A DNA stretch of 64,000 bases from Agriterribacter humi (lineage in GTDB: Bacteria; Bacteroidota; Bacteroidia; Chitinophagales; Chitinophagaceae): NCBI RefSeq assembly GCF_009192765.1, contig NZ_VOHQ01000002.1, forward strand, positions 620,001 through 684,000, written 5' to 3'. The notes beneath the pieces were generated by a model that worked only from the letters and a program-made list of their open reading frames with translations, ran no database searches and had not been told where the DNA came from. The position numbers and the translations under genes were made by a program. This document shows positions 1 to 64,000 of the stretch, one piece after another; the stretch's first letter is position 1, and each line of letters begins with the position of its first letter.

Positions 1-2
1 TA

Positions 3-248
3 TTGATGGCAGTGGCGAATGCTTCTAAAAAACCCGATCAGCTTGCTACAAGTTTTGCGGGGTTTGATATTGATGCTGTTAATACTTTAAGAGAGCATCT
101 TCTGCCATATCCCCCATCGTCTCCTGCAATAGCACTTTTTAAAGACGGCCGGTTGGTGCATTTTATTGAACGCCATCAAATAGAAGGAAGACCGGCTCAG
201 CTTATTGCCGGAAATCTTATTGCTGCATTTGAAGAGCACTGTAATTAA
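3..248 (+). CDS. Bacilliredoxin BrxA/BrxB family, C-terminal part (5' end outside window)
   Basis: The window begins inside this gene; 81 residues of the C-terminal part are visible. The stretch KKPDQLATSFAGFD, the PPSSPAIALFKDG block and the ending FIERHQIEGRPAQ match the C-terminal half of the BrxA/BrxB (formerly DUF1094, YphP/YqiW) family. These small thioredoxin-fold proteins remove bacillithiol from S-bacillithiolated proteins in the cytoplasm. The CGC-type active site normally sits near the N-terminus and is not visible here, so catalytic competence cannot be judged. A YpdA-like candidate bacillithiol disulfide reductase is encoded at 11529-12515. The TTG and ATG near the window edge are internal codons rather than the true start. 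A hairpin terminator follows directly. Confidence 0.85.
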   Translation: MMAVANASKKPDQLATSFAGFDIDAVNTLREHLLPYPPSSPAIALFKDGRLVHFIERHQIEGRPAQLIAGNLIAAFEEHCN

Positions 249-267
249 GTATTGATTTATTCTTTAT

Positions 268-298
268 AATCCCGTTCTTTTGAGAGCGGGATTTTTTA
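268..298 (+). terminator. Rho-independent terminator after the bacilliredoxin gene
   Basis: An 11-bp stem (arms 268-278 and 283-293, one G-T pair) with a 4-base loop is followed by a T run. It lies 20 bases after the stop codon and separates this gene from lgt. Confidence 0.85.
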
Positions 299-364
299 TG
301 GTGAATTTATGTGTAGCAATCCACAATTTTAAAGTAACATTGTACCTTATACCAATTGTGTAAC

Positions 365-1651
365 ATGTATCCCAACCTTTATTTTTTTCTTAAAGATACT
401 TTTGGAATTGAGCCGTGGGCATGGACGAAATTTGTGAACGCTTTCGGTTTTTTTGTTGCCATTGCTTTTATTCTTTCTGCTATAGTGCTGGCCAAAGAGC
501 TCAAACGAAAAGAAAGGGAAGGGCTTTTGTTCCCGGTAGAAGAAACGATTATAATTGGCAAGCCTGCTTCGTTATCCGAATTACTAATTAATGCATTATT
601 GGGGTTTATAGTAGGGTATAAAGCATTGGGTATTTTTCTCAATAGCGATCAAATACCTCCGCAGGAATATATTTTTTCCGGCAAGGGAAGTTTCGCGGGG
701 GGTATTATACTGGCATTGATTTTTGCGGGGTTGAAGTACCGTGAAAAAGGAAAGCAAAAACTTGCAAAGCCGGAAAAAAGAAAGATACGGATATGGCCAC
801 ATGAAAGGGTAGGCGACATTACCATATATGCTGCTATATTTGGATTTATCGGCGCCAAAATTTTTGATAATCTTGAAAACTGGGACAGGTTTATACAAAA
901 TCCTATTGAAAATTTATTATCACCCAGCGGCCTTACATTTTACGGAGGTTTAATTTGCGCTACTGCGGCCATTTTGTGGTATGCACGCAAAAAGAAGATC
1001 AGCATCCGGCATCTTGTTGATGCCGCGGCTCCCACTTTAATGCTGGCCTATGCTTTGGGAAGAATTGGCTGCCAGGTGAGCGGGGATGGTGACTGGGGTA
1101 TTTTAAACAGTGCGTATGTGACCAGCGCTTCCGGAAAGACGGTAGAAGCAGGACCCGGGGATTTTGACAAAGCACTTGAAACCCATAAAACAATTTATTT
1201 AAGCGAATTTGGAACCGATAGTATACCGCGCATAGCGGTAAAAGCTCCATCTTTTCTTCCCAGGTGGACGGTGGCATATGCCTATCCGCATAATGTAAAC
1301 GAACAGGGATTTAAAATGGCCGATTGTTCGGGCGATCATTGTAATGCCCTGCCTGTTCCTGTTTTTCCTACCCCATTTTATGAGATAATTGCATGTTTAA
1401 TTTTGTTCCTGGTATTGATGGGGTTGCGGGAAAAAATAACCGTTCCCGGTCAAATGTTTTCCATTTACTTAGTATTGAATGGATTAGAACGATTTTTTGT
1501 TGAAAAGATTCGTGTAAATACGAAATATGATATTTTCGGGTTTCATCCCACGCAGGCGGAAATTATTTCCACTTTATTAATAATAACCGGCATTGCGCTT
1601 TTCTTTTGGTCTAAAAGCTATGCACGTTCTCTGCCTCCCCAAAAAGCATAA
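365..1651 (+). CDS. lgt: Prolipoprotein diacylglyceryl transferase
   Basis: Lgt moves diacylglycerol from phosphatidylglycerol to the lipobox cysteine of prolipoproteins in the inner membrane, the first lipoprotein maturation step. Many lipoproteins of this window would need it. The 428-residue protein has multiple hydrophobic segments, the GRIG signature at about residues 232-235, a LTFYGGLI block at about 190-197 and a late LNGLERFFVEKIR block. It is much longer than the E. coli enzyme (about 290 residues) because of an extended N-terminal part and a long loop at about 240-335, both plausible for Bacteroidota. The E. coli HGGL motif reads YGGL here. I chose ATG at 365; the upstream TTG at 356 would add only three residues. 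No Shine-Dalgarno sequence is seen. Confidence 0.93.
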   Translation: MYPNLYFFLKDTFGIEPWAWTKFVNAFGFFVAIAFILSAIVLAKELKRKEREGLLFPVEETIIIGKPASLSELLINALLGFIVGYKALGIFLNSDQIPPQEYIFSGKGSFAGGIILALIFAGLKYREKGKQKLAKPEKRKIRIWPHERVGDITIYAAIFGFIGAKIFDNLENWDRFIQNPIENLLSPSGLTFYGGLICATAAILWYARKKKISIRHLVDAAAPTLMLAYALGRIGCQVSGDGDWGILNSAYVTSASGKTVEAGPGDFDKALETHKTIYLSEFGTDSIPRIAVKAPSFLPRWTVAYAYPHNVNEQGFKMADCSGDHCNALPVPVFPTPFYEIIACLILFLVLMGLREKITVPGQMFSIYLVLNGLERFFVEKIRVNTKYDIFGFHPTQAEIISTLLIITGIALFFWSKSYARSLPPQKA

Positions 1652-1761
1652 TGTACTTTTTGTCTTATCTGAATGTTTCTGTTTTCAGGTACTTCAACTT
1701 ATCTTGATAGTACTATGCATTACCAAATATCATTGATTTGAACCGTTTATTGCAAAACTAT

Positions 1762-1792
1762 GTACTATGCATTGCAAAGTACCATATGTTTG
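1762..1792 (+). promoter_or_regulatory. Promoter with overlapping palindromic operator-like site
   Basis: A 21-bp imperfect palindrome, GTACTATGCA-T-TGCAAAGTAC (1762-1782), ends two bases before a TATGTTTG -7 box (1785-1792). A diverged copy with the same left half lies at 1710-1730. The placement over the promoter spacer suggests a dimeric repressor site. The regulator is unknown; the PadR family is one possibility, by inference only. Confidence 0.55.
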
Positions 1793-1827
1793 TCTTGTAA
1801 TTATTAAGAGACAAAATATAAACTGCA

Positions 1828-4299
1828 ATGAAAAAAATATTTATGCTATTGGTTGTTGTTAATTTCAGCATCCTCTTCCTACAGGCACAAACTCAAAATA
1901 TATCAAAAATAACCGGTGTTGTAAAAAATGGCGAAAAAGCCATTGAAGCTGCTACGGTTACGCTTTTATCGGCTAAAGATTCAGGGGTTGTTAAAATTGA
2001 AATAACCGATAAAAATGGAAAGTTTGAAATTGTTTCTCCCGAAAATGGTTCGTTTTTGCTGCTGATCAGTTCCGTAGGATTTGAAAAAAAATATACTTCC
2101 TCTTTTAAGGTTTCTTCCGCAGGCGATGCCATTCAAACTGGTACTACTCACCTTACGCCGGCAAGCAAGGATATGAAGGCAGTGGTGGTTACTGTTAAAA
2201 AACCACTGATCGAACAAAAAATAGACAAACTGGTAGTAAATGTAGATGCTGCTCCTACCAATGCGGGGGCAACCGCAATGGAGGTGCTGGAAAAATCACC
2301 GGGCATCACTGTAAATAATGATGGTGTAATAAGTTTGAAAGGAAAAGCCGGCGTTGTTGTAATGATGGATGGCAAACCTACTTATCTTTCTGCAGAAGAC
2401 CTGGCCAACCTGCTCAAAAATACACCTGCCTCTGCCATTGACCAGATAGAAATTATGAGCAACCCCTCTTCAAAATACGATGCCTCCGGCAATTCGGGTA
2501 TCATCAATATTAAAACTAAAAAAAGCCTGAAGATGGGATTGAACGGAAGTATAATGATAGGTGCTACTACCGGTTTTTTTCCCAAAGGCGATGTTTTATA
2601 CGTGCAGCCAAAATCGCAAAACAGCCTGAACTTCAACTACAGGAAAAATAAGATCAACATATTTGGCAGCTATAATCCCAATTTCAATAAACGCAGAAAT
2701 GAGTTAACCATTATGCGCAACTTCTATAATGAGGATGGAAGTTTGAATGCTTCAGCAGCTTTGGGTACCACTTTTAACGGTAACGCCGACAATCACAGCG
2801 CCAAGCTCGGTGCCGATTATTACATTAACGATAAAAATGTATTGGGCGTAGTATTTACGGGTTTTGGTTTTTTTGGAGATTTTGCACCATCTACAATATC
2901 CAATATTTATAATCCTGATGGTAGCCTGCAATCGGGTCTGTATTCCACAACAGATAATAATATCAAGTTCAGGAACTACACCGGCAATATCAATTACAAA
3001 CATAGTTTCGATAGTTCGGGAAGAGAGTTTACAGTTGATCTTGATTATGTGAAGTATGACAATGTTTCTGATATGTTGTTAACAACAAACGTATTGGATA
3101 AATGGGGCAGCACAATGGGCGATCCTATACTATTAAAGGGACATCTTCCTTCCAATATTAATATCTATTCTTTTAAAACAGATTATGTGCATCCGTTAAA
3201 AAATAATTTTAAGATTGAAACAGGTATAAAAGTCAACTATGTTAAAAACAACAACATTGTTGATTATACGCGTCACGATGGCGAAGAGTGGAAAAAGGAT
3301 TATCGTTCCAATCACTTTATTTACGAGGAAAATATTAATGCGGCATATGTAAATGTAAATAAAAAGCTGAGTGAGAAATGGAGTGTCCAGGCAGGATTAA
3401 GGGCCGAAAATACCAATACAAAAGGCTACCAGGTAACCAATGATTCTACTTTTAAAAGGCATTACACCAACCTGTTTCCAACTGCATTTCTCAGCTATGC
3501 GGTGAACAAAGATAACCAGCTTACGCTTTCGTATAGCCGCAGGGTAAACCGGCCCAATTACCAGGATCTGAATCCATTCATTTATTTCCTCGATTCGTTA
3601 ACCTATCAGCAGGGCAACCCCTACCTGCTGCCGCAGTTCAGTCATAATATTGAATTAAGCCATTCTTTTAAAGGGAAATTTATTACAACCCTTAATTACA
3701 GCAGAACTACGGATGTGATATCACAGATACTGAGACAGAATACAGACGAAAAAACCACTTTTCAAACTACTGAAAATGTATCCCAATTCAGAAATATAGG
3801 ATTGTCGGTTACCGCTCCGTTTAAGTGGACATCATGGTTCAATTCAAATCTTTTTGTAAACCTCTACAACAATCATTACGAAGGCATATATAATGGAGAT
3901 CCAATTGATGCTTCTAATACGGCGTATATGATAAACCTCACCAACAGCTTTACTTTAGCCGAAGGATTTTCCGCAGAGCTGAGTGGTTTTTACCGCTCGA
4001 AAGGATTAAATAGCTTACTGGTGATGAATGAAATGTACCAGATGACTATCGGGTTGCAAAAAACGCTCATGAAAGGAAAGTCAACAGTGCGCCTCAATTT
4101 CCGGGATCCCTTTGGCTGGCAGAAATTTGGGGGTTACATGAAGTATGGAGATGTGGACGTTACCATAAAAAATCGTTGGGACAGCCGCCAGGTTACAGCA
4201 AGCTTTACGTACCGTTTTGGCAAAAATACCATCGCGCCATCCCGCAAAAGAGCAACAGGTGTTTCTGAAGAATTAGACAGGGCGGGGCAGGCAAATTAA
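1828..4299 (+). CDS. Outer-membrane beta-barrel protein, TonB-dependent receptor-like (OMP_b-brl_3 family)
   Basis: This 823-residue protein has a signal peptide (residues 1-21, ending FLQAQ), then a carboxypeptidase-regulatory-like beta-sandwich (about 25-115, ITGVVKNGEKAIEAATV), a plug-like domain (about 115-235, with VLEKSPGITVNNDGVI and MDGKPTYLSAEDLANLL) and a long barrel ending in TASFTYRFGK. The barrel block SRRVNRPNYQDLNP with QQGNPYLLPQFSHNIELS is typical of the outer-membrane beta-barrel family of Bacteroidota. Such proteins resemble TonB-dependent receptors but often lack a clear TonB box, and the substrate is unknown. No SusD-like partner is adjacent, so it is not a PUL pair. It stands alone between a palindromic promoter and a strong terminator, which suggests a single regulated transcript. 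Confidence 0.88.
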   Translation: MKKIFMLLVVVNFSILFLQAQTQNISKITGVVKNGEKAIEAATVTLLSAKDSGVVKIEITDKNGKFEIVSPENGSFLLLISSVGFEKKYTSSFKVSSAGDAIQTGTTHLTPASKDMKAVVVTVKKPLIEQKIDKLVVNVDAAPTNAGATAMEVLEKSPGITVNNDGVISLKGKAGVVVMMDGKPTYLSAEDLANLLKNTPASAIDQIEIMSNPSSKYDASGNSGIINIKTKKSLKMGLNGSIMIGATTGFFPKGDVLYVQPKSQNSLNFNYRKNKINIFGSYNPNFNKRRNELTIMRNFYNEDGSLNASAALGTTFNGNADNHSAKLGADYYINDKNVLGVVFTGFGFFGDFAPSTISNIYNPDGSLQSGLYSTTDNNIKFRNYTGNINYKHSFDSSGREFTVDLDYVKYDNVSDMLLTTNVLDKWGSTMGDPILLKGHLPSNINIYSFKTDYVHPLKNNFKIETGIKVNYVKNNNIVDYTRHDGEEWKKDYRSNHFIYEENINAAYVNVNKKLSEKWSVQAGLRAENTNTKGYQVTNDSTFKRHYTNLFPTAFLSYAVNKDNQLTLSYSRRVNRPNYQDLNPFIYFLDSLTYQQGNPYLLPQFSHNIELSHSFKGKFITTLNYSRTTDVISQILRQNTDEKTTFQTTENVSQFRNIGLSVTAPFKWTSWFNSNLFVNLYNNHYEGIYNGDPIDASNTAYMINLTNSFTLAEGFSAELSGFYRSKGLNSLLVMNEMYQMTIGLQKTLMKGKSTVRLNFRDPFGWQKFGGYMKYGDVDVTIKNRWDSRQVTASFTYRFGKNTIAPSRKRATGVSEELDRAGQAN

Positions 4300-4353
4300 G
4301 ATTGCTGAATCTCAAATTATCTAACAGGTTAGTTTCTCATGTTTTGGTTTTAG

Positions 4354-4384
4354 ATCCCACTGTTCCCAGTGGGATATTTTTTTG
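4354..4384 (+). terminator. Rho-independent terminator after the beta-barrel gene
   Basis: A perfect 9-bp stem (4354-4362 with 4367-4375) with loop TTCC is followed by a T run. Confidence 0.88.
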
Positions 4385-4430
4385 ATTTATTTGGGGTCTT
4401 TAATTAACCGGCCGATGCCTGCGCATGCTT

Positions 4431-4438
4431 TATCTTTG
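4431..4438 (+). promoter_or_regulatory. -7 box upstream of the ubiD-family gene
   Basis: TATCTTTG matches the Bacteroidota TAnnTTTG consensus and lies 19 bases before the start codon. No clear -33 TTTG was found. Confidence 0.5.
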
Positions 4439-4457
4439 AATCAAAATACGTCGGTGT

Positions 4458-6386
4458 ATGGCCTATAAGAATCAACAGGAATTTATAAATGCATTAGACA
4501 GGGCAGGGGAGTTGTTAAGAGTGAAAACCTATGTGGATCCACGTCTTGAAATGGCCGAGATAACGGATAGGATAAGCAAAAGCGGTGATGGAGGGAAGGC
4601 GATATTGTTTGAGAATACCGGTTACGGGTTTCCCGTGCTGATGAATGCCTATGGCAGTGAAAAAAGAATGGGGATGGCTTTGGGTGTGCAGCACCTGGAT
4701 GATGTAGCTAAAGAAATTGAAAGCCTTTTTAAGCTGCTTACCAAGCCCAAAGAAAGCATTATAGATAAACTGAATCTATTGCCTAAGCTGGGCCGGTTTG
4801 CATCATGGATGCCTAAAGTAAAAAGCGGCAGAGGGGCCTGCCAGGAAGTGGTGATGTCCAATCCCGACCTGGGGAAATTGCCTGTAATTACCTGCTGGCC
4901 TAAGGATGGCGGGCCTTTTATTACATTGCCTATTATTCATACCAAAGATTTAAACACCGGCATCAGGAATGTTGGTATGTACAGGATGCAGGTTTTTGGT
5001 CCAACGCTTACCGGTATGCACTGGCATAAACATAAAGTATCGGCAAAGCATTACAATGGCTATAAGCAGGCTGAAAAGCGTATGCCCGTTGCCGTTGCCC
5101 TCGGCGGAGATCCTGTGTATGCTTATTCGGCCACGGCCCCGCTGCCCGAAAATGTGGATGAATATATGCTGGCGGGTTTTTTAAGGAAAAAGAAAGTAGA
5201 ACTGGTTAAATGCATTACCCAGCCCGAACTGGAAGTGCCGGCCGATGCGGATTTTATTATTGAAGGATATGTTGATCCGGAGGATGAACTAATATGGGAA
5301 GGTCCCTTTGGCGATCATACAGGATATTATTCTCTTCCCGACTGGTACCCCCGCTTTCATGTTACCTGCATCACCCATAAAAAAAATCCTGTATACCCTG
5401 CCACCATTGTGGGTATTCCTCCGCAGGAAGATGCGTGGCTGGGTAAAGCCACCGAAAGAATTTTTCTGGCGCCTATCAAAATGACAATGGTGCCGGAGAT
5501 CATTGATATGGAAATGCCGGTTGAAGGTGTTTTTCACAACCTGGTAATTGCCAAAATAAAGAAGGAGTTCGCGGGGCAGGGACAAAAAGTGATGTATGCC
5601 ATGTGGGGCGCCGGGCAAATGATGTTCAATAAAATATTGGTTATAGCGGATGAACATGCCAATATCCGGAATTATGCTGACCTTGCGCAGCAGGTATTTA
5701 AGAACTTAGATGTATCTAAAGATGTTTTTTTTGCCACAGGTCCTATGGATGTACTGGATCATAGCTGCAGCAAAATGGGTTTTGGCGGAAAAATGTGTAT
5801 TGACGGTACCCGGAAGTTCGAAGAAGAACTGGATGAACAATATCAACTGCAAACCATAAATCAAAAGGTGGAGCAGCATGACCTGTTATCCGCTTTTCCT
5901 GAAATAGCATTGGTTAATACTTCACTGCCTGGTATTGGCATACCCTGTTTACTTGTGGCTGTCAAAAAAGATAAAAAGGGCCATGTAAGGGAATTGCATG
6001 AACGCATCTGTAAACAGATTGCCGGGATCGAAAGCATTAAAATGATCCTATACGTAGAGTATAATGTAAATCCGGTCAATTTGCCTGTAGCGCTATGGCG
6101 GTTTTGCAATAACCTTGATCCTAAAAGGGATAATTTCCTGTTTGAACAGCCCTCTGCTACACACCCCGGCAAAACATTTTGCTGTTTGGGATTAGACGGT
6201 ACGCGCAAAACCAAAGAATGGGATGATTTTCAGCGGGATTGGCCCAATATTATTGTTGCAGATGATGCTACTATTGAAGCGGTAGATAAAAAATGGGATG
6301 CGCTTAATATAGGCCGGTTTATTCCTTCTCCGTCATTGGAATATAAGAGCCAGATGTATGGAAGTGAAGCTGTGGTAGAGGATTAG
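4458..6386 (+). CDS. UbiD family (prenylated-FMN) decarboxylase
   Basis: UbiD-family enzymes reversibly decarboxylate aromatic or unsaturated acids using prenylated FMN made by UbiX. The 642-residue protein carries the family hallmark IWEGPFGDHTGYYSLPDWYP at about residues 280-299, including acidic residues of the catalytic site, and the conserved blocks PVITCWPKDGGPFITLP and VGIPPQEDAWLGKATERIF. It is longer than E. coli UbiD (about 500 residues), with the extra length mainly at the C-terminus, as in other Bacteroidota homologues. A menaquinone-pathway role is often assigned to these, but nothing nearby confirms the substrate. No ubiX is in the window. The gene appears monocistronic, followed by about 200 bases without an ORF before the convergent ndk. 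Confidence 0.88.
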   Translation: MAYKNQQEFINALDRAGELLRVKTYVDPRLEMAEITDRISKSGDGGKAILFENTGYGFPVLMNAYGSEKRMGMALGVQHLDDVAKEIESLFKLLTKPKESIIDKLNLLPKLGRFASWMPKVKSGRGACQEVVMSNPDLGKLPVITCWPKDGGPFITLPIIHTKDLNTGIRNVGMYRMQVFGPTLTGMHWHKHKVSAKHYNGYKQAEKRMPVAVALGGDPVYAYSATAPLPENVDEYMLAGFLRKKKVELVKCITQPELEVPADADFIIEGYVDPEDELIWEGPFGDHTGYYSLPDWYPRFHVTCITHKKNPVYPATIVGIPPQEDAWLGKATERIFLAPIKMTMVPEIIDMEMPVEGVFHNLVIAKIKKEFAGQGQKVMYAMWGAGQMMFNKILVIADEHANIRNYADLAQQVFKNLDVSKDVFFATGPMDVLDHSCSKMGFGGKMCIDGTRKFEEELDEQYQLQTINQKVEQHDLLSAFPEIALVNTSLPGIGIPCLLVAVKKDKKGHVRELHERICKQIAGIESIKMILYVEYNVNPVNLPVALWRFCNNLDPKRDNFLFEQPSATHPGKTFCCLGLDGTRKTKEWDDFQRDWPNIIVADDATIEAVDKKWDALNIGRFIPSPSLEYKSQMYGSEAVVED

Positions 6387-6584
6387 ACAACATAAAATGC
6401 TGAAGCTTAATTGTTGGGGTATGTACAAAAAAATTGAGGCCCATGGAAATGAGCCCCCTTTAGTTTCAACCCTAAACCCTTGAGAAAGATGTAATTGATA
6501 TAACTAAGATTATGCCAAACTTTGTATAATGATATTAATTTTTAAATTTTTTATCAGAAAAGATCTTTCACTAAGTAGTTGCAT

Positions 6585-7001
6585 TTAGTATTTTTCCAGG
6601 TTACTAAAGAAAAAGCTGCCTTCGATCAAGGCATTTTCATTGCTGTCACTTCCATGGATAGCATTTCTGCCTACATTTTCGGCAAAAAGCTGGCGGATGG
6701 TACCGGCATCTGCTTTTGCCGGGTCGGTAGCTCCTATCAGTTTACGAAAATCTTCTACAGCATTGTCTTTTTCAAGAATAGCGGCAACAAGCGGTGCGCT
6801 GCTCATAAATTCAACCAGTTCACCATAAAAAGGGCGCTCTTTATGAATGGCGTAAAATTCACCTGCTTTTTCACCTGAGAGCGATGTAAGCTTTAAAGCC
6901 ACAATTCGAAAACCAGCTTTAATGATTTTATCCAAAATAGCTCCGGTATGACCATTTGCAAAAGCATCCGGCTTGATCATGGTAAAAGTAATATTACTCA
7001 T
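6585..7001 (-). CDS. ndk: Nucleoside diphosphate kinase
   Basis: Ndk passes the gamma-phosphate of ATP to nucleoside diphosphates through a phosphohistidine, balancing cytoplasmic NTP and dNTP pools. The 138-residue protein is a full-length family member. Visible marks are the N-terminal TFTMIKPDA block, the lysine-containing HKERPFY segment at 53-59, and the active-site histidine at residue 116 in the NAIHGSDS motif, followed by the EGSFFF ending. A TACCTTTG box lies 19 bases before the ATG on this strand. The gene is transcribed divergently from the DHH phosphoesterase gene. Confidence 0.97.
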
Positions 7002-7020
7002 ATTTTTTTCTTTAGGGCAG

Positions 7021-7028
7021 CAAAGGTA
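7021..7028 (-). promoter_or_regulatory. -7 box of ndk
   Basis: On the minus strand this reads TACCTTTG, matching TAnnTTTG, with a 19-base gap to the ndk ATG. Confidence 0.6.
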
Positions 7029-7089
7029 ACGGTTTAGTCTAAAAAAGATTTGACTGAATGCATATTATAATTGATTTTTGCGGCTTTGT

Positions 7090-8097
7090 ATGAAACCCAT
7101 CCAGGAGATTTATCCATTATTGAATACGCCGCGCAATGTAGTTGTTACCATGCATCAGAAGCCTGACCCGGATGCTATGGGTTCCGCTTTAGCGCTTGCA
7201 GGGGTATTGGCTCAGTTGGGGCATGAGGTTACGGTTATTTCGCCTACCAATTGGCCCGACTTTTTGAAATGGATGCCCGGTTCAAAAGCGGTTATAGATT
7301 TTGAGGCTACCAGGGAAAAAGCCAATATTGCTTTAGAAAAAGCAGAATGGTTATTTTGTCTGGATTTTAATGCTTTGTATCGTACAAAGCATATGGCGGC
7401 GAAGCTTGCTGAATTAAATTGCATTAAAATTTTAATAGACCATCATGAACAGCCGGAAACAGAGGCTTTTGATTATGGGATCAGCCTCACCGCTAAAAGC
7501 TCTACTTCGGAGATGGTATATGATTTTATTAAAGCGTCCGGCAATGAACATCTCATTAACGAAGAGGTAGCTGCCTGCCTGTATGCCGGTATAATAGGTG
7601 ATACGGGTTCTTTCCGGTTTCCGGCTACCTCACCCGATGTGCATGAAATGGTGGCAGTTCTGAAAAGAAAAGGACTGAAGCATGCCATCATCCACGAAAA
7701 TTTGTATGATAATTTCTTAGAAGACAGGTTAAGATTCATTGGGCATGTATTGTTGCACCGGATGGAAATATTTTACGAGTACAATGCGGCACTCATATCT
7801 ATACCCAAAAGCGACCTGCTTAAATTTAATATCAGAACAGGCGATACGGAAGGACTGGTGAATTATCCGCTAACGATTCAGGGCATAAAATTAGCAGGGT
7901 TGGTTATAGACAGGGATGAAGAACGCAAATGGTCGTTCAGGAGCAAGGGAAATGTGGATGTAAATACTTTTGCCAGGAAATATTTTAATGGTGGCGGTCA
8001 CTTCAATGCTTCCGGTGGAAGAAGCTCAGATTCGCTCCAGACTACTATGCAACTATTTAAAAAAGCAATAAAAGAAAACGCATCACAATTACAATGA
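7090..8097 (+). CDS. DHH/DHHA1 phosphoesterase, NrnA-like (oligoribonuclease / pAp phosphatase)
   Basis: The 335-residue protein has the DHH motif set: MHQKPDPDAMGSALAL near the N-terminus, CLDFNA (about 97-102), ILIDHHEQPE at about 117-126, and a C-terminal DHHA1 domain with GGGHFNASGG at about 299-308. NrnA enzymes degrade short RNA oligonucleotides and in some species dephosphorylate 3'-phosphoadenosine-5'-phosphate. The length fits NrnA rather than the larger GdpP or RecJ. Cyclic-dinucleotide hydrolysis cannot be excluded from sequence alone. ATG 7090 is preferred over the upstream TTG at 7078. The stop overlaps the next start codon (ATGA), so the gene is probably cotranscribed with the FKBP lipoprotein gene. 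Confidence 0.88.
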   Translation: MKPIQEIYPLLNTPRNVVVTMHQKPDPDAMGSALALAGVLAQLGHEVTVISPTNWPDFLKWMPGSKAVIDFEATREKANIALEKAEWLFCLDFNALYRTKHMAAKLAELNCIKILIDHHEQPETEAFDYGISLTAKSSTSEMVYDFIKASGNEHLINEEVAACLYAGIIGDTGSFRFPATSPDVHEMVAVLKRKGLKHAIIHENLYDNFLEDRLRFIGHVLLHRMEIFYEYNAALISIPKSDLLKFNIRTGDTEGLVNYPLTIQGIKLAGLVIDRDEERKWSFRSKGNVDVNTFARKYFNGGGHFNASGGRSSDSLQTTMQLFKKAIKENASQLQ

Positions 8098-9065
8098 TCA
8101 CAAGTATGAAAAAAATAACATGGTTAGGATCCGCAGTGGCTTTGGCTTTCGGATTGAGTTCCTGCAGCGGCGGTAGTGGGCCGTATAAAAAATTAGCGAA
8201 CGGGATGGAGTACAAAATTATCGGCAGCGGTAAAGGAAGCCCCATTGCGTATGGCGAGGTAATGAAATTTCATTTTGCGCAGAAATACAAAGATTCTGCA
8301 ATGAAAGATACCTATAGCCAGCCACCGCAGTACCAGCCTATTGACAGTACCGGTATGCAATTGCCTAAAGAATATTATGAAGTATTTAAAAATGTAAGGA
8401 TAGGAGACAGTGTGATTACCCGCATTCTTACCGATAGTGTGTTTAAAGGTGGAATGGCCATGATGCCAAAAGAATTTAAAAAAGGGGAATATCTGATTAC
8501 CACGTTTAAAATACTGGGTATTCTGAAAGCCGATAGCGCACAGGCGGATTTTGCCAAAGAAGTACAGAAGTTTCAGGAGCAGGATTCTATTCACGCTATT
8601 GCGCAGAAAGTAAAAGACGATAAAATTTTGCAGGATTATATTGCTAAAAATAATATCAAAGCTACCAAAACGGAAGAAGGTACTTATGTAGAAATTCAGC
8701 AGGCTGGCGGAGAACCGGGTAAAGATGGTCAGTCTGTATCCGTTAAGTATACCGGCAAATTCCTCGATGGCGAAGCGTTCGACAGCAATGTGGATACTTC
8801 TTTTCATCACACCGAGCCTTACACATTTACATTGGGCACCGGTGGCTCTATAAAAGGATTTGATGATGGGCTGAAGCTGCTTGGTAAAGGAGCTAAGGGC
8901 AGGTTATTTATTCCTTCAGTATTGGGTTATGGTTCACAAGGTTCTGGCAAAATAAAGCCCAACACCAACCTCATGTTCGAGATAGAGGTGTTGGATGTAA
9001 AAGATGCACCGGCTCCGCCCCAGCAGTTACCTGCACGTCCCCAGATTGCTCCAAAAAAGCAATAA
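8094..9065 (+). CDS. FKBP-type peptidyl-prolyl cis-trans isomerase, lipoprotein
   Basis: The protein catalyses cis-trans isomerisation of prolyl bonds and probably helps fold envelope proteins. It begins with a lipoprotein signal ending in the lipobox GLSSC, so it should be anchored in the envelope. The C-terminal FKBP domain (about residues 205-305) shows SVKYTGKFLDGEAFDSN, GTGGSIKGFDDGLKLLGKG, IPSVLGYGSQGSGKIKPN and the final LMFEIEVLDV strand. The middle section (about 30-150) looks like a second, degenerate FKBP-like unit. A proline- and glutamine-rich tail follows. Translation may start at 8094 (ATGA overlap with the phosphoesterase gene) or at ATG 8106, which gives a more usual MKK signal. 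A strong terminator at 9172 ends the pair. Confidence 0.93.
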   Translation: MITSMKKITWLGSAVALAFGLSSCSGGSGPYKKLANGMEYKIIGSGKGSPIAYGEVMKFHFAQKYKDSAMKDTYSQPPQYQPIDSTGMQLPKEYYEVFKNVRIGDSVITRILTDSVFKGGMAMMPKEFKKGEYLITTFKILGILKADSAQADFAKEVQKFQEQDSIHAIAQKVKDDKILQDYIAKNNIKATKTEEGTYVEIQQAGGEPGKDGQSVSVKYTGKFLDGEAFDSNVDTSFHHTEPYTFTLGTGGSIKGFDDGLKLLGKGAKGRLFIPSVLGYGSQGSGKIKPNTNLMFEIEVLDVKDAPAPPQQLPARPQIAPKKQ

Positions 9066-9171
9066 AGGGAAAGGCGAAAGAAAAAATGGGATGGTGTTTT
9101 AATGAACAGAAAGGTAGGAGCTGGTTTTAAATGAAAGATATTCACCACTGACTACTCACCAAATAGTATTC

Positions 9172-9206
9172 AAACGGACAGGTTACTCCGGTAGCCTGTC
9201 CGTTTT
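9172..9206 (+). terminator. Rho-independent terminator after the FKBP gene
   Basis: A 15-bp stem (9172-9186 with 9191-9205, one G-T pair) with loop TCCG runs into a short T run. Confidence 0.85.
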
Positions 9207-9356
9207 GCGTTTAAAATAAATTGGCAGCAAAAAAACAGGAAATAAAAAATAATACGTAAGCTGTAAAACAAAGTACATAATAGGGCTGTTAAAATTACAA
9301 TAAGCATAGATGCGTTTACGGAACAATCTATTAAAGCATTAGCCCGGAAAAGAAAA

Positions 9357-9542
9357 ATGACCGCTTCAGGTCTTATAAGGGAATTTGTACGTACGGCTTC
9401 GAAGAAAGAAAAAATTGATATTGCTGAACAAGGTTTGGGTACCTCGCTCAGACCTTCTTTTCCCATTGAGGAATTGCCCGTATTGGATTATAAAGCCATA
9501 TTGGGAATGATCAGGGAAGAAAAATTTAAAGCTGGCAAATGA
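9357..9542 (+). CDS. Ribbon-helix-helix antitoxin-like protein; conserved N-terminus lacks a start codon
   Basis: From the only in-frame canonical start (ATG 9357) 61 residues can be made, beginning MTASGLIREFVRTASKKEK, which resembles the second helix of an RHH (CopG/Arc-like) DNA-binding fold. Reading upstream in the same frame to about 9291 gives KITISIDAFTEQSIKALARK, a textbook first strand and helix of RHH antitoxins, but that stretch contains no ATG, GTG or TTG. The gene has therefore either lost its start or uses a rare codon such as ATT. The rest (about residues 20-61) would bind the toxin. Its end overlaps the PIN-domain gene by four bases, the usual antitoxin-toxin layout. A protein starting at 9357 would lack the DNA-contacting strand. 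Confidence 0.6.
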   Translation: MTASGLIREFVRTASKKEKIDIAEQGLGTSLRPSFPIEELPVLDYKAILGMIREEKFKAGK

Positions 9543-9956
9543 TTGTTTTCGTTGACACTAATATTTTTTTGGATGCTCTGTTAAACCGGGAAGGATTAGC
9601 AACCGATTCAGAAAGAGGTTTAAACAAATGCTCAAAGCCAGGATATAGTATGTATACATCTTCTGTGTCTTTTGCTGACATTACTTATTTTCTAACTAAA
9701 TACAGGCCCGCGAAAGCTGAAATTTTATCAGAAGTGTTATTGAAAAAAAGTAAATATAGCTCAGACGCGGACAAAAGATTTTCAGAAGGCTCTGCAAAGT
9801 AATTTTAACGACCCTGAAGAGGCCTATCAATATTATACGGCTTTACAAATTCGGGGAACTATATATTTTATTACACGCAATATTAAGCGTTATAAGCATT
9901 CGGTTATTAGTGTGGTTACCCCAGGAGTATTTCTTTCGGCCACACAGGAGAAGTGA
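9539..9956 (+). pseudogene. PIN-domain toxin, frameshifted (VapC-like)
   Basis: The frame opens with MIVFVDTNIFLDALLNR, the first acidic motif of PIN-domain ribonucleases, and continues with SSVSFADITYFL. It then runs out at a stop codon at 9800-9802 after a family-unlike tail. Removing one A from the seven-A run at 9743-9749 restores a frame reading VNIAQTRTKDFQKALQ, NFNDPEEAYQYYTAL, YFITRNIKRYKHS and VISVVTPGVFLS up to TGA at 9954-9956. These are the missing second acidic motif and the ITRN block of the family, giving about 138 residues, a normal PIN length. This is either a real frameshift, which would inactivate the toxin, or a homopolymer sequencing error. The partner RHH gene just upstream also looks damaged. 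Confidence 0.8.
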
Positions 9957-9975
9957 AAATGAATTGTCGTATTCC

Positions 9976-10806
9976 TTAAGCCTTTTTATAAACCATAAAA
10001 AGCGCTATTGCTTCCTTAGTCTCCTTTACATCGTGCACCCGCAATATATTGGCGCCATTCATAAGGGCAATGGTGTGTAAAACCGTAGTGCCGTTTAAAG
10101 CACCTTCTGCTGTGGTGTGTAATGTTTTATAGATCGTTGATTTGCGTGAAAGTCCAACCATCACCGGGCGTTGAATGATCTGCAGGGCAGGCAGCGATTT
10201 AAGCAACGTAAAATTATGCGCGATGGTTTTTCCAAAACCAAACCCGGGGTCAATAATAAGATCATGAATGCCTGTTTTTGTGCATTGGTCTACCTTGCGG
10301 ATCAGGTAATCCAGTACGGTAGTAGATACATCTTCATACTGTGGATCTTTTTGCATAGTACCCGGTGTTCCCTGCATATGCATGCAAATATAAGGTACAT
10401 GTAAAGTTGCTGCAGTAGAAAGCATGGCCTCGTCCATATCGCCGCTGCTAATGTCATTTATGATAGAAGCGCCAGCCTGCACAGCGGATTTTGCTACTTC
10501 GGAAGAATATGTATCTATTGAAATGATGGCATCCGGAAAACCCTGCATTATGCGCTCAATAGCCGGCACCGTTCTGTCTGTTTCTTCCTGCACACTAATC
10601 CTTTCACTGCCAGGCCGGGTACTTTGTCCGCCAATATCTACAATGTTTGCACCCTCCGTTATCATCTTTTCCGCAAGCTGGACTATTTCATCAACATGCT
10701 GCTTCCTGCTTTCTTTGTAAAATGAATCAGGTGTGGCGTTAATGATACCCATCACCCATGGTTTATCCATCGCCAGCAAACGGCCTTTACAGTTTAAAGT
10801 GTACAT
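9976..10806 (-). CDS. folP: Dihydropteroate synthase
   Basis: FolP condenses 6-hydroxymethyl-dihydropterin pyrophosphate with p-aminobenzoate in folate synthesis and is the sulfonamide target. The 276-residue TIM-barrel protein shows GIINATPDSFY, VDIGGQSTRPGS, IDTYSSEVA, NDISSGD, IDPGFGFGKT and GLSRKSTI in order, all standard substrate-binding loops. I prefer ATG 10806 over the in-frame ATG at 10860, because a TATTTTTG -7 box (10847-10854, minus strand) lies inside the longer reading and would place the transcript start after 10860. The gene is divergent from the DUF1599 gene. Confidence 0.94.
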   Translation of the reverse strand: MYTLNCKGRLLAMDKPWVMGIINATPDSFYKESRKQHVDEIVQLAEKMITEGANIVDIGGQSTRPGSERISVQEETDRTVPAIERIMQGFPDAIISIDTYSSEVAKSAVQAGASIINDISSGDMDEAMLSTAATLHVPYICMHMQGTPGTMQKDPQYEDVSTTVLDYLIRKVDQCTKTGIHDLIIDPGFGFGKTIAHNFTLLKSLPALQIIQRPVMVGLSRKSTIYKTLHTTAEGALNGTTVLHTIALMNGANILRVHDVKETKEAIALFMVYKKA

Positions 10807-10846
10807 TATTTGTTTTCGGCTTATTTTTGAAACTTCAGCTAAAGAA

Positions 10847-10854
10847 CAAAAATA
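10847..10854 (-). promoter_or_regulatory. -7 box of folP
   Basis: The minus strand reads TATTTTTG, matching TAnnTTTG, 40 bases before the chosen folP ATG. Confidence 0.5.
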
Positions 10855-10870
10855 GTTCATCCCATATTAA

Positions 10871-11428
10871 ATGAGCAGTTCAATAATGACAACCATTCAG
10901 CAATATGATACCGCGGTAAAATCGTGCAGGGATATTTTTTTAAAGAAAACAATAGATTATGGCACATCCTGGAGGGTATTAAGAACCATTTCTGTTGTTG
11001 ACCAGATATATATAAAAGCCAAACGCATCCGTACCATCCAGGAAAACAGATTGCAGAAAATTGATGATGATATTGCATCGGAATTCAAGGGCATTTTGAA
11101 TTATGGCGTAGTAGGCCTTATGCAAATGGAGCTGAAAGCAGATGAGGTGGAGGAATTAGATGTGCATACAGTACAACAATTATACGATAAAGTAGTTGCC
11201 GGCGCAAGGGCGCTAATGGAAAATAAAAATCACGATTACGGGGAAGCGTGGCGGGAAATGAGCCAGGAAAGTTTTACTGATCTTATTTTATCAAAATTAT
11301 TGCGGATCAAACAAATATTGGCCAACAAAGGGCAAACGCTGATAAGCGAAGGGATTGATGCCAATTATTACGATATTATCAATTATGCGGTTTTTGCATT
11401 GATTCTCATCGGTGAGGGAAAGCATTGA
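10871..11428 (+). CDS. DUF1599 family protein (nucleotide-modification-associated domain 1), two repeats
   Basis: This 185-residue protein consists of two related halves. The first (about 15-80) reads CRDIFLKKTIDYGTSWRVL, then KAKRIRTIQE and FKGILNYGVVGLMQMEL. The second (about 110-183) reads ARALMENKNHDYGEAWREM, then SKLLRIKQIL and YYDIINYAVFALILIGEG. The repeated K-x2-DYG-x2-W and the following INYAV-type block define DUF1599, a mostly alpha-helical domain predicted to take part in nucleotide metabolism. The exact reaction is unknown. A divergent neighbour of folP is, as I recall, a common setting in Bacteroidota. ATG 10871 is used; ATG 10886 is an alternative. Confidence 0.85.
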   Translation: MSSSIMTTIQQYDTAVKSCRDIFLKKTIDYGTSWRVLRTISVVDQIYIKAKRIRTIQENRLQKIDDDIASEFKGILNYGVVGLMQMELKADEVEELDVHTVQQLYDKVVAGARALMENKNHDYGEAWREMSQESFTDLILSKLLRIKQILANKGQTLISEGIDANYYDIINYAVFALILIGEGKH

Positions 11429-11473
11429 TATCGTAATAAACGTTTGGAAAAAATCAATCTCAAAATCAGTACA

Positions 11474-11481
11474 TACCTTTG
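11474..11481 (+). promoter_or_regulatory. -7 box upstream of the ypdA-like gene
   Basis: TACCTTTG matches TAnnTTTG and lies 47 bases before ATG 11529. It supports the start at 11529 over the longer open frame that begins at 11412. Confidence 0.55.
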
Positions 11482-11528
11482 CTTATCGTTTGCCTGCCTT
11501 TACGTATTTATTAAATCTTTTCATATCC

Positions 11529-12515
11529 ATGTTAGATATCATTATAGTTGGTGGGGGTCCTATAGGACTTGCCTGTGCATTGGAAGCCCAAAAAGCCGGG
11601 TTAAAATATTGCATCCTGGAAAAAGGCTGTTTGGTTAATTCCCTGTATAACTATCCGTATAATATGACTTTCTTTTCCACGTCCGAACGGCTGGAAATAG
11701 GCGGAATTCCATTTGTATCTATATCGGTAAAGCCTACCCGAAATGAAGCGCTGGAATATTATCGCCGCGCCACACTATCCAATCACCTGGATGTACACCT
11801 GCAGGAAGAGGTGAAGTCCATTAACAGCAGGGATAATGCGTATGAGGTAATTACTACAAAAACAACCTACCATACAAAATACATTGTACTGGCTACCGGC
11901 TTTTATGATAAGCCGGTGTTAATGAACATACCGGGTGAAGATTTGCCCAAAGTAACCCATTACTATAAAGAGCCGCACTTTTATGCCATGCAAAAAGTAG
12001 TGGTCGTCGGCGCCAACAACTCCGCTGTTGATGCGGCACTGGAAACTTTTCGCAAAGGAGCCGAAGTAACCATGGTGATCAGGGGCAGCGAAATAGGCAA
12101 GCGGGTAAAATATTGGGTGAAGCCGGATATGGAAAACCGTATTGCTGAAGGAAGTGTCAAAGCTTTTTTCAATTCCACCTTATCAGCTGTTTATGACGAC
12201 AGGGTAGATATACAAACACCCGGTGGAATAGTTACGATACCCAATGATTATGTAATCGCCACTACGGGTTACCAGCCACAGTTTGATTTTTTGCGAAAAA
12301 CGGGTATTCATTTGTCGGATGATGAAAAGCTACACCCCGACTACAACCCCGAAACAATGGAAACCAATAAAAAAAATATTTACTTAGCCGGTGTGGTATG
12401 TGGTGGCATGGATACGCATAGCTGGTTCATCGAAAATTCAAGAGTACATGCTTCGATGATTATGAAAGATATTTTGAAAAAGGAAATGGAAGGAAATAAC
12501 AGGAATTCCAAATGA
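11529..12515 (+). CDS. ypdA: YpdA-like FAD/NAD(P)-dependent oxidoreductase (putative bacillithiol disulfide reductase)
   Basis: The 328-residue flavoprotein starts with the FAD-binding motif IIIVGGGPIGLACALEA (about residues 4-20), has a second dinucleotide motif VVVGANNSAVDAALETFRKGAEVTMVIRG at about 158-186 (nicotinamide cofactor) and an ATTGYQPQFDFL segment with a late IYLAGVVCGG FAD-contact block. This fits YpdA (Bdr), which reduces bacillithiol disulfide with NADPH. It lacks the CxxC redox pair of thioredoxin reductase, as YpdA does. The bacilliredoxin at 3-248 is the expected functional partner. The frame is open upstream to 11412, but that part overlaps the DUF1599 gene and the promoter, so ATG 11529 is chosen. 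Confidence 0.87.
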   Translation: MLDIIIVGGGPIGLACALEAQKAGLKYCILEKGCLVNSLYNYPYNMTFFSTSERLEIGGIPFVSISVKPTRNEALEYYRRATLSNHLDVHLQEEVKSINSRDNAYEVITTKTTYHTKYIVLATGFYDKPVLMNIPGEDLPKVTHYYKEPHFYAMQKVVVVGANNSAVDAALETFRKGAEVTMVIRGSEIGKRVKYWVKPDMENRIAEGSVKAFFNSTLSAVYDDRVDIQTPGGIVTIPNDYVIATTGYQPQFDFLRKTGIHLSDDEKLHPDYNPETMETNKKNIYLAGVVCGGMDTHSWFIENSRVHASMIMKDILKKEMEGNNRNSK

Positions 12516-12612
12516 CAAGAACCAAATAAAATTCAAATATTAAATCCGAACCTGGAAACCCGAAATTCGAAGGGAAATGCAACTATAAACTACAAACGAT
12601 AAACTCCAAATC
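12516..12612. repeat. Intergenic repeat tract, family shared with 61214-61516
   Basis: The 23-mer at 12516-12538 (CAAGAACCAAAT then AAAATTCAAAT) recurs exactly at 61343-61365. It is followed here by AAATCCGAA- and CGAAATTCGA-type words and ACTATAAACTACAAACGATA. No coding potential is seen. Confidence 0.7.
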
Positions 12613-12632
12613 CCTCCTGTTTCAAATCTTTT

Positions 12633-13286
12633 CTACGGAACATTAATATACTTATGCACCTGCAGGCTCATCTGCCATTGCGGGTTTGCTTTTATATAAT
12701 CAATGATCATGGGAGTAACCACAGCCGCTTTGCTCCATTCCGGTTGCAGGTACAACTTGCAATCCGCATTCGCCAAAGCCGCAAATTTTTCACCCCACGC
12801 AAAGTCCGATTTATTGTAAATGATTATTTTCAATTCATCGGCAAGCGAAACCACTTCGGGTAATGGTGCTTTAAATTTTTTAGGTGAAAGACATACCCAG
12901 TCCCACACACCGCTCATGTTGCTGCTGCCCGAAGTTTCAATATGTGTGCGAAAGCCGGCAACTTGTAAGGCCTTTGTAAGTAATTCAAGATCGTAGAGTA
13001 GTGGTTCCCCGCCTGTTATTACAGCAATAACTTTACTGTTATCGTTTGGTTTATACCCGGCAGGAATAGCCTGCAATGCAGTGTTTACAATAGTGTCAAT
13101 TGATTTTTGCGGATGCGCATCAGCGTCCCAGCTTTCCTTTACATCGCACCAAACACAGCCTACATCGCATCCGCCGAGGCGAATAAAATACGCAGCTTTT
13201 CCCTGGTGCGCACCTTCCCCCTGGAGCGTATAAAATGACTCCATAACAGGAAGCGTTGTTGCTGGAATATGTATTGCTTTTTTCAA
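12633..13286 (-). CDS. queE: 7-carboxy-7-deazaguanine synthase, radical SAM
   Basis: QueE is the radical-SAM enzyme that contracts 6-carboxytetrahydropterin to 7-carboxy-7-deazaguanine in queuosine (preQ0) synthesis. The 217-residue protein has the FYTLQGEG N-terminal block and a cluster-binding C-x3-C-x2-C motif (Cys40, Cys44, Cys47, reading CDVGCVWC). A short VITGGEPLL SAM-binding motif and an IETSGS block follow. The spacing C-x3-C-x2-C is the standard radical-SAM form. No other queuosine gene is in the window. The gene stands alone between simple repeat tracts, 88 bases from folD on the same strand. Confidence 0.92.
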   Translation of the reverse strand: MKKAIHIPATTLPVMESFYTLQGEGAHQGKAAYFIRLGGCDVGCVWCDVKESWDADAHPQKSIDTIVNTALQAIPAGYKPNDNSKVIAVITGGEPLLYDLELLTKALQVAGFRTHIETSGSSNMSGVWDWVCLSPKKFKAPLPEVVSLADELKIIIYNKSDFAWGEKFAALANADCKLYLQPEWSKAAVVTPMIIDYIKANPQWQMSLQVHKYINVP

Positions 13287-13335
13287 ATCAAATTAATATT
13301 TACAAAGCAGCCATCTCTTTAAAAAACTTAACTCC

Positions 13336-13372
13336 CAAACCATAAACCACAAACCATAAACCATAAACTTTC
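13336..13372. repeat. Low-complexity repeat of AAACCATA-type words
   Basis: Four near-identical units (AAACCATA, AACCACA, AACCATA, AACCATA) fill the gap between folD and queE. Similar words occur at 12582-12612 and 61475-61502. No gene is seen. Confidence 0.6.
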
Positions 13373-13374
13373 CA

Positions 13375-14244
13375 CTATTGCGTAGCGGCAAGGTAAGTAT
13401 TCTGCATAAGTGCCGCTATGGTCATTGCGCCGACTCCACCGGGCACGGGGGTGATATAGCTGCATTTGGGAGCTACTGTTTCAAAGTGTACATCTCCCTT
13501 AATGGCATAGCCCTTCTTTTTGGTTTTATCTTCTACCCGGGTAATGCCCACATCAATTACTATAGCTCCTTCCTTCACCATATCTGCGGTAAGAAATTCC
13601 GGCTTGCCCAGTGCCGCTACAATAATATCTGCCTGCAGACAAATGGCTTCCAGGTTACGGGTATGGGAATGGCAGAGGGTTACTGTGCAATTTCCGGTAG
13701 GTGTATTTTGGCTGAGGAGAATGCTTATGGGGCGGCCTACAATATTGCTTCGTCCTATTACCACCGCATGTTTACCTTTCGTTTCAATTTTATAATGTTC
13801 CAGCAACAGCAAAATGCCATAAGGCGTAGCGGGAATATAAGCAGGTTGGCCCTGGATCATTTTACCAATGTTGGCAGGGTGAAAACCATCTACATCCTTT
13901 TCCGCCGCAATGGTGGTGATCACTTTTTCTTCCGCAACTTGTTTGGGCAGCGGTAGCTGAACCAAAATTCCGTCAATATTGTCATCTGCATTCAGTTCCT
14001 GTATTTTTTGAAGCAGAACATGTTCCTCAACATCTGCGTCAAAACGGATAAGAGTGGATTGATACCCTATTTCCACGCAGGTTTTTACTTTTGAGGCAAC
14101 ATAAGTTTCACTGGCGCCATTATTACCCACTAAAACGGCTGCCAGGTGAGGTGTTTTTTTGCCCTTTTCTTTGAGGGCATCCACTTTTATTTTTAAATCG
14201 TTTTTTACAGCCTGTGCTACCAGCTTGCCATCTAATATTTGCAT
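13375..14244 (-). CDS. folD: Methylenetetrahydrofolate dehydrogenase / methenyltetrahydrofolate cyclohydrolase
   Basis: FolD interconverts 5,10-methylene-, methenyl- and 10-formyl-tetrahydrofolate in the cytoplasm, feeding purine and formyl-methionine synthesis. The 289-residue protein shows [12 protein letters not shown] (tyrosine and lysine of the active site, about 46-57), GILVQLPLP at about 95-103, [12 protein letters not shown] (nucleotide binding, about 161-172) and the C-terminal signature [15 protein letters not shown]. All family landmarks are present. The promoter is unusually clear: on the minus strand TTTG-N19-TACCTTTG, with the -7 box only four bases before the ATG, predicting a leaderless mRNA. 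glyA at 58869-60149 works in the same pathway and has the same arrangement. Confidence 0.96.
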
Positions 14245-14248
14245 GGCG

Positions 14249-14279
14249 CAAAGGTAGATGTGAAAATTGAAAAGGCAAA
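14249..14279 (-). promoter_or_regulatory. folD promoter, near-perfect Bacteroidota consensus
   Basis: On the minus strand, TTTG (plus positions 14276-14279), a 19-base spacer and TACCTTTG (14249-14256). The ATG begins four bases further on, so transcription should start at or next to it. Confidence 0.75.
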
Positions 14280-14365
14280 AGCGAAATCAGGAGGATATTA
14301 CTATTTAATGATCCTTTCTGATTAAAAACCTGCCTTCTTATTTTTATTTGCTCTAATGTGTTCTC

Positions 14366-14373
14366 TATCTTTG
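14366..14373 (+). promoter_or_regulatory. -7 box of the aminotransferase gene
   Basis: TATCTTTG lies four bases before the ATG at 14378, again implying a leaderless transcript. A TTTG at 14347-14350 is 15 bases upstream, closer than the usual 19-21. Confidence 0.55.
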
Positions 14374-14377
14374 CCAT

Positions 14378-15571
14378 ATGTTATCCATCAGCACCCGTGG
14401 GCAGTTAATGCCGGCATCGCCCATCCGGAAATTGGTTCCATATGCCGAAGCTGCCAAACAAAGAGGCATAATGGTATACCATCTCAATATCGGGCAGCCC
14501 GATATTGAAACGCCCAAACCTATGCTGGATGCAGTTCGTCATTCGGATTTTAAAATATTGGAATATAGCCACAGCGCGGGCAATGAAACGTACCGGCGCA
14601 AGCTGGTAAAGTATTACAAAGCTGCCGGGATAGCTATTGATCATACTCATATCCTCATTACTACCGGTGGATCGGAGGCTATTTTATTTGCCATGATGAG
14701 CTGCCTTGATGCAGGAGATGAGGTAATCATTCCTGAACCATTTTATGCCAACTATAATGGGTTTGCTGTTGCTGCAGGAGTAAAAGTAGTGCCGGTAACT
14801 TCCTATATTAAAGATGGGTTTGCGCTGCCACCTATTGCTGCCCTTGAGCAAAAAATAACCAGCCGCACAAAAGCCATTCTTATTTGTACTCCTAATAATC
14901 CCACAGGATACCTGTATAGCCGGGAAGAGCTGGAAACCCTAAAAACCATTGTTCAGAAGCATGGGTTGTATCTTTTTTCTGATGAGGCATACAGGGAATT
15001 TTGTTATACTGGCACGCATTTCAGCGCCATGCAAATGAAAGGCGTGGATGAAAATGTAATATTGCTGGATACCATTTCCAAACGCTATAGTTCATGCGGG
15101 GCAAGAATTGGGGCATTGATTACGAAGAACAAACAGGTGCTGGAAACGGCTATCAAGTTTGCGCAGGCCAGACTTAGTCCGCCTTCTTTCGGGCAAATTG
15201 CCGGGGAAGCCGCATTGGATCTGCCGGCTGATTATTTTGACGCTACTAAAGCCGAATATCAATTAAGAAGAGATACATTGGTAGCGCGTTTAAATAATAT
15301 TCAGGGTGTATTTTGCCCCAATCCCGGAGGTGCTTTTTATGCTATGGCCCAGCTTCCTATAGATGATTCCGACCGGTTCTGTCAATGGATATTAGAATCC
15401 TTTTCTTATGAAGGACAAACGGTAATGATGGCGCCGGCAACAGGATTTTATGAAACACCCGGACTTGGAAAACAGGAAGTACGCCTCGCCTATGTGCTCA
15501 ATACAGGCGCTATTCATAAAGCAATGGATTGCCTCGAAAAAGCGCTTGAGGTATATAAGAATCTGGTGTAG
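14378..15571 (+). CDS. PLP-dependent aminotransferase, class I/II fold
   Basis: The 397-residue protein belongs to the aspartate-aminotransferase superfamily. It shows the N-terminal MPASPIRKLVPYAEAAKQRG and LNIGQPDIETP blocks, ITTGGSEAILFAM (cofactor loop), ICTPNNPTGYLYS, FSDEAYREF, and the PLP Schiff-base lysine at residue 235 in LDTISKRYSS. A C-terminal VRLAYV block holds the carboxylate-binding arginine. The amino-acid substrate cannot be told from sequence. The start at 14378 gives the ten residues before MPASP that I expect in homologues. It is transcribed divergently from folD. Its -7 box directly adjoins the start codon. Confidence 0.9.
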   Translation: MLSISTRGQLMPASPIRKLVPYAEAAKQRGIMVYHLNIGQPDIETPKPMLDAVRHSDFKILEYSHSAGNETYRRKLVKYYKAAGIAIDHTHILITTGGSEAILFAMMSCLDAGDEVIIPEPFYANYNGFAVAAGVKVVPVTSYIKDGFALPPIAALEQKITSRTKAILICTPNNPTGYLYSREELETLKTIVQKHGLYLFSDEAYREFCYTGTHFSAMQMKGVDENVILLDTISKRYSSCGARIGALITKNKQVLETAIKFAQARLSPPSFGQIAGEAALDLPADYFDATKAEYQLRRDTLVARLNNIQGVFCPNPGGAFYAMAQLPIDDSDRFCQWILESFSYEGQTVMMAPATGFYETPGLGKQEVRLAYVLNTGAIHKAMDCLEKALEVYKNLV

Positions 15572-15616
15572 AGATTGGTTGAGTAGTTGGTGTTTGGTTG
15601 ACTGGTTTACCCCACT

Positions 15617-15679
15617 ATGTTCGCCACTTACCACTTATATCAAGACAAGACACTGACAATTCACTACTTACCACTCACT
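15617..15679. repeat. Low-complexity CACTTACCACT-type tract
   Basis: Repeated CCACTTA, CACTGAC and ACTACTTACCACTCACT words lie between the aminotransferase and DUF3467 genes. Related tracts occur at 9143-9161 and 16057-16087. No gene is seen. Confidence 0.55.
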
Positions 15680-15680
15680 C

Positions 15681-15989
15681 CTAAGCCTGTGCAGTAGGTC
15701 CTCCAAAATTGAGTGGGATTTGTATTTCTTCAATATCCTGTATAGGTCCGTTGGCTGCTTCAAAGCGTTTTACATTATCTACAAGGGCTTTCATAAAACG
15801 TTTGGCATGCTGTGGTGTAAGAATAATTCTTGATTTTACTTTGCTTTTGGGTGTGCCCGGCATCACATTTACAAAGTCTACCACAAATTCGGCATGGCTG
15901 TGCGTAATAATAGCAAGATTGGCATAAACGCCTTCCGCGATTTCTTCAGAAATTTCTATATTGAGCTGATTGGGTTGCTGATCTGCCAT
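15681..15989 (-). CDS. DUF3467 domain-containing protein
   Basis: A 102-residue soluble protein with no signal peptide. The sequence LNIEISEEIAEGVYANLAII, HAEFVVDFVNVMPG and ILTPQHAKRFMKALVDNV matches DUF3467, a small beta-rich family widespread in bacteria and of unknown function. Its full length equals the usual family length. A TACATTTG box precedes it on the minus strand (plus positions 16004-16011), 14 bases before the ATG. It is convergent with the aminotransferase gene and divergent from the M49-like peptidase gene. Confidence 0.88.
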   Translation of the reverse strand: MADQQPNQLNIEISEEIAEGVYANLAIITHSHAEFVVDFVNVMPGTPKSKVKSRIILTPQHAKRFMKALVDNVKRFEAANGPIQDIEEIQIPLNFGGPTAQA

Positions 15990-16056
15990 GATGGTTGTTT
16001 GTGCAAATGTAATTAAGATTTGATATTTGGTATTGATATTTGAAATGGAGAAACTT

Positions 16057-16087
16057 TACTGACCACTGACTACTCACTACTGACAAC
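16057..16087. repeat. Low-complexity GACCACTGACTACTCAC-type tract
   Basis: The tract shares CACTGACTACTCAC with 9143-9161 downstream of the FKBP gene. It lies in the divergent intergenic region upstream of both flanking -7 boxes. Confidence 0.55.
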
Positions 16088-16107
16088 TTCTGTCCAATCT
16101 TAATTAT

Positions 16108-16115
16108 TACATTTG
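16108..16115 (+). promoter_or_regulatory. -7 box of the M49-like peptidase gene
   Basis: TACATTTG matches TAnnTTTG and lies 24 bases before ATG 16140. It supports this start over the TTG at 16113, which would overlap the box. Confidence 0.55.
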
Positions 16116-16139
16116 ATCTCTCTTAAATCAAACAGTTAT

Positions 16140-17798
16140 ATGAAAAAATATTCCTGCTTAACCATAGGTGCTGCAATGTGGATATTGTTCTCATGCAATG
16201 GTAACAATAATGCAACTGCAACAAATGAACAAACAAAAGATTCATCCATGACCTATATACAGCAAAGGTTGGCCTCCTATGAAAAGGTAAAACTAACAAC
16301 CGATGTAAATCAGCTTACCCAAAAAGAAAAACAGATGTTGCCCCTGCTCATTGAAGCTGCCCGTGTTATGGACGACTTGTTCTGGCTTCAGGCTTACGGC
16401 AACAAGGACAGTTTGCTGAATGCCACTGCTGATGAAGCAACCAGGCAATTTATCAGCATCAATTATGGTCCGTGGGACAGGCTGAAGAATGATACAGCTT
16501 TTGTTGCAGGTGCAGGTGTTAAACCGCCGGGTGCTAATTTTTATCCGAAGGATATGACCAAAGAAGAATTTGAAAAGGCCGATATAAAAGATAAGCAGGG
16601 ATTGTATTCCATTGTTGAACGTGATGCTGCCGGTAAACTGTATTCAGTTCCTTATCACCAGGAATATAAGGCGCAACTTGAAAAGGCGGCTTCGCTGCTG
16701 AAAGCGGCGGCAGAGCTTGCAGAAGATACAGGATTGAAAAAATATTTGCAACTGCGTGCTGAAGGGCTTGTTACCAGTAAATATACCGCCAGCGATATGG
16801 CCTGGATGGATATGAAAACAAATGGTATTGATTTTATTATAGGCCCTATTGAAAATTATGAAGATAAATTGTTCAATTACCGTGCATCCTTTGAAGCTTA
16901 CCTGCTGGTAAAAGATAAGGAGTGGAGCAGGCGCCTGGCCAAATATGTTGCCATGTTGCCCGAACTGCAGGAAGGACTTCCGGTGGAAGAGAAATACAAG
17001 TCGGAAAAGCCCGGTACCGACTCGGAACTGAATGCCTACGACGTTATTTATTATGCAGGCGATTGCAATGCGGGCTCCAAAACCATTGCCGTTAATTTGC
17101 CCAACGATGAAACCATACAAAAAACAAAAGGCACCCGTCGTTCACAACTTAAAAATGCCATGCGGGCCAAATTCGACAAAATACTGATGCCCATAGCCGG
17201 TGAGCTCATTGATGCTTCGCAATTATTCAAAATAACATTCGATGCTTTTTTCTCCAATGTTATGTTTCATGAAGTAGCGCATGGCTTAGGTATTAAAACA
17301 ACAGTAAATGGTAAAGGAACTGTTAGGGCGGCTTTGCAGGAACAGCAGTCATGGCTTGAGGAAGCGAAAGCAGATATACTGGGTTTATACATGGTAACAA
17401 AACTGGTAGAAAAGGGAGAGCTGCAAGGGGATATTGAAGGGTATTATACCACGTATATGGCAGGTATATTGCGTTCTGTTCGTTTTGGCGCCGCCAGCGC
17501 TCACGGTAAGGCCAATATGCTCAATTTTAATTTCTTCCAGGAAAAAGGCGCCTTTGAAAAAACAGGTGAAGGCCGGTATAAAGTGAACTATGAAAAATTC
17601 CGTACGGCAATGAATGACCTGGGGGCGCTTATTCTAACATTACAGGGCAATGGCGATAAAGCAGGTGTGGAAGCGCTGCAAAAAGAGAAAAGCGTTATTA
17701 AGGCCGATCTGCAATCTGACCTGGATGCATTACAGCAAAAAGGAATACCCGTAGATGTTGTTTTTGAGCAGGGGCTAAGTGCGCTTGGGCTAAAATAG
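16140..17798 (+). CDS. Zinc metallohydrolase related to dipeptidyl-peptidase III (M49), lipoprotein
   Basis: The 552-residue protein starts with a lipoprotein signal whose lipobox ends ILFSC, so it should be an envelope lipoprotein. Zinc-ligand motifs are HEVAH at residues 377-381 and EEAKAD at 407-412, followed by ILGLYMV. The second motif with the GLY block is characteristic of the M49 family (EExxAD/E), but M49 enzymes normally carry the longer HExxGH form, while this one has a plain HExxH. It may thus act as a dipeptidyl-peptidase III-like enzyme or a divergent hydrolase; the substrate is unknown. It is a single gene, separated from the next by a bidirectional terminator. Confidence 0.8.
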   Translation: MKKYSCLTIGAAMWILFSCNGNNNATATNEQTKDSSMTYIQQRLASYEKVKLTTDVNQLTQKEKQMLPLLIEAARVMDDLFWLQAYGNKDSLLNATADEATRQFISINYGPWDRLKNDTAFVAGAGVKPPGANFYPKDMTKEEFEKADIKDKQGLYSIVERDAAGKLYSVPYHQEYKAQLEKAASLLKAAAELAEDTGLKKYLQLRAEGLVTSKYTASDMAWMDMKTNGIDFIIGPIENYEDKLFNYRASFEAYLLVKDKEWSRRLAKYVAMLPELQEGLPVEEKYKSEKPGTDSELNAYDVIYYAGDCNAGSKTIAVNLPNDETIQKTKGTRRSQLKNAMRAKFDKILMPIAGELIDASQLFKITFDAFFSNVMFHEVAHGLGIKTTVNGKGTVRAALQEQQSWLEEAKADILGLYMVTKLVEKGELQGDIEGYYTTYMAGILRSVRFGAASAHGKANMLNFNFFQEKGAFEKTGEGRYKVNYEKFRTAMNDLGALILTLQGNGDKAGVEALQKEKSVIKADLQSDLDALQQKGIPVDVVFEQGLSALGLK

Positions 17799-17862
17799 GG
17801 TAGAATACCCGGTTTGAAAAGCCACAAAACTTACAAACCATACACTCCCGGGTCATAGGCAT

Positions 17863-17892
17863 AAAAAAGCACCGGATTTCCAGTGCTTTTTT
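17863..17892. terminator. Bidirectional terminator between convergent genes
   Basis: Arms 17863-17872 (AAAAAAGCAC) and 17883-17892 (GTGCTTTTTT) pair perfectly around a 10-base loop. The A/T runs on both sides let it work in either direction, ending the peptidase gene and the zinc-ribbon operon. Confidence 0.82.
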
Positions 17893-17910
17893 ATAAAATT
17901 AATCTATTGT

Positions 17911-18666
17911 TTACTGCACTTCCGTACTATGGTAAAGCTCTTCATCAATGAGAATGCGACCACAGTTCTCGCAAACGATAATCTTTTTATGCTGGCGTAT
18001 TTCACTTTGTCTTTGAGGCGGAATGGCATTAAAACAACCGCCACATGCATCTCTTTGTACAGGCACAATAGCCAGTCCGTTACGGTAACTGTTACGGATC
18101 CTTTCATAAGATGCCAGCAGGCGGGGTTCTACTTTTTCGCGGGCTTCGGAAGATATTTTGTGAAACTCGTTCTCCTCTTTTTCTGTATCGCCTATTATTT
18201 TTTCAAGCTCTCCTTTTTTATGTTTTAGAACACCTTCTTTAGCACCCACCGCTTTTTTAGCGCTCTCTAACAGGCGGGCTTTATCGCCAATTTCTTCATT
18301 TGCGTCTTTAATATGCTTTTCGGCCAGTTTTATCTCGAGATTTTGCAATTCCATTTCCTTGGTAATCGCTTCAAATTCCCGGTTGTTCTTTACGTTTTCA
18401 CTTTGCTTTTCATATTTCTTCACCAGTGCCTGGGCATCCTTGATGATGTTTTTCTTTTGCTCAATAAATTCCTGGATGCCATTAATCTCTTCTTCCACAC
18501 GGGTTTGCCTGGCATGAAGTCCGTGTATTTCATCTTCCAGGTCACGCACTTCCATGGGAAGCTCTCCTTTCAGTATTTTAATCTCATCTAACTTGGAATC
18601 TATTTTTTGCAAAGCAACGAGTGAAGAAAGTTTTTCTTCTACGGAGAATTCTTTTACGTTGGCCAT
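17911..18666 (-). CDS. Coiled-coil protein with C-terminal C4 zinc ribbon (COG1579 family)
   Basis: The 251-residue protein is mostly long charged coiled coil (about residues 10-195, with heptad-like runs such as LEDEIHGLHARQTRVEEEI). It ends in a zinc ribbon with Cys pairs CGGC (about 208-211) and CENC (about 233-236). This is the COG1579 architecture, a conserved family reported to act on stalled or translating ribosomes in some species (CdsZ), but the role here is inferred only. No signal peptide or membrane segment is present. The gene is transcribed after the Nif3-family gene with 21 bases between them, so the two probably form an operon. Confidence 0.88.
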   Translation of the reverse strand: MANVKEFSVEEKLSSLVALQKIDSKLDEIKILKGELPMEVRDLEDEIHGLHARQTRVEEEINGIQEFIEQKKNIIKDAQALVKKYEKQSENVKNNREFEAITKEMELQNLEIKLAEKHIKDANEEIGDKARLLESAKKAVGAKEGVLKHKKGELEKIIGDTEKEENEFHKISSEAREKVEPRLLASYERIRNSYRNGLAIVPVQRDACGGCFNAIPPQRQSEIRQHKKIIVCENCGRILIDEELYHSTEVQ

Positions 18667-18687
18667 ATGATCTATACGATTTATGAA

Positions 18688-19785
18688 TTAAGCGTAATAA
18701 AATACCGGGTTGGTATTTACCGCTGTTTTTAGGACGGCAAAGGTAGGAAATTTTTCCAGCAAAATATCATGCAATAAGTCAATCGTGTATCGCTCGCTCT
18801 CAAAATGCCCTATGTCTGCTATTACCATCCGGTTATCAGCGTCAAAAAATTCATGATATTTAATATCAGCACTTATAAAAATGTCTGTTTTTGCATGTAA
18901 TGCCTTGGAAATCAAAAAACTACCTGCACCACCGCAAAGCGCTACCTGTTGTATGGGCCTGCCAGTGAGTTGTGTATGACGGATAACCGGAAGTTGAAAA
19001 CTTTCTTTTAAAAAAGCTAAAAATGCCCTTTCTTCCATAGGTTCGGGTAGTGAACCTGTAAGACCAGACCCAATATACTGGTGTGTATTCTCAAGCTGAA
19101 CCACATCATAGGCCGGCTCCTCATAAGGATGAATGGCTGTAAGAGCCTGTATGATCCTTTGTTCCAGCCATGCAGGAAATATGACCTCAACTTTTATTTC
19201 TTTTTCATAATGAAGTTCGCCGGGAAGGCCGGTAAAGGGGTTTGTGCCTTCTTCTCCTTTAAAAGTTCCGGAACCCTCAACATTAAAACTGCATTGACTG
19301 TAATTGCCAATGTGCCCTGCTCCTGTATTAAACAAGGCGGTTCTCAGGTTTTGTGCATGTTCAACGGGTACAAAAGTGTATAGTTTTTTAAGGGTTCCTG
19401 TTTTGGGCAGCAATATGCCCCGGTTGACCAATCCCAGCCGGTCTGCCATTCGTCCGTTTACGCCGCTGATAATATTGTCAAGATTGGTGTGGATGGCATA
19501 AATAGCGATATCATTTTTGATGGCTTTTATGACAGTACGCTCCACGTAGTTTTTGCCGGTAATGCGTTTCAGTCCTTTAAAAATAAGAGGATGGTGGGAC
19601 ACTATCAAATTACACTTCCGCTCAATCGCTTCATCAACAACTGCTTCTGTAGCATCTAACGAACAAAGTACGCCTGCACATTCCTGTTGCTCATTGCCTG
19701 CAAGTAAACCGGCATTATCATAAGATTCCTGCAGCGATGGGGAAGCCGTGTTTTCCAAAACGTTAATGATGTCCTTAATTTTCAT
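18688..19785 (-). CDS. Nif3-like dinuclear metal-centre protein (YqfO type)
   Basis: The 365-residue protein shows the metal-binding blocks of the NIF3/DUF34 family: VSHHPLIFKGLKRITG (about 62-77), HTNLDN (about 98-103) and the late ISADIKYHEFFDA and IADIGHFESE segments. It is longer than E. coli YbgI (about 247 residues) because of an insert at about 125-230, matching the PII/CutA-like middle domain of YqfO-type members. The family is nearly universal; GTP cyclohydrolase-related and metal-insertion roles have been proposed, none settled. It is probably cotranscribed with the downstream zinc-ribbon gene. Confidence 0.9.
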   Translation of the reverse strand: MKIKDIINVLENTASPSLQESYDNAGLLAGNEQQECAGVLCSLDATEAVVDEAIERKCNLIVSHHPLIFKGLKRITGKNYVERTVIKAIKNDIAIYAIHTNLDNIISGVNGRMADRLGLVNRGILLPKTGTLKKLYTFVPVEHAQNLRTALFNTGAGHIGNYSQCSFNVEGSGTFKGEEGTNPFTGLPGELHYEKEIKVEVIFPAWLEQRIIQALTAIHPYEEPAYDVVQLENTHQYIGSGLTGSLPEPMEERAFLAFLKESFQLPVIRHTQLTGRPIQQVALCGGAGSFLISKALHAKTDIFISADIKYHEFFDADNRMVIADIGHFESERYTIDLLHDILLEKFPTFAVLKTAVNTNPVFYYA

Positions 19786-19859
19786 AAATCTTCAAAAAGT
19801 AATATAAAAATAGCCATTACTTTGCTGCGAAATTATTTTTCCGTGTTCACAGGCATATT

Positions 19860-20675
19860 ATGATGAAGAAAATTGTTCTCCTTTTCTTGAGTTGCATCCT
19901 GCTATTGCAAATGAATGCCCAGCAGTATAAGGGAAACTGGGATGCCTACGTGATACAAATGAATCGTAAACCTATATCGGTTGTAGTTGACCTCGATTTT
20001 GGCACATCTCCGCAAGCAAAGGAAAATCAAAATGTAATTATTGTGCAGTTAAATGTTAACCATGTGCAGGCTGATGGTATGCCTGTACGAAATGAAATAA
20101 AAACATTAGACAGTATAGAAAACGGGCTGGTGAGCAATTTAAAAAACGCTTTAAATGCATTGTATACCGGTCGTTATACACAGGATGGGAAGAGAGATTT
20201 TTATTTTTATACTAACGACACTTCTCATTATGAACAGCATATAAAATCTGTTTTACAAAATTTCCCTTCCTACACCTGGACTGTTTCGGCAAGCCGTGAT
20301 GCTGAGCTGAGCAATTATCTTAATGTATTGTATCCTACTCAAAAAGAAATGGAGCATATACAGAACAGGCGTGTGGTAGATGACCTGCGACAAAAAGGAG
20401 ACGCGCTGACTGCTGCCCGCAAAGTGGATCATTTTATTTTTTTTAAAACGGAGACCGACAGGAAAAAGTTTGCAAGAGCTGTGCAGGACAGTGGTTTTGT
20501 TGTAGAAAATGCGGGTAAAGAAATGGGAGTAAAAGAGCGTCCTTACAGTTTGCAGATTTCAAGAACGGATAAAGTAGATTATAACAGCATAGATAAGGTA
20601 AGTATATACCTGTGGGAACTGGCGATGCATCATTTTGGAAAATACGACGGATGGGAGACCTTTGTGGTGAAGTAA
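19860..20675 (+). CDS. Exported DUF695 / RraB-like two-domain protein
   Basis: The 271-residue protein has a signal peptide (MMKKIVLLFLSCILLLQMNAQ). Next comes a DUF695-like domain (about 22-160, with NWDAYVIQMNRKPISVVVDL and FYFYTNDTSHYEQHI). The C-terminal domain (about 175-270) reads KVDHFIFFKTETDRKKFAR and YSLQISRTDKVDYNSIDKV, resembling the RraB (RNase E inhibitor) fold family. RraB itself is cytoplasmic, so its presence behind a signal peptide is odd and suggests a different function. DUF695-RraB fusions without a signal occur in other bacteria. The gene stands alone; a region without genes follows. Confidence 0.75.
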   Translation: MMKKIVLLFLSCILLLQMNAQQYKGNWDAYVIQMNRKPISVVVDLDFGTSPQAKENQNVIIVQLNVNHVQADGMPVRNEIKTLDSIENGLVSNLKNALNALYTGRYTQDGKRDFYFYTNDTSHYEQHIKSVLQNFPSYTWTVSASRDAELSNYLNVLYPTQKEMEHIQNRRVVDDLRQKGDALTAARKVDHFIFFKTETDRKKFARAVQDSGFVVENAGKEMGVKERPYSLQISRTDKVDYNSIDKVSIYLWELAMHHFGKYDGWETFVVK

Positions 20676-21012
20676 TAAATGTGGAAATGTGGAAATTTGA
20701 AAATTTGAAAACGGGTGTATCCTAAAGATTAGCTACAAACGGTAAATTCTAATGAATTTAGGATTAAGTTGGATCAAATAGTCCAGATATATTTTAACTC
20801 GGCAATGGAAGAATGAATGTTTGGGATTGCACCGAAGTGCCGCTCTTCTCCGCAAGGAGAGGAGAAGGAGGTGAGGCTGCTTCGGTGTATAGCCACCCCA
20901 ACGGGTTTATCCTGGCAGAATTTGAAAGTGAAAGCGGTCGGTACGTGAAAAAAAAGCGTCAGACCGCGGGAGTGCCGATAGCTGTTCGCTGAAAGCCGTT
21001 CTTAACGATAGT
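20676..21012. other. Intergenic region with simple repeat and nested hairpin
   Basis: No gene is seen in this stretch of about 340 bases. Positions 20681-20712 hold a GGAAATTTGAAAATTTGAAA tract that recurs inverted at about 28610-28636. A nested inverted repeat lies at 20830-20887 and is listed separately. Confidence 0.6.
20830..20887. repeat. Nested inverted repeat with GCAA tetraloop
   Basis: An outer 8-bp stem (CACCGAAG 20830-20837, CTTCGGTG 20880-20887) encloses a 9-bp stem (20843-20851 with 20856-20864, one G-T pair) capped by GCAA. The CTCC-GCAA-GGAGAGGAG and GGTGAGG words resemble dispersed repeats of Bacteroidota genomes. It could also fold in the RNA leader of the M32 gene. Confidence 0.5.
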
Positions 21013-22512
21013 ATGACATCTCAACAACTATATGAACAGTACACCGCTCAAATGCGTAAAATAGCCGATGTAAAATATACGCTTGCGGTTTTACAATGGG
21101 ACCAGGAAACTTATCTGCCTGCCAAAGGAGCAACACTTCGTGGGCAGCAAATGGCTACGCTCAGCGAAATAGCGCACCAGCTTTTTGCGGATGAGCAATT
21201 GGGTGTATTACTGAACGATCTGTCGGGAGCAAATGAACTTACATTTACACAGCAACGCAATGTAGCGTTAACGCTTGAAGACTATAAAAAGAATAAAAAA
21301 TATACCTCTTCCTTTGTGCGGGAGCTTTCTGAATCAACCAGCAGGAGCTATCATGCCTGGATAGAGGCGCGGAAGCAAAATGATTTTCGTGTTTTTGAAA
21401 AAAGCCTTGACGATCTTGTACACCTTAAAAAGGAAGAAGCGCATATATTGGGGTTTAAACAACATCCTTATGATGCATTATTGAATGAATTTGAAAAGGG
21501 CGCAACGGTTGCCTGGCTGGATACAGTATTTGATGAGTTGCAGCAGCCTTTAAAAGCATTGCTTTCAACCGTTATGCAGCGGCCTCAGCCCGATGATGAT
21601 TTTTTGCACCAGCATTTTGAAAAGGATGCGCAGTGGCAATTTGGGCTGGATATGCTCAAAAGAATGGGCTATGATTTTGAAGCAGGAAGGCAGGATATTT
21701 CCGAACATCCTTTTACCACCAGTTTTAATGCCATGGATGTACGGGTTACTACCCGAATTGATGAAAATGATTTTACTTCCATGACCTGGAGTTGCCTGCA
21801 CGAAGGCGGCCATGCCCTGTATGAACAGGGGTTACCTGCAGAACAATATGGATTGCCACTTGGTGAATATTGTTCGCTGGGCATACATGAATCGCAAAGC
21901 CGCCTGTGGGAAAACTGTATTGGAAGAAGCAAGGCTTTTATAGAATATAATATTCCGCTCATCCGGCAATACTTTCCGCAATTAAAACAAGCCGGTCCCC
22001 AACAGTTATTTGCTGCGGTAAATAAGGTAAAACCTTCACTTATCCGTACAGAAGCAGATGAGTTGACCTATCATTTTCACGTAATGATACGCTATACGCT
22101 GGAGAAAAAACTGATAGAAGGGAGTTTATCAACAAAAGACATTCCGCAGTTCTGGAACGAATCATACAAACGATTACTGGGCGTTGATGTACCCGATGAT
22201 AAAAATGGCTGCCTGCAGGATATTCACTGGAGTCATGGAAGTTTTGGCTATTTTCCCACCTATAGTTTGGGAAGTCTTTATGCGGCACAGTTTTTTGCCA
22301 CTATACAAAGTGCATACCCCGGTTTGTTAAACCAGGTAGCCGATGGAGATTATTCAAAGATTCACCAATGGTTACAAACGCATGTATATCAATACGCAAG
22401 AGCGTATACAAGCAGTGAATTGTGCAATAAAATAACAGGCGAACCGTTACAATTGAAGTATTTTATGCAGTATCTTAACGATAAATATTCAGCCGTTTAT
22501 CATTTGTCTTAA
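21013..22512 (+). CDS. Carboxypeptidase M32 (Taq carboxypeptidase family)
   Basis: M32 enzymes are cytoplasmic zinc carboxypeptidases that trim C-terminal residues from peptides. This 499-residue protein is full length for the family. The metal site HEGGH is at residues 263-267, followed by the typical GIHESQSRLWENCIGRS block with the third ligand (about 294-310). Other family marks are the LQWDQETYLPAKG N-terminal block, DVRVTTRID and the TEADELTYHFHVMIRYTLEK segment. No signal peptide is present. The gene is followed after 11 bases by a small lipoprotein gene, so the two may be cotranscribed. Confidence 0.95.
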   Translation: MTSQQLYEQYTAQMRKIADVKYTLAVLQWDQETYLPAKGATLRGQQMATLSEIAHQLFADEQLGVLLNDLSGANELTFTQQRNVALTLEDYKKNKKYTSSFVRELSESTSRSYHAWIEARKQNDFRVFEKSLDDLVHLKKEEAHILGFKQHPYDALLNEFEKGATVAWLDTVFDELQQPLKALLSTVMQRPQPDDDFLHQHFEKDAQWQFGLDMLKRMGYDFEAGRQDISEHPFTTSFNAMDVRVTTRIDENDFTSMTWSCLHEGGHALYEQGLPAEQYGLPLGEYCSLGIHESQSRLWENCIGRSKAFIEYNIPLIRQYFPQLKQAGPQQLFAAVNKVKPSLIRTEADELTYHFHVMIRYTLEKKLIEGSLSTKDIPQFWNESYKRLLGVDVPDDKNGCLQDIHWSHGSFGYFPTYSLGSLYAAQFFATIQSAYPGLLNQVADGDYSKIHQWLQTHVYQYARAYTSSELCNKITGEPLQLKYFMQYLNDKYSAVYHLS

Positions 22513-22523
22513 ATAAGGGGTTT

Positions 22524-22958
22524 ATGGAAAAATTTCGTGCCTGTTACGGCCTGCTGTTTTTGCTTGTTTTTTCGGTAAGTGGCATCCAATGTAAAAAGAT
22601 AAAAGAGGATCTCGGTAAAAAGTTTATCATAGATGCTATGACAAGCGGACTGTGGGTCGTGCAGGTGTTCACAGATGACAATGTTGACATTACTGCAGAT
22701 TTCGGTGGCTATGAATTTCAATTCAGGGAAGATGGGAAAGTATTTGCTATAAAAACAGGAACAGCAGAACAGGTATCGGGTACCTGGGAAGGCAATGTAA
22801 ATGACCTGACCATATTTTCAAATTTTCCCGGTGCAGGTGAGCCCCTGGTGAGGCTTAATGATACCTGGAAAATTACCAATAATACACCAAAACTTGTAGA
22901 AGCCAAACCTTTTAATGCTGTCCGTACCGCCTATCTTAAGCTGGTAAAAAAAGTTTAA
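22524..22958 (+). CDS. Small lipoprotein of unknown function
   Basis: I do not recognise this family. The 144-residue protein begins with a hydrophobic signal and a lipobox ending SGIQC (cysteine at residue 23), followed by KK. The mature part is predicted beta-rich, with WVVQVFTDDNVDITADFGGY, a SGTWEGN turn and WKITNN, resembling lipocalin-like small lipoproteins of Bacteroidota. It lies 11 bases after the M32 carboxypeptidase gene on the same strand. A cell-envelope location is inferred; no catalytic motif is seen. Confidence 0.7.
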   Translation: MEKFRACYGLLFLLVFSVSGIQCKKIKEDLGKKFIIDAMTSGLWVVQVFTDDNVDITADFGGYEFQFREDGKVFAIKTGTAEQVSGTWEGNVNDLTIFSNFPGAGEPLVRLNDTWKITNNTPKLVEAKPFNAVRTAYLKLVKKV

Positions 22959-23160
22959 ATAACAGGGTATTAAAATCCCAACTTTTCCCTGTAAATCAAC
23001 GTATACACACAGAACGTTTAATCCTTTTATATCTGCTCCCTGGAAAGTATCTTACACAGTGGCTGAACTATATAAAAAAATACGATAGTTTTGGCCTCAG
23101 TTGGCATGCAAATGGTATATAGTGATCACAAATCTGACCCTGTAATAAATTTATTGCGGC

Positions 23161-26100
23161 TTGAAAAAAGGAATATTTAATAGCATATTACTATTGTTGC
23201 TTGCTCTAACCGTGAATGCACAAACCCCTGTGGCAGACTTTTCAGGGTCTGTATTATCGGGTTGTGCGCCCCTTCGTGTAAATTTCAAAGATTTATCTTC
23301 AGGCGATCCTAAATACTGGGATTGGGACCTGGGCAATACCCAGCTATCCAATACTCAAAATCCGGCTACTACTTATTCACAACCAGGAACCTATACTGTT
23401 ACTTTGGTCGTTCGCAATGCAAGCGGTGCAAATGCGGTAACCAAAACGGGATACATTACGGTCTATCCTTCGCCTACTGCTTCATTATCGGCCGACATTA
23501 CTACAGCCTGCTTACCGGCCACCATCCAGTTTACCGGCACGGCTTCCACAACGGTGGGAACGATCAGCGATTGGTCGTGGGATTTCGGCGACGGAGGGAC
23601 TTCCAACCAGCAAAACCCGCAGCATACCTATACCGAAACGGGCTATTACAATGTGGCGCTTACGGTAACCAGCAGCAACGGTTGTACCCGCCGCGTAAGC
23701 AGGGCAAGGTATATACGTATGGTTTCGGGCATTGTGGCAGATTTCGTAAACACGCCTTCGGCAGAATGTAAGCCGCCATTTGGTGTGGCTTTTACCAATG
23801 AATCCAGCGGACCGGGCAGGCTCACCTATACCTGGGATTTCGGGAATGGCAGCACTGCCGATTCAGCCAATCCGGTTGCCAGCTTTGCCACCGATGGCGA
23901 CTACCCGGTAAAACTGATCACCCAAAGCAATTACGGCTGTAAGGATACGGTTGAAAAAACGGTTACGGTTACCACCTATGCGGCCAGCTTCAACAGCCCC
24001 GACAACAGTTGTTTGGTTGAAGCAGTGAATTTTGAAAACACTTCCGCTGCCGGCGCTTCGTCTTTGGTATGGGATTTCGGCGATGGTACACAATCTACAG
24101 AACCCAGTCCTGTTAAAACCTATGATGCAGCGGGGAGCTACACGGTAAAGCTCATCCACAATTACCCGAATTGCAGCGACTCTGTTAGTAAAACAATCAA
24201 TATAACGCCTAAAGCGAATGTTGATTTTACGGCTACCAATAACTTAGGTTGTGGCGTTCCGCTTGAAGTACAGTTTCAAAACAATACGGCAGGCGCTGTA
24301 AGCTGGCTATGGGATTTTGGCGACGGAGACACTTCCACAGACCAAAATCCAACCCACATTTATACCAATGCTGCATCTTACGATGTTACACTTACGGTAA
24401 CAACTGCCAGCGGTTGTGGCAATACCATCACAAAACGCAGGTTTGTTCGGGTTATACCTACAACCGTTAAAATTATTGCTGAAGAAGATGGAGGCTGCGT
24501 AGGTTTAACCATTCATCCTGTTACTGAAATCAGAACAGTTGATGATATCGCTTCCTGGTCCTGGAATTTTGGTGATGGAACTCCGGCCAACAATAGTGAA
24601 ACGCCCGTACATACATATAACAGTACAGGCGTATTCCCTATGAAAGTTACGGTTACTACTGTTGACGGCTGCACGGTTACTGCCACTCATCCGGTGAGGG
24701 TTGGAACACCACCTTCGGGCGCAGATTTTACGGTTGACCCCACCGGCAATTGCGTATCGGATAGTGTAAGATTTTATGGAACTGCAACAGACGCCAATGA
24801 ATGGTTATGGGATTTTGATGATGGCGAGACCTCTACAGACCAAAACCCGGTTCATTTATATCGTGATACAGGTACCTTTGCAGTAAAATTAATTCCGCTT
24901 AATAATGGTTGTCCCGGCCCGGCGAGAACCAAGACAGATCTGTTCCGCAAAGATCCCCCGGTGGCCAATTTTGGTTTTGAAGTAGATTGTTCCAACCGCT
25001 TATTGGTAACTTTTACCGACAGGTCTATTGTTGATCCTTTGCTTGGTGAACCTGTATATGCCTGGGATTTTGGAGATGGATCTACATCGGCGGAGAAAAA
25101 TCCTCCGGTGCATGCTTATTCCGGCAACGGAAAATACAAAGTAACACTTAAGGTTACCAATGGTGATTGTTTCGGGGTTTATGTACAGCAAATAGACATC
25201 TCTGCCTTAAATACAGATTTTACATTACCCGCCGATCCTTTTTGTAAGAACGGGCAGCTACTTTTTACTGCATTAGAAGATACTGCGTTGGTGAAGGATT
25301 TTGCCTGGTTGATGGATGGGGAAATGGTTGGAAACGAACAGGCTTTCGATACACTGTTTGGGGCTGCGGGTGATCATACCCTTACACTAAGGTTAACAGA
25401 TAAAAACGATTGTGTACTTACTGAAGTATCAAAACCACTTTCGGTTAAGGGTCCCACAGCACAATTCACATCTTCTGCCACGACAAACTGCGGAAGCGAT
25501 GCCGTTAGTTTTACCGATCAATCCACTTCCGGCACATCCATTGCCGAATGGTTATGGGATTTCGGCGACAGCACAACACAGGCTTTTTCGGCGCCACCTT
25601 TTGCACACCAGTATGCCGATACCGGAACGTATAGGGTACAGCTTACCGTAAAAGATATAGATGGTTGCACGGATACATACGCTCTTGCAGATCCTATAAA
25701 GGTATCGGCCCCCAAAGCTTATTTTGGCGCTGCGCAAACACTGTTTTGTCCGGGTATGCCCTTAGTCTTTAACGATTCATCCCAGGGTACGGGGCTTACT
25801 TATCTATGGGATTTTGGCGATGGGCAAACGGCAACAGGGCAAAACCCGTCAAATATATACGCTGATGGGAAGTATACAGTAAAATTAGTGATAACCGATA
25901 GTTTGGGCTGTAGTGATTCTTTAATAAGAACAGACTATATAGATGTAAAAACACCTGTGGCAGCTTTTGAAGCAGCCGATACTTCATCTACCTGCCAGTT
26001 GCTGGAAGCCAAATTCTTTAACAGATCAGAGAATTACGAATCCTTTTATTGGGATTTCGGTGACACTACCAACTCCACACTGGCAGACCCCAGGCATTTT

Positions 26101-27480
26101 TATGATGTGTATGGAAATTATGTGGTAAAGCTTTACGTAAAGGGCTATGGTGGCTGCCTTGATTCCGCGGTAGGCCAGGTGGTTGTATATGATCCTTTTG
26201 CCTATACTAAAATCAACTATACGGTTCCGTCTTCGGCCTGCAATGAAATGGCGGTTAATTTTGATGTGGTTACGCCCCCTGGCACCCGGTTCCAGTTTGC
26301 TTTTGGTGATGGCAATATGGATACTTCCGGTCAAACGGCGTTGAGCCATCTCTATGATTACCCGAACACCTACCGGCCCAGTGTGTTGCTGGTTGATTCG
26401 CAGGACTGCAGGGTAACTGTAAACGGCCCAACACCCATCAATGTAAAAGGCGCTGTGCCCGTTTTTAATATTGACAAAAAACAATTTTGCGATTCGGGAA
26501 CCGTATTTGTTACCAATTATTCCATCAGCAATGAACCTATTGTTTCGCATGTGTGGGACTTTGGTGATGGTCAGACAACCCCCGATGAAGATCCGCCCGC
26601 TCATGCCTTTTCACAGCCGGGCTTATACCCCGTTTCGCTTACCGCTACCACGCAGAGTGGCTGCGAAAAAACATTTACTGACACGGTGAGGGTTTACCGG
26701 ACACCAAACCCGGTAATTGCGGTGGAGGACATTACCTGTATAAACCGGGCGATCGCATTTAATGGCACACTTACCCAACCGCCGGATACCGCCATACAAT
26801 GGAACTGGAATTTTGGCGATGGAAGAACATCTGCTGAGCGGAACAATGACATCAGTTATGAAAACCCCGGCAGCTATACTGTAACCTTAACAGCAGCCAA
26901 CAGTTTGGGATGCGGGAACACTGCTACCCTTCCTTTAACCGTTGCGCCGCTGCCTGTTATTACAGCGCAAAATGTAGTTATACCGGTTGGGGGTGAGATA
27001 GTGTTGCCCGTAAGCTATAGCAGTGGCATCGCCAATTATACATGGACACCGCCGGAGGGATTAAGTTGCACCACCTGCCCAACTCCAATAGCCAAACCAT
27101 CCCTGACCACTACCTACAATGTGCAGGTAACAGACAGCAATACCTGTGTAAGCAATGCTGATATAATGGTGGAAGTAGTTTGCAAGTCGGAGAATTATTT
27201 TGTGCCCAATACGTTTTCGCCCAATGGTGATGGCATGAACGAAGTATTTTACCCCCGTGGCAAAGGACTGGCAAGCGTACAATCTATGAAAATTTATAAC
27301 CGCTGGGGACAACTGGTTTTCGACCGGCGAAACTTTTCAGCAAATGATCCTACAAAAGGGTGGAACGGAAAAATGGGGAACCAGGCTGTGCCACCCGATG
27401 TATATGTATATATGATAGAATTTGTGTGCGAAAATGCGCAGATTGTACCCATGAAGGGGAATGTAACACTAATAAGATAA
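23161..27480 (+). CDS. Giant PKD-repeat adhesin with T9SS type B sorting domain
   Basis: The 1439-residue protein has a signal peptide (LLLLLALTVNA, cleaved before QTP). It then carries about fifteen PKD-like beta-sandwich repeats, each marked by a WDFGDG-type motif or a variant (WDFGNGST, WNFGDGTPA, WDFDDGETS, WDFGDTTNS) and a following HxY block. The C-terminus NTFSPNGDGMNEVFYPRG, IYNRWGQLVFDR, GWNGK and PPDVYVYMIEF is a gliding-motility-associated CHU_C (type B) sorting domain that targets the protein to the type IX secretion system. The likely role is surface adhesion or gliding. The start is TTG 23161, which fits the signal peptide; no ATG lies nearby. A PorP/SprF gene follows four bases after the stop, typical for type B substrates. 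Confidence 0.92.
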   Translation: MKKGIFNSILLLLLALTVNAQTPVADFSGSVLSGCAPLRVNFKDLSSGDPKYWDWDLGNTQLSNTQNPATTYSQPGTYTVTLVVRNASGANAVTKTGYITVYPSPTASLSADITTACLPATIQFTGTASTTVGTISDWSWDFGDGGTSNQQNPQHTYTETGYYNVALTVTSSNGCTRRVSRARYIRMVSGIVADFVNTPSAECKPPFGVAFTNESSGPGRLTYTWDFGNGSTADSANPVASFATDGDYPVKLITQSNYGCKDTVEKTVTVTTYAASFNSPDNSCLVEAVNFENTSAAGASSLVWDFGDGTQSTEPSPVKTYDAAGSYTVKLIHNYPNCSDSVSKTINITPKANVDFTATNNLGCGVPLEVQFQNNTAGAVSWLWDFGDGDTSTDQNPTHIYTNAASYDVTLTVTTASGCGNTITKRRFVRVIPTTVKIIAEEDGGCVGLTIHPVTEIRTVDDIASWSWNFGDGTPANNSETPVHTYNSTGVFPMKVTVTTVDGCTVTATHPVRVGTPPSGADFTVDPTGNCVSDSVRFYGTATDANEWLWDFDDGETSTDQNPVHLYRDTGTFAVKLIPLNNGCPGPARTKTDLFRKDPPVANFGFEVDCSNRLLVTFTDRSIVDPLLGEPVYAWDFGDGSTSAEKNPPVHAYSGNGKYKVTLKVTNGDCFGVYVQQIDISALNTDFTLPADPFCKNGQLLFTALEDTALVKDFAWLMDGEMVGNEQAFDTLFGAAGDHTLTLRLTDKNDCVLTEVSKPLSVKGPTAQFTSSATTNCGSDAVSFTDQSTSGTSIAEWLWDFGDSTTQAFSAPPFAHQYADTGTYRVQLTVKDIDGCTDTYALADPIKVSAPKAYFGAAQTLFCPGMPLVFNDSSQGTGLTYLWDFGDGQTATGQNPSNIYADGKYTVKLVITDSLGCSDSLIRTDYIDVKTPVAAFEAADTSSTCQLLEAKFFNRSENYESFYWDFGDTTNSTLADPRHFYDVYGNYVVKLYVKGYGGCLDSAVGQVVVYDPFAYTKINYTVPSSACNEMAVNFDVVTPPGTRFQFAFGDGNMDTSGQTALSHLYDYPNTYRPSVLLVDSQDCRVTVNGPTPINVKGAVPVFNIDKKQFCDSGTVFVTNYSISNEPIVSHVWDFGDGQTTPDEDPPAHAFSQPGLYPVSLTATTQSGCEKTFTDTVRVYRTPNPVIAVEDITCINRAIAFNGTLTQPPDTAIQWNWNFGDGRTSAERNNDISYENPGSYTVTLTAANSLGCGNTATLPLTVAPLPVITAQNVVIPVGGEIVLPVSYSSGIANYTWTPPEGLSCTTCPTPIAKPSLTTTYNVQVTDSNTCVSNADIMVEVVCKSENYFVPNTFSPNGDGMNEVFYPRGKGLASVQSMKIYNRWGQLVFDRRNFSANDPTKGWNGKMGNQAVPPDVYVYMIEFVCENAQIVPMKGNVTLIR

Positions 27481-27484
27481 GCGT

Positions 27485-28540
27485 ATGTTCATTAAAAGAA
27501 ATACATATTATCTGCTTTTTTGTAAGCTGCCAAGGCAAAGCTTTCTAGCTTTTTTTGTACTGTTTTCAGTTGTTGCAAAAACACAGGATCTTCACTTCTC
27601 GCAATTCTACGAAGCGCCATTGGTAAGAAATCCTGCACTTGCGGGGCTTTTTGAAGGCGATGTAAGAGCACAATTGGTATACCGCAACCAGTGGGGAAGC
27701 GTAACCACGCCTTATCAAACGGGTTCACTTAACGGAGAATATAAGTTTGCCATTGGCAAAGGCGATGATTTTATGACTGCAGGCTTGCAGATATTATGGG
27801 ATAAGGCCGGTTCGGTGGCGCTCAACACCACGCACCTTTTGCCTGCAGTGAATTATCACAAATCCATGAACGCCGATAAGAACAGGTACCTTTCTATTGG
27901 ATTCATGGGCGGATTGGTGTCGCGGCGGCTTGACCGTTCTAAAGTAACCACCAATAACCAGTATGTAGACGGCTTTGGATACAATGGCTCCCTGCCCGAC
28001 GGGGAAACTTTTGCATCCAATTATTCTTATTTTGACGCCGGAGTGGGTATGAGTTACAATTCATCATTGGGAGATAGAAAAGAGAATAATTTTTTTGTAG
28101 GATTTGCCTATCATCATTTTAATAAGCCCGCTAATTCCTTTTATCAAAAATTACAGCATTTGCCCAAATGGGTGGTTTCGGGGGGATTGAGAACGACTAT
28201 GGGCGATTTATCATACATCACTTTTAATGCCGATGTAAGTGTACAGGGTCCTTTTAAGGAACTGATAGGAGGAGCAATGTATTCAAGAAAAATAGGAGAC
28301 GAAGAAGCGCCTGATTATATTATACACATGGGTGGGTATTTAAGATGGGAAGATGCAATCATACCTGTAGTAAAATTAGACTATCATCCTTTTTCAGTAG
28401 CATTCAGCTATGATATGAACATATCGCAATTGCGCACATCGAGCCAGGGCAGGGGAGGATTTGAAATTGCGCTTAGCTACATTGGCTTTTTGAACAGCAA
28501 TGGCAGTACTAAAGACATATTACGCTGCCCGCGGTTCTGA
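27485..28540 (+). CDS. PorP/SprF family type IX secretion system membrane protein
   Basis: The 351-residue protein has an N-terminal signal (ending about SVVAKTQ) and the family blocks DLHFSQFYEAPLVRNPALAG, YRNQWGSVTTPYQT, a repeated beta-barrel pattern (FDAGVGMSYN, FFVGFAYHHFNKP) and a late EIALSY strand. PorP/SprF proteins are outer-membrane partners that help secrete or attach particular CHU_C-type substrates; SprF does this for the SprB adhesin in Flavobacterium johnsoniae. Here it lies four bases after the giant PKD adhesin and is almost surely its dedicated partner. The start at ATG 27485 gives an unusually long basic N-terminus (KRNTYYLLFCKLPRQ). Confidence 0.92.
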   Translation: MFIKRNTYYLLFCKLPRQSFLAFFVLFSVVAKTQDLHFSQFYEAPLVRNPALAGLFEGDVRAQLVYRNQWGSVTTPYQTGSLNGEYKFAIGKGDDFMTAGLQILWDKAGSVALNTTHLLPAVNYHKSMNADKNRYLSIGFMGGLVSRRLDRSKVTTNNQYVDGFGYNGSLPDGETFASNYSYFDAGVGMSYNSSLGDRKENNFFVGFAYHHFNKPANSFYQKLQHLPKWVVSGGLRTTMGDLSYITFNADVSVQGPFKELIGGAMYSRKIGDEEAPDYIIHMGGYLRWEDAIIPVVKLDYHPFSVAFSYDMNISQLRTSSQGRGGFEIALSYIGFLNSNGSTKDILRCPRF

Positions 28541-28735
28541 TTATCAGGGATTTTTATTTTCACATAGGGGAAACTGTAAAGCCTGTCGCCTTGGCGCTCA
28601 TAACAATTTCATTTTCAAATTTTCAAATTTCCACATTTTCACATTACATCAAATTACCATTTTTCAATTTTTCTGCTATACTTTGAAAGCCAAAATTTGC
28701 GTTATCTTTTGCAGATAAAATCCTAATTTTATAAA

Positions 28736-29080
28736 GTGAAGAATTTTACGCTGATATTTTTGGCAGGAGTGATGTTGCATTTTTCCGGCTTTAGCCAGGA
28801 AAAATATCTCCTTGCTGCCAAAGAACCCGTGGTAAAAATCTTAAAATTCTATCCCAATCCTGCTACTACTTTCATCAATTTCGACTTTCAGAAAAGTTAC
28901 GACAAGTCTTATAGTTTACGGATATATAATTTTTTGGGCAAAAAGGTTTTTGAGCTTGCCAATATAAGCCTCACCAACCAGGTAAATCTTTCCGATTTTA
29001 CACGGGGAGTATACATTTTTCAACTGCGCGACAGGAACGGAAAGATCATCGAATCGGGAAAGTTTCAGGTGTCCAAATAA
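28736..29080 (+). CDS. Minimal T9SS type A sorting-domain protein
   Basis: The 114-residue protein is little more than a signal peptide (about 1-20, ending GFSQ) and a type A C-terminal sorting domain (about 35-114). The domain shows [29 protein letters not shown] and [19 protein letters not shown] followed by a short strand. Such domains usually follow a large cargo. Here no cargo is present, so it may be the residue of a larger gene, a stand-alone T9SS client, or a small protein in its own right. Translation starts at GTG 28736. The upstream 195 bases contain the inverted copy of the simple repeat near 20681. Confidence 0.85.
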
Positions 29081-29508
29081 GCATATTGTTTGCATATGGT
29101 TTTATGCAGCATACCGGTGAAGTTTACTGTATTCAAATCGCAGGGATTTCAATCTTCTCAATTATACTTTATTTCCTTATTAATTACTAATAATAATACG
29201 CGATTACGTCATCCATAAAAGATGATTGAAAGTTGATGTTATTATATAGCCTTACTATTAATTTAATAGCCCGACACTCATGCGCTGGCTATTAAAGACC
29301 CAGGATGTAAGATAAGTAGCTTACTATTTTTCAAAGCACAGCCCTGACCCTCAATTTTCAAATTACCAGTAGTGCCGGATAGGTGTTTATGCTAACTCAC
29401 TGTGTAGCATACACGAAAAAAAGATCGCGTTACAATTCTTTGGAAAATGTTTCGTTTGAGCAGTGAATTTTCATTTTAAATCTTCTTTTTAACTAAACCC
29501 TTAATTCG
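29081..29508. other. Gene-free region of about 430 bases
   Basis: No ORF of convincing composition and no tRNA or strong terminator is seen. A short hairpin (TATGCTA with TAGCATA) lies near 29385-29411. The stretch is AT-rich, and its middle (about 29150-29260) is poor in structure. Confidence 0.5.
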
Positions 29509-30363
29509 ATGAGAAACCAATTTAATTTTTGGTATTTGGCTACATTTTTATCCCTGGCTTTATTTTTTTCCTGTAAAAAGGATGACAATCCTGCAACCAC
29601 TCCTCCTGTTGAGTCTACTCCTCCGCCGCCGGAGCCAACGTTGTTTGAGATGGTGCAGGGCAGATGGGATGTTGACGTACCTTTTGCCGGGAAGAAGGCC
29701 AATCCATCATCCCCTTCTTTTAAAAACCAGGAAAAGCAGGATATAGGTACGGTCACATCTGCAGAGTTTTTCGGCGATAGCACATGCATCATAACGTTTG
29801 ATCACTATTATGCTATTGTTCACACCATCTCCGTTTCGGACAGCATCACTTTTAACATAGATGGACTTGGACCGCTTACAGATATCAGGGTGTTTGGTGA
29901 TTCTTTAAGTTTTTCGTTCACGTATTATGATATTCCAATGACCGTGAATGCAGCAAAGAGGAAAAATGTACAGGTGGATGAAAATAAGAAAGCGCTGTTG
30001 AATAACTGGAAGTTAACTACTGAAGAAGATGGTGCTGCCTTTTACGAAAATAATCAGATAAATGGCGACTTTTATATGATTATTTCGGCGGCGGGAAGTT
30101 TTGTGCAGCAATATCCAGATTACGCTGAGTCAATTAACTGGAAGTGGCATCCCGAAGAGCCCGATGCTATTGTGACTTATGCTGCAGGGCAGGATGAGGC
30201 AAATAATAATCATTATTTCAAGATACTGGAGTTAAGCGCTACCAGGTTAAAGGTGCAGGAAATCTCTTTGGACCCGGTATATGAGGACGATGGAACAGGT
30301 AATGAAGTGATCACGGGATACGAAAAAGTAATAGTTAACACCTTTGTTCTTACCGCCAAATAA
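29509..30363 (+). CDS. Lipoprotein of unknown function with proline-rich linker
   Basis: I do not recognise the family. The 284-residue protein has a lipoprotein signal with lipobox LFFSC (cysteine at residue 22) followed by KKDD, a common start of Bacteroidota surface lipoproteins. A proline- and threonine-rich linker (about 27-45) separates it from a domain beginning LFEMVQGRWDVDVPF. Two similar beta-rich units may be present, the second beginning LLNNWKLTTEEDG at about 164. The WxL/W motif at the start of each unit recalls lipocalin-like lipoproteins. It is monocistronic with a strong terminator. Confidence 0.75.
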   Translation: MRNQFNFWYLATFLSLALFFSCKKDDNPATTPPVESTPPPPEPTLFEMVQGRWDVDVPFAGKKANPSSPSFKNQEKQDIGTVTSAEFFGDSTCIITFDHYYAIVHTISVSDSITFNIDGLGPLTDIRVFGDSLSFSFTYYDIPMTVNAAKRKNVQVDENKKALLNNWKLTTEEDGAAFYENNQINGDFYMIISAAGSFVQQYPDYAESINWKWHPEEPDAIVTYAAGQDEANNNHYFKILELSATRLKVQEISLDPVYEDDGTGNEVITGYEKVIVNTFVLTAK

Positions 30364-30388
30364 AAAATTGCACAGGTAAAAACAATAT

Positions 30389-30423
30389 AAAAGCCGCCGG
30401 ACATCCACACCGGCGGCTTTTTG
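30389..30423 (+). terminator. Rho-independent terminator
   Basis: A 12-bp GC-rich stem (30389-30400 with 30410-30421) with a 9-base loop and flanking A and T runs ends the lipoprotein transcript. Confidence 0.88.
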
Positions 30424-30553
30424 ATCTTATATCCACTTTAAAGGTCAAATTATAACCCGCCTTCTTTCCAAAACAGGCAATTCGAGGCCTGACAAATCCT
30501 GCAAAGAAGGAGAAAAGAAAAAGCCGGTCATGAAACCGGCTCGTTCAATTTTG

Positions 30554-30624
30554 TTGCCCGACCTGGATTCGAACCAAGACAAACAGTACCAAAAACTGTC
30601 GTACTACCATTATACTATCGGGCA
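30554..30624 (-). tRNA. tRNA-Gln (anticodon TTG)
   Basis: On the minus strand a 71-base cloverleaf with acceptor TGCCCGA/TCGGGCA, anticodon stem ACAGT/ACTGT and loop TTTTGGT giving anticodon TTG. The T arm contains GGTTCGAATCC. CCA is not encoded. Confidence 0.93.
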
Positions 30625-30701
30625 ATCCTTCCTTAAAGCAAGTTTAAGGGCTGCAAAAGTAAATACTCGCAGCATGTAAACCAAATTTCATCCAGGGATA
30701 A

Positions 30702-31985
30702 TTAATGGGCTTTAACTAAGTAGTAATTTTTTCTGCCTTTTTGGATCAATACATATTTGTTGTGTAAAAGATCGGCAACAGTAATTTCCTTTGAAATATT
30801 ATCTATTTTATTACGGTTAATGCTTACACCCCCATTCTGGATCATCTTTCGTGCCTCTCCCTTGCTGGAAAAACTACCCGTTTCAGCTAAAAAGGAAACA
30901 ATATCAATCCCGCTGCTGATTTTTTGTTTCGGATAATCAAATTTTATCACACCTTCCATATTTTCGAGATCCTCTGCGCTTAATGATTCTACTGGCGCCG
31001 TTTGACGGGAAAATAATTTTTCTGTTGTTTCAATGGCTTTATTGTATTCCTCTTCTCCGTGAATGAAAATAGTTACTTCTTTGGCCAATGTTTTTTGTAG
31101 CAGGCGATTGGCCGGATTTTGGCGATGCTGTTCAAGCAGAGTATTGATCTCTGCCGGAGCTAAAAAAGTGAAAATTTTAATCCATTTTTCAGCGTCTTCG
31201 TCTGAAGCATTAAGCCAGAACTGATAGAACTGGTAAGGAGAAGTTCTTTCTGCGTTTAACCAGATATTGCCTTTTTCAGTCTTGCCGAATTTCCCACCGT
31301 CGGCTTTTGTAATAAGCGGGCAGGTAAAAGCAAAAGCTTCACCGCCTGCCTTACGCCGTATAAGTTCCGACCCGGTAGTAATATTGCCCCACTGATCGCT
31401 GCCGCCCATCTGAAGCTTGCAGTTTTTATTTTTGTAGAGCCAGTAATAGTCGTATCCCTGCATGAGCTGGTAGGCAAATTCGGTGTAGCTGATGCCTGTA
31501 TCGCCTTCAATGCGCTTTTTTACACTGTCTTTAGCCATCATGTAATTCACCGTAATGTGTTTTCCTGCATCGCGCAGGAACTCAATAAAGCTGATATTTT
31601 TGAACCAGTCGTAGTTGTTTACCAGTTCTGCGCCATTGGGAAGCACAGGATCAAAATCCAAGTGTTTCTCCAATTGTTTCCTGATCCCGGCTATATTAAC
31701 GTCTAATTGTTCGGAGCTCAGCAGGTTTCTTTCTTCGCTTTTACCGCTGGGATCGCCGATCATACCTGTTGCACCGCCGATAAGGGCAATAGGTTTATGT
31801 CCTTTTTTTTGCAGGTGTACAAGCAATAAAATGGGTACCAAACTACCGATATGCAGGCTGTCTGCCGTAGGATCAAAACCAATATAAGCCGTTGTCATTT
31901 CTTTATCCAATTGTTCTGCTGTTCCGGGCATTATATCCTGAAGCATGCCCCGCCATTTCAATTCTTCTATAAGCGTCATTTTCAA
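30702..31985 (-). CDS. tyrS: Tyrosine--tRNA ligase
   Basis: TyrRS charges tRNA-Tyr; a tRNA-Tyr gene lies at 50180-50262. The 427-residue class Ic synthetase shows the HIGH-type motif as DSLHIGSL (about 38-45), the [16 protein letters not shown] block, [21 protein letters not shown] (about 193-204) and the KMSKS-equivalent KFGKTEKG (about 232-239). A C-terminal S4 RNA-binding domain ([18 protein letters not shown]) follows. The first ATG at 31985 is followed by another at 31979; either fits. tRNA-Gln on the same strand lies downstream. Confidence 0.96.
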
Positions 31986-32104
31986 ATGGTTTTGGGCAAA
32001 AATAATGTTAGTTTATGAAGGCTGTTTAAAAAGGCAATATTTTGAGCACAAATCCGTTATAAAAGCTTGTATTTTAATGTCCACCGCTGCTAAGTGTTCC
32101 TGTG

Positions 32105-32112
32105 TATATTTG
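32105..32112 (+). promoter_or_regulatory. -7 box upstream of the porV/porQ-like gene
   Basis: TATATTTG matches TAnnTTTG, 63 bases before ATG 32176. No clear -33 element was found. Confidence 0.45.
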
Positions 32113-32175
32113 TAATGCCAAACGGTCCGGAAGGATCGGCTACAAGATGAAATTACTTATCAGAAAATAAGTTGA

Positions 32176-33300
32176 ATGAAAAAAGTGCTTCTGAGAACAG
32201 TTTTGATTGTCCTGTTAAGTAGTAGCAAGAATTCCTATGCCCAGTTCCGTAAATATTCAAATGAGTTTCTGAATATAGGAGCCGGGGCAAGAGGGCTCGG
32301 AATGGGTGGCGCGCAAATAGCTTCGGTTAGCGATGGCAATGCGGGTTACTGGAATCCTGCAGGGCTCGTGCATATAAAAGATAACCCGGTTGTAAATTTT
32401 ATGCATGCTGAATATTTTTCCGGGATCGGTAAATACGATTATGGCAGTGTAGCCATTCCGCTAAGCGACAAAAAAAGAACCATTGCATTATCCCTGCTGC
32501 GATTTGGTGTGGATGACATTCCCAATACATTATACCTTGTTGAGCCCGATGGTTCCATCAACTATAATAATATCCGTTCTTTTTCTTCGGCCGATTATGC
32601 TTTTCTTTTTTCTTATGCCCAGAGTGTAAAGCAAACAGGCAACAAATTGTTCAGTTTTGGCGTCAATGCCAAAGTCATTCATCGCAATGTAGGCACATTT
32701 GCAAAGGCATGGGGTTTTGGTTTGGATGCGGGTGTGCAGATGCATGCCGGGCGATGGAAATTAGGTATCGCGGCCAGAGATGTTACTACAACGTTCAATG
32801 CCTGGAGCTTTAGTTTTACAGAAGAGGAAAAGGAAGTACTCTATCTTACCGATAATGAAATACCGGTAAAGTCAACAGAGCTTACGGCCCCCCGGTTGGT
32901 ACTGGGCGGAGCGTATGATTTTGCGATAGGCAAAAAATTCAATCTCCTTGCTGAAGCCAATTTAGACCTCACTTTTGATGGCAAAAGAAATGTGATCATC
33001 AGTGCAGACCCGGTAAGTGTTGATCCGCGGTTGGGTATTGAACTGGGTTATAAAGACCTGATTTTTGTAAGAGGCGGTGTTTATAATTTTCAGCGTGCCC
33101 TGGCAGACGGAGATACCCTCAATCAAAAAAAAGTATGGATATATCAGCCCAGCCTCGGTGCAGGCTTTAAATTAAAGCATATTGCCATTGATTATGCTTT
33201 TACGAATCTTGCCAATCAATCCAATCCCTTATATACGCATATCTTTTCTATACGGTTAGATTTAGTGAAAAAGGAAAAGAATAAAAGCGTTAAAAACTAA
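32176..33300 (+). CDS. PorV/PorQ family outer-membrane protein (type IX secretion)
   Basis: The 374-residue protein has a signal peptide (ending NSYAQ) and then EFLNIGAGARGLGMGGAQI and SDGNAGYWNPAGL, the N-terminal hallmark of the PorV/PorQ (FadL-like barrel) family. Alternating beta-strand patterns follow to the end (FSIRLDLVKK). PorV shuttles T9SS substrates from the translocon to the PorU sortase, while PorQ belongs to the attachment complex. Sequence alone does not decide between them. The next gene, seven bases downstream, encodes a C25 PorU-like sortase, so the pair is probably one operon and a matched shuttle and protease. Confidence 0.85.
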   Translation: MKKVLLRTVLIVLLSSSKNSYAQFRKYSNEFLNIGAGARGLGMGGAQIASVSDGNAGYWNPAGLVHIKDNPVVNFMHAEYFSGIGKYDYGSVAIPLSDKKRTIALSLLRFGVDDIPNTLYLVEPDGSINYNNIRSFSSADYAFLFSYAQSVKQTGNKLFSFGVNAKVIHRNVGTFAKAWGFGLDAGVQMHAGRWKLGIAARDVTTTFNAWSFSFTEEEKEVLYLTDNEIPVKSTELTAPRLVLGGAYDFAIGKKFNLLAEANLDLTFDGKRNVIISADPVSVDPRLGIELGYKDLIFVRGGVYNFQRALADGDTLNQKKVWIYQPSLGAGFKLKHIAIDYAFTNLANQSNPLYTHIFSIRLDLVKKEKNKSVKN

Positions 33301-33307
33301 TTAGCGT

Positions 33308-36300
33308 ATGATGAAACGGATTTTATTTATACTATTCGTGTTAAGCTCTTTTGCTGCCCACGCGCAGTATAACAACGAGTGGATAGACTATAATAAAACC
33401 TATTACAAATTCCCCGTTGGCAAAGATGGATTATACCGGATTACTCAATCTGCTTTACAGTCCATTGGGATTGATAATACACCGGCAGAATATTTCCAGT
33501 TGTGGCGCAATGGTATACAGGTGCCTTTATATACTTCTGTTGTTTCGGGAGCTTTGGGCGCAGGGGGTTATATGGAGTTTTGGGGGGAAATGAATGATGG
33601 CAAAACCGATACAAAATTATACAGGAATATCAATGATCAGTTATCCGATAAATGGAGTCTTGAAACCGATACGGCTTCTTTCTTTTTAACAGTCAATCCT
33701 TCAGGTGGTAACCTCAGAATGGTTAATGAAGCCAATAATGTTTCAGGCAACACGCTGGCTCCAGAACCTTATTTCATGTATACCTATGGTAAATATTTTA
33801 AAAATAAAATCAATCCGGGTAATGCAGGGCTGGTAGGAGAGTATGTTTATTCTTCTTCCTACGATAAGGGCGAGGGATATACCAGCGGTGATATTCGTCC
33901 TGCCACTTCGTTAACTGAACCTGTTATTAATAATTTATTTCCGTATTCGGGAGGGCCCAACGGTACATTCTACATTGCCGCATCGGGCAACGCGTTATAT
34001 AACCGCAACCTCCGGGCAGAGGTAAATAACACCCAGCTTGTAGATGTAGTGATGAATGTTTTTAATGACACACGCCAGCAGGTAACCCTGCCAGTGAGTT
34101 TAATCAGTTCGGGCAGTGCAACTGTAAAGATCACCAATACTTCCACAAACCCCAATGACAGGATGGTGGTATCGAAATATGAGATCACTTACCCCCGGCA
34201 ATTCAACTTTGGTAACAGTACCAATTTTATATTTGAGCTGCCCGCCACGGGCACGGGAAACTTTCTTAGGATCACCAACTTTAACAGGGGAAACGTTGCA
34301 CCTGTACTCTATGATCTTTCCAATCGTAAAAGATATACCGGTGATATTGCTGAAGCGGGCGTTATAAAATTCGCCCTGCCCCCCTCGGTGCAAAAAAGAA
34401 AACTGGTTTTGATGAGTGCAATGGCAGCCAATGTAAATATGATCAATGCATTGACTCCCCGTAATTTTGTTGATTATGGCCAGCCAGACAATCATGGCAA
34501 CTATCTTATCATCAGCAATCCGCTGCTGTATAATGGCGCAAATGGTGATCCCGTGGAAATGTACCGTCAATACCGCAGTTCAACTACGGGTGGTAGTTAT
34601 GTTGCAAAAGTATATGACATAGGACAGCTAACCGATCAGTTTGCATTTGGCATTAAGCGACATCCTGCAGCCATTAAAAATTTTATAAAATACGCGGAAG
34701 ATATTTTTCAAACAGCGCCCAGGGCTGTTTTTCTTATTGGCAAAGGTGTGAATTATATTGATGCAAGAACCAACCAAAGCAACCCGCTTCTGGAGCGGTT
34801 GAATCTTGTGCCTTCCTTCGGTCATCCCGATTCAGATAATTTACTTGTTGCAAGGGATAATGAAACAATCTCCCATATTCCCATTGGAAGATTGTCTGTA
34901 GTTAGTCCTGCTGAAGTCGAGATATATCTGAATAAGGTAAAAGAGTATGAATCTATTGCAGTGAATGCTCCTCATACAGTTGCAGGCAGGGGCTGGATGA
35001 AGAATGCCGTTCATGCCATTGGGGGTGGCAATGCAGCTTTAACTGCGGAGATTGGTGGTTATATGAATCAACTCAAGCATATATTGTCAGATACTTTATA
35101 TGGAGGTAATGTTAAAACCTTCAGCAAAACATCTGCTGTTGCTTCTCAACTGACCAATGAAGGCTTGCGAAATTTGTTTAAAGAAGGTATAGGAATAGTT
35201 AATTACTTTGGTCATTCATCTTCCACAAACATTGATTTTAATATTGAAGATCCCGGCGCGTATGAAAATCAGGGTAAATACCCTATGTTTTTCGTAAATG
35301 GTTGTCTGGCAGGAGATATTTTTAGCTTTGATCAGAACAGGTTAAATGCGGCCAATACACTTTCAGAAAAATTTGTGTTGGCAAATGAACGGGGTGCAAT
35401 AGGATTTGTAGCAAGTTCTCATTATGGTATCGTAAGTTACCTTAATACTTATTTAACGGGTTTATACGGCGCTCTTTCCAAAAAAGAATACGGACATTCA
35501 ATTGGCGAGTCCCTGGAGGAATCATTTCGTTATTTATTGGGTGTTTGGGGAACCGATTTTTTTGCCAGACTGCATGCTGAAGAAATTACGTTGCATGGTG
35601 ATCCTGTTATAAAATTATATGCGCAATCTCAGCCGGATTATGTGGTAGAAGATCAGTTTATTCAAATTCCACCGCTTGTTTCGGTTGCTGACCGGAGTTT
35701 TACTTTAGCTGTCAAGTTCTTTAATATTGGAAAAGCTGCTCCTGATTCTCTGACATTGGAAATAAAGCGCCAATTGCCCGATGGATCTGTAACGGTATTA
35801 ACCCGCAAAAGAATTCCGGGCATGCTTTTTAATGACAGCATGCGGTTAGTCATACCCGTTAACCCTGCCCTGGAAAAGGGAGAGAATAAGCTTATTGTAA
35901 CAGCCGATGCGGACAATGAAATTGGTGAGGTTTCTGAATCCAATAATTCGGTTTCTAAAATATTTTACATTGTGGAAGATGAAGCTACTCCGGTATATCC
36001 GTATAAGTTTTCAATTGTTAGCAATGGTAATATTTCATTTTATGCTTCAACAGCTAACCCGCTGTCTGCAATGAAGAATTACGTAATGGAGATAGATACA
36101 ACGGCATCTTTTAATTCTCCGGTAAAAAAATCAGAATCAAAAAGCAGCACAGGGGGAATACTGGAGTTTAAACCCGCCATAACTTTTTCTGACAGTACCG
36201 TATATTATTGGAGAGTTGCGGCAGTACCATCTTCAGGTCAGGAATATAGCTGGACTAAATCTTCATTCATATATCTGAATGGCAGTACAGAAGGGTTTAA

Positions 36301-38353
36301 CCAGTCTCATTATTATCAATATCTTGAAAATGAAGACGAAGGGATGGCGTTGAAAGATGACCGGCAATGGAAGTTTGATATGATCTCCAATTCTTTAATT
36401 ATAAGAAACGGGATATACCCCACAGCATCGGGATTCCAGTCATCATATGTTAATTCCCTTAATGGCGAGGATATACTTGGAGCCGGATGTAATTATGATG
36501 AATTGATTTTTCAAATCATTGATCCTTTAACTTTTAAGCCGTGGAATAATGACTTCTCCGGAACAACAGGTTTATATAACAGTCTTTTAGCCACTTGTGG
36601 TGGCGGGCGTATTCATAATTTCCAATACCTCCTTTCAAGCAGTAATTCCCGTAAAAAGGCAATGGACTTTTTAGACACTATTCCTGACGGAAGCTATGTG
36701 ATAGTGCGGTCAAATGCGAATGCCTCAGTAGCCAGCAATACCTATGCAAGCCAATGGAAGGCAGATACAACTTTATTTGGGAGCGGAAATTCTTTATACC
36801 ATAAGCTCTTTAACCAGGGATTTACCAATCTCGACTCATTTAATCGTCCAAGGGCATTCAGTTTTGTATTTAAAAAGAATAACCAGGCTGAATTCGCTCC
36901 CAAAACACAGTTCAGCCAGAATCAGTTTGATTTAATATCAATGGGTGTAGAATGCCCCTCTCCGGATTCGGTTGGGTATATTGTTTCTCCAAAACTTGGA
37001 CCAGCGAAAGAATGGAAAGTACTGCACTGGAACGGCATAAAGCTGGAGAACCCTTCATCTGATAAAGTTACTGTTGAGATCGTGGCTATAAAGCCGGATC
37101 AATCGGAGCATGTAGTTTATAGTATTAATGAAACGGATAAAGATTTTGATATATCTGCTATTGATGCTTCGCAATACCCATACCTGCAACTCAGGATGAA
37201 AAATGTGGACACAGCAAAATCAACTCCGTACCAGTTAAAATACTGGAGATTAAATTATGTACCGGTGCCCGAAGGAGCCGTAGCTCCTAATATCTTTTTT
37301 GAATCAAAAGATACGATAGAAGCGGGTGAAAAATTAAAATTTGGAATAGCGTTTAAAAATATCAGCCCGGTAGCTTTCGACAGTTTAAAAGTTAAACTCA
37401 GTTTACTTGATAAAAATAATCTTCAGCACATACTTGATACCGCAAGAAGAAAAATCATTATCAGCGGAGATACTTTGAAGGTGGAATATATAATTGACAA
37501 TACGAAAGATTATCCGGGATTAAACACATTAGTAATGAATTTTAATCCTGATAATGATCAGGCCGAACAATATTTACTTAATAATTTTTTATATAAAAGC
37601 GTTTATATCCGGCCCGATAACCTTAATCCTTTACTTGACGTTACATTTGACGGCGTGCATATTCTTAATAATGATATTGTCTCTGCTAAGCCGCATATTC
37701 TTATGAAGTTAAAGGATGATAGTCGTTTCCTGGCTTTAGATGACACCTCACTGTTAAAAGTACATGTAAGTTATCCGGATGGAACAGTAAGGGCTTTTTC
37801 ATTTAATAATGATACCCTCCGTTTTACGCCTTCATCGCTTACATCGGGTGGCACAGATAATACGGCTACAATTGATTTTAACCCCAGTTTTCTTGAGGAT
37901 GGAAATTATGAGCTGATTGTTTCGGGCAGAGATAAGAGCGGTAATACAGCCGGGCAAACGGAATATACGGTTAGCTTTAAGATCATTAATAAACCAATGA
38001 TCTCAAATATGTTTAACTATCCCAATCCTTTTACCAGTTCCACAGCTTTTGTATTTACATTAACAGGCAGTGATATTCCGCAAAATATACGTATTCAGGT
38101 TTTAACCATAACCGGAAAAATTGTTCGGGAAATTACTAAAGAGGAATTGGGCCCAATAAGAATTGGAAGAAATATCACGGATTTCAAATGGGACGGGACA
38201 GATCAATATGGTCAAAAACTGGCCAATGGAGTATATCTATACCGGGTGATTACCAATTTGAATGGAAAATCTTTGGATAGGTATAAATCTGAAGGAGACA
38301 ATACAGACCAATATTTCAATAAAGGGTATGGAAAAATGTATTTGATGCGGTAG
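33308..38353 (+). CDS. Giant C25 cysteine peptidase, PorU-like T9SS sortase
   Basis: PorU-type sortases remove T9SS sorting domains at the cell surface and attach cargo. This 1681-residue protein has a signal peptide (about 1-20, AAHAQ), a large N-terminal beta region with FPVGKDGLYRITQSAL, and a C25 (gingipain-like) peptidase domain (about 390-790). The catalytic His636 (VNYFGHSSSTNID) and Cys666 (FFVNGCLAGDIF) are both present. Beyond lie a CARDB-like domain (about 800-900), further beta domains and a FlgD/T9SS-tail-like C-terminus (MFNYPNPFTSSTAF, LANGVYLYRVITN). It is larger than P. gingivalis PorU (about 1160 residues); PorU2-type homologues of similar size are likely relatives. An ATG ATG start at 33308 is used. 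Confidence 0.9.
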   Translation: MMKRILFILFVLSSFAAHAQYNNEWIDYNKTYYKFPVGKDGLYRITQSALQSIGIDNTPAEYFQLWRNGIQVPLYTSVVSGALGAGGYMEFWGEMNDGKTDTKLYRNINDQLSDKWSLETDTASFFLTVNPSGGNLRMVNEANNVSGNTLAPEPYFMYTYGKYFKNKINPGNAGLVGEYVYSSSYDKGEGYTSGDIRPATSLTEPVINNLFPYSGGPNGTFYIAASGNALYNRNLRAEVNNTQLVDVVMNVFNDTRQQVTLPVSLISSGSATVKITNTSTNPNDRMVVSKYEITYPRQFNFGNSTNFIFELPATGTGNFLRITNFNRGNVAPVLYDLSNRKRYTGDIAEAGVIKFALPPSVQKRKLVLMSAMAANVNMINALTPRNFVDYGQPDNHGNYLIISNPLLYNGANGDPVEMYRQYRSSTTGGSYVAKVYDIGQLTDQFAFGIKRHPAAIKNFIKYAEDIFQTAPRAVFLIGKGVNYIDARTNQSNPLLERLNLVPSFGHPDSDNLLVARDNETISHIPIGRLSVVSPAEVEIYLNKVKEYESIAVNAPHTVAGRGWMKNAVHAIGGGNAALTAEIGGYMNQLKHILSDTLYGGNVKTFSKTSAVASQLTNEGLRNLFKEGIGIVNYFGHSSSTNIDFNIEDPGAYENQGKYPMFFVNGCLAGDIFSFDQNRLNAANTLSEKFVLANERGAIGFVASSHYGIVSYLNTYLTGLYGALSKKEYGHSIGESLEESFRYLLGVWGTDFFARLHAEEITLHGDPVIKLYAQSQPDYVVEDQFIQIPPLVSVADRSFTLAVKFFNIGKAAPDSLTLEIKRQLPDGSVTVLTRKRIPGMLFNDSMRLVIPVNPALEKGENKLIVTADADNEIGEVSESNNSVSKIFYIVEDEATPVYPYKFSIVSNGNISFYASTANPLSAMKNYVMEIDTTASFNSPVKKSESKSSTGGILEFKPAITFSDSTVYYWRVAAVPSSGQEYSWTKSSFIYLNGSTEGFNQSHYYQYLENEDEGMALKDDRQWKFDMISNSLIIRNGIYPTASGFQSSYVNSLNGEDILGAGCNYDELIFQIIDPLTFKPWNNDFSGTTGLYNSLLATCGGGRIHNFQYLLSSSNSRKKAMDFLDTIPDGSYVIVRSNANASVASNTYASQWKADTTLFGSGNSLYHKLFNQGFTNLDSFNRPRAFSFVFKKNNQAEFAPKTQFSQNQFDLISMGVECPSPDSVGYIVSPKLGPAKEWKVLHWNGIKLENPSSDKVTVEIVAIKPDQSEHVVYSINETDKDFDISAIDASQYPYLQLRMKNVDTAKSTPYQLKYWRLNYVPVPEGAVAPNIFFESKDTIEAGEKLKFGIAFKNISPVAFDSLKVKLSLLDKNNLQHILDTARRKIIISGDTLKVEYIIDNTKDYPGLNTLVMNFNPDNDQAEQYLLNNFLYKSVYIRPDNLNPLLDVTFDGVHILNNDIVSAKPHILMKLKDDSRFLALDDTSLLKVHVSYPDGTVRAFSFNNDTLRFTPSSLTSGGTDNTATIDFNPSFLEDGNYELIVSGRDKSGNTAGQTEYTVSFKIINKPMISNMFNYPNPFTSSTAFVFTLTGSDIPQNIRIQVLTITGKIVREITKEELGPIRIGRNITDFKWDGTDQYGQKLANGVYLYRVITNLNGKSLDRYKSEGDNTDQYFNKGYGKMYLMR

Positions 38354-38375
38354 TAAAAAGCGCTGTTTATTTTTC

Positions 38376-40070
38376 TTAAGGAACAGACCTAAATCCATCA
38401 GTAATTGCTGAACCTCTTAAAATAAAATATCGGGAAGGATTTTCAGCACAGCAGGGTACAGAAATATCGCCGCATCCTGTGCCCACTTCAGGGATGTTTA
38501 ATGTTATTCCGGAATAAGAAATTTGGTGATAAGGTAATTTTTTTGTTCCAAGCGGTTGTACAATTTGCTTTACAGAGAAATAATTTGTATACCTGTATCC
38601 AATATAAAAGGTAAGAATAATACATCCTGTAATCAGGCTTCCAGTTATTCTGTTATCCCGATTATTGTTAAAAAATGCCACTGCATTGTTTTTTAATAAA
38701 AACAGGTAAGCAAGTCCCATAAAAGGAATAAGGAAGCCAAATCCAAACCGTGGATCAGGAGCCTGTACAAACCAGAAGAAGATTCCAGCAATATTTGTTA
38801 TCAGCAATATTTTTATTTCTTCAGTGGTGGTGCGTTTTATATTTTTTAGTTGCGTAAGCAAAATGGCTATTGCACCCAGAAAGAACAGCATAATGGTTTT
38901 ATCGGCTGTTGATCGGTTGTCCCACCATACAGGTAACCATTGCGAAGGTGTCAATTGCATAGCCTCTTTTACTGCATCTTTTGAAAAGCTGGATTCAGTT
39001 CTGGCATAAGTTGTTATATAATTTTTTATGAGAACTACTTCTGTCTTTTTCAATTTCCAGTCCCGATTTGCTATGTCCGGAAAAGAGGAAGGAAACAGAG
39101 GGTAGCCTGTAGTGATTATATTCCTGGCAAGAAGTGAACAAAATATTAAAATAACGATGCTGCCCGTAAAATATAATGCACGGACCTTTTTAGTTATTAT
39201 TAGTTTCCATGCTGCATATAGTGCAACAATTATTACCGGCAGCGCAGATAATTTTATGCATATTACAAAACAGGTAAGTATGATAAGAAGAACGAATTTG
39301 ACTGAATGCTGCAGCAGAACAGTATTTTGCAGCAAATAAAATATGAGCCACAAATAGAGCGCAACTATAAAATCAGGGCTGGCAGAAGTAACCGTGAGCC
39401 TCGTTTGTGTATAGCTCCATATACTTAAAGCCAACAAAGCCAACCAGGGCAGGCTTCGGGCAAAATTACGTTCATACAGACAGGTGTTTATTTGCATGAG
39501 CACGAAATAAAAGTACCAGATAACAACTACAGCATTTAAAAAGAAATAATGTCCCATAGTAGTGAAATGGAAGCTCAGTAGGGCACACACCGGGAACCAC
39601 AAGTTCTGAAGGCCTAAATGTATATTTAGATGCGCCAATCCGGGGATAGCTTTATATTTTTCAATCCATTGTATAGCCTGGATATGATATTCCATACTGT
39701 CTGGGTGGCTAATGGTCCAGGTGCTCATTATCAAAACCATTATAAAGCTGCTTATTAAAAGTATTATAATGAGCGGATGCAATGAAAGGAATGGATTGAA
39801 TGATGGACTGTTTTTTACGATTGTGTAAAAAACAGGTATACATGGCAGTATAAAAAATAGCTGTAGCTGCCATAATCCTAATGGTGAAAATAATGAAACT
39901 ACGCCGGCAATACCCGCTATGCCGGCAAGTCCTGTAAAGCAAACAATACTAAAAGGGATTTTTTCATGGATATAGCCCGAAGTAATCTTCTCTGCTGATC
40001 TAAAAATGAGATGACCCCAGCCGTAACAAATGCCGGTAATGTATATCCAGGCAACTATGGTTATTATCAT
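38376..40070 (-). CDS. Polytopic membrane protein, GT-C-like (paralogue 1)
   Basis: The 564-residue protein has many hydrophobic segments. After about three N-terminal helices comes the loop motif HPDSMEYHIQAIQWIEKY (Asp124, Tyr128, His129), as expected for GT-C glycosyltransferases that use polyprenyl-phosphate sugars. Later marks are RNIITTGYPLFPS, APDPRFGFGF and a C-terminal extracytoplasmic tail with CGDISVPC. It clearly matches the protein at 41551-43251 in all these positions. It recalls the LIC_10190-type family of membrane proteins, although I could not verify this. The sugar and acceptor are unknown. It is the last gene of a minus-strand cluster, seven bases after the methyltransferase gene. 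Confidence 0.72.
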   Translation of the reverse strand: MIITIVAWIYITGICYGWGHLIFRSAEKITSGYIHEKIPFSIVCFTGLAGIAGIAGVVSLFSPLGLWQLQLFFILPCIPVFYTIVKNSPSFNPFLSLHPLIIILLISSFIMVLIMSTWTISHPDSMEYHIQAIQWIEKYKAIPGLAHLNIHLGLQNLWFPVCALLSFHFTTMGHYFFLNAVVVIWYFYFVLMQINTCLYERNFARSLPWLALLALSIWSYTQTRLTVTSASPDFIVALYLWLIFYLLQNTVLLQHSVKFVLLIILTCFVICIKLSALPVIIVALYAAWKLIITKKVRALYFTGSIVILIFCSLLARNIITTGYPLFPSSFPDIANRDWKLKKTEVVLIKNYITTYARTESSFSKDAVKEAMQLTPSQWLPVWWDNRSTADKTIMLFFLGAIAILLTQLKNIKRTTTEEIKILLITNIAGIFFWFVQAPDPRFGFGFLIPFMGLAYLFLLKNNAVAFFNNNRDNRITGSLITGCIILTFYIGYRYTNYFSVKQIVQPLGTKKLPYHQISYSGITLNIPEVGTGCGDISVPCCAENPSRYFILRGSAITDGFRSVP

Positions 40071-40077
40071 GGCGGGC

Positions 40078-40815
40078 TTATTGTTTTATGCTTCTTGTAA
40101 TTACAGATAATCCGGCTTTTTTAACTGTTAACGTATCTATTATCCTGGCAATTGGCACAAAACGGTTAAAGGCCGACATCTCATCATTGCCAATCATCTT
40201 TTTGTTCATAATCTTTCCAAAAAGTAGCCAGCCTATTATTCCTGCTCCGTTAAAATAGTTTCCTTTGTGAATATACAATCCATTGCATCTGAGGATTTGT
40301 TTCATTGAATGGAGTGTATACCTGCGGTAATGCCCCAGCTCCCTGTCGAATCTGCAGTAGAGCCATTTATAGGCTGGGGCTAATAAAATCAGATGCCCAT
40401 TTTGTTTCAGTAAAAATTTGCAGTTTTTTACTGCCGTAATATCATCTTCAATGTGCTCTATAACATTTAACAGGAAAACTGAATCAAATTTTTCATGCAG
40501 TAATGAATATTCTTTTTGAAAATCATGATGCAGCAGGTCTATTTGCATGATATTTTGCACGGCCGGAAAATTCGAAAACCTTTCTTTCAACCATTGATAA
40601 TATCCGGCATTAAAATCAGAAAGAGTGATGTTAAATCCATCTGCAATTGCATATTGTGAAATATTTCCGATTCCACTGCCGATTTCCAGTATTTCCCCCT
40701 TTAAAAAGGGTTTGATTTCCGAATACATCCATTCGTTGAAATTTGAGGCTTTGGCAATAGTCTCTAATGTTTTTAACCCCAGCGGGTCTGTGTCAGGTAT
40801 AAATTTTATACTCAT
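40078..40815 (-). CDS. Class I SAM-dependent methyltransferase
   Basis: The 245-residue cytoplasmic protein carries the SAM-binding motif ILEIGSGIGNISQYA (about 45-59), an acidic SDFNAGYY second strand and the LLNVIEHIEDDITAVKNC block typical of methyltransferase-11-like enzymes. Its substrate is unknown. The gene overlaps the glycosyltransferase gene by four bases (40812-40815), so translation is likely coupled. The context suggests methylation of a polyprenyl-linked sugar or lipid, but a small-molecule or protein substrate cannot be excluded. Confidence 0.83.
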   Translation of the reverse strand: MSIKFIPDTDPLGLKTLETIAKASNFNEWMYSEIKPFLKGEILEIGSGIGNISQYAIADGFNITLSDFNAGYYQWLKERFSNFPAVQNIMQIDLLHHDFQKEYSLLHEKFDSVFLLNVIEHIEDDITAVKNCKFLLKQNGHLILLAPAYKWLYCRFDRELGHYRRYTLHSMKQILRCNGLYIHKGNYFNGAGIIGWLLFGKIMNKKMIGNDEMSAFNRFVPIARIIDTLTVKKAGLSVITRSIKQ

Positions 40816-41525
40816 TTCCGCCGCAATAAATTATACTTTAATATACACCATATGGCGATGAAGCCATCCTGCCAACTTATTTTTTTCCCTTCATTATATT
40901 TACGGCCATAATAAGCAACGCCCACTTCATATATTCGAATATCTTTTATCCTGCATATTTTGGCGGTGATCTCCGGTTCAATTCCGAACCTTTGTTCCTT
41001 TATCTGAATGCTTTTTATTATTTCGGTCTTAAACATTTTATAACCGGTTTCCATGTCACTGAGGTTCACTCCTGTAAAAACATTGGAAAGAAAAGTGAGC
41101 AGTTTGTTACCAATAGTATGCCAGAAAAAGAGTACCCGGTGTGGCCCGCTACCCATGAATCTTGAACCATATACCACATCTGCGCGTCCTGAAAATATGG
41201 GAGATAGCATTTTGTTATAGTCGGCGGGATCGTATTCAAGATCCGCATCCTGAATGATTACTATATCTCCTGTTATTTCCATTAAAGCACTTTGCACCGA
41301 TGCGCCTTTGCCTTTGTTTTTAGTATGGAGGATTAATTTAACTGACTCATGCTTTTGTATGTATGCTTTCACAATCTGAACCGTTCCATCTGTTGAAGCA
41401 TCATCAACCACAATGATCTCTTTTTCCATAGAAAAGTCCAATGAAACGTGCCTTACTTTATCAATAATTTGTTCAATAAAGGATTGCTCATTAAAGCAGG
41501 GAATTATGATGCTTAATTTTTTCAA
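40812..41525 (-). CDS. Glycosyltransferase family 2, polyprenyl-phosphate mannosyltransferase (DPM1)-like
   Basis: The 237-residue protein is a single GT2 catalytic domain: SIIIPCFNEQSFIEQII, EIIVVDDASTDGTVQIV, GKGASVQSAL and the metal-binding DADLEYDPADY motif (about 93-103). No C-terminal membrane helices follow, unlike GtrB-type enzymes. Its length and motifs match dolichyl-phosphate-mannose synthases of the DPM1 type. Such enzymes make the polyprenyl-phosphate sugars that membrane GT-C transferases use, and two GT-C-like genes flank it. This link is inferred from context and family. Confidence 0.86.
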   Translation of the reverse strand: MKKLSIIIPCFNEQSFIEQIIDKVRHVSLDFSMEKEIIVVDDASTDGTVQIVKAYIQKHESVKLILHTKNKGKGASVQSALMEITGDIVIIQDADLEYDPADYNKMLSPIFSGRADVVYGSRFMGSGPHRVLFFWHTIGNKLLTFLSNVFTGVNLSDMETGYKMFKTEIIKSIQIKEQRFGIEPEITAKICRIKDIRIYEVGVAYYGRKYNEGKKISWQDGFIAIWCILKYNLLRRK

Positions 41526-41550
41526 AATGCACTATTGAAATGTAATATAG

Positions 41551-43251
41551 TCATTGCTTTAATTTATTAATCCGGAATCCCTCACGAATTGTTTTGCCTC
41601 TGGCCTCCAATCCCGGGTATATGGAATACAGGCATGGAAGCGGCGTGCCATAGCAGCGGGGATTCCAGTTCCCATTTATTTTTTCAGGTATTCTAACGAT
41701 TATTTCTCCTATTTGTTTCTCTTTTACGGCGGGTTGGGGTAAGGAGGCAGGTATTACACAGTTTTTAAAAGAATAGTTTTCCACATGTTTATATACAATA
41801 TAGGGTGCTATACAGAGCATAAGTATAATCGTTACCGTATAAATCATTTTATTAATTATATGCGCATTCAATAACCGGTTAATGGAATTGAACAGGAAAA
41901 AAATGCCGGCAATCAAAAATCCGTAAATAAATCTTGGATCTGGTGCTATACAAAACCATGAGGTCAGGAAAAGGATTAAAGACATGGTTAATATCCGGTA
42001 ATGAGAAAATTCCTTTTTACCGTTTCTCCAGATGGATATGCCATATATTATAATACCAGCGATTCCCGGTAAAAAAATCAATTGGTCGTATACTGTCATG
42101 TATTTAAACCAAAGGGGTATCCAATTCATCCCATTTAGCGAAGCCGTAGTTTCAATATCTAAGATACCGGTGCTAACACGGTTATAGTATTTAATGAATC
42201 GCAGCAAATGCTCCAATACTTCCGGGGGTGTTTTCCAGTCAACATTAAAATAGTCAAGGAAAGGCGAAGGATAAAACGGGTATCCCGAAACAATTATATT
42301 TCTGGTTAAAAATGGAAGCATTAACAGGAGTGCGATAATCGTAAAAGAACTTAAGTGATACCATTTTTTATTTTTCAACAGGTAAATTATTGCAAAAATA
42401 CTTAGCAGCAGCAAAGGATAATTAATGATGCGAACCGTAAAAAGATAAACAGGCCAAATCAGCCATTCGGGCAGTAAATCGAAATCCTTTTGGCCGGCTT
42501 TACATAAATAAGTTTCTATGCATAATACCAGAATAACAAGCATTGTGATATAATCATAATTGACGGTTGCTGCATTTCCTCTTATAACAGGCCATGAGGC
42601 AAAAGAAAAGAGGAGTGTCACTAAAGCCGCAAAACAAAGTGAAACATTCTCCTTTTTATAGCGATGAAACCCAATCTCTGCAAAATACAGGCAAAACCAT
42701 AATGACAATGCACCATTTAAGGCAGTGAAAGTATTCAGATTCCTGAAAGAAAAATGAAAAACAGCAACGCTGCTAAACCATGAGGAGTTAAAGCCGTATC
42801 TTTCATGCAGATTGGCAATGCCCGGCACTGATCCATACGCTTCTATCCATTGCACCATTTGAATATGATAACTTTCAGTATCATCCATTATCAGGGGACC
42901 TGTATTAAGCATGAGCACTATCAGCCATAGGCATACCAGGCAAATCTTACCTGCGACAGACAAACGGGTAATATTTGAAAATATATTCTTTAATAAGCCT
43001 GTAAATGTTTTTCGCATATAAACTGCCGACAGGATCAGCAGCAGAAATAGCAATAAGGAAAAGACGTTACCGATAGGAATGAAAAGTGCGCTTAACTGTG
43101 TTAAAAGGGTTAAGATGATCAGTCCATTAATGGCATGTATTATAAAGTGTTTGCCTGATTTGGTGTTTCCGTTAATTAGCCGGTAATATAAATATCCCGC
43201 CCAAAGGCAGGAAATGGTAATAAAAACATGAAGAAAAAGCATTAGCAGCAT
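41551..43251 (-). CDS. Polytopic membrane protein, GT-C-like (paralogue 2)
   Basis: The 566-residue protein is a paralogue of the one at 38376-40070. Conserved features align at the same residue numbers: MDDTESYHIQMVQWIEAY (Asp124, Tyr128, His129), then RNIIVSGYPFYPSPF, IAPDPRFIYGFL and the C-terminal CYGTPLPC and GLEARGKTIREGFR tail. Many transmembrane segments are visible. The pair looks like products of a duplication within the cluster, each perhaps acting on a different acceptor or sugar. It follows the acyltransferase gene after six bases on the same strand. No enzymatic role is established. Confidence 0.72.
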   Translation of the reverse strand: MLLMLFLHVFITISCLWAGYLYYRLINGNTKSGKHFIIHAINGLIILTLLTQLSALFIPIGNVFSLLLFLLLILSAVYMRKTFTGLLKNIFSNITRLSVAGKICLVCLWLIVLMLNTGPLIMDDTESYHIQMVQWIEAYGSVPGIANLHERYGFNSSWFSSVAVFHFSFRNLNTFTALNGALSLWFCLYFAEIGFHRYKKENVSLCFAALVTLLFSFASWPVIRGNAATVNYDYITMLVILVLCIETYLCKAGQKDFDLLPEWLIWPVYLFTVRIINYPLLLLSIFAIIYLLKNKKWYHLSSFTIIALLLMLPFLTRNIIVSGYPFYPSPFLDYFNVDWKTPPEVLEHLLRFIKYYNRVSTGILDIETTASLNGMNWIPLWFKYMTVYDQLIFLPGIAGIIIYGISIWRNGKKEFSHYRILTMSLILFLTSWFCIAPDPRFIYGFLIAGIFFLFNSINRLLNAHIINKMIYTVTIILMLCIAPYIVYKHVENYSFKNCVIPASLPQPAVKEKQIGEIIVRIPEKINGNWNPRCYGTPLPCLYSIYPGLEARGKTIREGFRINKLKQ

Positions 43252-43257
43252 GAAGAA

Positions 43258-44358
43258 TCAGGAAAATTTTTTCTTTAACCTCAGAAAATGAATTTCGAAA
43301 CAATAATAGCTAAAAATACTTAATATTATCCCTATGATAGTGGTTATAACAGACGTTATTGCCAGTATTAAATGATTAGGCATCCCGCTTAGCCTTGCCC
43401 ATTCTTGTAAATGGTAGCCCATTAGTATATAAACAGGATAGTGGATGATATATAGTCCGAATGATACTTTTCCAATGAGTTTTATTATTCTGTTCTCTAA
43501 AACAATATTAATAAAATAGCTGTTTTTATTTAATAACAGATAGATTATTATAGAAAAAAGCAATGAAAAACTCGTATACCCAATGCAAGAAAAATAAATC
43601 AAATTCAGCATGTAATGGGGGTAGATAATGTAAAATAGAAAATTCAGAGATAGAATGATTGAACCTATTATTATAAAATGCTTGATTTTTATTTTAAGTT
43701 TGAGATATAAAATGAGTGCAAGTAAACTACCTGAGCAAATGCCATCAATCCTGGTAAAAGGAAAAATTGTCCCAAATGGGATAGTATTAAGATGTAAAAG
43801 CAGCAATGAGGCCCTGAGTATATTTACCCCTAACAATAGAGTTATAATAAGCAGGCATAAGGTTTTGGGGTTTTTGATCCAAAATATTAACAATGGCCAT
43901 ATCAGGTAAAATTGTTCTTCTACTGCTAAAGACCAGAAATGTTGAATTATGGGGGATGTATTTTCATTCGGAAAGTTGAGTCCTAATAGCCAATTTTGAA
44001 GAAAGGTCCAAAACCACAATTGGTAGTGCTTATAGTAGAAAATTTTATCGGAATATTCGCTCAATAAAAGAGGCAACAGGTAAAGAATTAAAATTAGACT
44101 TACATAGAAAAGCGGGAAGATTCTTAATATCCGTTTTATATAAAAATTCCTGAAATAATACCTATTGTTGATCGTTTGCAGAAGAATGGTGGTTATCAAA
44201 AAACCAGAGATAACAAAAAAAAGATCTACCCCTAACCATCCGAGAGAAAATGCATTTGTGTATTCAAAATTGTGAAATAAAATTACCGATAGGATTGCTA
44301 TGCCCCTAAGTCCATCTAACGCCGGATAATAAAGTTTCTTTGTTATGCTTTCTTTCAT
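43258..44358 (-). CDS. Acyltransferase family 3 (OafA/OatA-like) membrane protein
   Basis: The 366-residue integral membrane protein has about ten hydrophobic segments and the acyltransferase-3 motifs YYPALDGLRGIAILSVILFHN (about 11-31; the DGLRGI block with a following histidine), GVDLFFVISGFLI and AVEEQFYLIWP. Members O-acetylate sugars of LPS, capsule or peptidoglycan, using cytoplasmic acyl-CoA. There is no SGNH extension, so this is the membrane-only type. In this cluster, decoration of a surface glycan is the likely role. The coding sequence is visibly AT-rich compared with the housekeeping genes around it. Confidence 0.88.
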   Translation of the reverse strand: MKESITKKLYYPALDGLRGIAILSVILFHNFEYTNAFSLGWLGVDLFFVISGFLITTILLQTINNRYYFRNFYIKRILRIFPLFYVSLILILYLLPLLLSEYSDKIFYYKHYQLWFWTFLQNWLLGLNFPNENTSPIIQHFWSLAVEEQFYLIWPLLIFWIKNPKTLCLLIITLLLGVNILRASLLLLHLNTIPFGTIFPFTRIDGICSGSLLALILYLKLKIKIKHFIIIGSIILSLNFLFYIIYPHYMLNLIYFSCIGYTSFSLLFSIIIYLLLNKNSYFINIVLENRIIKLIGKVSFGLYIIHYPVYILMGYHLQEWARLSGMPNHLILAITSVITTIIGIILSIFSYYCFEIHFLRLKKKFS

Positions 44359-44410
44359 TAAACGATTTTTTATCTAAACTCCTCTAAGAATGTAAAAATG
44401 AAAAGTCATT

Positions 44411-45715
44411 TTAATTTAGAAAAAGACGATTTGAAAAATGTGGGGCTTCAAAAAAGACAATCCATAAGAATGAAATACTAATGATTAAAATAAGTGCAAA
44501 TTCCAGTTTTTTATCTGCTTTTTGCTGATTGATCAAAAGGATAAAATAGTACAAAATAAACGGTACAAGAGAAAAAGTAAGTCTGTCCGCATAATATCCC
44601 AGCGACCAGAAGAAAAGAACATGGGCTATACAGATTAACAAGGGGATAATTGCAATGCTTTGGGTCAAAACTGATAATGAGATATTATTTTTGATAAAAT
44701 ACGGGATAGTTATTGCCGGTAATAACAATGGGAGAAGAATACTTCCGAATGTTTGCAGGAAATACCAGGTATTAACAGAGCCACAGTAAAGAAGATGTTG
44801 CGGTGATATTTTTACGGCATCTGCTATCCATATAAATTGCCTGTATACATTAAGTTCTGAACTTGTAAAATTAATTTCTTTAAATTTTAGTAGTAATATC
44901 CAGGACACGGTTGGTATGGAAAAAAGCAATATCATTGTTGTAAGGCGTATTATTATTGCTCGGTAATTTAACTGATTGCTTTTTGAATAAATATACAGGC
45001 CGGATGCTAAAATAGTTATAAAGAGAAGCAAAAAATTTCCATAGATCAGAAGTGCACATCCTGATAAAAATGAATACAAAAATAGTTTTGCAGGAAGTAT
45101 GTTATTTTGTATGATTTTTATACCTGCATATAGGGAAAGTAGAGGAGTAAGAATATTAAACAGTTGCTGATGCGGAGTCCAGAAAAAATACTTTGTTTCA
45201 TGATTGCCTGCTATCATTAAAAGTGTGAGGATATAAAGCAATTTTCCGTTTTTCCAATAGCCTGATGTTAAGTGGATCAACCTGTCAAACACCAAAAGTG
45301 AGCATAATAAAATTGAAAGATTCAGGAGTATATAGCCCAGATAAAAGCAAAAATACAGCACACCTTTGTCTTTTTCAGATTTCGTTCCGTGTAAGTCCAG
45401 GCTTTTTTTCATTTGCCTTTTGAAAACTGCATGCAGAGGATATGTAGCATAATATATAGAATAACCAACCACTGACCCTATTAGCGCATATGCCGGTCTG
45501 GACTGACGGAGATAGTCAGGTTGAAATAAATAGCCGGGATTAATAGCAACTCCTATAAATGTGAAAGCATCGGCGTTTACCCGGATTCCCATATATTTAT
45601 TTATCTTTATATAGTTGTAATCAAATTCAATGGACCCTTTATTTTCATTATTGGAAAAGAGTAGAAAAATATTAGCAGTCAAAATAATAATTAAGAATAA
45701 TCCAATTTTTTTCAT
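44411..45715 (-). CDS. Polytopic membrane protein of unknown function
   Basis: I do not assign a family. The protein of about 434 residues begins MKKIGLFLIIILTANIF, a first hydrophobic segment, and shows about ten further hydrophobic stretches with a short loop after the first (ENKGSIEFDYNYIKINKYMG). This topology resembles glycan-polymerase or GT-C type proteins, but a catalytic motif is not obvious. The longer frame to 45775 adds 20 residues that would overlap the divergent promoter region, so ATG 45715 is preferred. It is the first gene of the minus-strand cluster, and its AT-rich coding sequence contrasts with the region upstream of 38 kb. Confidence 0.62.
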   Translation of the reverse strand: MKKIGLFLIIILTANIFLLFSNNENKGSIEFDYNYIKINKYMGIRVNADAFTFIGVAINPGYLFQPDYLRQSRPAYALIGSVVGYSIYYATYPLHAVFKRQMKKSLDLHGTKSEKDKGVLYFCFYLGYILLNLSILLCSLLVFDRLIHLTSGYWKNGKLLYILTLLMIAGNHETKYFFWTPHQQLFNILTPLLSLYAGIKIIQNNILPAKLFLYSFLSGCALLIYGNFLLLFITILASGLYIYSKSNQLNYRAIIIRLTTMILLFSIPTVSWILLLKFKEINFTSSELNVYRQFIWIADAVKISPQHLLYCGSVNTWYFLQTFGSILLPLLLPAITIPYFIKNNISLSVLTQSIAIIPLLICIAHVLFFWSLGYYADRLTFSLVPFILYYFILLINQQKADKKLEFALILIISISFLWIVFFEAPHFSNRLFLN

Positions 45716-45776
45716 ATTTAGTTGAGATATTTTGTTAAGATAACCAATATTGAAATAAAACTGCCTGAAGATCAAA

Positions 45777-47393
45777 ATGAGTAATAAGGAGATATGGTTT
45801 TATACTGGAACCGGAATTGTTTTATTGCTGTTCATATCCATTTATTTATGCTTCTCGCCGCACGTTATAAGTATTGACAGCATTTATGGTTTTTTAGCAT
45901 ACAAGGGTACTATACAAACCGGAACTTTCAACGTATTGCAGGATGTTTCTACAATCAATGTTGCTGTTATACAAAAGTATTTTGTAGCGTGGTGGTCTCC
46001 GGGGCAATGGATGTTTCCGGGAGCATTGAATTATCTGTTTGGGTGGAGATTGGGGATTGGAAGCATTTTAATTACATTTATTTTTTCATTATCAGGACTT
46101 TTTGGCTTTTATAAAGTATATAAGTATTTTAAGTTTTCTTCAGCTATTGTTGTTTTTTCTCTTTTGATGATAATTATAAGTGATACCTTCTACACTTCTT
46201 TTATTATATATCAGGGAGGGGAAATTTTATCCTTTGGCATATTTCCGTGGTTCTTATATTACCTTCTTAAGCTTCAGAAATATACCTTCAATAATTTATT
46301 GGTTGTATTGCTTTTATTTTTGTTGTGCTTCGTTGCCAAAACCACTCTTATTATATACTGTGCTATAGCTATCGCTTATAAAATTTTTAAAAACCCTTTA
46401 CAACGCCCTTTGTTTGGAATTTTTAAAGCGGGAAAATCTGACAGGAATAATAAGGTCTTTAAGTTATTTATACCATTGATTACAGGAGCAGGATGTATTT
46501 ATATTTTTTATTTAGATAAAGGGGTAAGGCCATCTTTACTGAATACTTTTCACATGGAGCTTTCAGATTTACTGATCCCTCTATCGGCGCCTTTTTCGGG
46601 TATCCTATCTGTTCAGACCAATATTATCAGAGCTCAGAAAATAATTTTTGGAACAGGGGCTTCATCATATTCCGCATTGATCTTCATTTCAGCAATATAT
46701 GCAATACTGAGTTTTTTGGTTCTCAAGTGTATTTATAAATTTTATAATAGCGAATCATTTACAATTGCTTATAAGCTTGTATCGATTTTTCTCTACGCTG
46801 GTCTCGCCTTTTTTTTTATTATTGCATACAGTTTTGATACAAATATTGATAGTAACGTAAGGCATTTTAAACTTCTTGCATTTTTGTTTTTGCCTGGTCT
46901 TATATCCATAGTTTTTAATTTGCTGAATGCAAGCGTCTTTAGACTGATCATTTCCCTTTTTGTGATTCATTTTGTGGCTGATTTTATATATCTAAAGGAC
47001 AAGTGGACGAATGATCGTTATAAAAGCGTAAATTATTTCTATAGAAATTATGATAATCTGGAAAGACAGGATCAAATGGATGAGGATTCTTATCATAAAT
47101 TGATAGAGCTTGACAGAACAATTCCTTTAATGAGTAATAATAAGCCTGTTCTATTTTTCTTTGAAGGCAATGCAGATATTGCTATGGATATAAAGCATCC
47201 TGCTGTTTTTAATACCGAAAAACAGAAATTCAATACTATGCGATATTGGGGCAACAGAGCGCAGGTTTTTCTTTTTTTATCAAAAAACACTTTACATAAA
47301 AACCCTGACTTTTGTAAATCTTCATTTCCAGATTACAATGATTTTGTAATAATTGATCAAAATAGCCGGTACGTTATCATGAAGGTAGAATGA
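45777..47393 (+). CDS. Polytopic membrane protein of unknown function, GT-C-like topology
   Basis: The 538-residue protein has about twelve hydrophobic segments and a hydrophilic C-terminal part of about 130 residues, probably outside the cytoplasm (from about residue 410). After the first helix comes SPHVISIDSIYGFLAYKGT, an Asp-containing first loop as in GT-C enzymes. The C-terminal segment holds KPVLFFFEGNADIAMDIKHP. It is the only plus-strand gene in the glycan cluster, divergent from 44411-45715 with 61 bases between them. Together they may be a glycan polymerase or transferase pair. No close family is recognised. Confidence 0.62.
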   Translation: MSNKEIWFYTGTGIVLLLFISIYLCFSPHVISIDSIYGFLAYKGTIQTGTFNVLQDVSTINVAVIQKYFVAWWSPGQWMFPGALNYLFGWRLGIGSILITFIFSLSGLFGFYKVYKYFKFSSAIVVFSLLMIIISDTFYTSFIIYQGGEILSFGIFPWFLYYLLKLQKYTFNNLLVVLLLFLLCFVAKTTLIIYCAIAIAYKIFKNPLQRPLFGIFKAGKSDRNNKVFKLFIPLITGAGCIYIFYLDKGVRPSLLNTFHMELSDLLIPLSAPFSGILSVQTNIIRAQKIIFGTGASSYSALIFISAIYAILSFLVLKCIYKFYNSESFTIAYKLVSIFLYAGLAFFFIIAYSFDTNIDSNVRHFKLLAFLFLPGLISIVFNLLNASVFRLIISLFVIHFVADFIYLKDKWTNDRYKSVNYFYRNYDNLERQDQMDEDSYHKLIELDRTIPLMSNNKPVLFFFEGNADIAMDIKHPAVFNTEKQKFNTMRYWGNRAQVFLFLSKNTLHKNPDFCKSSFPDYNDFVIIDQNSRYVIMKVE

Positions 47394-47445
47394 ACATGTA
47401 ATTGTTAGAGTATTTGCAAATGTTGCTGTAAGTCAGGAAGCTCCT

Positions 47446-48045
47446 TTATTTGAATAAGTTTCCCAACTCCATCCCCCTCACCACATATTTCCCTACCATA
47501 TCAAATTCAATATTCACTTTATCTCCTTTTTTTATTTGCTGCATATTGGTATGCTCAAAAGTATAAGGTATAATAGCTACGGCAAAACTGTTTTCGGTTA
47601 CATCAAAAGCGGTAAGACTAATACCATTTACGCAAACAGAACCCTTTTCAATGATCAGGGGGGCAAATTTTTCAGGGAAATGAAAACTGCATTTCCAGCT
47701 CCCGTTCAGCTCTTCTTTTGCTGTGCAGATGGCAGTAGTATCCACATGACCCTGTACTATATGACCGTCTAAACGGCTATCCGGCCGCAGGCATCGTTCC
47801 AGGTTTACTGAGTCGCCCACCTGCAGGTCATTCATATTGGTTTTTTGTAAGGTCTCCTGCACAGCGGTAACCCGGTGGGTTTTATCGCTTATTTCTTCAA
47901 CCGTAAGGCATACCCCATTGTGCGCAACACTCTGATCGGGCTTAAGTTCGGGACTAAGGGCCGATGCCACCCAAAATATCTTATTTGTGCCTTTGGACGC
48001 TATAGAAATAATGCTGCCCGGGGATTCTATAATACCTGTAAACAT
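47446..48045 (-). CDS. ribE: Riboflavin synthase (alpha subunit type)
   Basis: Riboflavin synthase dismutates two molecules of 6,7-dimethyl-8-ribityllumazine to riboflavin and 5-amino-6-ribitylaminouracil. The 199-residue protein consists of two similar lumazine-binding barrels (about 1-95 and 96-190). The first starts MFTGIIESPGSI with SVAHNGVCLTVEEI; the second has GHIVQGHVDTTAICT and SVCVNGISLTAFDV. Both repeats with their NGVCLTV/NGISLTA motifs are intact, so the trimer-type fold should form. No other rib gene is nearby. It is divergent from rpsU. Confidence 0.94.
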   Translation of the reverse strand: MFTGIIESPGSIISIASKGTNKIFWVASALSPELKPDQSVAHNGVCLTVEEISDKTHRVTAVQETLQKTNMNDLQVGDSVNLERCLRPDSRLDGHIVQGHVDTTAICTAKEELNGSWKCSFHFPEKFAPLIIEKGSVCVNGISLTAFDVTENSFAVAIIPYTFEHTNMQQIKKGDKVNIEFDMVGKYVVRGMELGNLFK

Positions 48046-48085
48046 GACTGCAAATTAGCGTTCCCTTCGGAATTTTTGAATTTGG

Positions 48086-48116
48086 TTTGGATTTTAGCTT
48101 TCTTGTATTATCTTTG
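48086..48116 (+). promoter_or_regulatory. rpsU promoter
   Basis: TTTG (48086-48089), 19 bases, then TATCTTTG (48109-48116): a full match to the Bacteroidota -33/-7 consensus. It lies 36 bases before the rpsU start. Confidence 0.75.
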
Positions 48117-48133
48117 CGCTCCTTAAAACTGAT

Positions 48134-48141
48134 AAAGGAGG
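48134..48141 (+). promoter_or_regulatory. Strong Shine-Dalgarno sequence of rpsU
   Basis: AAAGGAGG lies 11 bases before ATG 48153. A perfect anti-SD complement is unusual in this clade, where nearly no other gene in the window has one. It also fixes the rpsU start. Confidence 0.8.
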
Positions 48142-48152
48142 TATACTACATT

Positions 48153-48353
48153 ATGCTTATTATTGATTCCAAAGATTGCGAAAATATAGACAAGGCGCTT
48201 AAAAAGTACAAGAAGAAGTTTGAAAAAGCTAAGATATTGTTGCAATTAAGAGGCCGCCAGTCTTTCACCAAGCCTTCTATCAGGCGCAGGGGAGAGGTAC
48301 TGAAAGCAATCTACAAGCAGAATATTGCTATTGGTAAGATTGAGATCAAATAG
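48153..48353 (+). CDS. rpsU: 30S ribosomal protein bS21
   Basis: bS21 is a small basic protein of the 30S subunit that sits near the anti-Shine-Dalgarno end of 16S rRNA. The 66 residues MLIIDSKDCENIDKALKKYK and RRRGEVLKAIYKQN are a typical Bacteroidota bS21. The start ATG 48153 follows a strong Shine-Dalgarno sequence; the longer frame from 48087 would begin inside the promoter. In Flavobacterium, bS21 helps sequester the anti-SD, and rpsU has an SD, giving a feedback control; the same is likely here. The xer gene follows after an intervening terminator-like hairpin. Confidence 0.95.
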   Translation: MLIIDSKDCENIDKALKKYKKKFEKAKILLQLRGRQSFTKPSIRRRGEVLKAIYKQNIAIGKIEIK

Positions 48354-48380
48354 TCCGGGTCTTTATAAATAATTTGAACA

Positions 48381-48420
48381 GGTAGCTGTAGAGTATATAA
48401 CTTTATGGCTACCTTTTTTT
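48381..48420 (+). terminator. Terminator-like hairpin abutting the xer start codon
   Basis: GGTAGC (48381-48386) pairs with GCTACC (48408-48413) across a 21-base loop, followed by seven T residues ending exactly at ATG 48421. Confidence 0.6.
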
Positions 48421-49326
48421 ATGTTTGATCAGCCTCACATTTCACAGGTACAATCCTTTATTGACTACCTCTGTTTTGAAAAGAGATATTCCCAACACAC
48501 TATTATTGCTTACAGGGATGACCTGGAGCAGTTCTTCACTTATCTTAATAAAGAGTACCCATGTGATAAATTAAATGAAATTTCGTCCTCTTACGTTCGG
48601 TCATGGTTGGCCGGGTTAATGAAGCAAGGGCTTACAGGTAAAACAGTAAACCGGAAAATATCAACGCTTAAAGCTTTTTTTAAATATCATTTAAAAACAG
48701 GCTTGCTTCAAACTACGCCAATGACCACAATTGTAGCACCTAAGATTTCAAAAAAACTTCCGGTGTTTGTGGAACAAAAGCATACGGAAACACTTTTTAA
48801 TCATGTAACATTCCCGGAAGGATGGGACGGACGTACAGAAAGGATGATCCTGGAATTGTTATATGCCACCGGTATGCGTTTAAATGAATTGATCAATATT
48901 AAAGAAAACCAGGTAGATGTTAACCAACTAAATCTTAAAGTACTTGGTAAAGGGAATAAGGAAAGGATCATTCCTCTTAACGCGGCAATAACGGGTAGCA
49001 TCACCGGGTATATGCGGGAGAAACGAATTGAACATAAAACATCTGATACAGTTTATCTCTTAGTTAACAGTAAAGGGAAAAAATTATATCCTAAATATGT
49101 TTACCTGGTTGTAAAAAAATACCTTTCACTTGTTACCACTGTTCAAAAGAAAAGTCCGCATATTCTGCGCCATACTTTTGCCACCCATCTTACCAATCAT
49201 GGTGCAGACCTTAATGCAGTAAAAGAGCTCCTCGGTCATTCCAGTCTTGCAGCCACCCAGGTGTATACGCACAACACTATAGAAAAGTTAAAAGAAGTGT
49301 ATAAAAAGGCGCATCCCAAAGCCTGA
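48421..49326 (+). CDS. Tyrosine recombinase, XerC/XerD-like
   Basis: The 301-residue protein has the SAM-like N-terminal core-binding domain (FIDYLCFEKRYSQHTIIAYR) and the catalytic domain with all residues of the family: Arg153 (ATGMRLNEL), Lys177 (VLGKGNKER), His247 and Arg250 (HILRHTFATHL), His273 (LGHSS) and nucleophile Tyr282 (VYTHN). XerC/XerD resolve chromosome dimers at dif. Its place between rpsU and hpf, and not beside phage genes, favours the housekeeping role over a mobile-element integrase. Which of the two Xer types it is cannot be told here. Confidence 0.9.
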   Translation: MFDQPHISQVQSFIDYLCFEKRYSQHTIIAYRDDLEQFFTYLNKEYPCDKLNEISSSYVRSWLAGLMKQGLTGKTVNRKISTLKAFFKYHLKTGLLQTTPMTTIVAPKISKKLPVFVEQKHTETLFNHVTFPEGWDGRTERMILELLYATGMRLNELINIKENQVDVNQLNLKVLGKGNKERIIPLNAAITGSITGYMREKRIEHKTSDTVYLLVNSKGKKLYPKYVYLVVKKYLSLVTTVQKKSPHILRHTFATHLTNHGADLNAVKELLGHSSLAATQVYTHNTIEKLKEVYKKAHPKA

Positions 49327-49494
49327 TGCATTAAGGTATTGGGAATAAAAAAAATGCGTTCGTTTGCAATAAAGTTTTATTTGAAATCTTATATATAAAG
49401 GCCTAACTTGAGGTTGTTGCAGCTTTGCAGTTACAGCATAAGTTCTTTCTTTTATTTATATTTTAATTGTTCACAGAAATTAAACTGGATTATC

Positions 49495-49800
49495 ATGAAT
49501 GTAAACATTCAAACGGTGCATTTTGATGCCGCATCAAATTTGCTTGAGCATGTTAACAAAAAGATCAAAAAACTGAACAATTTCCATGACAGGATCACCA
49601 CCATTGACGTGTACCTGAAACTGGATAATGTGTCGCACCAGATCAAAGACAAAATAGCAGAAATTAAAGTGAAGGTGCCGCGTTATGCTTTTTTCTCCAA
49701 GGAATCCTCCAAGTCTTTCGAAGAATCGTTTGACGCTGCTTTAGATTCCATTATTGAACAAATCAAACGAAAAAAAGATAAACAGATGCAAGCTGCGTAA
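49495..49800 (+). CDS. hpf: Ribosome hibernation-promoting factor, short type
   Basis: The 101-residue protein belongs to the HPF/RaiA (S30AE) family, which binds the 30S decoding region in stationary phase. Visible marks are VNIQTVHFDAASNLLEHVNKK at the N-terminus, the RITTIDVYLKLDN strand and a basic end (KRKKDKQ). It lacks the dimerisation domain of long HPF, so a short form. ATG 49495 is the only sensible start; the longer frame upstream reads into non-family sequence. A strong terminator follows 3 bases after the stop. Confidence 0.92.
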   Translation: MNVNIQTVHFDAASNLLEHVNKKIKKLNNFHDRITTIDVYLKLDNVSHQIKDKIAEIKVKVPRYAFFSKESSKSFEESFDAALDSIIEQIKRKKDKQMQAA

Positions 49801-49802
49801 AT

Positions 49803-49831
49803 AAAAAAGGCCTCTTAACGGGGCCTTTTTT
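49803..49831 (+). terminator. Rho-independent terminator after hpf
   Basis: A 10-bp stem AAAAAAGGCC/GGCCTTTTTT (49803-49812, 49822-49831) with a 9-base loop. Confidence 0.85.
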
Positions 49832-49917
49832 ATTTCAATTAACCGCTGTTTCCTACACTCCGGTGTCTGTATTTTCATTACCCGGATGCTCTTCTTAAAA
49901 AATTATCTTCATAAATT

Positions 49918-49946
49918 TTTGCATTTAAAGATTTCCGTTACCTTTG
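49918..49946 (+). promoter_or_regulatory. Promoter of the tRNA cluster
   Basis: TTTG (49918-49921), 17 bases, TACCTTTG (49939-49946), 70 bases before tRNA-Thr(TGT). Confidence 0.6.
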
Positions 49947-50016
49947 CCTTCCCAAAAAATGAGGTGGTAAGCCTGTTGGGTGTAAAGTTCTTTACAGGAT
50001 TGAATTTCAATAAAAT

Positions 50017-50090
50017 GCCAGTGTAGCTCAGTTGGCCAGAGCAGCTGATTTGTAATCAGCTGGTCGGGGGTTCGAATCCCTCCACTGGCT
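50017..50090 (+). tRNA. tRNA-Thr (anticodon TGT)
   Basis: A 74-base cloverleaf, acceptor GCCAGTG/CACTGGC, anticodon stem GCTGA/TCAGC with loop TTTGTAA giving TGT, T arm GGGTTCGAATCCC, discriminator T. CCA is not encoded. Confidence 0.95.
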
Positions 50091-50179
50091 CAGGTGTTTA
50101 GTATTGTATATAAGACTTAAAAAATAAGCTGTATCAATACTATCCTGTTTGTTTCATATTAGTTGCGTATACGTATTTT

Positions 50180-50262
<83 letters not shown>

Positions 50263-50309
50263 CAGTTCTTTAATTTCAAATTTGGAATTTCCAATTTCAA
50301 ATTATGATT

Positions 50310-50382
50310 GCGGGAGTAGCTCATTTGGTAGAGCGATAGCCTTCCAAGCTATAGGTGGCCGGTTCGAGCCCGGTCTCCCGCT
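50310..50382 (+). tRNA. tRNA-Gly (anticodon TCC)
   Basis: A 73-base cloverleaf, acceptor GCGGGAG/CTCCCGC, anticodon loop CTTCCAA giving TCC, T arm GGTTCGAGCC. Confidence 0.95.
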
Positions 50383-50435
50383 CAGTAAAATTAGATGACA
50401 GTAGTTAACAACGGAAGCTGTCAGCATATAGACAA

Positions 50436-50507
<72 letters not shown>

Positions 50508-50529
50508 CTGAAAGGAATTGAAAAGTGAT

Positions 50530-50603
50530 GCAGTTATAGTTCAGTGGTAGAGCATCCCGCTGTTAGGGCGGGAAGGTCAAGGGTTCAATTCCCTTTAACG
50601 GCT
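50530..50603 (+). tRNA. tRNA-like unit 1 (apparent GTT, Asn-like anticodon; atypical anticodon arm)
   Basis: The D arm and the whole 3' half (AAGGGTTCAATTCCCTTTAA onward) equal the preceding tRNA-Thr(GGT). The anticodon arm is instead TCCCGC-TGTTAGG-GCGGGA, a 6-bp stem and 7-base loop without T at position 33. The acceptor has an A-G mismatch at its third pair. The identity (Asn by GTT) is doubtful. Confidence 0.5.
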
Positions 50604-50625
50604 CTGAAAGGAATTGAAAAGTGAT

Positions 50626-50699
50626 GCAGTTATAGTTCAGTGGTAGAGCATCCCGCTGTTAGGGCGGGAAGGTCAGGGGTTCAATTCCCTTTAACGGCT
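50626..50699 (+). tRNA. tRNA-like unit 2 (same atypical anticodon arm)
   Basis: A near-identical copy of unit 1 exactly 96 bases further on, with AGGGG replacing AAGGG before TTCAATT in the T arm. The same doubts apply about its anticodon and charging. Confidence 0.5.
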
Positions 50700-50721
50700 C
50701 TGAAAGGAATTGAAAAGTGAT

Positions 50722-50807
50722 GCAGTTATAGTTCAGTGGTAGAGCATCCCGCTGTTAGGGCGGGAAGGTCAGGGGTTCTCCCGAAGATTCGGGACCCTTT
50801 AACGGCT
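50722..50807 (+). pseudogene. tRNA-like unit 3, T loop broken by a palindrome
   Basis: This is the third tandem copy, 96 bases after unit 2. In the T arm the four bases AATT are replaced by a 16-base palindrome (50779-50794), which destroys the T loop. It is expected to be non-functional. Confidence 0.75.
50779..50794. repeat. Short palindrome inside tRNA-like unit 3
   Basis: TCCCGA-AGAT-TCGGGA is a perfect hairpin, preceded by TTC and followed by C. The same frame (TTCTCCCG ... CGGGAC) recurs at 52379-52396. Confidence 0.75.
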
Positions 50808-50937
50808 CTGGATTTTAAATGTATAATACCCTTAACCGGGTTTATAATAATATAAAGCAAATCAGTTTGCAGCCTGTAATATAATGTTTGCGGGATGCAG
50901 CTACAATTTTAAACCGCAACTTTAAAACAGATAACAG

Positions 50938-52125
50938 ATGTCAAAAGAGACCTTCAAGAGGGACAAACCCCACGTTAACGTTGGAACTATCGGTCACGTT
51001 GACCATGGTAAAACTACGCTTACTGCTGCCATTACAGAAGTTCTTTCTAAAAAAGGACTGGCAACGGCAAGAAAGTATGATGACATTGATGGCGCTCCTG
51101 AAGAAAAAGAAAGGGGTATCACCATTAATACCGCTCACGTTGAGTATCAAACAGCTAACCGGCACTACGCTCACGTAGATTGTCCTGGTCACGCTGACTA
51201 TGTAAAGAATATGATTACGGGTGCTGCCCAAATGGACGGGGCTATCCTGGTTGTAGCTGCTACTGATGGTCCTATGCCCCAAACAAGAGAACACATTCTG
51301 TTGGCCCGCCAGGTAGGGGTTCCCCGCATGGTGGTGTTTATGAATAAAGTTGATCTCGTAGATGATCCTGAATTACTGGAACTGGTAGAAATGGAAATCC
51401 GCGAACTGTTAACTAAAAATGGTTTCGATGGCGATAATACACCCATCATTAAGGGTTCCGCTACAGGTGCTTTGGCAGGTGATGCCAAATGGGTTGGCGC
51501 TATTGATGAATTAATGGATGCGGTTGATTCTTATATTCCGTTGCCTCCCCGCCCTGTTGATTTACCATTCCTGATGAGTGTTGAAGACGTGTTTTCAATT
51601 ACCGGTCGTGGTACAGTTGCTACAGGTCGTATTGAAAGAGGTCGCGTTAAAATACAGGAAGGCGTGGAAATCGTTGGTTTAATGGAAAAACCTTTAACAT
51701 CTACCGTTACAGGCGTGGAAATGTTCCGTAAACTGTTAGATGAAGGTGAAGCAGGTGATAATGCCGGTTTACTACTGCGTGGTATTGAAAAAAGCCAGAT
51801 CCGTCGTGGTATGGTTATCTGTAAGCCAGGATCTATTACTCCTCACACCGAATTTAAAGGGGAAGTATATGTGCTGAGCAAGGAAGAAGGTGGGCGTCAT
51901 ACTCCATTTTTCAATAAATACCGTCCTCAGTTCTACTTCCGTACTACCGATGTTACCGGTGAAGTAGAATTGCCTGCAGGAACTGAAATGGTTATGCCTG
52001 GCGATAATACATCACTTTCCGTTAAGCTGATTCAGCCCATTGCAATGGAAAAAGGGCTGAAATTCGCTATTCGTGAAGGTGGACGTACCGTGGGCGCAGG
52101 CCAGGTAACGGAAATTATAAAATAA
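50938..52125 (+). CDS. tuf: Elongation factor Tu
   Basis: EF-Tu delivers aminoacyl-tRNA to the ribosome as a GTP complex. The 395-residue protein is full length with all GTP-binding motifs: P-loop [11 protein letters not shown] (about 18-28), [12 protein letters not shown] switch [10 protein letters not shown] (about 81-89) and the NKVD box (about 136-139). The domain 2 and 3 blocks [12 protein letters not shown] and [14 protein letters not shown] are also present. It lies downstream of the tRNA array and upstream of tRNA-Trp, secE and nusG, a usual bacterial arrangement. Confidence 0.98.
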
Positions 52126-52165
52126 CCACCTGTCCGTTAATAAACGAAAAAACAGGGAAGGTTTG

Positions 52166-52173
52166 TATATTTG
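52166..52173 (+). promoter_or_regulatory. -7 box upstream of tRNA-Trp/secE/nusG
   Basis: TATATTTG matches TAnnTTTG and lies 66 bases before tRNA-Trp, in the gap after tuf. No convincing -33 was found. Confidence 0.5.
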
Positions 52174-52239
52174 CAAAGTATCTGGATAGTATCCAGGTAC
52201 TTTGTTTCTAAATAAGAGGTTCTTTAAATAAAATGCTCT

Positions 52240-52310
52240 ACGGGCATAGTTCAATGGTAGAATAGAGGTCTCCAAAACCTTTGATCAGGGTTCGAATCCT
52301 TGTGCCCGTG
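52240..52310 (+). tRNA. tRNA-Trp (anticodon CCA)
   Basis: A 71-base cloverleaf, acceptor ACGGGCA/TGCCCGT, anticodon stem AGGTC region with CTCCAAA giving CCA, discriminator G. It lies between tuf and secE. Confidence 0.95.
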
Positions 52311-52330
52311 CTTGAAAAAATAATTTATGA

Positions 52331-52395
52331 AACGCCCATGTAATTTTTTTCATTACAAAGTAATGTATAAAAGGGCGTTCTCCCGCTGTGCGGGA
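52331..52395. repeat. Nested hairpins and a TCCCGC/GCGGGA palindrome before secE
   Basis: AACGCCC (52331-52337) pairs with GGGCGTT (52373-52379), enclosing CATTAC-AAA-GTAATG (52351-52365). Directly after follows TCCCGC-TGT-GCGGGA (52381-52395), a relative of the palindrome in tRNA-like unit 3. Confidence 0.65.
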
Positions 52396-52433
52396 CAGGC
52401 GTCTGACAAAAATGTAAAAAATAAACTATACGG

Positions 52434-52631
52434 ATGAATAAAATAAGTGCTTACCTTAAAGATTCATATCATGAATTGATGGAGAAGGTGACCTGGCCCA
52501 CCTGGCAGCAATTGCAACAGTCTACCACCATTGTTTTAATTGCTACTCTTATAATAACCGCGTTGGTGTGGGTAATGGACTATGCCAGCAATTCGATATT
52601 AAAATTTGTTTACTCCTTATTTAAATACTAA
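52434..52631 (+). CDS. secE: Preprotein translocase subunit SecE
   Basis: SecE is the small essential partner of SecY in the inner-membrane translocon. The 65-residue protein has the amphipathic N-terminal ELMEKVTWPTWQQLQQST block, with the conserved VTWPT, then one transmembrane helix (about 29-50, TIVLIATLIITALVWVMDY). This is the short, single-helix form usual outside Enterobacteria. The stop overlaps the nusG start by one base (TAATG), so the two are translationally coupled. Confidence 0.95.
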   Translation: MNKISAYLKDSYHELMEKVTWPTWQQLQQSTTIVLIATLIITALVWVMDYASNSILKFVYSLFKY

Positions 52632-53194
52632 TGGAAGAAGTAGTTAATGAACAGGAAACCAAATGGTACGTGTTACGTGTAGTGAGTGGTAAGGAAAGAA
52701 AGGTAAAAGAATACCTTGACAAAGAAATTGCGCGCAGCGATTGGGGGAAAGTTGTAAAGCAGGTTTTTCTTCCCGTGGAAAAAGTATATAAAGTTCAGAA
52801 TGGCAAAAAAGTGATGCGGGAACGAAACTTTTATCCCGGCTATGTGATGATTGAGGTAGAACCGGGTAAACTGAACGATGATATCATTTCCACCATTAAA
52901 AACACCAATAGTGTTATTCATTTCCTGGGTAAAGAAAACCCCATTGCCCTGCGTAAGGTTGAAGTAAATAAAATGCTGGGTAAGGTTGATGAAATGAGCG
53001 ATGGCGGTGTAACAATGAGTGAGCCCTTTATTGTAGGTGAAACGATTAAGATTATTGATGGACCTTTTAATGATTTTAACGGTGTTATTGAAGAGGTAAA
53101 CGATGAAAAGAAGAAATTAAAAGTAAATGTAAAAATATTCGGCAGGGCTACGCCCGTGGAGTTGAATTACATGCAGGTAGAAAAATTAGCCTGA
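52631..53194 (+). CDS. nusG: Transcription termination/antitermination factor NusG
   Basis: NusG binds RNA polymerase, modulates pausing and couples to Rho or the ribosome. The 187-residue protein has the NGN domain (WYVLRVVSGKERKVKEYL, NFYPGYVMIEV; about 12-120) and the C-terminal KOW domain (VGETIKIIDGPFNDFNGVIEEV; about 136-185). A terminator follows 30 bases after the stop. The expected rplK-rplA-rplJ-rplL-rpoB-rpoC genes do not follow, which is noteworthy. Confidence 0.96.
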   Translation: MEEVVNEQETKWYVLRVVSGKERKVKEYLDKEIARSDWGKVVKQVFLPVEKVYKVQNGKKVMRERNFYPGYVMIEVEPGKLNDDIISTIKNTNSVIHFLGKENPIALRKVEVNKMLGKVDEMSDGGVTMSEPFIVGETIKIIDGPFNDFNGVIEEVNDEKKKLKVNVKIFGRATPVELNYMQVEKLA

Positions 53195-53224
53195 TCCATA
53201 CTTTAGCTTTTTTGAAAATATCAG

Positions 53225-53249
53225 ACCCGCTTTCATGGCGGGTTTTTTT
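53225..53249 (+). terminator. Rho-independent terminator after nusG
   Basis: ACCCGC (53225-53230) pairs with GCGGGT (53238-53243), followed by seven T residues. Confidence 0.85.
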
Positions 53250-53360
53250 ATATGCTGCTACAATCACAATTTCATTACCATACCGCAATATTTCATATAT
53301 CTTATCGTTTTTTTATATTGGTCACTGGTGCTTGCACCGGTATTTCCAAATTCCAATATT

Positions 53361-53723
53361 ATGAAAAGGGTAACCATTCTGCTACTTACCTCCTGTTGCA
53401 TTTTTTTTTCCTGCAACAAGGAAGATCATTTTGCTGGTGTTGAAGTTCGCATACATAATGCTACCCCTGTTCAAATAGAAAAATTGGTTATCCTTAGTGC
53501 GGGGGGTGAAGTTGTATTTGATATGCTTGCTCCCCGGTTTACTACGGGTTACCGGGCTGTTGCAGCTACGCCTGAAAACCTTGCCTGCATAATGGAAGCA
53601 GGAGGTGGCCGGCAACAAATGCTGACCGGAGAAGGGGTAAATATGACTTATAAGGGGTATTACACTTGCAAACTAATATATGATGCTGACGCACAATTGT
53701 CTATGCAACTGATTAAAGATTAA
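53361..53723 (+). CDS. Small lipoprotein of unknown function
   Basis: The 120-residue protein starts at ATG 53361 with a lipoprotein signal and a lipobox ending IFFSC (cysteine at about residue 17), followed by NKEDH. The mature part (about 100 residues) is likely beta-rich, with VEVRIHNATPVQIEKLVILS and YKGYYTCKLIYDADA. I do not recognise a family. The frame is open upstream to 53235, but that part is not signal-like and covers the nusG terminator. It is a separate transcript between nusG and pyrG. Confidence 0.68.
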   Translation: MKRVTILLLTSCCIFFSCNKEDHFAGVEVRIHNATPVQIEKLVILSAGGEVVFDMLAPRFTTGYRAVAATPENLACIMEAGGGRQQMLTGEGVNMTYKGYYTCKLIYDADAQLSMQLIKD

Positions 53724-53752
53724 ACCCATTAAATTCTCTTAATCTTTATTAC

Positions 53753-53776
53753 ACCTCCCTAACAAGGAGGTTTTTT
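53753..53776 (+). terminator. Rho-independent terminator after the small lipoprotein gene
   Basis: ACCTCC (53753-53758) pairs with GGAGGT (53766-53771) around a 7-base loop, then a T run. Confidence 0.8.
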
Positions 53777-53847
53777 AATTATACACCAGAATATCATTTT
53801 TTCCACATTCCGGGATACCCGGTTCCATATGTCGGAATAAAAAGCTG

Positions 53848-53855
53848 TAACTTTG
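53848..53855 (+). promoter_or_regulatory. -7 box upstream of pyrG
   Basis: TAACTTTG matches TAnnTTTG. It leaves a leader of roughly 100 bases before ATG 53965. Confidence 0.5.
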
Positions 53856-53961
53856 CATGACCTTCAATATATTTCTTCCATTTGCGGGTCACTGTAAGAC
53901 TGGCGATTCATTAAGAATAATCATATTTTAAAGAAGATCTAAACATTATTAATCTATTTAA

Positions 53962-55611
<1,650 letters not shown>

Positions 55612-55676
55612 CAGGCTTGTTTTTGCCTCTTACCGAAACAATTTGGTTTACACCCTTAAAGTTTATTCAAAGATGT

Positions 55677-55684
55677 TACCTTTG
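55677..55684 (+). promoter_or_regulatory. -7 box of yidC
   Basis: TACCTTTG matches TAnnTTTG, 22 bases before ATG 55707. Confidence 0.55.
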
Positions 55685-55706
55685 CCCACTCAAATTTTAA
55701 GGTAAT

Positions 55707-57551
55707 ATGCAGTTTGATAAAAATGCGATTCTGGGTTTTGTATTGCTCGCTTTAATGTTTCTGGGTTTTTTTTACTTTACACGCCAGGGTCAGCTTGATG
55801 TAGAAAAGCAAAAAAAGCATATACAGGATTCACTGGCTGTTCTTCAACCCAAGGTAGACAGTAGCGTAGCACGTGCAGATTCTGTGCAGTTAGCAACCCA
55901 GAGCAAAGTGGCTGCAGCAGGGCAGTTTGTAACGGCTGTAAGTGGTGCAGAAAAAGAAACTATACTTGAAAATGATGTGCTTAAAGTTACTTTTACCAAT
56001 AAGGGAGCGCAACCTAAATTGGTAGAATTAAAGAACTACAAATCCATAGATAGTCAGTCTGTTAAACTTGTACAGGAAGGCTTCGATAAATTAAGCTATC
56101 CTGTAAATACGGCTGCCAACCGTTCTATACAGATCAGCGATCTTTATTTTGGCGGAGGGGAAATTACCAAAAACGCAGATGGAAGTCAAACCATAACCTA
56201 CCAGTTAAAAGATTCTTCGGGGCAGGGCATTCTTCACCGTTTTACACTGCACCAGGAACAATATATGATTGACTGGAGTATTGAAATTGACGGGGTCAAT
56301 AGTTTGCTTACGCAAAATAGCATCAATCTTTTATGGCAAAATGAAGTAAAGCAGCATGAAAAAGATATTATAACAGAAAAGAGGGAAACACAGGTGGGCT
56401 TCTGGACAAAAGATGAGTATGATTATTTTACCCTGGGACGCTCCTCCGAAAAGCAATTTGAAAGTCCCGTTCACTGGCTCAGTGTAAAGCAAAAGTTCTT
56501 TAATACAACGCTTATAGCAAAAAATAATTTTAGTTCGGGAAATATTCATTGTACCGAAAGTCACGACTCTACCGGTGTGATCACTGCCGCGTCTGCAAAT
56601 CTTAAAATAACGCTTCCGGCAGAAAATAAAGCCACTGTTCCGCTCCGGATATATTATGGACCCAACGATTACAAAATTTTAAAAAGTTATGATATCGGGC
56701 TTCAGGATGTAATTAACCTGGGGCAGGGGATTTACGCTTTTGTGAAGTATATCAACAAATGGCTGGTGATGCCGGTTTTTGATTTCTTTAAGGGATTTGT
56801 GGGAAGCTATGGAATTGTAATTGCACTGCTCACCATATTTATCCGCCTGCTTACTTCACCGTTGGTATATACCAGTTATCTCAGTGGGGCTAAAATGAAA
56901 GCCCTGCGTCCTGAGTTGGACATCCTGAAAGCAAAACTGAAAGACGATCAGCAGGCTTATGCTATGGAACAAATGAAAGTATACAGGAGTGCGGGGGTTA
57001 ATCCTTTGGGGGGCTGTATACCGGCGCTGCTGCAGATCCCGATATTCTTTTCACTATATAGCTTTTTTAATGCTACAATTGAACTAAGGGGACAGAATTT
57101 TTTATGGGCCAATGATCTCTCATCGTATGATTCCATTCTTACATTTGGTTTCAATATTCCATTTTATGGCAGTCATATCAGTTTATTCACTATCCTTGCT
57201 ACTGTAACCAGTCTTTTGATATCTGTATACAGCATGGCTCAAACGCCCAACATGGACAATCCCATGATGAAATACATGCCCTATATTTTCCCTGTAATGC
57301 TGCTGGGCATTTTTAACGGATTACCTTCTGCGCTTACCTGGTATTATACGGTATCCAACCTCATCACACTTACCCTTCAGTATGTGATCCAGAATTTTAT
57401 TATTGACCATGATAAAATTTTAGCCAAACTTGAGTTGAACAAGAAAAAGCCCAAAACAAAAAGCAAGTGGCAGGAGCGGCTTGAGCAGATGCAGGAAACG
57501 CAAAAACAATTGCAGGTAAAAAACAAGCAACAGGGTGGGGGAAAGCGGTAA
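55707..57551 (+). CDS. yidC: Membrane protein insertase YidC
   Basis: YidC inserts and folds inner-membrane proteins, alone or with SecYEG. The 614-residue protein has an N-terminal membrane helix (ILGFVLLALMFLGFFYF), a large periplasmic P1 domain (about 65-340) and the conserved C-terminal insertase core. The core shows FFKGFVGSYGIVIALLTIFIR, KALRPELDILKAK, GVNPLGGCIPALLQIPIFFSLY and a last FPVMLLGIFNGLPSALTWYY block. The tail is basic (KKKPKTKSKW and KQQGGGKR), as in ribosome-contacting forms. No adjacent rnpA or membrane-associated rpmH genes are present, so the usual rpmH-rnpA-yidC cluster is absent, as is common in Bacteroidota. Confidence 0.96.
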   Translation: MQFDKNAILGFVLLALMFLGFFYFTRQGQLDVEKQKKHIQDSLAVLQPKVDSSVARADSVQLATQSKVAAAGQFVTAVSGAEKETILENDVLKVTFTNKGAQPKLVELKNYKSIDSQSVKLVQEGFDKLSYPVNTAANRSIQISDLYFGGGEITKNADGSQTITYQLKDSSGQGILHRFTLHQEQYMIDWSIEIDGVNSLLTQNSINLLWQNEVKQHEKDIITEKRETQVGFWTKDEYDYFTLGRSSEKQFESPVHWLSVKQKFFNTTLIAKNNFSSGNIHCTESHDSTGVITAASANLKITLPAENKATVPLRIYYGPNDYKILKSYDIGLQDVINLGQGIYAFVKYINKWLVMPVFDFFKGFVGSYGIVIALLTIFIRLLTSPLVYTSYLSGAKMKALRPELDILKAKLKDDQQAYAMEQMKVYRSAGVNPLGGCIPALLQIPIFFSLYSFFNATIELRGQNFLWANDLSSYDSILTFGFNIPFYGSHISLFTILATVTSLLISVYSMAQTPNMDNPMMKYMPYIFPVMLLGIFNGLPSALTWYYTVSNLITLTLQYVIQNFIIDHDKILAKLELNKKKPKTKSKWQERLEQMQETQKQLQVKNKQQGGGKR

Positions 57552-57622
57552 ATGAGATGTGAATAGTTGGAACTTAGTGTTTATTATACATAGCATTCTT
57601 TTTTTAACATATCTGTTTTTTA

Positions 57623-57652
57623 ACAGGGCAATACAACCTTGCCCTGTATTTT
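57623..57652 (+). terminator. Probable terminator after yidC
   Basis: ACAGGGCAA (57623-57631) pairs perfectly with TTGCCCTGT (57639-57647) around a 7-base loop; the following T run is short (ATTTT). Confidence 0.6.
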
Positions 57653-57688
57653 ACTATCTTTATCCATATAACCCTTAATAAACAGAAT

Positions 57689-58348
57689 ATGTTCAGATAC
57701 TTGCTTTTTACAGCAACGGCATTGATAACCAGCAATATAACAGAGGCGCAAAAAATACTTTCGGAAGGAACGATTGTATATGATATAACGGTACAAACCG
57801 GGAGCAAAGAGCCTCAACTGGCTGATATGTTTGACGGCGTTACTACTACCATATATTTAAAAGGCAGCCAAAGCCGTACAGAAATGATCAGCCCTCTTGG
57901 CTCTACAATTACACTTCAGGATGCTAAGAATAATACAGGAGTAGTACTCAAAGAATATGGTAATCAGAAATTGCTGATCCACATGACCAGGCAGGACTGG
58001 ACCGACCTGAATAAAAAATATGCAGGCATTACTTTTACGCCCCAAAATGAAACCAAAACTATTGCAGGATATACATGTCAGAAAGCAGTGGCCAAATTAA
58101 AAGATGGAACCAGTTTTACTGTTTTTTATACAAAGGAACTGATGACAGAAAACAAGGATTATGATTACCAGTTCAAAAATTTACCCGGTCTTCCGCTTGA
58201 ATATGAATCTGCTGTTGGCAACCTGAAGGTAAAATATACTGCATCAAAAATTGCGTTTGACCCCGTACCTGTTCAAAAATTCAGTATCCCGGTTAGCGGT
58301 TACCGTGAACTTACTTACCAGGAAAGTACTAAATTGAAAGGGAATTAG
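57689..58348 (+). CDS. Exported protein, GLPGLI/DUF4412-like
   Basis: The 219-residue protein has a signal peptide (about 1-20, ITEAQ). It continues with ILSEGTIVYDITVQTG, a repeated edge-strand pattern and KTIAGYTCQKAVAKLKDG. The segment FKNLPGLPLEYESAVGNLKVKYTASKI recalls the GLPGLI family and the related DUF4412 group, both Bacteroidota families of uncharacterised exported beta-rich proteins. Function is unknown. It lies after yidC and is preceded by TATCTTTA (57656-57663), close to the -7 consensus. No partner gene is adjacent on the same strand. Confidence 0.75.
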   Translation: MFRYLLFTATALITSNITEAQKILSEGTIVYDITVQTGSKEPQLADMFDGVTTTIYLKGSQSRTEMISPLGSTITLQDAKNNTGVVLKEYGNQKLLIHMTRQDWTDLNKKYAGITFTPQNETKTIAGYTCQKAVAKLKDGTSFTVFYTKELMTENKDYDYQFKNLPGLPLEYESAVGNLKVKYTASKIAFDPVPVQKFSIPVSGYRELTYQESTKLKGN

Positions 58349-58411
58349 TGCTGCGCAATAACAATAATTGCTAGGAGGGAAATGTTTTAAAAAGTCTCAC
58401 GAAGCTTTTCA

Positions 58412-58828
58412 TTAACGCAAACGGTCAATACTTTTTACCAATTTCTGATCTTTATATATACCTCTCATAGCGAGTATAAAACATAAGGGGGTCAGGAAAT
58501 AAAAAGCAGACCACAGGTTGAATGCTCCCTGAACAAATGTTTCAATCTGCATATAATACAACCAGCCCGAAATAATACAAAGCGCCAAACCCGTAAAGCA
58601 CAGCTTTTGCTGCATCCCCCTGCTCTTATATAAAAATACGGCTACGAAGGCTACCAGCCCTGTTGCAACAGCAGCGATAATCAAAAATAAACTGCTTGTT
58701 GCACTAAGCATATTGTATTCATTTATACCGTTTGCTATCTTGTTACCATTATAAATGGGAAAGCGAAGGGTAAGAAAGGAAAAAACAGCGGCAAGTAGCA
58801 GCCAGATGGTTTGCATACGTTGTAACAT
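58412..58828 (-). CDS. DUF4293 family membrane protein
   Basis: The 138-residue protein has four hydrophobic segments and the pattern MLQRMQTIWLLLAAVFSFLTLRFPIYNG, LFLIIAAVATGLVAFVAVFLYKS and a late FLTPLCFILAMRGIYKDQKLVKSIDRLR. The N-terminal IQTIWL-type helix and the C-terminal RxxKxxKxxDRLR end are typical of DUF4293, a small Bacteroidota membrane family of unknown function. It follows glyA on the minus strand with 40 bases between them and may be cotranscribed. Confidence 0.88.
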   Translation of the reverse strand: MLQRMQTIWLLLAAVFSFLTLRFPIYNGNKIANGINEYNMLSATSSLFLIIAAVATGLVAFVAVFLYKSRGMQQKLCFTGLALCIISGWLYYMQIETFVQGAFNLWSAFYFLTPLCFILAMRGIYKDQKLVKSIDRLR

Positions 58829-58868
58829 ACGGGGTGTGTATTTATTAAAAGAATGGCAGTGTCCTTAT

Positions 58869-60149
58869 TTAGCCTAATCCGGGATATAATGGAAACTGCT
58901 GCATAAACCGGTGAACCTGTTCCTGCACCGCTTCTATCTGCTTTACATTTTCCGTATTTGTCAGCACAGTGTCAATCATTTCTACAATCGGTTCCATATG
59001 TTCCTCCTGCATCCCCCGGGTAGTAACTGCAGGTACACCTACCCGTATGCCTGAAGTTACAAACGGACTTTTATCATCAAAAGGCACGGCATTTTTATTT
59101 AAGGTAATATGAGCCTTATCCAGTGTTTCCTGTGCTTTTTTGCCGGTCAAATTTTTATTCCTTAAATCTATCAGCATTAAGTGATTATCTGTACCATTGC
59201 TGATAAGATCATACCCGCGTTTCACAAAAGCTGTAGCCATTGCCTGTGCGTTGCTGATCACCTTTTTTGCATATGCAGTGTAATCATCGGTTAGTATTTC
59301 ACCAAAAGAAACCGCTTTAGCGGCTATTATATGTTCTAATGGTCCGCCCTGCACGCCCGGAAAAACAGCCAGGTCGAGCAGTGCACTCATTGGGCGTATA
59401 TTTCCTTTGGGATCCTTTACCCCAAATGGGTTATCAAAGTCGTGGCGCAGCATAATAATACCTCCCCTGGGACCCCGTAACGTTTTATGAGTGGTGGAAC
59501 TAACAATATGGCAATGTTCAAAAGGGTCGTTTAATAATCCTTTGGCGATCAGTCCGGCCGGGTGGGCGATATCTGCCAGCACCAATGCGCCGATTTTATC
59601 GGCCACTTCACGAATGCGCTTGTAATCCCAGTCGCGGCTGTAAGCCGAAGCGCCGCAAATAATCAGTTTAGGCTTTTCTGCCAGGGCAGTAGCTTCCAGT
59701 TGGTCGTAATCTACCGTTCCTGTATCTTTTTTTACGCCATAAAACAGGGCCTGGTAGTTCTTGCCACTAAAATTGGCGGGACTGCCGTGGGTAAGATGAC
59801 CGCCCATGCTAAGGTTCAGTCCTAAGATTTTATCACCCGGTTTTAAGCAGGCCAGAAAAACGGCGGTATTGGCCTGGGCGCCGCTATGGGGCTGCACATT
59901 TGCCCAACTGGCGTTAAAAATCTGCTTTAAGCGGTTTATAGCGATGGTTTCAATTTCATCTATTACTTCGCATCCGCCATAAAAGCGTTTGCCGGGGTAG
60001 CCTTCAGCATATTTATTGGTAGGAACAGTGCCCATGGCCTCCATTACCTGCAGGGAAGTAAAGTTCTCCGATGCGATCAATTCAATACCGTTGCGCTGGC
60101 GTTGCAGCTCTTTATTGATAAGATCAAATATTTGTGTATCCTTTTGCAT
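58869..60149 (-). CDS. glyA: Serine hydroxymethyltransferase
   Basis: GlyA converts serine and tetrahydrofolate to glycine and 5,10-methylene-tetrahydrofolate, the main one-carbon source feeding FolD (13375-14244). The 426-residue PLP enzyme shows [51 protein letters not shown], and the Schiff-base lysine in [15 protein letters not shown] (about 227). The start ATG 60149 gives a standard N-terminus; the in-frame ATG at 60170 would cover the -7 box. On the minus strand TATTTTTG lies four bases before this ATG, as in folD. Confidence 0.96.
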
Positions 60150-60153
60150 GGCG

Positions 60154-60161
60154 CAAAAATA
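60154..60161 (-). promoter_or_regulatory. -7 box of glyA
   Basis: The minus strand reads TATTTTTG, then CGCC and ATG 60149. The four-base gap predicts a leaderless transcript. Confidence 0.55.
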
Positions 60162-60220
60162 GGGTAACAATCTTGAATTTTACTATTTTCACGTTTTCAA
60201 AGCATCAATGTTTTGTATAC

Positions 60221-61213
60221 ATGAAAGCAATTATACCCGTAGCAGGGGCAGGCACCAGGCTGCGTCCGCATACATATACCCAACCCAAAGCACTTATTCC
60301 CCTTGCAGGAAAAACATTGCTAAGCATTATTGTTGATCAGTTGGCTGAAGCCGGTATTAAAGAGTTTGTTTTTATTATTGGCTACCTCGGGGATAAGATA
60401 CAGGATTATGTGAAACAGCATTATCCACACCTGCAGTGTCATTTTATTTTGCAAAATGAAAGACAGGGTTTGGGGCATGCCATTTATCTTACCAGAGATA
60501 TTGTTGCTAAAGATGAAATATTCATAGTGTTGGGGGATACGATTTGCGAGTATGATGTGAAAGCTGTTTTATACAGCGGTGATTCCATGCTTGGCGTAAA
60601 AAAAGTGGATGATCCCCGAAATTTTGGCGTTGCCGAAATTGATGAAAATGGTGTTATTACCAAAGTGGTGGAAAAACCGCAAATACCTAAATCCAATATG
60701 GCGCTTGTGGGCATCTATAAAATAAAAGATACAGGTTTCCTTTTTTCCTGTCTCGAAACCAATATCAGCAGAGGGATAAAAAGCAGGAATGAATACAGCC
60801 TTACCGATGCCCTTGAATGTATGATAACGAGCGGGGCGGACTTTAAATCGTTTAAAGTGCAAAACTGGTTCGATTGCGGGCGAATAGATACCCTGCTGGA
60901 AAGCAATGCTACCCTAATGAAAAAGCTGGGAGGTAAAATAGCTCCGGATCATATTTTCGAAAATGTAATTATTGTACCTCCTGTCAGCATTGGCAGCGGG
61001 TGCGAGATCAGCAATGCGATCATAGGACCTAACGTGGCAATTGGCGAGCAGGCAAAAATTGCTTATTCCATTATAAAGGATTCTATTATTGGAGATTTCG
61101 CCAGTTTATTTGATGTTGTATTGCATAAGTCGCTCATTGGAAGTGATACCGAAATTAAGGGTGAAACCCGCACTTTGAACATTGGTGACAACACACAAAT
61201 TGATTTGGGATAA
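60221..61213 (+). CDS. Sugar-phosphate nucleotidyltransferase (glucose-1-phosphate thymidylyltransferase-like)
   Basis: The 330-residue protein starts IIPVAGAGTRLRPHTYTQPKA, the NTP-binding loop of sugar nucleotidyltransferases, followed by IPLAGKTLL and VLGDTICEYD. The C-terminal part (about 240-325) has hexapeptide-type repeats of a left-handed beta-helix (SIGSGCEISNAIIGPNVAIG and SIIGDFASLF), as in RfbA/GlmU-like or mannose-1-phosphate guanylyltransferase homologues. Which sugar it activates cannot be told. It is divergent from glyA with 71 bases between them. It could provide a nucleotide sugar for surface glycans, but the glycan cluster is about 13 kb away. Confidence 0.87.
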   Translation: MKAIIPVAGAGTRLRPHTYTQPKALIPLAGKTLLSIIVDQLAEAGIKEFVFIIGYLGDKIQDYVKQHYPHLQCHFILQNERQGLGHAIYLTRDIVAKDEIFIVLGDTICEYDVKAVLYSGDSMLGVKKVDDPRNFGVAEIDENGVITKVVEKPQIPKSNMALVGIYKIKDTGFLFSCLETNISRGIKSRNEYSLTDALECMITSGADFKSFKVQNWFDCGRIDTLLESNATLMKKLGGKIAPDHIFENVIIVPPVSIGSGCEISNAIIGPNVAIGEQAKIAYSIIKDSIIGDFASLFDVVLHKSLIGSDTEIKGETRTLNIGDNTQIDLG

Positions 61214-61516
61214 ATAGCAAAGAACCAAATCACAAATAGCAAGAACCGAACCTTCCTGCCGGCAGGCAAGCCTGCCCGTTGTGGCGGATACATATCTTAA
61301 ATCCGAAGCCGGAAATCCGAAATTCGAGGGAATACAAAGCACCAAGAACCAAATAAAATTCAAATTTCAAATCCGAAGCGAAAATCCGAAATCCAAACGG
61401 ATTCAATCTCAAATCTAAGATCTCAAATTTCAAATTATTAAGTCCGAATTCGGAAATCCGACAGGAATTGCAACGATAAACTATCAATCACTAACTATAA
61501 ACTTAATCCATCCATT
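61214..61516. repeat. Intergenic repeat tract with several dispersed repeat families
   Basis: No gene is seen. Positions 61255-61288 hold CCTGCCGGCAGGCAAG and GCCTGCCCGTTGTGGCGG, a GC-rich palindromic word. Positions 61300-61460 hold many AAATCCGAAAT and CAAATTTCAAAT words. 61343-61365 repeats 12516-12538 exactly. Confidence 0.75.
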
Positions 61517-62470
61517 ATGCCTCCCTTTTCCAACCGCATCACCCGTCTTTTCAATATTAGCTATCCCATTATACAGGCAGGCATGGTTTGGGCAAGCGGG
61601 TGGAGGCTGGCATCGGCGGTAAGCAATGCCGGGGGGTTGGGTTTAATTGGCAGCGGCAGCATGTACCCCGATGTGCTGAGGACCCATATTCAAAAATGCA
61701 AAGCAGCTACCACAAATACGTTTGGCGTAAACATTCCCTTGTTATATCCCGGTATTGAAAAGCACATACAAATTGTAATAGAAGAAAAAGTGCCTGTAGT
61801 TTTTACATCCGCCGGCAATCCTGCAACATGGGCGGGCACATTAAAAGATAAAGGTATTATTGTGGTGCACGTGGTAAGCAGCAGCAAATTTGCCCTGAAA
61901 GCGGAATCCGCAGGATGCGATGCAGTGGTTGCCGAGGGTTTTGAAGCTGGTGGACATAATGGGAGAGAGGAAACTACCAGTATGGTATTGATACCTGCTG
62001 TTTGCAATGCTGTAGCTATTCCGGTAATAGCCGCAGGCGGCATTGCTACCGGGAGACAAATGCTGGCAGCAATGGTGCTGGGCGCTGAAGCTGTACAGAT
62101 AGGCAGCCGGTTTGTGGCCAGCGTGGAAGCATCTTCGCACATTAATTTTAAAAATGCAATTGTACATGCAACAGAAGGAGATACCATGTTGTCATTAAAA
62201 AAGGTAGTACCGGTAAGATTGCTGAAAAACAAATTTTTTGAGGAGGTTCAGGATGCGGAAAACCAAGGAGCAGAAAGCGACATATTAAGGGAAATATTGG
62301 GTAAAGGCAGGGCAAAAAAGGGAATGTTTGAAGGCGATCTGGAAGAGGGGGAACTGGAGATTGGTCAGGCAAGTGCACTCATCAGTGATATTCTTCCCGC
62401 CGCCAGCATTGTGAAGAATATTTACCGCGAATTTGGTTTGGCTATTGCAAATCCTGTAAAAAAAATATAA
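61517..62470 (+). CDS. Nitronate monooxygenase / FabK-like flavin oxidoreductase
   Basis: The 317-residue FMN-dependent TIM-barrel protein starts ISYPIIQAGMVWASGWRLAS and shows SNAGGLGLIGSGSM, FGVNIPLL, VVAEGFEAGGHNGREETTSM, IPVIAAGGIATGRQMLAAM and LGAEAVQIGSRF. This is the NMO (2-nitropropane dioxygenase) superfamily, which also includes enoyl-ACP reductase FabK. The GGHNG motif with the catalytic-type His fits nitronate monooxygenase, but substrate assignment within the group is unsafe. It is followed by a small CarboxypepD_reg protein gene after nine bases on the same strand. Confidence 0.87.
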   Translation: MPPFSNRITRLFNISYPIIQAGMVWASGWRLASAVSNAGGLGLIGSGSMYPDVLRTHIQKCKAATTNTFGVNIPLLYPGIEKHIQIVIEEKVPVVFTSAGNPATWAGTLKDKGIIVVHVVSSSKFALKAESAGCDAVVAEGFEAGGHNGREETTSMVLIPAVCNAVAIPVIAAGGIATGRQMLAAMVLGAEAVQIGSRFVASVEASSHINFKNAIVHATEGDTMLSLKKVVPVRLLKNKFFEEVQDAENQGAESDILREILGKGRAKKGMFEGDLEEGELEIGQASALISDILPAASIVKNIYREFGLAIANPVKKI

Positions 62471-62479
62471 TTTAATGGT

Positions 62480-62881
62480 ATGAAACCGAAATCCGTTTTT
62501 CTTTCAACTTTGCTGGTCTTTTCTTTTTCGGCTGCAATAGCCGATCCGGGAGTTCCGGAGAAAGGAGTTGAAGAAGAGATGGTAAGCGGGATGGTGATGG
62601 ACATGGATAGCAAGAAGCCTTTAAGGGATGTGAATATTACCGCTATTCTTAACTCCAAACGGGAGAAAATTGCTTTAACAGATATGAACGGGGGGTATAG
62701 TTTTATTATGCTTAAGCCCGGAACGTATAAATTGGTTTTTGAAAAAGAAGGGTATAAAAAAGTAATCAAAGAAAGGGTACTGGTGAAAAATAAAACTTCA
62801 TTGCAGCTTAATATAGAAATGCCCGAATTCGTTCCTTTTTCCGAACGTGGACCATCCGCCTGGCATTTTTTTGATTATTAA
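62480..62881 (+). CDS. Exported carboxypeptidase-regulatory-like domain protein
   Basis: The 133-residue protein has a signal peptide (about 1-21, ending AAIA). It then carries a single CarboxypepD_reg-like beta-sandwich (about 35-120): VSGMVMDMDSKKPLRDVNI, NGGYSFIMLKPGTYKLVF and an EGYKKVIKERVLV strand. This is the same kind of domain found at the N-terminus of TonB-dependent receptors (see 1828-4299), here alone. Function is unknown. It lies nine bases after the flavin oxidoreductase gene and ends convergent with the ROK gene. Confidence 0.78.
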   Translation: MKPKSVFLSTLLVFSFSAAIADPGVPEKGVEEEMVSGMVMDMDSKKPLRDVNITAILNSKREKIALTDMNGGYSFIMLKPGTYKLVFEKEGYKKVIKERVLVKNKTSLQLNIEMPEFVPFSERGPSAWHFFDY

Positions 62882-62938
62882 TAATGCTTTCTTATCAGCA
62901 TGCTTTTTGTGTTTCTTTCATTTTACTTTCGCATCAGT

Positions 62939-63904
62939 TTATGGCTTCATATCCCACACCAATGCACTGGCGCCTAAAATAGCGGCATCAGCTTCCTTGA
63001 GTTCACTGAAAATAAGTTTTACTTTATTTTGAAATATAGGAAGGAGGTTTTTCTCCATATGCTCTTTGGTGGGCTTAAGAATCAGATCGCCGGCTTTGGT
63101 CATTCCACCGAATAATATAATTGCTTCGGGCGAAGAAAACATTACGAAGTTAGCAAGCGCCATGCCTAATATCATGCCGGTATATTCATACACTTCCCTT
63201 GCTATAAGATCGCCCTGTATGGCACAATCATATACTATCCTTGAATCAATTTCATCGGTGGGATAATTTCTTAGCAAGCTATCCTGTCCATGTCGTTGTT
63301 CAAGGAATTCTCTTGCCGTATTGGCTACACCCGTGGCGGATGCATAACTTTCCAATGAACCATGCATGCCGGTACCCGGGTGCAGTCGTCCGTTAGGTAT
63401 GATCATGGTGTGCCCTAATTCTCCGGCAAAGCCATCATGCCCGTACATTAAATGCCCGTTTGCTACAATACCGCTTCCAACGCCGGTGCCTAATGTAATC
63501 ATAATAAAGTCTTTCATCCCCTTGGCGGCGCCATACATCATTTCTCCTACTGCTGCGGCATTGGCATCGTTGGTTAATGCAGCCGGTACTCCAAATGTTT
63601 CAGTCACCATACTGGCAAGCGGGATAATGCCTTTCCATATCAGGTTAGGAGCATACTCTATTGTACCACTGTAAAAATTTCCGTTGGGAGCGCCTATGCC
63701 TATGCCTTTAATACTATCTATGCCGCCTACCTGCTCTATTGCAGGTTGCAGCGCCTCGTGCAGTTCGATAATATAGTCTTCTATTCTCGTATGTTTCCTG
63801 CTCGAAATAGCGCCACGGTATAATGTATCTCCCCTGTGATCAACAATGCCAAAAACGGTATTCGTTCCACCTATATCAATGCCAATTGCGTATTCCTGTT
63901 TCAT
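62939..63904 (-). CDS. ROK family sugar kinase-like protein
   Basis: ROK proteins are sugar kinases or repressors. This 321-residue protein starts YAIGIDIGGTNTVFGIVD (ATP-phosphate motif, about 5-22), has LTNDANAAAVGEMMYG (about 110-125) and GTGVGSGIVANG, and the GELGH block at about 161-165. The following region, which normally has CxCx4C zinc ligands, reads NGRLHPGTGMHGSLESYAS with no cysteine. No N-terminal DNA-binding domain is present, so a sugar kinase such as glucokinase is more likely than a repressor. It is the last complete gene in the window. Confidence 0.88.
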   Translation of the reverse strand: MKQEYAIGIDIGGTNTVFGIVDHRGDTLYRGAISSRKHTRIEDYIIELHEALQPAIEQVGGIDSIKGIGIGAPNGNFYSGTIEYAPNLIWKGIIPLASMVTETFGVPAALTNDANAAAVGEMMYGAAKGMKDFIMITLGTGVGSGIVANGHLMYGHDGFAGELGHTMIIPNGRLHPGTGMHGSLESYASATGVANTAREFLEQRHGQDSLLRNYPTDEIDSRIVYDCAIQGDLIAREVYEYTGMILGMALANFVMFSSPEAIILFGGMTKAGDLILKPTKEHMEKNLLPIFQNKVKLIFSELKEADAAILGASALVWDMKP

Positions 63905-63955
63905 GTGTAATAAAGTAATAAATATTTATTCCTGCTGTTAATACCGATGTGTTTA

Positions 63956-64000
63956 TTAATGTCCGCCACCGCTGTCAAGCGCACTGTAATCAATACCCTG
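63956..64000 (-). CDS. Possible 3' end of a gene cut by the window edge
   Basis: On the minus strand, reading in from the right edge, 14 codons (ending IDYSALDSGGGH) lead to a TAA at 63956-63958. The fragment is too short to identify. It would end 51 bases before the ROK start codon, on the same strand, so the two could share an operon. Confidence 0.3.
   Translation of the reverse strand, partial: QGIDYSALDSGGGH

Follow-up and report, generated by a model that had tools for sequence, protein, structure and literature searches.

Three tRNA-like units follow one another directly downstream of a tRNA-Thr(GGT) gene of Agriterribacter humi. Are they tRNAs of unusual decoding, RNAs with another role or decaying duplicates of their neighbour, and how did a palindrome come to occupy their anticodon arms? 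We have examined them in the window (the whole stretch of DNA analysed, 64,000 nucleotides, G000:C12:620001-684000, from a 5.69-Mb genome), in the rest of the genome, in related genomes and across the phylum.

The tRNA-Thr array and its decoding capacity

The array lies 3' of Thr(GGT) in a cluster with the order tRNA-Thr(TGT)-Tyr-Gly-Thr(GGT)-tuf-Trp-secE (gene names such as tuf and secE were assigned from sequence). At 50478-50778 Tandem Repeats Finder detects 3.1 copies of a 96-bp repeat, with 99% matches. This repeat, the Rfam scores and direct sequence comparison bear out the three tandem Thr-like units of the preliminary description. Each unit copies the tRNA together with its spacer. Compared with the parent tRNA-Thr(GGT), all three carry the 5' changes C3->A, G7->A and C11->T, keep the D loop, 3' half and spacer, and have the anticodon arm TCCCGC-TGTTAGG-GCGGGA in place of the native Thr arm. 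The likeness to the parent described earlier holds for the 5' changes, D loop, 3' half and spacer, but is less complete in units 2 and 3, which have one additional change (AGGTCAAGGG to AGGTCAGGGG), and in unit 3, where the T-loop AATT is swapped for a 16-nt palindrome, TCCCGAAGATTCGGGA. The absence of a T at position 33 is correct if the stem is read as 6 bp, as ARAGORN does; in a 5-bp reading the loop is CTGTTAGGG and T33 is present.

Palindromes of the form TCCCG-N(2-14)-CGGGA occur six times in the window compared with 0.33 expected from shuffles. The nine-base identity noticed earlier between the anticodon arm and the palindrome preceding secE is real, the two being of the same short type, and the latter is possibly a related remnant. 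It follows GCGTTC and in this resembles the unit 3 T-loop palindrome, which follows GGGGTTC.

Table 1. Features of the array and of the neighbouring palindrome (positions are those of the window)
Feature	Position	Strand	Evidence
Parent canonical tRNA-Thr(GGT)	50436..50508	+	ARAGORN; Rfam RF00005 74.2 bits
Unit 1, full-length pseudo-tRNA-Thr with palindromic anticodon arm	50530..50603	+	RF00005 57.2 bits; ARAGORN 'tRNA-Stop(tta)'
Unit 2, like unit 1 with one T-stem change	50626..50699	+	RF00005 55.2 bits; ARAGORN 'tRNA-Stop(tta)'
Unit 3, like unit 2 with T-loop palindrome	50722..50807	+	RF00005 40.7 bits; no ARAGORN call
Unit 1 palindromic anticodon arm, TCCCGCTGTTAGGGCGGGA	50555..50573	+	Sequence, pattern count
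Unit 2 palindromic anticodon arm	50651..50669	+	Sequence, pattern count
Unit 3 palindromic anticodon arm	50747..50765	+	Sequence, pattern count
Unit 3 T-loop palindrome, TCCCGAAGATTCGGGA, immediately 3' of GGGGTTC	50779..50794	+	Sequence, pattern count
Lone palindrome, TCCCGCTGTGCGGGA, in the tRNA-Trp to secE gap, immediately 3' of GCGTTC	52381..52395	+	Sequence, pattern count

The units are unlikely to decode. Their role as decoders is doubtful because canonical Thr(TGT), Thr(GGT), Thr(CGT) and Asn(GTT) tRNAs are all present in the genome (30 tRNA loci were examined of 44 Rfam places) and because ARAGORN reads units 1 and 2 as 'tRNA-Stop' with anticodon TTA and misses unit 3. A functional cloverleaf has a 5-bp anticodon stem, a 7-nt loop, U33 and an intact T loop; here the arm is 19 nt long, the call is 'tRNA-Stop(tta)' and the T loop of unit 3 is broken. 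The checks proposed at the outset gave a divided answer in tRNA calling, with all three units above the Rfam tRNA gathering score of 29 bits but with stop calls or no call from ARAGORN, and a clear one in gene counting, where the Thr and Asn tRNAs were found. The units are therefore not canonical tRNA-Asn genes unrelated to tRNA-Thr: they are Thr copies, and a canonical tRNA-Asn(GTT) is located elsewhere. The loop CTGTTAG differs by two changes from TTGGTAG, a native Thr(GGT) loop of relatives, and by three from TTGGTAA, that of the parent tRNA in the window; since it lies so near these native loops, the Asn reading looks coincidental. With canonical tRNAs elsewhere, Thr-derived units and a loop of this kind, we rejected both an Asn and a stop-suppressor reading. 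The analysis gave no support to unusual decoding. It did support the suggestion of decaying tRNA-Thr duplicates, in that the units are altered derivatives of the adjacent tRNA, as are tRNA pseudogenes and partial duplicates.

Other tRNA genes of the same genome have similar neighbours. A same-strand partial copy scoring at least 60 lies beside 6 of the 30 examined tRNAs (Thr GGT, Asn, Ala, Arg ACG, Arg CCG and Pro GGG), the best opposite-strand control scoring 24; for the Thr array itself the scores are 82.5 (same strand) and 20.0 (opposite strand). Upstream of tRNA-Arg(ACG) at L021 (G000:C1 near 529879-529952, minus strand) lie three copies in tandem; their anticodon arms are almost native, and each has CCTGCCTGCCGGTAGGCAGG in its D loop. 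At L087 (G000:C5:149200-149917), tRNA-Ala 5' copies form a 93-bp tandem array that continues as far as the C5 contig end, and the copies 5' of tRNA-Ala on C14 (L090, G000:C14:45200-46000) are almost the same in sequence. The tRNA-Ala copy array may have broken the assembly.

A widespread class of palindrome-armed tRNA copies

When the array was used as a query, 34 of 38 genomes, that of the window included, had a match. Three genomes of the same genus (G008, G009 and G010) each carry two partial, similarly armed Thr copies 5' of the intact tRNA, with arms such as TCCCGCTTTGGGCGGGA (G009) and TCCCGCTGTTAAGCGGGA (G010), and two genomes of other genera (G017 and G020) carry armed Thr copies 3' of the tRNA. 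The proposed search of relatives has thus revealed the same kind of copy, differing in place and number, and these differences occur even within the genus. Thr copies of the array type are absent from G001, G002, G005 and G007; of these, G001 and G002 have Gly copies with TCCGCC palindromes and G007 has an Ala copy at another site. There is no match to the array in G003, G004 or G011, and in G006 a contig break falls inside the Thr tRNA.

The class pattern GCRTCCCGN{2,14}CGGGANGGT is present in 91 of 294 genomes of the family (reversed control, 6 genomes), spanning 49 of its 101 genera, and in 66 of 395 genomes of the phylum (reversed pattern, 5). Some of the phylum matches in distant families are non-palindromic and probably due to chance. 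With a stricter pattern, at least 118 stretches were found in named genomes; among the matches listed are Chryseobacterium, Marinirhabdus, Indibacter, Parapedobacter, Aequorivita and Flavilitoribacter, together with metagenome-assembled genomes (MAGs) labelled Armatimonadetes, Verrucomicrobia and Acidobacteria. These MAGs (L182, L242 and L238, respectively) show parts of the class architecture, reflecting either spread past the Bacteroidota or MAG contamination. The window units belong to a large and widespread class of 'disarmed' tRNA copies in the Bacteroidota. We found no description of such arrays, or of bacterial tRNA-linked GIY-YIG elements, in the open-access literature, which is weak evidence of absence.

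The 228 units collected fall in 158 loci, mostly found with the TCCCG pattern, so that most unit statistics are motif-selected and the share of TCCCG should be read from the protein-selected loci described below. The nearest tRNA call is on the same strand for 179 units (within 310 bp for 155), on the opposite strand for 3, and lacking in the fetched stretch for 46. At the loci examined the copies are partial and derive from the adjacent Ala, Val, Lys, Arg, Met, Pro or Thr tRNA; a palindrome-armed copy beside its own intact tRNA is found both in the window and across the class. A full locus has the order 5' copy, intact tRNA, GIY-YIG ORF and 3' copy, although variants occur. Its 5' copy includes the acceptor, D arm and rewritten arm and ends near the T loop; its 3' copy starts at about the D loop, includes the rewritten arm and is complete at the 3' end. 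We retained 198 units with a similar adjacent tRNA, dropping the others, and removal of repeats left 189. Among these, 79 of 98 upstream copies extend to the tRNA 5' end and 2 match through to its 3' end, with the match ending between -2 and +4 of the T-loop TTCRA in 50 of 96; of 91 downstream copies, 59 match through to the 3' end and 13 to the 5' end. The window units are whole at both ends, like a minority of class copies. The repeat unit is about 0.34-0.43 kb (for example, 358 bp in L154 and 426 bp between copies in L149).

Rewritten stems and linked GIY-YIG genes

In the TCCCG copies at the examined loci, the native stem is replaced by TCCCG…CGGGA and the loop is still like that of the neighbour. 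The mean edit distance between the rewritten loop and the native loop of its own neighbour is 3.39, compared with 4.21 for shuffled partners (142 distinct cases; none of 2000 shuffles as low). Complementary bases occupy the sixth stem position in 71 of 74 distinct upstream arms and in 70 of 71 distinct downstream ones (shuffle means 52.2 and 50.1). Native-like loops and sixth-pair complementarity together indicate that the stem has been rewritten around a largely inherited loop. For the TCCCG class this does not support the earlier idea of a foreign palindrome invading the anticodon arm: a REP-like insertion has a loop unrelated to its host site, and these loops are nearer native than shuffled ones. 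Capture of the pre-secE palindrome was rejected as the main account since the loops follow the native tRNA. Loops read as their reverse complement, too, lie slightly nearer native than shuffled ones do (4.08 compared with 4.30; 4 of 2000 shuffles), so that arms may have been inverted. The two arms at L108 (G264:C1), of which the upstream one is TCCCGAAAGCATTCGGGA, are exact reverse complements of each other, a relationship that suggests hairpin inversion.

The kind and place of the palindrome vary with the tRNA. It is TCCGCC near position 40 in some Met copies, CCTGCCTGCCGGCAGGCAGG at position 40 in Leu(CAA) copies and TCCCCACAG in copies at two Asp loci; it lies in the D arm of Phe copies and in the D loop of Arg(ACG) copies. 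The Leu(CAA) and Arg(ACG) copies do resemble plain palindrome insertions. Across the whole genome the TCCCG palindrome has 85 matches, tRNA arrays included, compared with 25 for the reversed pattern, and the stem is absent from the 45 commonest hairpin hexamers in a 400-kb sample; these palindromes are at best weakly a generally abundant genome repeat, and we discarded that explanation. In 464 kb of the genome, window included, CCTGCC stems gave 9 matches at 7 places (1.1 expected) and TCCGCC stems 3 (0.2 expected). It is puzzling that the same TCCCG/CGGGA stem is found so often on copies of different tRNAs, each with its own loop.

A GIY-YIG ORF lies within 600 bp of 100 of the 228 units, on the same strand in all 100 cases, and is not found within this distance of the other 128. 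These tRNA-linked ORFs are of about 80-90 codons. PF01541 was detected in the three proteins scanned (best E 1.3e-17), and each of six active-site columns is conserved in 86 or 87 of the 87 proteins compared; the domain includes the catalytic Tyr, Arg and Glu. A profile (A1) built from seven proteins at loci met via the TCCCG motif has matches in 70 of 117 family genomes at E<=1e-10. We then took 70 nuclease loci from the match list, the 30 best matches and 40 picked by hand. An unarmed same-strand tRNA lies within 700 bp at 59 of them (61 if every ARAGORN call is counted) and is missing at 11, and the TCCCG palindrome is present at 33. A tRNA ends less than 150 bp upstream of the ORF at 46 loci, of which 40 have a partial copy 3' of the ORF (score at least 45) and 6 no clear 3' copy; among these 46, the upstream tRNA at L318, called as Leu, is probably itself an armed Lys copy, and the same miscall gives one row of the 87-protein tree a wrong label. 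This protein-selected set contains 115 partial copies, 51 with TCCCG, 23 with other hairpins, 21 with none and 20 native, a count that includes repeats and true adjacent tRNAs.

The nuclease lineages cluster by tRNA type: the tree of 87 proteins requires 32 changes of tRNA type, compared with 62.2 in shuffles (none of 200 as low). Two groups were read off the tree by hand, with Met and Arg(TCT) represented in both. In one group 19 of 26 proteins have TCCCG nearby, in the other 5 of 24 (p 2.8e-4, relatedness ignored and with weak support, 80/71, for the split).

The window array has no GIY-YIG ORF at its own locus. The 13 PF01541 places in the genome all lie outside contig C12, and sister loci with a GIY-YIG ORF include Ala on C14, Pro on C1 and Asn on C23. 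Among the loci examined, no GIY-YIG gene lies within 500 bp of any Thr(GGT) tRNA; Thr calls near such genes are limited to Thr(CGT) at L170, Thr(TGT) at L264 and, at L108, an armed Ala copy miscalled Thr(AGT). The window array is therefore tied to the nuclease by class membership alone. For two small GIY-YIG genes of this genome (L128, G000:C23:5293, and L134, G000:C8:2750), the 3 kb fetched contains no tRNA call and the score with the tRNA-linked profile is lower; they are perhaps a separate lineage.

Origin of the copies

We favour, with a probability of roughly 0.6, a reading in which the units are non-decoding tandem copies of tRNA-Thr(GGT), the class often accompanies putative homing-type GIY-YIG elements that parasitise tRNA genes, the palindrome disarms the copies and the window array is a footprint of such an element. 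The nuclease would cut the tRNA gene, and repair would insert a copied element or expand the element into tandem copies, tandem tRNA copies thus being by-products of element activity. The partial copies would supply flanking homology and the intact tRNA within the element would keep the host alive. The palindrome may spoil the nuclease site, the tRNA function of the copy, or both, and the window array would be a full-length footprint from which the nuclease gene is absent. Simple immunity requires an extra assumption, because the intact tRNA beside each element retains the presumed target.

A possible precedent, by analogy, is SegB of phage T6. This GIY-YIG homing endonuclease cuts inside tRNA genes (PMC13096335), with a preference for RAWTSGAAC that is not a strict requirement, and tandem amplification of a tRNA-Tyr segment in T6 depends on it. 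We note that the reverse complement of the motif, GTTCSAWTY, reads like a T loop. The class shares with SegB, a free-standing enzyme of T-even phages, the GIY-YIG catalytic domain, a site beside tRNA genes and tandem tRNA copies (in SegB, the T6 amplification; PMC13096335). Unlike SegB, the class ORFs, of about 80-90 codons, are cellular and have an intact tRNA on one side and a palindrome-bearing partial copy on the other, and their cutting activity is putative.

The copies might instead be by-products of duplication whose arms were rewritten because, in a transcript containing both, a native arm would mispair with the intact tRNA, which is essential. In ViennaRNA predictions, the anticodon stem of the intact tRNA has a mean pairing probability of 0.73 beside the real upstream copy, which drops to 0.33 beside a native-armed one (n=72); the values are 0.67 compared with 0.28 for downstream copies (n=27) and, in the window, 0.99 with the real units compared with 0.00 if all three were native-armed. 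A random stem (0.72, 0.69) or shuffled arm (0.72, 0.64) serves about equally, however, so this leaves both the perfect palindromes and TCCCG unexplained. In some copies, moreover, the anticodon stem is native or nearly so and the palindrome lies in a loop instead, that of the D arm or of the anticodon arm (Arg ACG, L021; Leu CAA, L373/L374). Given that protection does not depend on which non-native arm is present, and that native stems persist in some copies, such insulation is at most part of the reason for the rewriting, and as the full account we judge it unlikely. Site immunity and insulation both fit the data. Ordinary decay, in which dispersed palindromic repeats strike neutral tandem tRNA duplicates and the GIY-YIG genes are incidental, would accommodate the CCTGCC and TCCGCC stems found above expectation outside tRNAs and the more than half of units that have no nearby nuclease ORF. 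The native-like loops, the complementary stems, the strong nuclease linkage always on one strand and the unequal motif use between nuclease groups make it distinctly improbable. A functional tRNA or tRNA-like RNA (a UAA-decoding suppressor, an odd Asn or Thr isoacceptor, a decoy or a regulatory RNA) is very improbable indeed. Most of the acceptor stem and the T arm do remain, the Rfam scores exceed the cut-off and hairpins are maintained throughout the class; against this, the units have an A3:G70 mismatch as well as the enlarged arm and the broken T loop of unit 3, most class units lack one end, copy number and position vary inside the genus, and the genome has its canonical Thr and Asn tRNAs.

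Nor do the copies correspond closely to other known systems. Like tRNA pseudogenes or truncated duplicates they are lower-scoring, truncated or altered and adjoin the parent gene, but they have a recurrent architecture, a palindromic arm with a native-like loop and nuclease linkage. REP/BIME and the Rickettsia palindromic elements are dispersed bacterial palindromes, short and G+C-rich; the class palindromes are likewise short and G+C-rich and some lie outside tRNAs, but TCCCG-class copies have an anticodon stem that was rewritten in situ around a loop that is still partly native. Integrative elements with attachment sites in tRNA genes duplicate a tRNA fragment there, as occurs at the class sites; here, in contrast, the short repeat unit has room for little beyond the nuclease ORF.

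Beyond what had been described from the sequence of the window alone, these results add a wider class and its association with GIY-YIG endonuclease genes. For annotation pipelines, such units are best treated as pseudogenes. More tentatively, and at somewhat less than even odds in our estimate, the nuclease reading might extend to phylum-wide, undescribed minimal mobile elements: tRNA-specific GIY-YIG homing units that carry a working version of the tRNA gene they disrupt, use tRNA halves as homology arms and bear on each half a palindrome typical of the nuclease lineage that makes the copies non-decoding and uncuttable, arrays of the window type being fossils of repeated attacks. If this is true, tiny selfish nucleases would repeatedly attack tRNA genes in many Bacteroidota, and their activity could explain tRNA calls that look odd or suppressor-like as well as some of the assembly breaks seen at tRNA arrays. 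It would also provide a natural system in which the parasite of an essential RNA gene rescues that gene with its own copy.
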